A stretch of DNA of 32,414 nt from Streptomyces apricus (GTDB lineage Bacteria > Actinomycetota > Actinomycetes > Streptomycetales > Streptomycetaceae), in contig NZ_VDFC01000046.1 in assembly GCF_008369065.1 (NCBI RefSeq), positions 1,242,067 through 1,274,480 of the forward strand. Direction: 5' to 3'. Position numbers and translations under genes: made by a program. Below, one piece after another: positions 1 through 32,414 of this stretch (positions within the stretch are counted from its first letter, which is position 1; the number at the start of each line of letters is the position of its first letter). Under the pieces are notes generated by a model, which was given only the letters and a program-made list of their open reading frames with translations, was not told the DNA's origin and ran no database searches.

Positions 1-725
1 CGCCTGGGCGCGTCGAGCGCGGGCCGGGTGGGCTCCTCGGCCTCGCGCGACCGGGCGCCGTCCGGCCAGGTCTGCCGGTCGGCGGTGGGCTCGGCCGGTG
101 CCTCCGGCCACGGCGGCGGGGTCGCGGCCGGGGCCGGCTCCGCGGGCCGCGCGGTTCCGGGTCCGGCCGTCGCCGTCGGCTCCGTCGTCCAGTGCCGCAG
201 CGCGCCCGCCTCCATGTCGATCTGGGTGCTCAGCGAGTCCAGGTCGTCGCCCCCGAAGCGCTGGGCGCGGTCGCGCGCGGCCCAGCGCAGGGCGTCGGAC
301 GACTTCGTGATCTGCTCGGTGCGCTCGCGCAGCCCGGGCAGCCGCTCGGCGAGGCGCGCCCGGTCCGGCTCGCGCTCCAGGCGCCGCAGCTCGGCGTCCA
401 GCTCGTGGCCGTGCGCGCTGAGCCGGTTGAAGAGGGCCAGGGACTCCTTCAGCGACTCGTCCTCGGCGACGCCCGCCTCCAGCGCGTCCTGGGTGGCCCG
501 CATCGACGTGCGCAGGGAGAGCCGCAGTTGGGCCAGCTGTCCCTGGGGCCCGGGCTGGGCGAAGGTCTTCGCCCTGAGGGTGTGGTCCTCCACGGTGCGG
601 CGGGCCTGTGCGACGGTGCGGTCCACCCCGCGCTTGGCGGCGCCCACCGCCTTCACCGTGGCATACACGCCCAGTGCCACGAACAGCACGAAGATCAGCG
701 CGACGATGGCGACCACGGCTTCCAT
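1..725 (-). CDS. Membrane-anchored coiled-coil protein, unknown function (3' end outside window)
   Basis: The reading frame starts at ATG 725, with GAGAGGA about 6 nt upstream, and stays open to the window edge, so at least 241 residues are present and the C-terminus is missing. Residues 2-22 form one hydrophobic helix (MEAVVAIVALIFVLFVALGV). It is followed by basic residues and an Arg/Glu/Leu-rich stretch to about residue 175 that looks coiled-coil. From about 185 the sequence turns Pro/Ala/Glu-rich and is probably disordered. This reads as a single-span membrane protein with a long cytoplasmic part. It lies downstream of leuS on the same strand but behind the leuS terminator, so it is probably transcribed separately. 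I do not recognise the family. The start and orientation are well supported; the function is unknown. Confidence 0.75.
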   Translation of the reverse strand, partial: MEAVVAIVALIFVLFVALGVYATVKAVGAAKRGVDRTVAQARRTVEDHTLRAKTFAQPGPQGQLAQLRLSLRTSMRATQDALEAGVAEDESLKESLALFNRLSAHGHELDAELRRLEREPDRARLAERLPGLRERTEQITKSSDALRWAARDRAQRFGGDDLDSLSTQIDMEAGALRHWTTEPTATAGPGTARPAEPAPAATPPPWPEAPAEPTADRQTWPDGARSREAEEPTRPALDAPR

Positions 726-794
726 GAAGGTCCTCTCGGGTGCTGTGTCCAGCTCCGGCCGGCTCTTCCACGGTAAACGGAGAACGCGGGCCGA

Positions 795-811
795 GGGTTC
801 CTGCGGAACCC
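795..811. promoter_or_regulatory. 17-bp perfect inverted repeat upstream of the membrane protein gene
   Basis: GGGTTCC-TGC-GGAACCC is a perfect inverted repeat 70-86 bp upstream of ATG 725, in the 221-bp gap between that gene and leuS. It could be an operator or a small RNA hairpin. No T-run follows, so it is not a typical terminator. Confidence 0.35.
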
Positions 812-857
812 CCACCCTGCCCGTAGGGGACTACCCGGAGCCGAGCCGACCCGAGCC

Positions 858-887
858 GACTGCCCGGGCCGACCGACCCGGGCAGTC
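858..887 (-). terminator. leuS terminator hairpin
   Basis: An 11-bp perfect stem (GACTGCCCGGG / CCCGGGCAGTC) with an 8-nt loop lies 60 nt beyond the leuS stop codon. It lacks a U-tract, as many Streptomyces terminators do. Confidence 0.6.
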
Positions 888-946
888 ACCCACGCCGGCC
901 CGCCCGAACGTCACCGACGTCACCCGACATCGCCCGACGCCACCAC

Positions 947-3832
<2,886 letters not shown>

Positions 3833-3879
3833 GATCCTCAAAGCTCCATCGATCGTCTCTGCCAGCGGCTCGGGAAATG

Positions 3880-3903
3880 AAAAAACCCCTCGCACAGGAG
3901 GGG
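3880..3903 (-). terminator. Attenuator terminator upstream of leuS
   Basis: On the minus strand CCCCTC-CTGTGC-GAGGGG forms a 6-bp GC-rich stem followed directly by six T residues: a textbook intrinsic terminator. It lies between the leader peptide (stop at 3949) and the leuS start (3832), so it would stop transcription before leuS unless an alternative structure forms. Confidence 0.85.
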
Positions 3904-3917
3904 ACGCCGCGCCGATG

Positions 3918-3942
3918 CCGGTCGCGGTTTTCCGGCGACCGG
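3918..3942 (-). promoter_or_regulatory. Upstream (pause-type) hairpin of the leuS leader
   Basis: On the minus strand CCGGTCG pairs with CGACCGG, and an inner CGG-AAAA-CCG stem closes the loop. It starts 7 nt after the leader-peptide stop codon, where a pause/antiterminator hairpin would sit in a ribosome-mediated attenuator. The role is inferred; the inverted repeat is plain in the sequence. Confidence 0.6.
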
Positions 3943-3948
3943 GTGTGA

Positions 3949-3987
3949 TCAGCGCGGCTCGCTAAGCAGAAGGCGTACAGCACGCAT
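3949..3987 (-). CDS. leuS leader peptide (12 aa, Leu-Leu-Leu)
   Basis: The short frame ATG 3987 to TGA 3949 encodes [12 protein letters not shown], with consecutive Leu codons CTT-CTG-CTT. It lies 117 nt before leuS and is followed by two hairpins, the second with a T-tract. Such an order (short ORF rich in the regulated amino acid, pause hairpin, terminator, biosynthetic or synthetase gene) is the known layout of ribosome-mediated attenuation. Ribosome stalling at the Leu codons when Leu-tRNA is scarce would favour leuS transcription. No ribosome binding site is seen. A TACCCT -10 element ends 6 nt before the ATG, so the leader mRNA is probably leaderless. Two of the three Leu codons are CTT, which is rare in this GC-rich genome and could sharpen stalling. 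Confidence 0.8.
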
Positions 3988-3993
3988 GACGTC

Positions 3994-3999
3994 AGGGTA
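3994..3999 (-). promoter_or_regulatory. Predicted -10 box of the leuS leader transcript
   Basis: TACCCT on the minus strand ends 6 nt before the leader ATG. No good -35 is visible in the GC-rich sequence upstream. The remaining 260 bp up to the redox gene start at 4260 hold no gene that I can support; they presumably carry the divergent promoter of that gene. Confidence 0.4.
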
Positions 4000-4259
4000 C
4001 CGCAGCGGCCGCGCGGGGCGCGACGCGCTTTCGGCTACGCTCCGGCACTGAGTGCCGCTCCCGCTCGCTCCCGCACCCGGTCGGCGAAATGCCGGACAGA
4101 GGTCGAGGGTTACTTCGCGTAAGGGCTCCTAAGGGACATCACAACTCCCTCACCGCCCTTTGATAACAGCGATATAACTCAAACCTCGTACTGATCGGTA
4201 TGGCTCGACCTAGAGTGCGGCAGCGGGACCGCTTTCCCGAACTGTTCGGAGTTGCCCCC

Positions 4260-5588
4260 ATGAACTCTCGCCGCAACAACAGCTCACCCGCCCGGCCGAA
4301 CCGCTCGGTCCAGGGCGGCGTGATGGCTGCCGTCTTGCTGCTCATACCCGTCAGCGTCATCGTCGGAGGTGACGCCTTCCGCGACTTCATGAACTTCGGT
4401 GCGGGCGTGCTGTCCCTCGTCGCCCTCACCTGCTCGGTGCTGTGGGGACTCGTCGCCACCGACCGGGTCTTCCTCAACACCCGCCAGCGCCTGATCGCCC
4501 AGGCCGTGCACCGCACGACCGCGGTCGCCTCGGTCGGCTTCCTGCTGCTGCACGTCTCGGTCAAGCTCTTCCTGGAGCACGTCTCCGCGATCGCGGTCTT
4601 CGTCCCCTTCGGCCTGGGCGTCACCGGCACGGGCCAGCTCATCGGGTTCGGCACCCTGGCCGGCCTCCTGATGATCTTCACCGCCCTCACCGGTGCGCTG
4701 CGCAGCAGGTTCGCGTCCCCCGCTGAGGTCGCCGCCCGCTGGCGCGCGGTGCACATGCTGGCCTACCCCGCCTGGTGCTCGGCCCTGGTGCACGGCCTCT
4801 TCGCGGGCCGCGAGGCGAAGCCGGTCTTCGTGATCCTGTACAGCCTCGCCCTGGTCGCCGTCATGGGCGCGCTGGCCCTGCGGGCGGCCCCCCTGTCGTT
4901 CAAGCGGAAGTTCGCCCGGCGCGTCCTGACCCTGCTCGACAACGGCAGCACCAGGCCCTTCCGCGAGGAGCCGCCCGGGCGCCGGGCCGCCGAGGCCCCG
5001 CAGGGCGGCAGGAGCGGCGGCCGCCCCGGCTTCCCCGACCAGCCGATCCCCTCGCAGCGCGGGGCGTCCCAGCAGCTGCCCGGCTTCCAGGACGCCGGTG
5101 CCTCGTTCACCGACACCGGGTCGCTCACCGACACCGGCGGCTTCGCGGCCGCCTACCGGGCCACGTCCAGCCCGCGCGCGCAGGACCCGCTGGCCGTCGA
5201 CCCGACCCGGCCCATGCAGGTCCCGATGGACATGCAGCCCACGCAGGCGGTGCCGCGCACCGACGGCGGACCCCGCTGGCCGTCCCCGTCGCCGCCGCTC
5301 TACGAGGCCCCGCCGCGCCCGGCCCAGACGCCGAACTACGACACGGGCACCTTCCAGCCCGTGAGCGACACCGGGACCTTCCCGGCCGTCTCGTACGACA
5401 CCCCTCCCCCGGGCGGCGCCCCGTACGGCGGGAGTGATGTGTACAACACCGGTGAGACGAACGGCCCCTTCGGCACGTACAACACGAACGACACGTACAA
5501 CAGCGGTCCCGCCACTGAAACGCTGCCCGGTTCCTACGAGGCACCGGGCAACGGCGAACCCTGGAACGCGCCTTCCGGAGGCTTTTAG
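4260..5588 (+). CDS. Bis-heme cytochrome b / ferric-reductase-like membrane protein
   Basis: 442 residues from ATG 4260, with GGAG about 8 nt upstream; an in-frame ATG at 4200 has no such site. Six hydrophobic segments lie in about the first 225 residues. The third holds two His 14 residues apart (VHRTTAV...LLHV) and the fifth two His 13 apart (VHMLAY...LVHGLF), the spacing that binds two stacked b hemes in ferric reductase / NADPH oxidase-type membrane domains. The C-terminal ~200 residues are Pro/Gly-rich and disordered, with repeated DTG-S/T/G-F motifs (DTGSLTDTGGF, YDTGTF, SDTGTF). The stop TAG overlaps the GTG of the next gene by one base, so the two are translationally coupled. I infer a transmembrane electron conduit fed by the downstream flavoprotein. 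The true electron acceptor is unknown. Confidence 0.85.
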   Translation: MNSRRNNSSPARPNRSVQGGVMAAVLLLIPVSVIVGGDAFRDFMNFGAGVLSLVALTCSVLWGLVATDRVFLNTRQRLIAQAVHRTTAVASVGFLLLHVSVKLFLEHVSAIAVFVPFGLGVTGTGQLIGFGTLAGLLMIFTALTGALRSRFASPAEVAARWRAVHMLAYPAWCSALVHGLFAGREAKPVFVILYSLALVAVMGALALRAAPLSFKRKFARRVLTLLDNGSTRPFREEPPGRRAAEAPQGGRSGGRPGFPDQPIPSQRGASQQLPGFQDAGASFTDTGSLTDTGGFAAAYRATSSPRAQDPLAVDPTRPMQVPMDMQPTQAVPRTDGGPRWPSPSPPLYEAPPRPAQTPNYDTGTFQPVSDTGTFPAVSYDTPPPGGAPYGGSDVYNTGETNGPFGTYNTNDTYNSGPATETLPGSYEAPGNGEPWNAPSGGF

Positions 5589-7213
5589 TGAACGAGGCCC
5601 TTCCCGACGTCCCCGAAGTCCGCGTGGTGGGTCTTCCCCAGCTCACCTCCGGTTTCGACCTCGTCGAGAGGCTCGACCTGCCCATGCACCTCAAGGTGCA
5701 CGGGCCGCTCGAACCCATGGGCGGCGAGCAGCTCGCGCAGCTCTCCGAACGCATCAACCTGAAGGGCCGCGGCGGCGCGGGCTTCCCGTTCCACAAGAAG
5801 CTGCGGTCCGTCGCCGAGGCGGCGATCCGCCGGGGCGTACGCCCCGTGGTCGTCGTCAACGGCAGCGAGGACGAGCCCGCCTGCCGCAAGGACACGGTGA
5901 TGATCAACCGTGCCCCGCACCTGATCCTGGACGGCGCCCTGCTGGTCGCGGAGGCCCTGGGCGCCCGCACCCTGGTCGTCGGTGTGACGCGCGAGTCCAC
6001 CCAGCGCTCGATGGAGGCGGCGCTCTCCGAGCGCGGGCTGACCAACCGGCGCGGGGCGACCATCCGCGCGCGCGTGCAGCGCAACCCGGTGCGCATGGTG
6101 ACCGGCGCGGCCGCCTCGCTGGTCCGCTCCATCGACGGCGGCCCGGCGATCCCGCCCGGCCGCAAGACCAGCGCCTCGCAGAACGGCGTCGGCGGCGCCC
6201 CCACCCTGCTGTCGAACGCCGAGACCTTCGCCCAGCTGGCGATCGCCGCCCGCATCGGCGCCGAGCGCTACGGCAACACCGGCCTGTACGACGAGCCCGG
6301 CACGGTCATGCTCACCGTCTCCGGGGCGGTCGCCCGGCCCATGGTCATCGAGGCCCCGACCGGCGTGCCGCTGCGCTACATCCTGCAGCTGGCCGGCGCC
6401 CCGCCGGTCCCGCAGGGCGTGCTGACCGGCGGCTACCACGGCAAGTGGCTGGACTCCGCGACGGTCAACGAGACGATCGTCTCGCGCAACTCCCTGGACG
6501 CGGTGGGCGGCGCCCTCGGCGCCGGTGCGATCCTGCCGATCAGCATGAACACCTGCCCGCTGGGCGAGTCGCTGCGCGTGGCCCAGTGGCTGGCCGAGGA
6601 GAGCGCCGGCCAGTGCGGCCCCTGCTACCTCGGTCTGCCGGCCGCGGCCCGCGGCATGGAGGACATCCTCAACGGCGGCGGACCGGCCGCCCTCGAAGCG
6701 CTCAAGCAGGTCGCCAACGCCGTGAAGCGGCGCGGCGCGTGCTCCCACCCGGACGGCTCCGCGATGTTCCTGGAGTCGACCATCAAGGCGTTCACCGACG
6801 ACCTGGCCGCGCACGTCCTCGGCAACGGCTGCGGACGGCCCGTGGAGGGCGTCCTGCCGCTCTTCGAGGGCGGCCAGCAGCCCACCGGCATCCCCGGCGG
6901 CGGCCAGCCCGAGGAGGAGCAGGGCCCCAGCCGCCAGAAGATCTTCGTGGACTGGACGCTGTGCCGCGGGCACGGCCTGTGCGCGGACATCCTCCCCGAG
7001 GTCTTCCAGCTGGGCGGGGACGGCTTCCCGACCGTCGCCCAGGCCCCGGTGCCCCGGTACGCGGAGGCGAAGGCGCTCCGGGCGGTGCGCCGCTGCCCCG
7101 CGCTCGCCCTGCGCCTGGAGGAGGACACCCGCGGCGCGGCTCCCCGGCAGAACCTCCCCGCCGTGCGCGAGGGCGGCGGGGGCGGCCGTCGCGCCCTGGG
7201 CCGCGGCCGCTGA
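5588..7213 (+). CDS. NuoF-like NADH-binding flavo-iron-sulfur protein fused to a ferredoxin
   Basis: 541 residues from GTG 5588 (TAGTG overlap with the gene before). The N-terminal part is like the complex I NuoF/51-kDa subunit: GRGGAGFPF at 60-68 (FMN loop) and NGSEDEPACRKD at 91-102, then an SLBB-like segment around GVPLRYILQLAG. The iron-sulfur site has Cys343, Cys346 (GQCGPC) and Cys385; the first Cys of the usual CxxCxxC is Ala here (ESAGQC). The C-terminal 80 residues are a ferredoxin with Cys459, Cys465 (CRGHGLC) and Cys503 (CPA), the three-Cys pattern of [3Fe-4S] ferredoxins that serve P450s. No other complex I genes are nearby. I infer NAD(P)H to FMN to Fe-S transfer into the coupled heme protein. 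Confidence 0.87.
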   Translation: MNEALPDVPEVRVVGLPQLTSGFDLVERLDLPMHLKVHGPLEPMGGEQLAQLSERINLKGRGGAGFPFHKKLRSVAEAAIRRGVRPVVVVNGSEDEPACRKDTVMINRAPHLILDGALLVAEALGARTLVVGVTRESTQRSMEAALSERGLTNRRGATIRARVQRNPVRMVTGAAASLVRSIDGGPAIPPGRKTSASQNGVGGAPTLLSNAETFAQLAIAARIGAERYGNTGLYDEPGTVMLTVSGAVARPMVIEAPTGVPLRYILQLAGAPPVPQGVLTGGYHGKWLDSATVNETIVSRNSLDAVGGALGAGAILPISMNTCPLGESLRVAQWLAEESAGQCGPCYLGLPAAARGMEDILNGGGPAALEALKQVANAVKRRGACSHPDGSAMFLESTIKAFTDDLAAHVLGNGCGRPVEGVLPLFEGGQQPTGIPGGGQPEEEQGPSRQKIFVDWTLCRGHGLCADILPEVFQLGGDGFPTVAQAPVPRYAEAKALRAVRRCPALALRLEEDTRGAAPRQNLPAVREGGGGGRRALGRGR

Positions 7214-7288
7214 CCCCTGTTCCTGTCCCTGCTCCTGCCCTGGCGATCGACTGATCGGCAGGGCAGGGAACGCATGGAGCAGGGCATA

Positions 7289-7333
7289 CATGAAGAAGCG
7301 GGCCACCCTGACCGGGTGGCCCGCTTCTTCATG
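7289..7333. terminator. Bidirectional terminator, 20-bp perfect stem
   Basis: A perfect 20-bp inverted repeat with a 5-nt loop (stem starting CATGAAGAAGCGGG) lies 75 nt after the flavoprotein stop and 34 nt beyond the 3' end of the first tRNA-Ala. Because the two units converge here, it can serve both strands. Confidence 0.85.
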
Positions 7334-7367
7334 TGCCGTACGACGAACTTCTCACGGCCAAATCCTG

Positions 7368-7440
7368 TGGAGCTAAGGAGAATTGAACTCCTGACCTCCT
7401 GCATGCCATGCAGGCGCTCTACCAACTGAGCTATAGCCCC
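7368..7440 (-). tRNA. tRNA-Ala (anticodon GGC), copy 1
   Basis: The minus strand folds as a full 73-nt cloverleaf. The acceptor stem is GGGGCTA/TAGCTCC, the D stem GCTC/GAGC, and the anticodon stem CCTGC/GCAGG with loop ATGGCAT giving anticodon GGC. A 5-nt variable loop, T stem AGGAG/CTCCT with loop TTCAATT, and discriminator A follow. CCA is not encoded. It is identical to the copy at 8193-8265. Confidence 0.97.
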
Positions 7441-7478
7441 TCGCGGTGTTCCACCGGGTTTCCCCGGCGGCGACGCCA

Positions 7479-7508
7479 ACATTACCGGTCCCCCCGGCGC
7501 TCCACCAA
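7479..7508 (-). promoter_or_regulatory. Promoter of tRNA-Ala copy 1
   Basis: TTGGTG (-35) and TAATGT (-10) with an 18-nt spacer on the minus strand. The predicted start lies about 30 nt before the mature tRNA 5' end. Confidence 0.5.
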
Positions 7509-7595
7509 ATCGTTTGCGGTCACCGCCGGCACCGCCGCGTCCGGGCCACGCCCAGGCCGCGTCCGGGCCGTCTCCGCACGGCGCCCGGACCGTAC

Positions 7596-7829
7596 TCAGG
7601 CGGTGGCGAACGAGTAGAAGCGCTTCAGCGTGCAGTGCTCGTCGAGGAGCCGGCCGTAGATCGGCTCCCCCTCCAGCTCGCGGTACGTCTCGATCGGGTC
7701 GCCTTTTATGATCAGCGCCCGCGCGCATTCCTCGCACCAGTACTGGTAGTCGTGGTTGACCGGCTCCATGTCGCGCACGATGGGCGTACCACTGCCGCAC
7801 CAATCGCACTTGCGCCTGTGTGCACCCAT
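7596..7829 (-). CDS. Small zinc-ribbon-like protein, unknown function
   Basis: 77 residues from ATG 7829. Two CxxC pairs (KCDWCGSG near the N-terminus, YWCEEC mid-protein) suggest one bound zinc ion in a zinc-ribbon or treble-clef fold. The remaining residues are mixed charged and hydrophobic, with no signal peptide or membrane helix. It starts 3 nt after the stop of the 41-residue gene upstream (TGA-TCG-ATG), so the two form a tight operon. I know similar small proteins only as conserved hypotheticals. The pair lies between two identical tRNA genes. Confidence 0.75.
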   Translation of the reverse strand: MGAHRRKCDWCGSGTPIVRDMEPVNHDYQYWCEECARALIIKGDPIETYRELEGEPIYGRLLDEHCTLKRFYSFATA

Positions 7830-7832
7830 CGA

Positions 7833-7958
7833 TCAGCTCCAGCTGCGGCCGCAGGCCGTGCACACGTAGGAAACTCCTCCGTCGTCTGCGAACACGCGGG
7901 CTCCGAGGGCCTCGGCCCCGGGGAGGCCGCCGGCCTTCCCGGGCATCCTCGCAGGCAT
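7833..7958 (-). CDS. 41-residue CxxC micro-protein
   Basis: ATG 7956-7958 to TGA 7833 gives 41 residues ending YVCTACGRSWS, a single CxxC followed by GR, like half a zinc ribbon. A strong site GGGAGGGAG lies 5 nt upstream. The next gene starts 3 nt after the stop, so translation is likely coupled. A promoter-like TGACCG-17-CAGAAT lies about 45 nt upstream. It could be a zinc-binding partner of the 77-residue protein. Function unknown. Confidence 0.65.
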   Translation of the reverse strand: MPARMPGKAGGLPGAEALGARVFADDGGVSYVCTACGRSWS

Positions 7959-8001
7959 CGCCACTCCCTCCCGTCGGGCCGCGCTCCCTTCCGGCCGTTT
8001 G

Positions 8002-8030
8002 ATTCTGCCACGGTCGGAGCGGGACGGTCA
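8002..8030 (-). promoter_or_regulatory. Predicted promoter of the CxxC gene pair
   Basis: TGACCG (-35), 17-nt spacer and CAGAAT (-10) on the minus strand, about 44 nt upstream of ATG 7958. Confidence 0.4.
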
Positions 8031-8153
8031 GCGACGCCTTCGTACCAGTCCGGACACGTCACCGTCCGAAGAGATATACGCCCGCACGGGCCCCAGTGAC
8101 TCAACCAGGAGCGAAGACGGACAGGAAGAGATCCGCACCGGTCGGGACGACGA

Positions 8154-8185
8154 AAGATCCCGTCCCCTGACGGGAACGGGATCTT
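8154..8185. terminator. Terminator after tRNA-Ala copy 2
   Basis: AAGATCCCG pairs with CGGGATCTT and an inner CCC/GGG extends the stem. It lies 7 nt beyond the 3' end of the second tRNA and ends in TTTCG on the minus strand. Confidence 0.75.
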
Positions 8186-8192
8186 CGAGATG

Positions 8193-8265
8193 TGGAGCTA
8201 AGGAGAATTGAACTCCTGACCTCCTGCATGCCATGCAGGCGCTCTACCAACTGAGCTATAGCCCC
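8193..8265 (-). tRNA. tRNA-Ala (anticodon GGC), copy 2
   Basis: 73 nt, base-for-base identical to 7368-7440, with the same cloverleaf and GGC anticodon; CCA not encoded. It has its own promoter and terminator, so the two copies are separate transcription units 825 bp apart in the same orientation. Confidence 0.97.
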
Positions 8266-8307
8266 TTGTCGTGCCCCGGTCGCTTTCTCGGCGGCGGAAC
8301 AAGAAGA

Positions 8308-8337
8308 ACTTTAGCCTGCGACCAGCCGGAAAGTGAA
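8308..8337 (-). promoter_or_regulatory. Promoter of tRNA-Ala copy 2
   Basis: TTCACT (-35), 18-nt spacer, TAAAGT (-10) on the minus strand; predicted start about 35 nt before the mature tRNA. The spacer length is the same as in copy 1 although the flanking sequence is unrelated. Confidence 0.5.
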
Positions 8338-8377
8338 ATCCGGTGCCGGGGGCACCAGGGCCCACGATCGGGAGGTC

Positions 8378-9079
8378 CTAGTCGTCGTCGCCCAGCACCG
8401 GCTCGGGCAGGGTGCCCGCGTTGTGCTCCAGGAGCCGCCAGCCGCGGGCGCCCTCGCCGAGGACGGACCAGCAGCAGTTGGAGAGGCCGCCGAGGCTTTC
8501 CCAGTGCGGGGAGTCCAGGCCGAGGAGGCGGCCGATGGTGGTGCGGATGGTGCCGCCGTGGCTGACGACCACGAGCGTGCCGTCGTCGGGGAGCTTGTCG
8601 GCGTGCCGGAGCACCACGGGGGCCGCCCGGTCGGCGACCTCGGTCTCCAGTTCGCCCCCGCCCCGGCGCACGGGCTCGCCGCGCTTCCACGCCGCGTACT
8701 CGTCGCCGTGGCGCGCGATGATCTCCTCGTGCGTCAGGCCCTGCCAGACGCCCGCGTAGGTCTCGCGCAGACCCTCCTCGTACGTCACGTCGAGACCGGT
8801 GAGCGCGGCCAGCTCGCCCGCGGTGTGCACCGCGCGCTGCAGATCGGACGCGACGATCGCGTCGGGCTTCAGGGACGCGAGCAGCCGGGCGGCGCGGCGG
8901 GCCTGGCCCACGCCGGTCTCGGTGAGCGGGACGTCCGTGGTGCCCTGGAAGCGGCGCTCCACGTTCCACAGCGTCTGGCCGTGGCGCCACAGGATGATGC
9001 GGCGGCCCCGCCCGGCCTTCTTCCCGGTCCCGGACAGCGGCCTGCCGTCCGGGGCCGGGCGGCCCGCGCCGGCGGTCAT
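8378..9079 (-). CDS. Histidine phosphatase family protein (phosphoglycerate mutase-like)
   Basis: 233 residues. LWRHGQT at 30-36 carries the phosphorylated His33. ETYAGVWQG, with the general-acid Glu, lies near 105, and VVSHGGT near 172 supplies the second catalytic His. This matches the histidine phosphatase superfamily branch annotated as GpmB/CobC/phosphoglycerate mutase-like; the substrate cannot be told from sequence. The ATG overlaps the rsfS stop (ATGA), so translation is coupled to rsfS. The first ~25 residues are Gly/Arg/Pro-rich and precede the domain. The RsfS link suggests a shared operon but not a shared pathway. Confidence 0.92.
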   Translation of the reverse strand: MTAGAGRPAPDGRPLSGTGKKAGRGRRIILWRHGQTLWNVERRFQGTTDVPLTETGVGQARRAARLLASLKPDAIVASDLQRAVHTAGELAALTGLDVTYEEGLRETYAGVWQGLTHEEIIARHGDEYAAWKRGEPVRRGGGELETEVADRAAPVVLRHADKLPDDGTLVVVSHGGTIRTTIGRLLGLDSPHWESLGGLSNCCWSVLGEGARGWRLLEHNAGTLPEPVLGDDD

Positions 9080-9522
9080 CGCAGTTCTCCGCGCAGCTCG
9101 GCGGCGTCCTCCGCGTCCTGGAGCTGGGCGTGCTCGGCGGCCTTGCCGCGGGTGGCCTTGGCGTCCTCGGGCAGGTCCAGCTCGGGGCAGTCCTTCCAGA
9201 GCCGCTCCAGCGCGTAGAACACGCGCTCCTCGCTGTGCTGGACGTGCACGACGATGTCGACGTAGTCCAGGAGGATCCAGCGGGCGTCGCGGTCGCCCTC
9301 GCGGCGGACCGGCTTCGCGCCGAGCTCCTTGTTCAGCCGCTCCTCGATCTCGTCGACGATCGACTTGACCTGGCGGTCGTTGGGCGCGGAGGCGAGCAGG
9401 AAGGCGTCCGTGATCGACAGCACGTCGCTGACGTCGTACGCGATGATGTCGTGCGCGAGCTTGTCGGCGGCCGCCTGCGCGGCGGTGTTGATGAGCTCGG
9501 TGGAGCGGTCGGTGACGGTCAC
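9076..9522 (-). CDS. rsfS: Ribosome silencing factor RsfS
   Basis: 148 residues from GTG 9522, with GGAAAG about 10 nt upstream. The RsfS/Iojap/DUF143 domain fills residues 8-118, with typical segments (AADKLAHDI, DAFLLASAPNDRQVKSI, DARWILLDYVDIVVHV, RVFYALERLWKDC). The family binds ribosomal protein L14 (uL14) on the 50S subunit and blocks subunit joining when nutrients are low. The C-terminal ~25 residues are acidic/Ala-rich. It overlaps the phosphatase gene by 4 nt. It is separated from the LCP gene by 154 nt that contain a terminator-like hairpin, so it may also have its own promoter. Confidence 0.95.
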   Translation of the reverse strand: MTVTDRSTELINTAAQAAADKLAHDIIAYDVSDVLSITDAFLLASAPNDRQVKSIVDEIEERLNKELGAKPVRREGDRDARWILLDYVDIVVHVQHSEERVFYALERLWKDCPELDLPEDAKATRGKAAEHAQLQDAEDAAELRGELR

Positions 9523-9628
9523 TACAAGGCTTTCCGTAGACGGTCAGGAAACCCCGAAGGGTCGTACCCCAAGGGTCTCACGGACCGCCGACAGCACCCA
9601 CGCGACAAGTGGAGCACCCCGCGGGGCC

Positions 9629-9649
9629 GGCCGGACGGCCCGTCCGGCC
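9629..9649. terminator. Hairpin between the LCP gene and rsfS
   Basis: GGCCGGACG-GCC-CGTCCGGCC is a perfect 9-bp stem 28 nt beyond the LCP stop codon. No U-tract is present. It would partly separate nadD-LCP from rsfS-phosphatase. Confidence 0.5.
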
Positions 9650-9676
9650 ACCGCCCGCCCGTCTCGCGTCCGCCCC

Positions 9677-11452
9677 CTACTCGCTGCTCGGCTGCTCGTC
9701 CGGCTCGTAGTCCTGGCCCAGTACGACCGACACGTCGGCGTTCGCGGTGACCTCGCCCTTCGCGACCGTGCTCGTGGGCAGGCCGAGCGTCTTGGCGACC
9801 TCCACCGCGTCCTCCTTGCGGGCGGCGTCGGCGTAGGTGATCCGGGACGTCGCCTGGGCGAGCTGGGCCGTACCGCCGTCGACGAAGGTGTAGCCGCCGT
9901 TGAGCAGGACGACGCGGGCCTTCTCCGTGGCGTCCTCGTCGGCCGTGGCGTTGCGGATGCCGACCTGGACGGCGTCGCCCTTCTGCGGGCTCTTCGCGGT
10001 ACCGCCGAGCACGTCCTTGACCACGCTGCCGCTCGCCTCCGCGCTGAGGCGGCCGTCCGCGCCGACCGGCAGCAGCGCCGTCTTGTAGTCGCCCTCCTTG
10101 GCGCGGTCCGCGAGCTTGGCGAGGAACGTGCCCAGGTCCTTGTCGGTCAGGGAGGGGTCGAGGATCTGTGCGAGGGTCTGCACGGTGGTCGTCGCGGCCT
10201 GCGCGTCGGACGACAGCTTGCGCAGCACGCCCTGCAGGACCTGCCCGAACCGCTGCAGCTGCGCGTTCTGCGACTCCCCGGAGGCGCGGTACGTGGCGTA
10301 CGCGACGGCCATCTTGCCGCTCAGCGTCTGCGCCTCGCCCTTCCTGACGAGCGGGGCCTCGCCCTTCTTCTTCGCCTCGGGGTCCGGCACGTCCGTGTCG
10401 GTGTCGATCTCGATGTTGCCGACCAGCTCGACCAGGTTGTTCAGGTACGGGGTGTCCAGGCGCCAGGTGCCCTCGATGTCCGTCCCCAGTACGGTGTCGA
10501 GCCCGTCGCGGGTGCCGGAGGAACCGTCGTCGTCGACCGACTTGGAGAGCGTGGTCGCGGAGCCGTCGTCCTGCGTCAGGGCGAGGGAGTTGGGCAGCAG
10601 GACCGTGGTGCCCTGCTCGGTGGTGGTGTTGTCGACGAGCAGGACCGTGGATGTGCCGTCGCCCTTGGTGTTGTGCAGGTGGACGACGATCACGTCGCGC
10701 TTCTGGGCACCGGCCGCCGTGGTCGCGCCGGGCTCGGAGTCGGAGGAGCTGCCGGGCAGCATCTGCGCGTACCAGAGGTAGCCGGCCCCGCCGACCACGA
10801 CCAGCGCGAGGACCACGGCGAGGGCGACGACCCGGCCGCGCGCCCGGCGCTTGGCCTCCTCGCGCCGCTCGGTGCGGTTCTCGGTGAACTTCAGCCAGTC
10901 GATGACGTCTTCGGAGTTCTCGGGCTGCTCCTCGACGAACGCGAACTGCTCGGTGCGGTAGTCGGGTTCGCCCTTCGGCCCGTCCGGCGCGGACGGCTGC
11001 TCCGGTACGGACGGCTGTTCCGGTACGGGCGCGGACGGCTGCGCGGGGCCCGCCTGCTGCGGGATGTAGGCGGTCTGCTCGGCGACGGGGGCCGCGGGGG
11101 CCATGGGGGCCTGTCCGTGGCCGGTGTCGTAGGACCCCGCGGGCGCCTGCTGACCGGTGCCGGTCCCGGTCCCGGTCACGTACGGGTCGTAGCCGTAGCC
11201 CTGCCCGTGGTCCTGTCCGTAGCCCTGCGCGTACCCCTGGCCGTGGTCCTGCCCGTACCCCTGTGCGTGCGGCTGTCCCTGGGGCTGTCCCTGGACCTGC
11301 CCGCCGTAGGGGTCGTACGCGCCGTACCCGTCCTGTTGCGCGGAGTGCTGCCCCGGCTGCGGCACCTGGCGGTAGACGGGCTGCCCGAACTCGTCGTAGC
11401 CGACGAGCTCGTACTGGTCGCCCCCGTAGCCAGCGTCGTATCGGTCGTTCAC
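9677..11452 (-). CDS. pdtA: LytR-CpsA-Psr (LCP) family protein with LytR C-terminal domain; probable PdtA
   Basis: 591 residues from GTG 11452 (conserved-looking start MNDRYD), 16 nt after nadD. Residues 1-200 are cytoplasmic and Gln/Gly/Tyr/Pro-rich with QGYGQDHGQGY repeats. One membrane helix spans about 206-228. An LCP-like extracellular domain spans ~250-470, and a LytR_C domain ~495-585. LCP proteins attach anionic glycopolymers to peptidoglycan. Active-site motifs look degraded: the usual PRDT is LPNS, and the usual RxR is TYR. By gene order this is S. coelicolor SCO2578, which I recall as PdtA, a polydiglycosylphosphate transferase needed for normal sporulation; that link is from memory. 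The gene symbol is therefore tentative, but the family call is firm. Confidence 0.8.
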   Translation of the reverse strand: MNDRYDAGYGGDQYELVGYDEFGQPVYRQVPQPGQHSAQQDGYGAYDPYGGQVQGQPQGQPHAQGYGQDHGQGYAQGYGQDHGQGYGYDPYVTGTGTGTGQQAPAGSYDTGHGQAPMAPAAPVAEQTAYIPQQAGPAQPSAPVPEQPSVPEQPSAPDGPKGEPDYRTEQFAFVEEQPENSEDVIDWLKFTENRTERREEAKRRARGRVVALAVVLALVVVGGAGYLWYAQMLPGSSSDSEPGATTAAGAQKRDVIVVHLHNTKGDGTSTVLLVDNTTTEQGTTVLLPNSLALTQDDGSATTLSKSVDDDGSSGTRDGLDTVLGTDIEGTWRLDTPYLNNLVELVGNIEIDTDTDVPDPEAKKKGEAPLVRKGEAQTLSGKMAVAYATYRASGESQNAQLQRFGQVLQGVLRKLSSDAQAATTTVQTLAQILDPSLTDKDLGTFLAKLADRAKEGDYKTALLPVGADGRLSAEASGSVVKDVLGGTAKSPQKGDAVQVGIRNATADEDATEKARVVLLNGGYTFVDGGTAQLAQATSRITYADAARKEDAVEVAKTLGLPTSTVAKGEVTANADVSVVLGQDYEPDEQPSSE

Positions 11453-11468
11453 CGGTGCCCCTCTCGGC

Positions 11469-12143
11469 TCACTCGCCGCGGTACAGCTCGCGCTTGTCGA
11501 TGTAGCGCACCACACCGTCCGGCACCAGGTACCAGACCGGATCGCCCTTCGCGACCCGGACCCGGCAGTCCGTGGACGAGATGGCGAGCGCGGGGACCTC
11601 GACGAGCGAGACACCGCCCTCGGGCAGACCGCTGTCGGTCAGTATGTGGCCGGGCCGGGTGACCCCGATGAAGTGCGCGAGGGAGAACAGCTCGTCGGCG
11701 TCGCGCCAGGTGAGGATCTGGCCGAGCGCGTCGGCGCCGGTGATGAAGAACAGGTCCGTGTCGGGGTTGAGCACCCGCAGGTCGCGCAGCGTGTCCGTGG
11801 TGTAGGTCGGGCCGCCGCGGTCGATGTCGATGCGGCTCACGGAGAACTGCGGGTTCTCGGCGGTCGCGATGACCGTCATGAGGTAGCGGTCCTCGGCCGC
11901 GGACACCTTGCGGTCGGACTTCTGCCAGGGCTGGCCGGTCGGCACGAACACCACCTCGTCGAGGTGGAACCGCACGGCGACCTCACTGGCGGCGACCAGG
12001 TGCCCGTGGTGGATCGGGTCGAACGTCCCGCCCATGACGCCGAGGCGGCGCCGGCCCGGGTTCGACGGGCCGTTCCCGGGGCCCCGCCCCGAACCGTGTG
12101 CCGTGGCGCCCGCCGGACCGGTAGGCATGTCCTGCTCTCCCAT
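11469..12143 (-). CDS. nadD: Nicotinate-nucleotide adenylyltransferase
   Basis: 224 residues if started at ATG 12143 ([10 protein letters not shown]). [15 protein letters not shown] holds the GxFxPxHxGH nucleotidyltransferase signature, and [10 protein letters not shown] near the end is the ISSTxxR motif. The enzyme makes nicotinic acid adenine dinucleotide from nicotinate mononucleotide and ATP in NAD synthesis. A second ATG at 12128 has GGGAGAG 7 nt upstream. The first ATG is chosen because TAGGGT sits 8 nt before it, suggesting a leaderless transcript, and because MGEQ is a start I recall from Streptomyces NadD. It is followed after 16 nt by the LCP gene, probably one operon. Confidence 0.95.
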
Positions 12144-12151
12144 GCGTGCAG

Positions 12152-12157
12152 ACCCTA
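12152..12157 (-). promoter_or_regulatory. Predicted -10 box of nadD
   Basis: TAGGGT on the minus strand ends 8 nt before ATG 12143, which would make the transcript start at or next to the start codon. No clear -35 was found. Confidence 0.35.
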
Positions 12158-12190
12158 CCGGCCCGCGCGGCGGGCCCGGTCGCGCGGGCG

Positions 12191-12355
12191 TCAGCGGTCG
12201 CGGTTGAAGCGGGTGGTGATCCACAGCAGCAGCAGGAGGGCGACGAAGGCCCCACCACCGACGACGAGGGGGTTCAGGCTTTCGTGGTTGCCGCCGTGCT
12301 CCCCGCCCTCGGCGGCGAGTGTGACCAACTGGGCAGCGGTGCTGTGGAAGCTCAT
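12191..12355 (-). CDS. 54-residue single-span membrane protein
   Basis: ATG 12355 to TGA 12191. Residues 1-28 are polar and His/Gly-rich ([11 protein letters not shown]), 30-47 are a clear hydrophobic helix ([16 protein letters not shown]), and the end is basic (TTRFNRDR), so the N-terminus is probably outside. The coding sequence is supported by the helix, by in-frame GC3 bias and by its place in line with nadD 47 nt downstream. Its start overlaps the stop of a possible 25-codon frame (ATGA). I do not know the function. Confidence 0.7.
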
Positions 12356-12429
12356 CTTCGGCGGGACCTATCCGATGGAGGGCGGGACAACGACTTGCGC
12401 ACATCGTAAGCGGGCGTCCCCTCCCGCAT
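12352..12429 (-). other. Possible 25-codon upstream frame coupled to the 54-residue gene
   Basis: ATG 12429 (or GTG 12432) to TGA 12352 encodes a basic, Ser/Arg-rich peptide whose stop overlaps the next ATG by 4 nt. The overlap and the weak ribosome binding site of the 54-residue gene suggest coupling. The composition is not distinctive and it may simply be leader RNA. Confidence 0.25.
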
Positions 12430-12533
12430 CACTTCGACTCCGCCGTTGGGGACTTCGGCGCCGTCGGACCGCAGGATCCGGAACGCACGCGTCCGCCGGC
12501 CGGGGCCGCCGGCCGGGAACCTTCGGCGGGGTC

Positions 12534-12689
12534 TCAGTCGTCCCGCTTGTAGCCGCGCAACAGGAACCAGGCGGCCAGCACGGAGCCGACGACCATCACG
12601 ATCAGCACGACGCGGAGGAGATTGCCCGCCCCTTGCTGCTGGGCGGTGCTCGCGGCCTCGGTGAACCAGGATCCGGGGACATGCTCCAT
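12534..12689 (-). CDS. 51-residue single-span membrane protein
   Basis: ATG 12689, with AAGGAG 9 nt upstream, to TGA 12534. Residues 1-22 are polar (PGSWFTEAASTAQQQG), 25-45 form a membrane helix (LRVVLIVMVVGSVLAAWFLL) and the tail is GYKRDD. It has the same shape as the 54-residue protein 178 bp downstream (polar N-terminus, one helix, basic/acidic short tail), though sequence identity is low. It diverges from the M48 protease gene with 101 bp between starts. Function unknown. Confidence 0.7.
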   Translation of the reverse strand: MEHVPGSWFTEAASTAQQQGAGNLLRVVLIVMVVGSVLAAWFLLRGYKRDD

Positions 12690-12790
12690 GACGTGCTGCT
12701 CCTTCGCTGTACTGCCCGTCCACGGTATCTCCGCCTACGCTGGACCCCGCCTCGGGGGCACGGAAGGCAACCACACGCATGGGGGACCAC

Positions 12791-13921
12791 ATGCCAGAAG
12801 ACAGCCACGAGAACGTACCGAGCAGGCAGCGCAGGCGCTTCGAGGGGATCTCCTCCCGGGCGTACGAGCACCCCGCGGACCGCTCGGCCCTGGTCGCCCT
12901 GCGCAAGCTCAGCGGCTTCGACACGGTCTTCAAGGCCCTCAGCGGCCTGCTCCCGGAGCGCAGCCTGCGGCTGCTGTTCCTGTCGGACTCGGTGCGCGTC
13001 TCGGACGTGCAGTTCGCCCACCTGAACGTGATGCTGCGCGACGCCTGCTACATCCTGGACCTGGAGAAGGTCCCGCAGATGTACGTGAAGCAGGACCCCC
13101 AGCCGAACGCGATGTGCATCGGCCTGGACGAGCCGATCATCGTCGTCACCACCGGCCTCGTCGAGCTGCTCGACGAGGAGGAGATGCGGGCGGTCGTCGG
13201 CCACGAGGTGGGGCACGCGCTCTCCGGCCACGCCGTCTACCGCACGATCCTGCTCTTCCTGACCGGCCTGGCGCTGAAGGTGGCCTGGATCCCGCTGGGC
13301 AACCTCGCGATCATGGCGATCGTGACCGCCCTGCGCGAGTGGTTCCGCAAGTCCGAGCTGTCCGCGGACCGGGCGGGTCTGCTGGTCGGCCAGGACCTGC
13401 GGGCCTCGATGCGCGGCCTGATGAAGATCGCGGGCGGCAACCACCTGCACGAGATGAACGTGGACGCCTTCCTCGCCCAGGCCGAGGAGTACGAGGCGGG
13501 CGGCGACCTGCGCGACTCGGTGCTCAAGATCCTGAACGTGATGCCCCGCTCGCACCCCTTCACCACGGTCCGGGCGGCCGAGCTGAAGAAGTGGGCCGAG
13601 TCCCGCGACCACCAGCGGATCATGGACGGCCACTACCCGCGCCGCGACCAGGACGGGGACGCCTCGGTCACGGACTCCTTCCGCCAGTCGGCGGCCAGCT
13701 ACGCCACCGACGTGAAGAACAGCAAGGACCCGCTGATGAAGCTGGTCAGCGACATCGCGGGCGGTGCGGGCGACCTCGGCGGCCGGGTGCGGCGCGGCTT
13801 CGGCGGCTTCGCGAGCGGCGGCGGCAACGGCAGCGGCGGCGGTGCGGGAGGCGGCACCGCGACCAAGGACCAGCCGCGCACCGACCGCCCGGACGACGAG
13901 GGCCCCGGCACGGGCGCCTGA
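12791..13921 (+). CDS. M48-family membrane metalloprotease (HtpX/Ste24-like)
   Basis: 376 residues from ATG 12791, with GGGGGA just upstream; an in-frame ATG at 12779 is the alternative. The zinc site is HEVGH at 138-142, with the third ligand in ELSADRAG near Glu189. A hydrophobic segment at about 154-181 lies between these, as expected for membrane-embedded M48 peptidases. N-terminal residues 20-130 hold the typical fold before the zinc helix (RKLSGFDTV...PNAMCIGLDEPIIVVTTGL). The C-terminal 60 residues are Gly-rich and disordered. Family members degrade damaged membrane proteins. It converges on the membrane protein gene at 14002 and diverges from the 51-residue gene. Confidence 0.92.
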   Translation: MPEDSHENVPSRQRRRFEGISSRAYEHPADRSALVALRKLSGFDTVFKALSGLLPERSLRLLFLSDSVRVSDVQFAHLNVMLRDACYILDLEKVPQMYVKQDPQPNAMCIGLDEPIIVVTTGLVELLDEEEMRAVVGHEVGHALSGHAVYRTILLFLTGLALKVAWIPLGNLAIMAIVTALREWFRKSELSADRAGLLVGQDLRASMRGLMKIAGGNHLHEMNVDAFLAQAEEYEAGGDLRDSVLKILNVMPRSHPFTTVRAAELKKWAESRDHQRIMDGHYPRRDQDGDASVTDSFRQSAASYATDVKNSKDPLMKLVSDIAGGAGDLGGRVRRGFGGFASGGGNGSGGGAGGGTATKDQPRTDRPDDEGPGTGA

Positions 13922-13922
13922 C

Positions 13923-13974
13923 CAGGGCCGGGCTACAGCTCAGGCCGGGCTACGGCTCAGGCCGGGCTACGGCT
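13923..13974. repeat. 17-bp tandem repeat between convergent genes
   Basis: Three head-to-tail copies: an 18-bp variant CAGGGCCGGGCTACAGCT, then two identical CAGGCCGGGCTACGGCT units. A partial, diverged copy (GAGCGGGCTACAGCT) covers the stop codon of the opposing gene at 14002. The array begins right after the M48 stop and fills the 80-bp gap. Confidence 0.8.
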
Positions 13975-14001
13975 CGGGCTCGGTTGCGGCCCAGGAGCGG
14001 G

Positions 14002-15072
14002 CTACAGCTTGGGCTGGGCGCTGGCCGCCAGCGATCCGCACAGCGCCGTGGCACTGCCCGTGGCGAACGGGTCGGTGCCGGCCGGGCCGCCCGCCCTGGC
14101 CGTCTCGCCCGCCAGGAGCGGGCGCAGCCGGCTGGTGGTGTCCTCCGCGCAGGCCAGCGGCCCGGCCTGGACGTAGGAGACGACCAGCTCGGCCTGGTGC
14201 ATGCGCAGGTCGTCGCGGTCGAACCGGAAGTGCAGCTCGCGCCGCACGGTGAACAGCGAGGCCTCCGCCTTCCCGTCCGCGCCGGTCGGCCGCAGCGCGT
14301 AGACGAAGGTGTGGTCGGAGCTGACCTCCAGCGTGTCGGAGTCCGTCTCGGCGGCGGTCAGCGTGCCCTGCACCCGGATCTTGGGGTCGGCCAGCTCGCT
14401 GCGCGCGGGGTCGAAGCGGACCAGCCAGCCGGTGGGCGCGTGCCGCCCGTCCGCGGTGGGGTGCTGGAAGCTCTGGTCGAACTGGTCGAGCTGCTGCGGA
14501 TCGAGGAGTATCCGCACCGGCCGGTTGGCGTCGCCAGTGAGGACGTCGGGGTCGAGCGAGGACTGGACGAGGTAGTCCTTCGCCGTGGTCAGCGCGGTGA
14601 CGACCTGGCTGTCGGAGAAGTGCGCGGTGCGCCGGGAGGCCGGCAGGGTGATGCCCTCGGCGCCGATGCGGAACTGGTCGGCGGGGCTGTGCGCGTACAG
14701 GGCGTCCACGTCGGCCGTGCCGGGCACGGCGCTCTGCGGCGCGAGCGGGATCACGGTCATCCGCAGCGGTTCGGGGTGCTGGGCGGCGGGGGTCTGGTAC
14801 GGATGGCGGACGCCCATGTAGATCGCCGTGCCGAAGGCCACGGTGATCAGGACGATGAGGACCAGTGCCTGCCGGGACAGCAGGCCGCGGCGCACCGGGG
14901 GACGGCGGCGGACGGCCGGGGTGTGGTCGCCGATGCGCTCCTGCGCGGAGAATTCCTGGAGCCGGGCAGCGCGGACGAACGATTCGTCGAAGACGACGGA
15001 TCGGTACTCCTCCTCGCCGTTGCCGGGAGCGCCCTCTGACGTTCCCTCAGGTGGCTCTCCAGGACCGTCCAT
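14002..15072 (-). CDS. Single-span membrane protein sharing an N-terminal motif with its neighbour
   Basis: 356 residues from ATG 15072. Residues 1-65 are cytoplasmic and contain EEYRSVVFDESFVRAARLQE. One helix spans about 69-87 (LVLIVLITVAFGTAIYMGV), and about 265 residues follow outside, with two Cys (PLACAED, ALCGSL) that could form a disulphide. The extracellular part contains repeated beta-type segments; I do not recognise the fold. The upstream neighbour carries the same N-terminal motif. A TACTCT box ends 6 nt before the ATG, with only a weak AAGG in between. By order it would be S. coelicolor SCO2583. Its position between envelope genes suggests a wall-related role; that is inference. 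Confidence 0.82.
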   Translation of the reverse strand: MDGPGEPPEGTSEGAPGNGEEEYRSVVFDESFVRAARLQEFSAQERIGDHTPAVRRRPPVRRGLLSRQALVLIVLITVAFGTAIYMGVRHPYQTPAAQHPEPLRMTVIPLAPQSAVPGTADVDALYAHSPADQFRIGAEGITLPASRRTAHFSDSQVVTALTTAKDYLVQSSLDPDVLTGDANRPVRILLDPQQLDQFDQSFQHPTADGRHAPTGWLVRFDPARSELADPKIRVQGTLTAAETDSDTLEVSSDHTFVYALRPTGADGKAEASLFTVRRELHFRFDRDDLRMHQAELVVSYVQAGPLACAEDTTSRLRPLLAGETARAGGPAGTDPFATGSATALCGSLAASAQPKL

Positions 15073-15078
15073 ACCTTC

Positions 15079-15084
15079 AGAGTA
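15079..15084 (-). promoter_or_regulatory. Predicted -10 box for the 356-residue protein gene
   Basis: TACTCT on the minus strand ends 6 nt before ATG 15072. TTTACC lies 16 nt further upstream as a possible -35. Confidence 0.4.
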
Positions 15085-15184
15085 GGTCTCCCGGACCCCA
15101 GGTAAACGCTCGGTCGTACGACAACTTCTGACAGGTTCTCACCGGGTTTGGCCACACGGTCCGGAACCGGCCGCACCGCCGCCG

Positions 15185-15775
15185 TCAGGGAGTGCGGGGC
15201 ACCGCGGGGACGGCCGGCTGGGAGTAGTCGGCGGAGGCCGAGGGCCGTACGCCGCCGCCCTGCTCCAGGCCGGTGGAGGCGGGCGGCGGGACCTGGTCCC
15301 GGCTGCTCGCGGAGGCCCCCCGGTAGACGGCCGCGAAGGCCAGCGCGACCATGCCGACGCCCATCACGAGGGCGAGCATCCAGGCCACCGGACGATGCCA
15401 GCGGGCCTGCTTCCCGTACGTCCCGGAGTGGTCGTAGCCGTCGTGCAGGACGTCCCGGTCGTCCAGGTCGTCGAGGTCCGGGTCATGGCCGAAACCGCCC
15501 CGGCCGCCGGGGCCGAAACCGTACTCGTCGTACTCGTCGTCGCCGTGCACACCCCGGGGGTGTCCCCCGCGGGCTTCGGCCTCGGAGGCCTCCGCTCTGG
15601 CCTGCGCGGCGGCCAGGAGGCGCTCGACGGCGGTCGGCTCGTGGACCGCGGCCGCCTTGACGAAGTCCTCGTCGAAGACCACGGAGGCGAACTCTTCGTC
15701 CGCACCCCCGCGGTCGCGGTCGTCGTCGGGCTCCCAGCCGTCCGGGAACGGCGTGCCCCCCACGTCCTCCGGCAC
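15185..15775 (-). CDS. Single-span membrane protein with acidic cytoplasmic part (SCO2584-like by position)
   Basis: 196 residues from GTG 15775; a second GTG at 15763 with GGAGG close by is possible. Residues 28-50 contain EEFASVVFDEDFVKAAAVHE, nearly the same as the motif in the 356-residue neighbour. An Asp/Gly/Tyr-rich acidic region follows (DLDDLDDRD, about 75-120), then one helix (WMLALVMGVGMVALAFAAV, ~131-150) and a short Pro/Ser-rich outer tail. There is no enzymatic motif. By gene order it equals S. coelicolor SCO2584, which I recall as a partner in the spore-wall synthesizing complex; this is memory only. The box TACTCT ends 6 nt before GTG 15775. Confidence 0.8.
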   Translation of the reverse strand: MPEDVGGTPFPDGWEPDDDRDRGGADEEFASVVFDEDFVKAAAVHEPTAVERLLAAAQARAEASEAEARGGHPRGVHGDDEYDEYGFGPGGRGGFGHDPDLDDLDDRDVLHDGYDHSGTYGKQARWHRPVAWMLALVMGVGMVALAFAAVYRGASASSRDQVPPPASTGLEQGGGVRPSASADYSQPAVPAVPRTP

Positions 15776-15781
15776 GGATCC

Positions 15782-15787
15782 AGAGTA
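15782..15787 (-). promoter_or_regulatory. Predicted -10 box for the 196-residue protein gene
   Basis: TACTCT on the minus strand ends 6 nt before GTG 15775, the same box and distance as for the 356-residue gene downstream. Confidence 0.35.
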
Positions 15788-15844
15788 GACCGGGGTGGTC
15801 GATTTGGGCAGACCGTACGGAAACTCTCCCGCCCGGCGAGACGC

Positions 15845-17131
15845 TCAGCGCCTGACGTGCCCGTCGCCCGTGACGATGTACTTGGTGCTCGTCAGTTCCG
15901 GCAGCCCCATGGGGCCCCGCGCGTGCAGCTTCTGCGTGGAGATCCCGATCTCGGCGCCGAACCCGAACTGGCCGCCGTCGGTGAAGCGCGTGGACGCGTT
16001 CACGGCCACCGTCGTGGAGTCGACCAACTGGGTGAAGCGGCGGGCGGCCTGCTGCGAAGTGGTGACGATCGCCTCGGTGTGCCCGGAGGTCCACAGCCGG
16101 ATGTGGTCGACGGCCCGCTCCAGCGAGTCGACGACGGCCGCGGCGATGTCGTACGACAGGTACTCGGTCTCCCAGTCCTCGGTCGTCGCCTCGACGACGG
16201 TGGCCTTGGAGTCCTTGGCGTGGGCGAGGACGCGCTCGTCGCCGTGCACGGTGACGCCCGCCTCGGCGAGCGCGTCGAGGGCGCGCGGCAGGAAGGCCGG
16301 GGCGATGTCCTGGTGGACGAGGAGCGTCTCGGCGGCGTTGCAGACGCTGGGCCGCTGCGCCTTGGAGTTGATCAGGATGTCGATCGCCATGTCGAGGTCG
16401 GCGTGCGCGTCGACGTACACGTGGCAGTTGCCGGTGCCGGTCTCGATGACCGGGACGGTGGACTCCTGGACGACCGTGCGGATCAGCGAGGCGCCGCCGC
16501 GCGGGATGAGCACGTCGACCAGGCCCCGGGCGCGCATCAGCTCGCGCACCGACTCGCGGCTGTCGCCCGGCACGAGCTGGACGGCGTCGGCGGGCAGGCC
16601 CGAGCCGCCGACGGCGTCGCGCAGGACGCGCACCAGGGCGGTGTTGGACGCGTACGCGGAGGACGAGCCGCGCAGCAGCACCGCGTTGCCGGACTTCAGG
16701 CACAGGGCGGCCGCGTCGACCGTCACGTTCGGGCGGGCCTCGTAGATGATGCCGACGACGCCGAGGGGGACCCGGACCTGGCGCAGGTCGATGCCGTTGG
16801 GGAGGGTCGAGCCGCGGACGACCTCGCCGACCGGGTCGGGCAGCGCCACCACGTCCCGTACGTCGGAGGCCATCGCGCGGATCCGCTCGGGCGTGAGCGT
16901 GAGCCGGTCGACGACCGTCTCGCTGGTGCCGGCCTCGCGGGCGCGGGCGACGTCCTCGGCGTTGGCCTCGACGATTTCCCCGGTACGGACTTCGAGCGCG
17001 TCCGCGATCGCGAGCAGCGCATCGTCCTTCTCGGCCCGCGGCAGCGGGGCGAGGTCGGCGGCGGCGCCCTTGGCCCGGTAGGCGGCCCGGGTGACCGGGG
17101 ACATCGAGTCGTACGGCGAGAGCGTGGTCAT
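15845..17131 (-). CDS. proA: Glutamate-5-semialdehyde dehydrogenase (gamma-glutamyl phosphate reductase)
   Basis: 428 residues from ATG 17131; typical family length. It reduces gamma-glutamyl phosphate with NADPH to glutamate semialdehyde, the second step of proline synthesis. Visible marks are [18 protein letters not shown] and [12 protein letters not shown] of the aldehyde-dehydrogenase fold, the catalytic Cys264 in [13 protein letters not shown], and [21 protein letters not shown] near the end. An in-frame ATG 48 nt upstream is rejected because a promoter (CTGAAC-17-TACCCT) ends 7 nt before ATG 17131, implying a leaderless transcript. proB, the preceding pathway step, is upstream on the same strand with one unknown gene between. 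Confidence 0.97.
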
Positions 17132-17138
17132 AACCGGC

Positions 17139-17167
17139 AGGGTAGTGCGCCCGCGGGAGTCGTTCAG
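17139..17167 (-). promoter_or_regulatory. Promoter of proA
   Basis: CTGAAC (-35), 17-nt spacer, TACCCT (-10) on the minus strand; the -10 ends 7 nt before the proA ATG, and there is no ribosome binding site, so the mRNA is likely leaderless. Confidence 0.5.
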
Positions 17168-17270
17168 CCGTTGTCCCACAACGCGAGACAGGTCCTGAAA
17201 TGGCCGCAGAAAGCATGTACCGGGCGAACTGCCGCCGGTGGCTCGGAAGCGACGACTCCGGGCCCGGGGC

Positions 17271-17738
17271 CTAGAACGGATGTACGCCCACGGGGGTGGC
17301 GGGCAGCGGCCCGTACCCCTCCGCGATCCGCTGGTGGTAGGTCTCGCGGTCGATGACCTCCAGGCCGACGATCTCCCACGGCGGCAGTTTCGCGGTCCGG
17401 CGGTGCTCGCCCCACAGCCGCAGCGCGACCGCGGCCGCGTCGTGCAGGTCGCGGGCCTCCTCCCAGTAGCGGATCTCCGCGTGGTCGTTGGCGTACCGGC
17501 TGGTCAGCAGGAAGGGGTGGTCGTGGGCGAGCTGTTCCAGGGCGCGCCTGACCTCCTTCAGCGGGGCCTCGCCGCCCGAGACGCTCAGCGTGACGTGCCA
17601 CAGCCGCGGCAGGTCCTGGGGTTCCTCGGCCTCGTACGTGTCACCGGCCGCGACGCTCGTGAGCGCCCGCTCCTCGCCGGCCGTGCGGGAGCCGGCAATA
17701 CCGCGGGACACAGCCGCCCCAGGGCGCACTCGTCTCAC
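17271..17738 (-). CDS. Unknown protein between proA and proB
   Basis: 155 residues from GTG 17738, chosen because a near-perfect AAAGGAGG lies 5-6 nt upstream; a longer frame from 17795 has no such site. The first ~35 residues look unstructured. Residues 45-155 look like a compact alpha/beta domain ([59 protein letters not shown]) with no recognised catalytic motif. There is no signal peptide or membrane helix. Position matches S. coelicolor SCO2586. Its conserved place between proB and proA does not by itself show a role in proline synthesis. Confidence 0.8.
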
Positions 17739-17771
17739 GACGGCCTCCTTTACGCAATGGGTCCGCTCGGA

Positions 17772-17791
17772 CTCAGGGGGGTCTCCCTGAG
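17772..17791 (-). terminator. Possible terminator downstream of proB
   Basis: CTCAGGG/CCCTGAG, a perfect 7-bp stem with a 6-nt loop, 126 nt beyond the proB stop and 34 nt before the next start. It has no U-tract. The rest of this 178-bp gap shows nothing I can support. Confidence 0.4.
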
Positions 17792-17916
17792 ACAAAGTTG
17801 AGCAGGTGGGAGGGCGCCGCGTGGCACTTTTACCGAAGGTCCACCTCCGGGCCGGGGCTTTGTACGGCGTTCCACCCCGTTTTCGGCCGGACGCCGGCGC
17901 GGGCGCCCGCGTGCCC

Positions 17917-19047
17917 TCACGGGTGCAGCAGCACCAGGTCGTCGCGGTGCACGACCTCGCGCTCGTACCCGGGGCCCAGCTCGCGGGCCAGCTCGTGCGT
18001 GGAGTGCCCGATCAGCCGGGGGATCTCCTTGGCGTCGAAGTTGACCAGGCCCCGGGCGACCGCCCGCCCCGCGCCGTCCCGCAGCTCGACGGGGTCGCCC
18101 GCGCTGAAGTCGCCCTCGACGGCCGCGATGCCGGCCGGCAGCAGGGACGTACGGCGCTCGACGACCGCGCGCACCGCGCCGTCGTCCAGGACGAGGGCGC
18201 CCTGCGGGGTGGACGCGTGCTGGAGCCACAGCAGGCGGTCGGCGGAGCGGCGGCCGGTGGGGTGGAAGTACGTGCCGGTGTCGCGCCCCGCGAGGGCGTC
18301 CGCGGCGTGCACCGCACTCGTGAGCACCACCGGGATGCCGGCCGCGGCCGCGATCCGGGCCGCCTCGACCTTGGTGACCATGCCCCCGGTGCCGACGCCC
18401 GCCTTGCCGGCGCTGCCGATGTCGACGTGGGCGAGGTCGGCCGGGGTGCGCACGTCCGCTATCCGCGAGGTGCCGGGCCTGCTGGGATCGCCGTCGTACA
18501 CGCCGTCCACGTCGGAGAGGAGGACCAGCAGGTCCGCGCGGACGAGGTGCGCGACGAGCGCGGCGAGGCGGTCGTTGTCCCCGAAGCGGATCTCGTCCGT
18601 GGCAACGGTGTCGTTCTCGTTGACGACCGGCAGGGCGCCCATCGCGAGGAGCTTGTCGAGGGTGCGGGAGGCGTTGCGGTGGTGGGCCCGGCGGCTCATG
18701 TCGTCCGAGGTGAGCAGCACCTGGCCGACGCGGACGCCGTACCGGGCGAAGGAGGCGGTGTAGCGGGCCACGAGGAGGCCCTGGCCGACGCTGGCGGCGG
18801 CCTGCTGGCGGGCCAGGTCCTTGGGGCGGCGGCGCAGGCCCAGCGGGGCGAGTCCGGCGGCGATGGCCCCGGAGGAGACGAGGACGACCTCGTGCTCCCC
18901 GCCTCCGCGGCTCTTCGCGAGCACGTCCACGAGGGCGTCCACGCGGTCGGCGTCCAGGCCGCCGGAGGCGGTGGTCAGGGACGAGGAGCCCACCTTGACG
19001 ACGATCCTGCGGGCTTCCACGACGGCTTGCCTGCTTGCCCCTGACAC
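17917..19047 (-). CDS. proB: Glutamate 5-kinase
   Basis: 376 residues from GTG 19047. It phosphorylates glutamate on the gamma-carboxylate, the first and feedback-controlled step of proline synthesis. The amino-acid-kinase domain spans about 12-265 (IVVKVGSSSLT, VVLVSSGAIAAG, LPVVNENDTVATDE, FGDNDRLAALVA, LLSDVDGVYDGDP, GTGGMVTKVEAA). A PUA domain spans about 285-365 (GALVLDDGAVRAV, GDFSAGDPVELRD). The length matches family members with a PUA domain. No Shine-Dalgarno sequence precedes the GTG. A TAGGGG sequence 6 nt upstream may be a poor -10 box of a leaderless transcript. Confidence 0.97.
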   Translation of the reverse strand: MSGASRQAVVEARRIVVKVGSSSLTTASGGLDADRVDALVDVLAKSRGGGEHEVVLVSSGAIAAGLAPLGLRRRPKDLARQQAAASVGQGLLVARYTASFARYGVRVGQVLLTSDDMSRRAHHRNASRTLDKLLAMGALPVVNENDTVATDEIRFGDNDRLAALVAHLVRADLLVLLSDVDGVYDGDPSRPGTSRIADVRTPADLAHVDIGSAGKAGVGTGGMVTKVEAARIAAAAGIPVVLTSAVHAADALAGRDTGTYFHPTGRRSADRLLWLQHASTPQGALVLDDGAVRAVVERRTSLLPAGIAAVEGDFSAGDPVELRDGAGRAVARGLVNFDAKEIPRLIGHSTHELARELGPGYEREVVHRDDLVLLHP

Positions 19048-19363
19048 GCTGTACCCCTATGTTCCGACCTGCCCGGTGCGTGCAATCTACGTGACGGTGG
19101 GTGGTCGCCGCCCGCGCGTTCCGAGTGGCGGACGGGGTGTGGACGCGCGATGGCGGTTCCATGGAGGACGGGAGAGGGGCCGTACGGGCTCTCGTCGTTT
19201 TAAACCCATATCCGGTGATAGTTCTCACGCAAGATTGCTAGGCGGCCCGCAGAAGTCATACGGTCAGGGATCGGCCTCTCCCGTACGGGCCTTCGGGAGG
19301 TACGGCGAGGTCCGACCCCCGTGCTTCCCCCCATCCGCCGCATCCCTCGCAGGAGCTCATTCC
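19048..19363. other. 316-bp divergent intergenic region (proB / TagF-like gene)
   Basis: No gene is supported here. It holds the promoters of both flanking genes, though no clear -35/-10 pair is visible for the plus strand. An imperfect hairpin at 19174-19193 (centre CCGTACGG) is followed by GTCGTTTT on the plus strand, and the same CCGTACGG octamer recurs at 19281-19288, about 101 bp away. The sequence between is less GC-rich than the surroundings. Confidence 0.5.
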
Positions 19364-21451
19364 GTGCCCTCCGCCGGACTCTCCACCCGCCGCATCGTGC
19401 AGTTGTTCGCACTGTTCTCGATGTTCGCGCTCTTCACGGCTCAGGTCGTCTCCGCCCTGCTGCCGAACGTCCCGGTGTTCATCGTCGCGAGCGCCGCGGG
19501 CCTGGCCCTCGACGTGCTGCTGCAGTACCGGGATCCCGGGCTGCTGTCGCTGCTCGGCAAGGTCCGCTTCGACGCCACGGTCCGGCAGCTGCTGCGCGAC
19601 ATGATCATCCTGGTGGGGCTCCTGCGGATCGACGGCATCAGCCCGACGCGCGAGCAGGCGCCGCTGATGGTCGGGCTGTGCGTCTTCTACGCCCTGCACT
19701 TCGCCTGCCAGGCCGCCGCCGTCATGGTCCGCCGCACCCGTACGCTGCCGATCGTCACCCGCAACATCGACGCCTCCGCGCTGCGCCTGAGCGCCGCGCC
19801 GCCGCGCATGCTGGCCCGCCGCCCCGGCCACCGGCTGCTCACCTTCTCCGTGCCGACCACGGCGGGCCTGATGGTCACCGCGGCCACCGAGGACGCGCTG
19901 TTCGGCGCCATCGGCCTCGGCGTCGCCCTCGTCCTGATCGGCGGCGGCACGGCGTACCTCGCCACCTGGCTGCTGCCGAGGAAGCGCGCCCTGAACGAGC
20001 AGAAGGTCATGGAGTGGCTGGACGGGTGGCTGGCCGACTACCGGCCGACCGTGGCCATGTACTTCTCCGGCGGCACGACCTCCGCGTACCAGGCGAACAT
20101 GTGGCTCTCCACCGTCTCCGCCGTCGACGCGAAGCCGCTGATCGTGCTGCGCGAGCGGTTCATGGTGCAGAAGATCGACGCCACCGACGTGCCGGTCATC
20201 TGCTTCCCGAAGGTCGCCACGATGTTCTCGCTGGAGAACTCGACGCTGAAGATGATGCTGCACCCGGCGAACGCCGCGAAGACCTCGCAGGTCCTGCGCA
20301 TCCCCACCGTCAAGCACGCCTTCATCAACCACGGCGAGAGCGACAAGCTCTCCTCCTGCAACCCGTACGCGAAGGCGTACGACGAGGTGTGGGTGGCCGG
20401 TCCCGCGGCCCGCGAGCGGTACGCGCTGGCCGAGGTCGGCGTCGAGGACAAGGACATCGTGGAGGTCGGCCGCCCGCAGCTCGCGCCGATCCGCCCGTAC
20501 TCGGGAGCACCGACGGGCGCCTTCACGACCGTGCTGTACGCCCCCACCTGGGAGGGCTGGGACGGCAACCCCGGCAACACCTCGGTGGTGCTGGCCGGCG
20601 AGAACATCGTGCGGCAGCTCCTCGCCGACGACGGTGTACGGCTCCTCTACAAGCCGCACCCGATGACCGGTTCCGTCGACCCGCGCGCGGGCGCCGCGAA
20701 CGAGCGCATCAAGGCGATGATCCGCGAGGCCAACACCAAGCGGTCGGGGGCCCGGCCCGCCGCCGGCGCCGCCGCCGAACTGGCGCGCCGCACGGCCGAG
20801 CTGGACAAGCTGACCTCCACCCACTTCCGCAGCAGCGCCGACGAAATGGAGCGCATGCTGCTCCAGGGCGCGCCCCGGGGCGACCGCGAGGCCGCCATCA
20901 CCGAGGCCACGCTGGCCTGGGAGAAGGCGTACTGGGCGTCCTTCCCGGAGTGGGAGCACCAGATCGTCACGGAGGCGCGGCCGGCCATCTTCGCCTGCTT
21001 CAACCAGGCGGACCTGCTGGTCAGCGACGTCTCGTCGGTCGTCTCCGACTGGCTGTCGAGCGAGAAGCCGTACGCGGTGGCGAACACCTCGGGGATGTCC
21101 GAGGCGGCGTTCCGCACCGGGTTCCCGACGGTGTCCGCCGGTGTCGTCCTCACGCCCGGCGCCGAGGGGGTCCCCGCGCTGCTGGAGTCGGTGCGCCGGC
21201 CCGAGAAGGACCGGTTCACCGCGGCCCGCGCCGCGCTGAAGGAGCACCTGCTCGGCCCGTCCGACCCGCCGTCGATGGTCCGCTTCAACGCGGCGGTCGA
21301 GGCGCTGTGCACGGCGGCCGACGAGCGGCGGGTGCGGATGGAGTCCCGGCTCGCGGCCGAGATCCCCGGGCCGCGTTCCGCGACGGAGGACGCGGCCGAG
21401 GAGACCGCGCAGGATCCCAACGAGGCGGCGGAGGACGCGGTCAGCGCGTAG
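19364..21451 (+). CDS. TagF-like CDP-glycerol:glycerophosphotransferase with N-terminal membrane domain
   Basis: 695 residues from GTG 19364 with AGGAG 8 nt upstream. About six hydrophobic segments fill residues 8-215 (FALFSMFALFTAQVVSALL, VFIVASAAGLALDVLL, MIILVGLL, LMVGLCVFYALHFACQ, AGLMVTAATEDALFGAIGLG, VALVLIGGGTAYLATWLL). From ~235 follows a CDP-glycerol glycerophosphotransferase domain: FINHGESDKLSS in place of the usual HGxP motif, YAPTWEGW, LLYKPHPM, and VSDVSSVVSDWLSSEKP for the DxSS motif. The C-terminal tail is acidic and disordered. Such enzymes polymerise or prime glycerol/ribitol-phosphate-like wall polymers at the inner membrane face. The LCP protein at 9677 could attach such a polymer. 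The donor is not certain, since the HG motif is unusual. Confidence 0.85.
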   Translation: MPSAGLSTRRIVQLFALFSMFALFTAQVVSALLPNVPVFIVASAAGLALDVLLQYRDPGLLSLLGKVRFDATVRQLLRDMIILVGLLRIDGISPTREQAPLMVGLCVFYALHFACQAAAVMVRRTRTLPIVTRNIDASALRLSAAPPRMLARRPGHRLLTFSVPTTAGLMVTAATEDALFGAIGLGVALVLIGGGTAYLATWLLPRKRALNEQKVMEWLDGWLADYRPTVAMYFSGGTTSAYQANMWLSTVSAVDAKPLIVLRERFMVQKIDATDVPVICFPKVATMFSLENSTLKMMLHPANAAKTSQVLRIPTVKHAFINHGESDKLSSCNPYAKAYDEVWVAGPAARERYALAEVGVEDKDIVEVGRPQLAPIRPYSGAPTGAFTTVLYAPTWEGWDGNPGNTSVVLAGENIVRQLLADDGVRLLYKPHPMTGSVDPRAGAANERIKAMIREANTKRSGARPAAGAAAELARRTAELDKLTSTHFRSSADEMERMLLQGAPRGDREAAITEATLAWEKAYWASFPEWEHQIVTEARPAIFACFNQADLLVSDVSSVVSDWLSSEKPYAVANTSGMSEAAFRTGFPTVSAGVVLTPGAEGVPALLESVRRPEKDRFTAARAALKEHLLGPSDPPSMVRFNAAVEALCTAADERRVRMESRLAAEIPGPRSATEDAAEETAQDPNEAAEDAVSA

Positions 21452-21473
21452 CGCTGCCGCGCGGTTGCGCGTG

Positions 21474-21512
21474 ACGAGGGGCCCGGAGTGATCTCCGGGC
21501 CCCTCGTTTTTT
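21474..21512 (+). terminator. Strong terminator of the TagF-like gene
   Basis: A 15-bp perfect stem (ACGAGGGGCCCGGAG / CTCCGGGCCCCTCGT) with a TGAT loop, followed by TTTTT, 22 nt after the stop codon. Confidence 0.92.
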
Positions 21513-21528
21513 GGGTGTGAGTTTCGGC

Positions 21529-21570
21529 TGCGGCCCGGTGGGGGCTTGTCGCGCAGTTCCCCGCGCCCCT
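21529..21570. repeat. Dispersed Streptomyces intergenic repeat
   Basis: TGCGGCCCGGTGGGGGCTTG followed by TCGCGCAGTTCCCCGCGCCC and CT. From memory, close copies of the GTCGCGCAGTTCCCCGCGCC core occur many times between genes in Streptomyces chromosomes. The copy number cannot be checked here. It lies between two convergent genes. Confidence 0.6.
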
Positions 21571-21595
21571 GAAGAGGCGGCCCCTGAAGGGGCGC
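21563..21595 (-). terminator. Terminator hairpin of the regulator gene
   Basis: GCGCCCCT pairs with AGGGGCGC across a 17-nt loop, just after the regulator stop at 21599. The left arm is also the end of the dispersed repeat. Confidence 0.5.
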
Positions 21596-21598
21596 GTC

Positions 21599-22321
21599 TC
21601 AGGGCGTCGGTGCCGGCTTCGTGTGGAGGATGTCGCGGCCCTGTTCCGCCGCGCGGGCCGTGCTCTCGGCGACGAAGTCCAGGAAGCGGGCGATGTTCTC
21701 CAGCCGGGTGGCCGCGGGCGTACCGGCGCCCAGGACCTCGACGCCCTCGCGCGCGGTGCCGCTGACCTGCGCGATGGAGCGGGCGCTGGCCATCATCGAC
21801 CGGTAGTACACGTCGTCGTCGACGACGTACCGCTCGCGCCGGCCCTCGCCCCGCTCCCGGCGCACGAACCCCTGGCTCTCCAGGAACGCGATCGCCTTGG
21901 AGACGGCCGCCGGACTGACCCGGAGCCGCTCGACGAGTTCGGCCGCGGTGAGGCTGCCGCTGTCGGTGAGCATCAGGCAGGCCGTCACCCTCGCCATCAT
22001 CGTCGGCATGCCCGAGGCGATGATGACGGTGGTGAGCACCTCCTCGTACGCCCGCACCGCGTCGGCGTCCCGCCCGTAGGGCTGCGGCGGCGCCTGCGGG
22101 TCCCGGGGCGCGGCCGTCCGGCGGCGGTGGGCCCGGTGCCCGGTCGCCCGGTGGGCCACTTCGGCGCGGTATCCGGCCGGGCCGCCGTTGCGCGTCACCT
22201 CGCGCGTGATCGTCGAGGTGGGGCGCTCCAGGCGCCGGGCGATCTCGGCGTAGGCGAGCCCGTCGGCCAGTCCCAGCGCGATCTGCCGGCGTTCCTGCTG
22301 GGTGAGCCTGCCTCCCGGCAT
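21599..22321 (-). CDS. Two-HTH regulator: IS30-like HTH plus GbsR/MarR-type winged helix
   Basis: 240 residues from ATG 22321 with GGAGA 5-6 nt upstream; the longer frame to 22471 runs through its own promoter and is rejected. Residues 5-45 (LTQQERRQIALGLADGLAYA, EIARRLERPTSTITREVTRN) match the N-terminal helix-turn-helix of IS30-type transposases (HTH_38). After an Arg/Ala linker, residues ~85-175 are a MarR/GbsR-type winged helix (LTAAELVERLRVSPAAVSKA, FLESQGFVRRERGEGRRERY). The rest is helical and probably dimerises. The gene diverges from the DUF4097-ABC operon and is likely its regulator and its own, through palindromes in the shared 274-bp promoter region. Ligand unknown. Confidence 0.85.
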   Translation of the reverse strand: MPGGRLTQQERRQIALGLADGLAYAEIARRLERPTSTITREVTRNGGPAGYRAEVAHRATGHRAHRRRTAAPRDPQAPPQPYGRDADAVRAYEEVLTTVIIASGMPTMMARVTACLMLTDSGSLTAAELVERLRVSPAAVSKAIAFLESQGFVRRERGEGRRERYVVDDDVYYRSMMASARSIAQVSGTAREGVEVLGAGTPAATRLENIARFLDFVAESTARAAEQGRDILHTKPAPTP

Positions 22322-22382
22322 CGCGGTCTCCGTTCGTGGGGTGCGGCGGCTTGCGGCGGTCCGGCCTGCGGCCGACGCGCCG

Positions 22383-22412
22383 ACTATAGCGTTCACCCTC
22401 AGATCATTGCAA
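22383..22412 (-). promoter_or_regulatory. Promoter of the two-HTH regulator gene
   Basis: TTGCAA (-35), 18-nt spacer, TATAGT (-10) on the minus strand; the -10 lies about 61 nt before ATG 22321. The -35 forms part of the TTGCAAC...GTTGCAT inverted half-sites. Confidence 0.6.
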
Positions 22413-22431
22413 CAGACCGCGATGACTGCGT

Positions 22432-22456
22432 TGCATTCAGCTTGAAGCTCATTGCA
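22432..22456. promoter_or_regulatory. Operator-like palindrome 1
   Basis: 25-bp imperfect palindrome, arms TGCATTCAGCTT and AAGCTCATTGCA around a central G (10 of 12 pairs match). It lies about 20 bp upstream of the regulator -35. Confidence 0.65.
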
Positions 22457-22496
22457 CCAATATCCTGACATCTAGCTGCAGTTACTCATCTCCAGT

Positions 22497-22512
22497 GCAA
22501 CAAGCTTGTTGC
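22497..22512. promoter_or_regulatory. Operator-like palindrome 2, overlapping the operon -35
   Basis: GCAACAAGCTTGTTGC is a perfect 16-bp palindrome. Its last four bases overlap the -35 box of the DUF4097 operon, a position where binding would block transcription. It shares the pattern TGCAnnnAGCTTGnnG with palindrome 1. Confidence 0.7.
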
Positions 22513-22537
22513 CAGAAGAGTGAACGCAACGTAGCTT
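22509..22537 (+). promoter_or_regulatory. Promoter of the DUF4097-ABC operon
   Basis: TTGCCA (-35), 17-nt spacer, TAGCTT (-10), about 58 nt before ATG 22596. Confidence 0.6.
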
Positions 22538-22595
22538 TTCCCTCATCGGAAACAACGGGCCGAAGGGGCTCGTGCCACAGGAGAAGGAGTACGCC

Positions 22596-23264
22596 ATGCA
22601 GAAGTTCGACACCCCCGCCCCCGTCCGGGCCGTCCTCGACATCTCCGCGGGACGCATCCAGGTCATCGCCGCGGACCGCACCGACACCCTCGTCGAGGTC
22701 AGGCCCGCCGACCCGGCCAGGAGCCGTGACGTGGAGACGGCCGAACGGACCGAGGTCGCCTACGCCGACGGCATCCTGCGGATCAGCACGCCGGAGGCGA
22801 CGAACCGGCTCGTCGGCCGGTCCGGCTCCGTGGAGGTCACCGTCCGGCTGCCCGTCGACTCCCGCGTCCAGGCGAAGGCCGCCGCCGCGGAGTTCCGCGG
22901 GGTGGGACGCCTCGGCGAGGTCGCCCTCGACGGCGGCCACGGCTCGGTCAAGCTCGACGAGGCCGCGAGCGCCCGCCTCACCGGACTCGACACCGACATC
23001 ACCGTCGGCAGGCTGAACGGCGCCGCCGAGATCAGCACCCAGCGGGGCGACGTGCACATCGCCGAGGCGGTAGGCGGCGCGCTCACCCTCACGACCCAGC
23101 AGGGCAGCATCACCGTCGCCGCCGCCCACGGGGTCTGCGCCACCCTGGACGCCGGCGTCGACGCCGGCCGGATCGACAACTCGCTGAAGAACACCGGCGG
23201 AGCCCCCGACCTGACCATCAGGGCGACCACCTCGCAGGGCGACATCACCGCCCGCAGCCTCTGA
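22596..23264 (+). CDS. DUF4097 family beta-helix protein (putative adhesin type)
   Basis: 222 residues from ATG 22596, with AGGAGAAGGAG directly upstream. No signal peptide or membrane helix is seen. The chain is made of short beta-repeat units (ISAGRIQVIAADR, SVEVTVRLPVDSRVQAKAAA, GHGSVKLDEAAS, TQRGDVHIAEAVGG, TQQGSITVAAAHG, TSQGDITARSL), the usual look of DUF4097/DUF4098 proteins. The family is often labelled putative adhesin, but without an export signal that label is doubtful; in Actinobacteria such genes often accompany ABC-2 exporters. First gene of the three-gene operon; 41 nt before the ATPase gene. Molecular role unknown. Confidence 0.88.
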   Translation: MQKFDTPAPVRAVLDISAGRIQVIAADRTDTLVEVRPADPARSRDVETAERTEVAYADGILRISTPEATNRLVGRSGSVEVTVRLPVDSRVQAKAAAAEFRGVGRLGEVALDGGHGSVKLDEAASARLTGLDTDITVGRLNGAAEISTQRGDVHIAEAVGGALTLTTQQGSITVAAAHGVCATLDAGVDAGRIDNSLKNTGGAPDLTIRATTSQGDITARSL

Positions 23265-23305
23265 AGCGCCGCCCCCTCCCCTCAGTCCCCGAAGGAGCTC
23301 CTCCC

Positions 23306-24265
23306 ATGACCGACCCGGCCATCGCGGCGTACGGACTGCGCAAGTCCTACGGGGACAGGACCGTCCTCGACGGCATCGACCTGACCGTCCCCGAGGGCAC
23401 GATCTTCTCCCTGCTCGGTCCGAACGGCGCCGGCAAGACCACCGCCGTCAAGATCCTCTCCACCCTCGTGTCGCCCGACCCGGACTCCGGACCGATCCGG
23501 ATCGGCGGCCACGACCTCGCCACCCACGCCCAGGACGCCCGCGCGGCGATCGGTGTCACCGGCCAGTTCTCCGCGGTCGACGGCCTGATCACCGGCGAGG
23601 AGAACATGCTCCTCATGGCCGACCTGCACCACCTGCCCAGGGCCGAGGGGCAGCGCGTGGTCGCCGGGCTCCTCGAACGCTTCGACCTGACCGCAGCCGC
23701 GGGCAAGCCCGCCTCCACCTACTCCGGCGGCATGAAGCGGCGCCTCGACATCGCCATGACCCTGGTCGGCGGCCCGCGGATCATCTTCCTCGACGAACCG
23801 ACCACCGGCCTGGACCCCCGCAGCCGTCACACCATGTGGGGCATCATCCGCGAGCTCGTCACCGACGGGGCGACGGTCTTCCTCACCACCCAGTACCTGG
23901 AGGAGGCCGACGAGCTCGCCGACCGCATCGCCGTGCTCCACGACGGCCGGATCGCCGCCGAGGGCACGGCCGGGGAGCTGAAGCGGCTCGTCCCCGGCGG
24001 GCACGTGCGGCTGCGCTTCACCGACCCGGCCGCGTACCGGTCGGCCGCCGCCGTACTGGACGGGGCGGCGCGGGACGACGAGGCGCTGGCCCTGCGGCTG
24101 CCCAGCGACGGCGGTCAGCGCGACCTGCGCTCGGTCCTCGACCGGCTGGACGCGGCCGGCGTCGAGGCAGACGAGCTCACGGTGCACACCCCCGACCTCG
24201 ACGACGTCTTCTTCACCCTCACCGGTGGCGTCGTCCCCGACCGGCCTAAGGAGAACGTCCGATGA
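23306..24265 (+). CDS. ABC transporter ATPase, DrrA type
   Basis: 319 residues from ATG 23306, with GAAGGAG 8 nt upstream. Walker A is GPNGAGKTT at 38-46, the signature YSGGM starts at 139, and Walker B with D-loop is IIFLDEPTTGLD at 159-170. The switch position is TTQYLEEAD: Gln replaces the usual His, as is common in DrrA-like daunorubicin-resistance ATPases. The C-terminal ~90 residues form the family's regulatory domain (DLDDVFFTLTG). It powers the permease encoded next, whose ATG overlaps this stop (ATGA). Export of a hydrophobic compound, drug or envelope lipid is likely; the substrate is unknown. Confidence 0.94.
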   Translation: MTDPAIAAYGLRKSYGDRTVLDGIDLTVPEGTIFSLLGPNGAGKTTAVKILSTLVSPDPDSGPIRIGGHDLATHAQDARAAIGVTGQFSAVDGLITGEENMLLMADLHHLPRAEGQRVVAGLLERFDLTAAAGKPASTYSGGMKRRLDIAMTLVGGPRIIFLDEPTTGLDPRSRHTMWGIIRELVTDGATVFLTTQYLEEADELADRIAVLHDGRIAAEGTAGELKRLVPGGHVRLRFTDPAAYRSAAAVLDGAARDDEALALRLPSDGGQRDLRSVLDRLDAAGVEADELTVHTPDLDDVFFTLTGGVVPDRPKENVR

Positions 24266-25047
24266 GCTCACTCCCCCTGGCCATGCGCGACTCCTCCACG
24301 ATGCTGCGCCGCAACCTCCTGCACGCCCGCCGCTATCCGTCACTCACCCTGAACCTGCTGCTCACACCGGTGATGCTGCTGTTGCTGTTCGTCTACGTCT
24401 TCGGCGACACCATGAGCGCGGGCATCGGCGGCGGCGACCGCTCCGCCTACCTCGCGTACATCCTGCCCGGCATCCTGCTGATGACCATCGGCTCCACCGT
24501 CATCGGCACCGCCGTCTCGGTCTCCACCGACATGAACGAGGGCATCATCGCCCGCTTCCGCACCATGGCCATCCACCGGGGCTCGATCCTGTTCGGCCAC
24601 GTGGTGGGCAGCGTCCTGCAGACCGTCGGCAGCCTCGTCCTGGTCGGCGCGGTGGGGGTCGCCATGGGGTTCCGCTCCTCCGGTGCGGGCGTCCTGGAGT
24701 GGCTCGCGGCGTTCGGGCTGCTCGTGCTGGTCACCCTCGCCTTCACCTGGATCGCGGTCGGCATGGGCCTGAGCAGCCCCAACGCCGAGGCGGCCAGCAA
24801 CAACGCCATGCCGCTGATCCTGCTGCCGCTCATCTCCAGCGCCTTCGTCCCGCTGGACTCGATGCCCGGCTGGTTCCGGCCGATCGCCGAGTACCAGCCC
24901 TTCACCCCGGCCATCGAAACCCTGCGCGGACTGCTCCTCGGCACGGAGATCGGCAACAACGGCTGGATCACCCTGGCCTGGTGCCTCGCCCTGACGGTCC
25001 TGGGCCACCGCTGGTCCAAGGCACGGTTCGACCGGGACCCCGAGTGA
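24262..25047 (+). CDS. ABC-2 type permease, DrrB type
   Basis: 261 residues from ATG 24262, 4-nt overlap with the ATPase. About six membrane helices: LTLNLLLTPVMLLLLFVYVF (~27-47), LAYILPGILLMTIGSTVIGT, VVGSVLQTVGSLVLVGAVGV, WLAAFGLLVLVTLAFTWIAV, NAMPLILLPLISSAFVPLDS and a last one near the C-terminus (WITLAWCLALTVLG). The phrase LDSMPGWFRPIAEYQPFTPA is typical of the ABC-2/DrrB family. It forms the membrane half of the exporter; two hairpins follow before the convergent obg gene. Confidence 0.94.
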   Translation: MSSLPLAMRDSSTMLRRNLLHARRYPSLTLNLLLTPVMLLLLFVYVFGDTMSAGIGGGDRSAYLAYILPGILLMTIGSTVIGTAVSVSTDMNEGIIARFRTMAIHRGSILFGHVVGSVLQTVGSLVLVGAVGVAMGFRSSGAGVLEWLAAFGLLVLVTLAFTWIAVGMGLSSPNAEAASNNAMPLILLPLISSAFVPLDSMPGWFRPIAEYQPFTPAIETLRGLLLGTEIGNNGWITLAWCLALTVLGHRWSKARFDRDPE

Positions 25048-25053
25048 CGACTG

Positions 25054-25133
25054 CGCCCGCGCTCCCTGAGGGGGCGCGGGCGACGGTACGGGTGAATCCC
25101 TCCGGTCCGGTGCACCCGCACCGGCCCGGAGGG
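25054..25133. terminator. Double hairpin between the ABC operon and obg
   Basis: First hairpin at 25054-25082 (CGCCCGCGC / GCGCGGGCG). Second at 25098-25133 (CCCTCCGG, CCGGTGC / GCACCGG, CCGGAGGG) with a 4-nt loop. Together they fill most of the 95-bp convergent gap and can act on both strands. Confidence 0.7.
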
Positions 25134-25142
25134 CACCGCGTT

Positions 25143-26582
25143 CTAGAACGGGTTGAAGTCGTCGAACTCCTGGTCGGCCTCATCCCGCTCGGCCTGCCGG
25201 TCACGGCGCCGCTGGGCGGCGGGACGCGGCGCCTCGAAGCGGTGGTCCTCGCCACGGCGTCCGAGCATCTCGGCCCCGGCCATCACGGTCGGCTCCCAGT
25301 CGAAGACCACCGCGTTCTCCTCGGGGCCGATCGCGACCCCGTCGCCCGAGCGCGCACCCGCCTTCATCAGCGACTCCTCGACCCCGAGACGGGCGAGCCG
25401 GTCGGCGAGGTACCCGACGGCCTCGTCGTTGCTGAAGTCGGTCTGGCGGACCCAGCGCTCCGGCTTCTCGCCCCGGACGCGGTACAGCCCGTCCTCCTCC
25501 TGGACCACGGTGAAGCCGGCGTCGTCGACCGCCTTCGGGCGGATGACGATACGGGTCGCCTCCTCCTTCGGCTTCGCGGCACGGGCCTTCGCGACCAGCT
25601 CGGCGAGGGCGAAGGACAGCTCCTTGAGCCCGATGTGGGCCACCGCCGAGATCGCGAAGACCTGGTAGCCGCGGGCCTCCAGGTCCGGGCGGACCATCTC
25701 GGCCAGGTCCCTGCCGTCGGGCACGTCGATCTTGTTCAGGACGACCAGCCGCGGCCGGCGGTCGAGCCCGCCGCCGTAGCTCCTCAGCTCCTCCTCGATG
25801 ACGTCGAGGTCGGAGAGGGGGTCGCGGTCCGACTCCAGGGTCGCCGTGTCCAGGACGTGGACGAGCACCTCGCAGCGCTCCACGTGCCGCAGGAACTCAA
25901 GGCCCAGGCCCTTGCCCTGGCTGGCGCCGGGGATCAGCCCCGGCACGTCGGCGATCGTGTAGACGGTCGACCCGGCCGTCACCACACCGAGGTTGGGGAC
26001 GAGCGTGGTGAAGGGGTAGTCGGCGATCTTCGGCTTCGCGGCCGACAGCACCGAGATCAGCGAGGACTTGCCGGCGCTGGGGTAGCCCACCAGCGCCACG
26101 TCCGCGACGGTCTTCAGCTCCAGGACGATGTCCTGCGCGTCGCCGGGGACACCCAGCAGTGCGAAGCCGGGCGCCTTGCGGCGGGCCGAGGACAGGGCCG
26201 CGTTGCCGAGGCCGCCCCGGCCGCCCTCCGCGGCCACGTACGTGGTGCCCTGGCCCACGAGGTCCGCGAGCACGTTGCCGGCCTTGTCAAGGACGACGGT
26301 GCCGTCCGGCACCGGCAGGACCAGGTCCTGGCCGTCCTTGCCGGAGCGGTTGCCGCCCTCGCCGGGCCGGCCGCTGGTGGCCTTGCGGTGCGGGGAGTGG
26401 TGGTAGTCGAGCAGCGTGGTGACGGACTGGTCGACGACCAGGATCACGTCACCGCCACGGCCGCCGTTGCCGCCGTCCGGGCCACCGAGGGGCTTGAACT
26501 TCTCCCGGTGGACGGAGGCACAGCCGTGACCTCCGCTACCCGCGGCGACGTGCAGCTCGACGCGGTCCACGAAGGTGGTCAT
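25143..26582 (-). CDS. obg: GTPase Obg (CgtA)
   Basis: 479 residues from ATG 26582, with TGGAGG 8 nt upstream. The Gly-rich Obg fold covers ~1-160 ([32 protein letters not shown]). The GTPase domain has G1 [10 protein letters not shown]2/G3 [12 protein letters not shown] and [10 protein letters not shown], and G4 NKID. A C-terminal OCT domain lies at ~350-430 ([25 protein letters not shown]), followed by a short acidic tail. Obg binds the 50S subunit and links ribosome assembly to growth; in Streptomyces it is reported to affect the onset of aerial mycelium. It is third in rplU-rpmA-obg, with a hairpin in the 149-bp gap after rpmA. Confidence 0.97.
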
Positions 26583-26679
26583 GGAATGTGCCTCCAGTTA
26601 CGTACGGAAAATCTCTCATCGATGATCGTCGCGCGGTCGTCGCCGCGCGGCGGTCACCACTCGGTCGAAACACGCGAAA

Positions 26680-26716
26680 GGCGGACCCGCTTCCCGTACG
26701 GGAAGTGAGGTCCGCC
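26680..26716 (-). terminator. Hairpin between rpmA and obg (partial terminator)
   Basis: Outer stem GGCGGACC / GGTCCGCC encloses the perfect 16-bp palindrome CTTCCCGTACGGGAAG; on the minus strand TTTCG follows. It lies 15 nt after the rpmA stop and probably lowers read-through into obg. Confidence 0.65.
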
Positions 26717-26731
26717 TCGCGAAGGATCCGG

Positions 26732-26986
26732 TCAGGCGACCGGAACGATGTTCACGACCTTGCGGCCACGGTGCGTGCCGAACTCGACCGCACCGGCGGC
26801 CAGCGCGAACAGCGTGTCGTCCTTGCCACGGCCGACGCTCGCGCCGGGGTGGAAGTGGGTGCCACGCTGGCGGACCAGGATCTCACCGGCGTTGACGACC
26901 TGACCGCCGAAGCGCTTCACGCCGAGCCGCTGAGCATTGGAGTCGCGACCGTTCCGGGTGGACGATGCGCCCTTCTTGTGTGCCAT
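26732..26986 (-). CDS. rpmA: 50S ribosomal protein L27
   Basis: 84 residues from ATG 26986, with GAGGAG just upstream. The sequence begins [20 protein letters not shown], the typical L27 start, with [10 protein letters not shown] in the middle. L27 sits near the peptidyl-transferase centre, with its N-terminus reaching the P site. There is no N-terminal cleavage extension of the Firmicutes type. It starts 14 nt after rplU in the same transcript. Confidence 0.98.
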
Positions 26987-27000
26987 CTCTCCTCAGTCCC

Positions 27001-27321
27001 TTACTTCGCAGCCGCGGGGATCTCAGTGACCTTGATCGCCGTGTACTGCTGGCGGTGGCCCTGACGACGGCGGTAGCCGGTCTTGTTCTTGTAGCGAAGG
27101 ATGTCGATCTTCACACCCTTGTGGTGGTCCACGACTTCGGCCTGGACCTTGATGCCGTCCAGCACCCACGGGTCGCTGGTCACGGCGTCGCCGTCGACCA
27201 CGAGCAGGGTCGAGAGCTCGACCGTGTCGCCAACCTTGGCAGTGGAAATCTTGTCAACCTCAACGATGTCGCCGACAGCAACCTTGTGCTGGCGACCACC
27301 GCTGCGCACGATGGCGTACAC
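27001..27321 (-). CDS. rplU: 50S ribosomal protein L21
   Basis: 106 residues from GTG 27321 ([14 protein letters not shown]), the usual L21 start and length; the longer frame from 27336 is rejected. The family signature [20 protein letters not shown] is near the C-terminus. GAGAGAG lies about 5 nt upstream. A 5' leader of about 130 nt separates it from its promoter (TTGACC-17-TAACCT). The leader contains a CTCCCGG/CCGGGAG hairpin, a possible site of ribosomal-protein autoregulation. First gene of rplU-rpmA-obg. Confidence 0.98.
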
Positions 27322-27457
27322 GGATCTCTCTCTCACTCGAAGTCGGAATCCCCGCAGTCCAGCCGCCGGAGGAACAGACGGCCTCTCCCGGGGCGCGAGC
27401 CACCGGGAGGAAGAGGTTTACGGGAATGCGGCGCGTCTGCAAACACACCGAGGGTCA

Positions 27458-27486
27458 AGGTTACGGGGCCCCGACCTGGGGGTCAA
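27458..27486 (-). promoter_or_regulatory. Promoter of rplU-rpmA-obg
   Basis: TTGACC (-35), exactly 17-nt spacer, TAACCT (-10) on the minus strand: close to the housekeeping consensus. The predicted start is near 27450, giving a leader of about 130 nt. Confidence 0.75.
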
Positions 27487-27496
27487 ACCGGCTCCC

Positions 27497-27519
27497 GGCC
27501 GCCCCCTGACCGGGCGGCC
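27497..27519 (-). terminator. Terminator of the phospholipase-D-like gene
   Basis: GGCCGCCC / GGGCGGCC stem with a 7-nt loop. It begins at the last base of the stop codon and lies immediately upstream of the rplU -35 box. Confidence 0.65.
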
Positions 27520-28865
27520 TAGGTGGGCTCGCCGTCCGCCGGCAGCGGCTTCACGCCCTTGCACAGGTCGGTGGTGTCCTTGGTGCCCGGGTAGGCCACC
27601 TTGGTCACCCGGTCGAAGTGGACCCGGTACATGTCGTGCACGGCGTCGTCGTCGACCTTCACGATCGACTCGTCGTTCTCGCGCAGCGCGGGGCCCGTGT
27701 AGTTGCCCGAGCCGGTGAAGCTGACCTTGTTCTTCACGCCGTCGTACATGCCGTCCACCAGGATGTACTTGCTGTGGATGATGTACGGCGTGACCAGCTT
27801 CTTGCCGGGGTTCAGCGGGTCCCGGTCGTCGTTGTAGCAGCGCACGGTCGGGCCACCGGTGGTGTGCATCTTCTCCCAGGTGCCCTTCGTGCCACCGCTG
27901 CTCTTGGCGCTGTCCGACTCCGCGTAGACGATGCTCACGGAGCAGCCCGCCTTCTTGAGGTCGACCAGCTTCTCCGCGATGGCCAGCCGCGTGATCTTGA
28001 AGATCGCCACCCGGACCTTGGTGGACTGGGTGACCCCAGCGGTGTCCTTGTACTTACAGGTGACGTTGTTGAGGATCGAGTACACCGTGTCGGTGGCCCG
28101 GGAGTTGCCCGTGCGCGGGAAGAAGTAGGCCTTGTAGAGGCCGTTGCTGACCGTGCGGTAGTTCCAGGACTGCCAGTCCCGCGCGACCATCGTGTCGAAG
28201 TAGTCCGCGTACGCGTCGTACATCGTCGGGTTGTTCGGCAGCAGCAGCGCGTCGTTGAAGAAGCGCGTGTGCGCGGACGGCGTGGAGTTCGAGGTGGTCT
28301 CGACGACCACGTTGGTGGCGCCCTGCACCGCCGAGAACAGCCAGAACTTGTTGTGCATGATCGACTGCCCGAACTGCGGGTCGCCCAGGCACGACTTCTT
28401 CTTCGGGCAGGTCGCCACGTACGAGCCCTGGCTGCGGTCGGTGCCGAGGCCCGAGGCCAGCGTCCCGTACGCGGTGTTGGTCGGGCGGTCGCTGACGCTG
28501 GACTCGTCGAGCAGCACCTGTACGTGCACCCCGCGGTCCTTGGCGGCGACGAGCGCGTTGACGACGCCGGCCTCCCAGACGTGGTAGACCGCGACCTTGA
28601 TCGTGGAGCCGGGCAGCGCGGAGTTCGTCAGCTCGATCAGCCGCGTACGGATCGCGGCCTGCTGGTCTGCGGTGCCGAGCGGGTCGTTGAAGATCGGCCC
28701 CTCGGTCCACGTCGGGTTGTCGAGGGCCTGTGCCGTGCCCGTCGACGCGATCCCCTGGACGCCCGCCGCGGACAGCACCGTCGCCAGCGCCACGGCCTGG
28801 CGGCCGCCCTTGACCGGCTTCACAGCACGGTGCCGCCCGGTGCCCTGCAGGCGCACGCGCGCCAT
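27519..28865 (-). CDS. Secreted phospholipase-D-like protein
   Basis: 448 residues from ATG 28865, with GGGGAGGGG directly upstream. A signal peptide covers residues 1-47: basic start, hydrophobic VALATVLSAAGV, and cleavage after AQA at 45-47. Two PLD half-domains follow: HNK at 171-173 (IMHNKFWLF) and HSK at 364-366 (IIHSKYILVDG), each with downstream Ser/Asn/Glu residues (TTSNST; TGSGNYTG ... NDES). The HxK pair forms one active site acting through a phospho-histidine intermediate. Several Cys (ATCPKKKSCLG, KAGCSV, VRCYND, TDLCKG) may form disulphides. The substrate could be a phospholipid or another phosphodiester. It lies between rne and rplU, has its own terminator, and is unrelated to its ribosomal neighbours in role. 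Confidence 0.9.
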   Translation of the reverse strand: MARVRLQGTGRHRAVKPVKGGRQAVALATVLSAAGVQGIASTGTAQALDNPTWTEGPIFNDPLGTADQQAAIRTRLIELTNSALPGSTIKVAVYHVWEAGVVNALVAAKDRGVHVQVLLDESSVSDRPTNTAYGTLASGLGTDRSQGSYVATCPKKKSCLGDPQFGQSIMHNKFWLFSAVQGATNVVVETTSNSTPSAHTRFFNDALLLPNNPTMYDAYADYFDTMVARDWQSWNYRTVSNGLYKAYFFPRTGNSRATDTVYSILNNVTCKYKDTAGVTQSTKVRVAIFKITRLAIAEKLVDLKKAGCSVSIVYAESDSAKSSGGTKGTWEKMHTTGGPTVRCYNDDRDPLNPGKKLVTPYIIHSKYILVDGMYDGVKNKVSFTGSGNYTGPALRENDESIVKVDDDAVHDMYRVHFDRVTKVAYPGTKDTTDLCKGVKPLPADGEPT

Positions 28866-29089
28866 GTGATCCCCTCCCCTGACACGTGTGAGCGTCTCCC
28901 CAACGCGCACGCGTGTGTACGTACCGATAACTGCATGAGTTTTACAGGTAACTTACCGCGCCCCAAGGGGCGGGGGGTGGCTGTGATGTGATCGACGCCC
29001 ACCAAACCGGGCGATACGCCACCACAGCGGTCACCGAAACATCGATTCGGGTGACCTCACGGGTTGTACGGGTGACGACGCCGCCTCTT

Positions 29090-29131
29090 CCGGGGAAGCT
29101 GGCCGCCCTCCCGGGGAAGCCGGCCGCCCCC
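29090..29131. repeat. 21-bp tandem duplication
   Basis: CCGGGGAAGCTGGCCGCCCTC is followed directly by a copy with two changes (CCGGGGAAGCCGGCCGCCCCC), in noncoding sequence after rne. Confidence 0.75.
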
Positions 29132-29141
29132 GCGCACGCGA

Positions 29142-29182
29142 ACGCCTCCCGCCCGGCTGTCGTCCAGCCGCACGGGAGGCGT
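29142..29182 (-). terminator. rne terminator hairpin
   Basis: 10-bp stem ACGCCTCCCG / CGGGAGGCGT with a nested CGGCTG / CAGCCG stem, about 64 nt after the rne stop; a short TTCGC follows on the minus strand. Confidence 0.65.
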
Positions 29183-29245
29183 CGCGTCGCTCCTAGCCGG
29201 TCCCACCGGCCCCTGTCAGTCCCTGTCGGTTCCTGCCGGTGTTCG

Positions 29246-32200
29246 TCAGTCCTCGTCGGTGGAGGCCGTGACGGTGGACGGCGTCTGCTGCTCGGCCGCC
29301 GCGGTCTTCTTGGCCGTCGACTTCGTGGCCGTCTTGGCGGTCTTGGTCGCCTTCTTGGCCGTCGTCTTCTTGGCGGCCGTCTTCTTGGCAGCGGTCGTCG
29401 TCTTCTTGGCGGCGGCCTTCTTCGCCGGCGCCTTCTTGGCCGTCTTGCGGGCCGCCGTCTTCTTGACCGGCGCCTCCTCGTTGACCGGCGCCTCCTCGGC
29501 GGCCTCGCCGGACGGCTCCTGCGAGGGCTCCGCGGGAGCCTCGGCCGGGGCCTCCGGCGACGCCGACGGGACGACCACGACGGCGGTCTCGGCGGACGAC
29601 GTCGGCGCGGCGGCCTTGCGGACCGCACGGCGCCTCGGACGGGCCGGGGCGGCACTGTCGGCGGCGGGCTGCTCCGCCGGTGCGGCGGACCCGGACCCGG
29701 CGTCCTGCCCGGCCGCGGGCTCGGGCCGGGCCTCGGGCGCCGGCTCGGCGGGCGCGGGCGCCGCGACCGGCTCGGTGACCGTCACGACGGCCTCCTCGGC
29801 GGCCGCGGGCGAACCGGCCGGAGCGGACACCTTGCGGGTCGCCCGGCGGCGCGTACGGCCCTTGGGGGCCGCGTCGTCCACGGCGGGGGCCTCGGTCTCG
29901 GCGGCCGGGGCCTCCGCCGCCGGGGCCTCGACCACCGGGTCCTCGGCGGCGGCGGGCGCGGCCTGCGCGACCTCGGCCGGCTCCTGCGGCACGGGCTGCT
30001 CGGCCTCCTCCTCCGGCGTCACGGACTGCGCCGTCGGAGCAGCGGACGCCGCCTCGGCGCGGCGCTCGGACCGGCGGGACTCGGACCTCGGCGCACCCGC
30101 GGGAGAGGACGCGCGACGGCTCGCCCGGCGGCGCGAACGCCCGCCACGGGTGGCCGCGGCCTCCGCCTCGGCGGCGCTGCTGTAGAGCTCCTCGTCCGGT
30201 ACGAACTCGGGCTCCGCGAGCGCGACCGGCTCGGCCACCTCCGCGGCGACCTCGGCGGCCGTCTCGACGGGCTCGGCCGTCCCGGCGGTGTCCGTCTCGT
30301 GCTCGTGCGCGTGGTCGTGCTCGTGGGTCTGCTCGGCACCGCCGCGGCCGCGCTTCTTGCGCTTGCCGCCGCCACCGGCGGAGGTGGGCTGCTCCATGTG
30401 CACGATCACGCCGCGGCCGTTGCAGTGGACGCAGGTCTCCGAGAACGACTCAAGGAGGCCCTGGCCGACCCGCTTGCGGGTCATCTGGACGAGGCCCAGC
30501 GAGGTGACCTCGGCCACCTGGTGCTTGGTGCGGTCGCGGCCCAGGCACTCCAGCAGGCGCCGCAGCACCAGGTCCCGGTTGGACTCCAGGACCATGTCGA
30601 TGAAGTCGATGACGACGATGCCGCCGAGGTCGCGCAGCCGCAGCTGGCGCACGATCTCCTCGGCCGCCTCCAGGTTGTTCCTGGTGACCGTCTCTTCGAG
30701 GTTGCCGCCCTGACCGGTGAACTTGCCGGTGTTGACGTCGATGACGATCATCGCTTCGGTCTTGTCGATGACCAGCGAACCGCCGCTCGGCAGCCAGACC
30801 TTGCGGTCCAGGGCCTTGGCGAGCTGCTCGTCGATCCGGTACGACGCGAAGACGTCGACCTCGGAGGTCCAGCGCGACAACCGGTTCGCCAGGTCGGGCG
30901 CGACGTGCGAGACGTAGCCGTGGATGGTCTCCCACGCCTCGTCGCCGCTGACGATGACCTTGGTGAAGTCCTCGTTGAAGATGTCGCGGACGACGCGGAC
31001 GGTCATGTCCGGCTCGCCGTAGAGCAGCGTCGGCGCGCTTGAGCTGCCGCCCTTCGCCTTCTTCTGGATGTCCTCCCACTGCGCCTGGAGCCGCTCGACG
31101 TCACGGCGCAGCTCGTCCTCGCTCGCGCCCTCGGCGGCGGTGCGCACGATGACACCGGCGTCGTCGGGGACGATCTTCTTGAGGATGGTCTTCAGCCGGG
31201 CGCGCTCGGTGTCGGGCAGCTTGCGGCTGATGCCGGTCATCGAGCCCTCGGGCACGTAGACCAGGTAGCGGCCGGGGAGCGAGACCTGGCTGGTCAGCCG
31301 GGCGCCCTTGTGACCGATCGGGTCCTTCGTGACCTGCACGAGGACCGACTGGCCCGACTTCAGGGCGCTCTCGATGCGGCGGGGGCCGTTGGCCATGCCC
31401 AGCGCCTCGAAGTTGACCTCGCCGGCGTACAGCACGGCGTTGCGGCCCTTGCCGATGTCGATGAAGGCGGCCTCCATCGACGGCAGCACGTTCTGGACCT
31501 TGCCCAGGTAGACGTTGCCGACGTACGAGGTCGCCTGCTCCTTGTTGACGTAGTGCTCCACGAGCACGTCGTCCTCAAGGACACCGATCTGGGTGCGCTC
31601 GCCGTTCTGGCGGACGACCATCACGCGCTCGACGGCCTCGCGGCGGGCCAGGAACTCGGCCTCGGTGATGATCGGGACGCGGCGGCGGCCCTGCTCGCGG
31701 CCCTCGCGGCGGCGCTGCTTCTTGGCCTCCAGACGGGTCGAGCCCTTGATGGACTGCACCTCGTCCGAGCTGTCGTGCGGCCGCTCGTCCTTCTTGCGGG
31801 GCTCGCGGACCTTGACGACCGTGCGCTCGGGGTCGCTGTCGCCGGCGGCCTCGGTCTCGCCGGAGGAGTCACCGGCGCGGCGGCGACGGCGACGGCGGCG
31901 ACGGCTGCTGCTGGAGCCGCCGCCCTCCTCGTGCTCGTCCTCGGCGTCCGTGTCGTCCTCTTCGGCCTGCTCGGTCCGCCCGCCCTGCTCGGCGGTGTCA
32001 TCCTGCGCGTCGGCGGCGGACCGGGCGGGCTGCTCGCCGCGCTCGGCCTGCTCACCGGCGAACTCGTCGTCGGTGTCGGTGTCGGCCTCGGCGGACTCGC
32101 CCCGGCGGCGGCGACGGCCACCGCGGCGGCGGCGCCGGCGCGAACCGGTCTCCTCGCCGTCCTCACCGTCGGCGGCGTCCTCGGCGGACTCCTCCTCGAC

Positions 32201-32414
32201 GGGCTCCTCGTCCACCGGCTCCTCGGCCTCGGGGGCGCGCTCCACGGGGGCGACGGCCACCGCGGCGGCGGCGCCGGCGCGAACCGGTCTCCTCGCCGTC
32301 CTCACCGTCGGCGGCGTCCTCGGCGGACTCCTCCTCGACGGGCTCCTCGTCCACCGGCTCCTCGGCCTCGGGGGCGCGCTCCACGGGGTCTCCGTCACGG
32401 CTGCGCCCTCGGCG
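29246..32414 (-). CDS. rne: Ribonuclease E/G (5' end outside window)
   Basis: About 1,055 codons are visible; the start lies beyond 32414. The N-terminal part is a disordered acidic/Arg-rich region with blocks of RRRRRR. The catalytic core follows: an S1 domain ([35 protein letters not shown]), the Mg-binding aspartates in [11 protein letters not shown] and [11 protein letters not shown], and the zinc-link CVHCNGRG (30422-30433). The C-terminal 400 residues are Ala/Pro/Glu-rich with RRRA.R patches and end in a histone-H1-like Lys/Ala tail (29290-29480, [13 protein letters not shown] type). RNase E processes rRNA and starts mRNA decay. A perfect 139-bp tandem duplication at 32110-32388 shifts the frame between its copies; which frame the upstream part uses cannot be seen here. 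Confidence 0.95.
32110..32388 (-). repeat. Perfect 139-bp tandem duplication inside rne
   Basis: Two identical copies head to tail (about 32110-32249 and 32249-32388) with no mismatch. The period of 139 is 46 codons plus one base. Copy 1 reads [18 protein letters not shown] in the frame that continues into the catalytic core. Copy 2 gives that same peptide only in another frame (GTG 32384), which reaches a stop at 32163. In the frame of the core, copy 2 reads as an unrelated Arg/Pro-rich peptide. Both frames stay open through copy 2, so the duplication is invisible to a simple ORF call. Confidence 0.92.

What the first reader, a model, noticed from the sequence alone, without database searches (positions are those of the whole stretch)
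3880..3999. leuS is preceded by a Leu-Leu-Leu leader peptide and an attenuator
A 12-codon ORF ([12 protein letters not shown]) with CTT-CTG-CTT is followed by a pause-type hairpin (3918-3942) and an intrinsic terminator with six Ts (3880-3903), all before leuS. Two of the three Leu codons are CTT, which is rare at this GC content and so should stall readily. Seen: the ORF, both hairpins, and the T-run. Known: ribosome-mediated attenuation with this layout controls amino-acid genes, including in Actinobacteria. Inferred: leuS is induced when Leu-tRNA runs short. The leader ATG appears leaderless (-10 box 6 nt upstream).
Basis: partly seen in the sequence, partly recalled or inferred. Interest (0 to 1): 0.8.

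Follow-up and report, generated by a model that had tools for sequence, protein, structure and literature searches.

The report
Leucine-sensing attenuator before leuS
A short RNA leader with a tiny leucine-rich peptide gene and a terminator sits in front of the leucyl-tRNA synthetase gene and very probably lets the cell make more enzyme when charged leucine tRNA runs short; this is already published for Streptomyces, but the same element turns out to be much more widespread and seems to lack the usual overlapping antiterminator.

Summary
Confirmed, and already in print. A 2005 comparative paper predicted attenuators before leuS in two Streptomyces. A 2021 S. lividans RNA-seq paper reports the identical peptide [12 protein letters not shown], leaderless, followed by a hairpin and U-run. 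The coordinates in the finding are right. The leader is present in 109 of 109 genus loci examined.

New here. (1) A model built only from the genus finds the element in 39 of 110 other genomes of the class; 38 of the 39 are shown to precede leuS. (2) A broader model also hits cimA, ilvB and leuA leaders of the same layout. (3) The stem a stalled ribosome would release covaries, and abuts the terminator with 0-2 unpaired bases in 170 of 171 sequences folded, one unassigned. (4) No helix sharing a terminator strand is supported, so the 'classical' label is not fully met. (5) leuS uses CTG for 76 of 76 Leu codons, 17 other window ORFs for 384 of 621.

Best reading: ribosome-mediated Leu-tRNA attenuator. 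How the stem stops termination is open, and folding does not settle the sign; steric blocking is proposed.

The parts
3994..3999 (-). -10-like box TACCCT, 6 nt before the leader ATG
   Evidence: TAnnnT at this offset in 104 of 109 genus loci, at most 1 of 109 at 40 control offsets; TAnnnT is the published S. lividans -10 (PMC8079986, passages)
3949..3987 (-). leader peptide [15 protein letters not shown], 12 codons, probably leaderless
   Evidence: same peptide in 61 of 109 genus loci and in S. lividans leuL2 in print
3964..3972 (-). regulatory codons CTT CTG CTT
   Evidence: CTT 101 and CTC 8 of 109; CTG 107 and CTT 2 of 109; CTT 109 of 109
3948..3958 (-). 5' strand of the switchable stem P1 (segment B; last base of the Glu codon, Pro-Arg-stop and one base more)
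3918..3942 (-). inner hairpin H2, variable and dispensable
   Evidence: stretch shortened to 24-32 nt in 9 of 109 genus loci
3906..3916 (-). 3' strand of P1 (segment C), ending 2 nt before the terminator core
3886..3903 (-). intrinsic terminator hairpin CCCCTC-CTGTGC-GAGGGG
   Evidence: same 18 bases in 98 of 109 genus loci; stem covaries class-wide
3880..3885 (-). U-run of the terminator
947..3832 (-). leuS, leucyl-tRNA synthetase, 961 aa from ATG 3832; all 76 Leu codons are CTG

Best explanation
It is a ribosome-mediated transcription attenuator that reads leucyl-tRNA charging and controls leuS. Shown (by sequence, comparison or published RNA-seq in S. lividans): a leaderless 12-codon ORF with three Leu codons (two of them rare CTT), then a strongly conserved, covarying stem P1 whose 5' strand starts about 5 nt after the last Leu codon, then an intrinsic terminator directly against P1, then leuS. 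Inferred: with enough Leu-tRNA the ribosome runs to the stop codon and covers the 5' strand of P1; P1 cannot form, the terminator completes and transcription stops after about 108 nt. When Leu-tRNA is short (probably the isoacceptor reading CTT/CTC) the ribosome stalls on the Leu run with its front edge just short of P1; P1 forms and RNA polymerase reads on into leuS. Because P1 and terminator share no strand, I propose that P1 hinders the terminator by standing flush against its base at the polymerase exit, not by taking one of its arms. Attenuator with induction on Leu-tRNA shortage: about 0.75 (lowered from 0.8, see evidence against); the steric step alone about 0.35.
For: Leader in 109 of 109 genus loci examined, Leu1 CTT/CTC, Leu2 CTG in 107, Leu3 CTT in 109. 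Class alignment of 49: 96.6% of 880 cells paired, 15 of 22 pairs with a change on both sides (6 in P1, 5 in the inner hairpin, 4 in the terminator), 0 of 500 shuffles as high; slides by 1-3 columns pair 41-50% (the alignment was fitted to the model, so counts lean towards it). The P1 strands pair better than 95% of shuffles in 60 of 62 sequences (62 of 72 rows passed its terminator rule). Where the leader stops one codon after the Leu run (L130, L140, L148, L155) the P1 strand lies behind the stop codon, sharing its last base, but keeps its 5 nt distance to the Leu codons, so P1 is kept as RNA, not as peptide. Folding with assumed ribosome-covered bases: median P1 pair probability 0.96 stalled at Leu1, 0.00 at the stop (171 sequences). 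38 of 39 class hits outside the genus precede leuS on the same strand; the contig of the 39th ends first. All 16 fetched non-leuS hits precede branched-chain genes (15 by family scan, 1 by eye), with leaders holding the fitting codons by eye. leuS avoids CTC/CTT (76 of 76 CTG), unlike valS, a probable ileS and rpoB. Published leaderless start and hairpin with U-run in S. lividans.
Against: Apart from the S. lividans RNA-seq start, no expression, term-seq or starvation data for this leader were seen. At equilibrium the terminator forms in every ribosome state in most sequences (median pair probability 0.997-0.999), so the anatomy does not show that P1 prevents termination. Where it weakens, it does so against my sign: below 0.9 in 24 of 171 with the ribosome at the stop (21 of them genus), 4 of 171 when stalled at Leu1, 8 of 171 without ribosome (in 10 of 171 rows the start or stop frame in the stretch is doubtful). 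For S. coelicolor ilvB and leuA, codon mutations reported by others did not fit classical attenuation (as told in PMC1262725). The leuS codon bias is weaker in the class: median CTC+CTT share 0.16 with the element (n=33) against 0.23 without (n=37), p=0.003 with no correction for kinship; 9 of 33 and 2 of 37 are at or below 6% (10 low-G+C rows of 80 left out).
Confidence: 0.75

Rival explanations
1. Classical strand-sharing attenuator: an antiterminator helix takes one arm of the terminator when the ribosome stalls.
For: Seliverstov et al. 2005 call the leuS leaders of S. coelicolor and S. avermitilis classical, with antiterminator and terminator hairpins (the figure itself is not held). In Corynebacterium ilvB-II the terminator's right shoulder is drawn pairing with the P1 loop (PMC10272879, parts 1-2 of 4 read). 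Segment C can pair with the terminator loop (GCGCGG with CTGTGC) in the genus, and in L102 stem and loop change together (by eye).
Against: In 62 of 72 class-wide sequences tested, the stretch from base 27 of the leader to segment C pairs with the terminator's 5' arm and loop, and with its 3' arm and tail, more weakly than shuffles (mean +2.4 and +1.5 kcal/mol; 0 and 2 of 62 in the best 5%). Segment C with the loop is 0.65 kcal/mol better than shuffles, 2 of 62 in the best 5% (simple letter shuffles, 40 each). Loops such as CTGAGC put a mismatch into that pairing.
Confidence: 0.2
2. P1 is an RNA polymerase pause hairpin: it holds polymerase in the terminator loop so that ribosome and polymerase keep step, and release or not of the pause sets the outcome.
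For: By eye P1 ends about 10 nt before the CTG of the terminator loop, close to the spacing recalled for hairpin pauses; P1 abuts the terminator in 170 of 171 sequences, one unassigned.
Against: The loop varies class-wide. A pause alone does not explain how termination is avoided.
Confidence: 0.15
3. Reverse sign: P1 favours the terminator by tying up segment C, so leader translation to the stop raises leuS.
For: P1 and terminator are compatible at equilibrium, and the terminator is weakened more often with the ribosome at the stop (24 of 171) than stalled at Leu1 (4 of 171). With B covered, C can form a weak hairpin with the loop in some of 15 sequences (L012, L101, L108, L111).
Against: The weak hairpin is -5.1 against -10.1 kcal/mol for the terminator core and is not conserved. 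It would make a synthetase gene fall when its product is short.
Confidence: 0.13
4. No regulation: an ordinary terminator and a chance ORF in front of leuS.
For: No functional data seen.
Against: Conservation and covariation across the class, fixed place before leuS, same layout before cimA, ilvB, leuA.
Confidence: 0.02

Closest known systems
leuS attenuators of S. coelicolor and S. avermitilis (Seliverstov et al. 2005, PMC1262725) and leuL2 of S. lividans TK24 (PMC8079986)
   Same: Same gene, same leader; the S. lividans peptide is letter for letter [12 protein letters not shown], leaderless, with hairpin and U-run (passages).
   Different: The 2005 paper calls it classical and gives it, for leuS, in two Streptomyces only. 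Here the element is found across the class and no strand-sharing antiterminator is supported.
ilvB-II motif of Corynebacterium (PMC10272879, parts 1-2 of 4 read)
   Same: uORF with branched-chain codons, stem P1 over the uORF, then a terminator stem P2; less reporter expression in rich medium, in B. subtilis as surrogate. The leuS-derived model also hits ilvB leaders in other genomes.
   Different: There an antiterminator is drawn between P2's right shoulder and the P1 loop; the like pairing is not supported here.
trp/leu attenuators of enteric bacteria
   Same: Leader codons sense aminoacyl-tRNA; a ribosome at the stop masks a strand that a ribosome stalled earlier leaves free; sensitive codons in the leader (PMC1183508, passages).
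   Different: There antiterminator and terminator share a strand (recalled); here they abut.
LEU element of actinobacterial leuA
   Same: Leader with a Leu run; in the window's own genome MRYGLLLLSCRGEGL precedes a leuA-like ORF (L186, by eye).
   Different: Per PMC1262725 a pseudoknot whose base stem pairs the Leu codons with the Shine-Dalgarno box, and per PMC8079986 without a typical terminator; leuS has a plain stem and a terminator.

Membership tests
Classical ribosome-mediated transcription attenuator | Leader ORF with codons for the cognate amino acid | tested here: met
Classical ribosome-mediated transcription attenuator | Intrinsic terminator between leader and gene | tested here: met
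Classical ribosome-mediated transcription attenuator | A stem open to form with the ribosome stalled on the control codons and masked with it at the stop | tested here: met
   computed with assumed footprints: median P1 0.96 against 0.00
Classical ribosome-mediated transcription attenuator | Antiterminator and terminator mutually exclusive through a shared strand | tested here: not met
   a weak or kinetic alternative is not excluded
Classical ribosome-mediated transcription attenuator | Read-through rises when the amino acid or its charged tRNA is short | not testable with these tools
   needs reporter or term-seq
T-box or any Rfam 15 family | Match to a curated covariance model | tested here: not met
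   at gathering score only two tRNAs in the window; none up to E=5 in 3700-4100
LEU element (leuA) | No terminator | tested here: not met
   a terminator is present
LEU element (leuA) | Base stem of the Leu codons with the Shine-Dalgarno box | not tested
   looked at by eye only

The most novel reading that the evidence does not exclude
Actinobacterial branched-chain attenuators (leuS, leuA, ilvB, cimA) share one design that is not the textbook one: the stem released by the stalled ribosome does not pair with the terminator but is built flush against its base, and stops termination by steric blocking in the polymerase exit channel, with a spacing of about 5 nt from the last sensing codon to the stem acting as the ruler.
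Probability: 0.3. Interest if true: 0.7.

Novelty: already known. Interest (0 to 1): 0.45.

Why it matters
The local feature is known. What would matter is the generalisation: one conserved RNA layout before leuS, cimA, ilvB and leuA across the class (and in a few genomes labelled same phylum only), not matched by any Rfam 15 family in this window, in which switch stem and terminator abut and do not share a strand. That would be a second way to build a ribosome-read transcription switch, and it is easy to test by changing the gap. The leuS codon choice (only CTG, while the leader reads CTT) points to which Leu-tRNA is sensed.

Tried and rejected
Rejected readings: pairing of segment C with the terminator loop as antiterminator (looked good in the genus and in L102; not upheld class-wide). 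Pairing of the Leu codons with the terminator's 3' arm (leader with that arm is 0.83 kcal/mol better than shuffles on average but only 3 of 62 in the best 5%; with the 5' arm +0.12, 3 of 62). Pairing of the Leu codons with the leuS 5' region was only looked at by eye. An extended P1 taking part of the terminator's 5' arm (seen for some of 15 sequences, gain about 1 kcal/mol in L002) was not pursued. A first test of the terminator's 3' arm gave the same answer.

Weak spots: R2 was built from class hits, so the 59 of 118 is not independent (R1, genus only: 47 of 118). 90 of 110 genus loci came from a query holding the leader. The gap of 0 in 143 of 170 rests on minimum-energy folds; the stricter count of gap bases pairing with the tail is 20 of 34 outside the genus (34 of 62 rows fitted the rule; permuted mean 12.4, highest 18) and 61 of 109 in the genus (permuted mean 50.4, highest 58). 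The automatic codon-to-stem spacing takes CTT/CTC/CTG/ATY/GTT in any frame; it gives 5 nt in 98 of 109 genus and 25 of 45 other leuS rows, 5 of 8 cimA, 1 of 5 ilvB, 1 of 2 leuA; part of the rest is artefact by eye, so the 5-nt rule is firm only for leuS. The 17 comparison ORFs were picked by a third-position G+C rule, not by annotation. The valS, ileS and rpoB counts were not tied to the matched frame (valS was wrong); one search replaces them and covers the matched stretches only; ileS is my own naming. Of 199 genus genomes, 110 loci were studied and L063 dropped for lack of the LeuS anchor; G001 and G045 matched neither the DNA nor the LeuS N-terminus. Of 65 class genomes without a hit beside leuS, 46 leuS upstream regions were re-searched at E up to 1: one weak hit (L246, E=0.09); 19 were not. 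One weak non-leuS hit (G291:C15) was not fetched. Lopatovskaya et al. 2010, which may hold more leuS cases, was seen only in reference lists. That no paper describes the cimA case rests on two searches of one open-access library.

Full report
What is there. The minus strand holds, in order, a TACCCT box (3999-3994), a 12-codon ORF starting 6 nt later (3987-3949, [12 protein letters not shown]), an inner hairpin (3942-3918), a terminator hairpin with six T (3903-3880) and leuS, taken from ATG 3832.

Already in print. Seliverstov et al. 2005 (PMC1262725; parts 1 and 2 of 3 read) predicted attenuators with leader peptide, antiterminator and terminator before leuS in S. avermitilis and S. coelicolor. 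The S. lividans TK24 reannotation (PMC8079986; passages) lists leuL2 before leuS as [12 protein letters not shown], leaderless by RNA-seq, followed by a hairpin and a stretch of U. The finding is therefore known. The S. clavuligerus term-seq paper (PMC8269248; passages) does not name leuS in its main text.

Genus (presumed Streptomyces; genomes unnamed). A 291-nt query matched 197 of 199 genus genomes. Of 110 loci taken, 109 had a usable LeuS anchor and all 109 carry the leader; 20 of them were found by LeuS protein from the weakest genomes. Codons: Leu1 CTT 101, CTC 8; Leu2 CTG 107, CTT 2; Leu3 CTT 109; stop TGA 109; terminator identical in 98. The window's exact peptide is in 61 of 109. The -10 motif sits 6 nt before the ATG in 104 of 109, which fits the published S. 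lividans promoter spacing.

Class. A covariance model from 50 genus sequences hit 47 of 118 genomes of the class at E up to 0.001: 8 of 8 of the genus and 39 of 110 others. Of these 39 loci, 38 have LeuS on the same strand behind the hit, of a closer (about 64-70% identical) and a more distant (about 35-48%) type; in one the contig ends first. A second model from 49 sequences, 39 of them these, hit 59 of 118 and added 6 leuS cases, so 52 of 118 are verified before leuS, plus one unverified; in 6 genomes the only hits lie before other genes. In a phylum sample of 119 it hit 10; four of these are labelled same phylum only: two before leuS, one before leuA, one before an ilvB-like ORF that lies second behind the leader. 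In a named collection nine exact matches to a core pattern were all in Actinomycetota, among them Kineosporia and a Sporichthyaceae MAG.

Same layout before other genes. All 16 fetched non-leuS hits precede branched-chain genes: 8 citramalate synthase (TIGR00977 best), 5 acetolactate synthase directly and 1 with it second (by eye), 2 isopropylmalate synthase (partial proteins, so below full-length cut-offs). Leaders fit: Ile runs before cimA (LLIIGRRAG, SIIT, MIII, GIIIN), ILVL-type before ilvB, LLL before leuA. One further weak hit was not fetched.

Structure. On the class alignment (49 sequences) 15 of 22 pairs show a change on both sides, 47 such cells, shuffled mean 11.9, none of 500 shuffles as high. 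B with C pairs better than 95% of shuffles in 60 of 62 sequences; of the helices tested that would take a terminator arm or loop, none does so in more than 3 of 62. P1 and terminator are separated by no unpaired base in 143 of 170 folds, by one in 5 and two in 22 (1 of 171 unassigned). Four leaders end one codon after the Leu run, with the P1 strand behind the stop at the same distance, so the distance from sensing codon to P1 is what is kept.

How it may work. With assumed ribosome footprints (front edge at base 28 of the leader when stalled at Leu1, 12 nt past the first base of the stop codon at the stop), P1 is on when stalled (median 0.96) and off at the stop (0.00), while the terminator stays paired in most sequences in all states; it falls below 0.9 in 8 of 171 without ribosome, 4 stalled and 24 at the stop. 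So the state of P1 follows translation as in textbook attenuators, but equilibrium folding gives no antitermination, and the 24 against 4 leans to the reverse sign. I still infer induction on shortage, from the physiology of a synthetase gene and the parallel leaders, and that P1, formed first and flush with the terminator's base, keeps the terminator from closing its last pairs at the polymerase exit. This is a proposal; pause-hairpin, strand-sharing and reverse-sign readings remain.

Codon choice. leuS has 76 CTG of 76 Leu codons; 17 other gene-like ORFs in the window have 384 CTG, 221 CTC, 8 CTT, 7 TTG, 1 CTA (Fisher p=3e-15). Matched stretches of valS have 43 CTG and 25 CTC, of a probable ileS 44 and 27, of rpoB 48 and 45. 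The leader's CTT is read, by recalled wobble rules, by the same tRNA as CTC; leuS avoids both. Selective charging theory (PMC1183508, passages) makes sense of a leader that uses a sensitive codon. In the class the link is weaker. I made no literature search on leuS codon use.

Verdict. After re-checking I lowered the main confidence from 0.8 to 0.75 and raised the reverse-sign rival from 0.10 to 0.13 because.

Noticed in passing
L166, L171-L174, L177, L178, L180 (upstream of citramalate synthase): Ile-rich leader peptides with the same stem-and-terminator layout before cimA; not found in print in two library searches.
   Followed up: partly
window 947-3832 (leuS): All 76 Leu codons of leuS are CTG, unlike other genes of the genome that were counted.
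   Followed up: partly
L186 (G000:C251 near 1203564): A leuA-like ORF of the own genome is preceded by a leader MRYGLLLLSCRGEGL, close to S. lividans leuL1 (by eye).
   Followed up: no
window 7367-7440 and 8192-8265, minus strand: Two tRNA-Ala (GGC) genes about 0.8 kb apart.
   Followed up: no
downstream of the terminator in L120, L121, L123, L125, L133 (L122 and L130 similar): After the U-run these non-genus leuS leaders keep a CATGTCCGGA stretch whose role is unclear.
   Followed up: no
class genomes: Over a 171-aa LeuS N-terminal query the class falls into two kinds of LeuS (62% identical or more, and about 42-52%); the element precedes both kinds.
   Followed up: no
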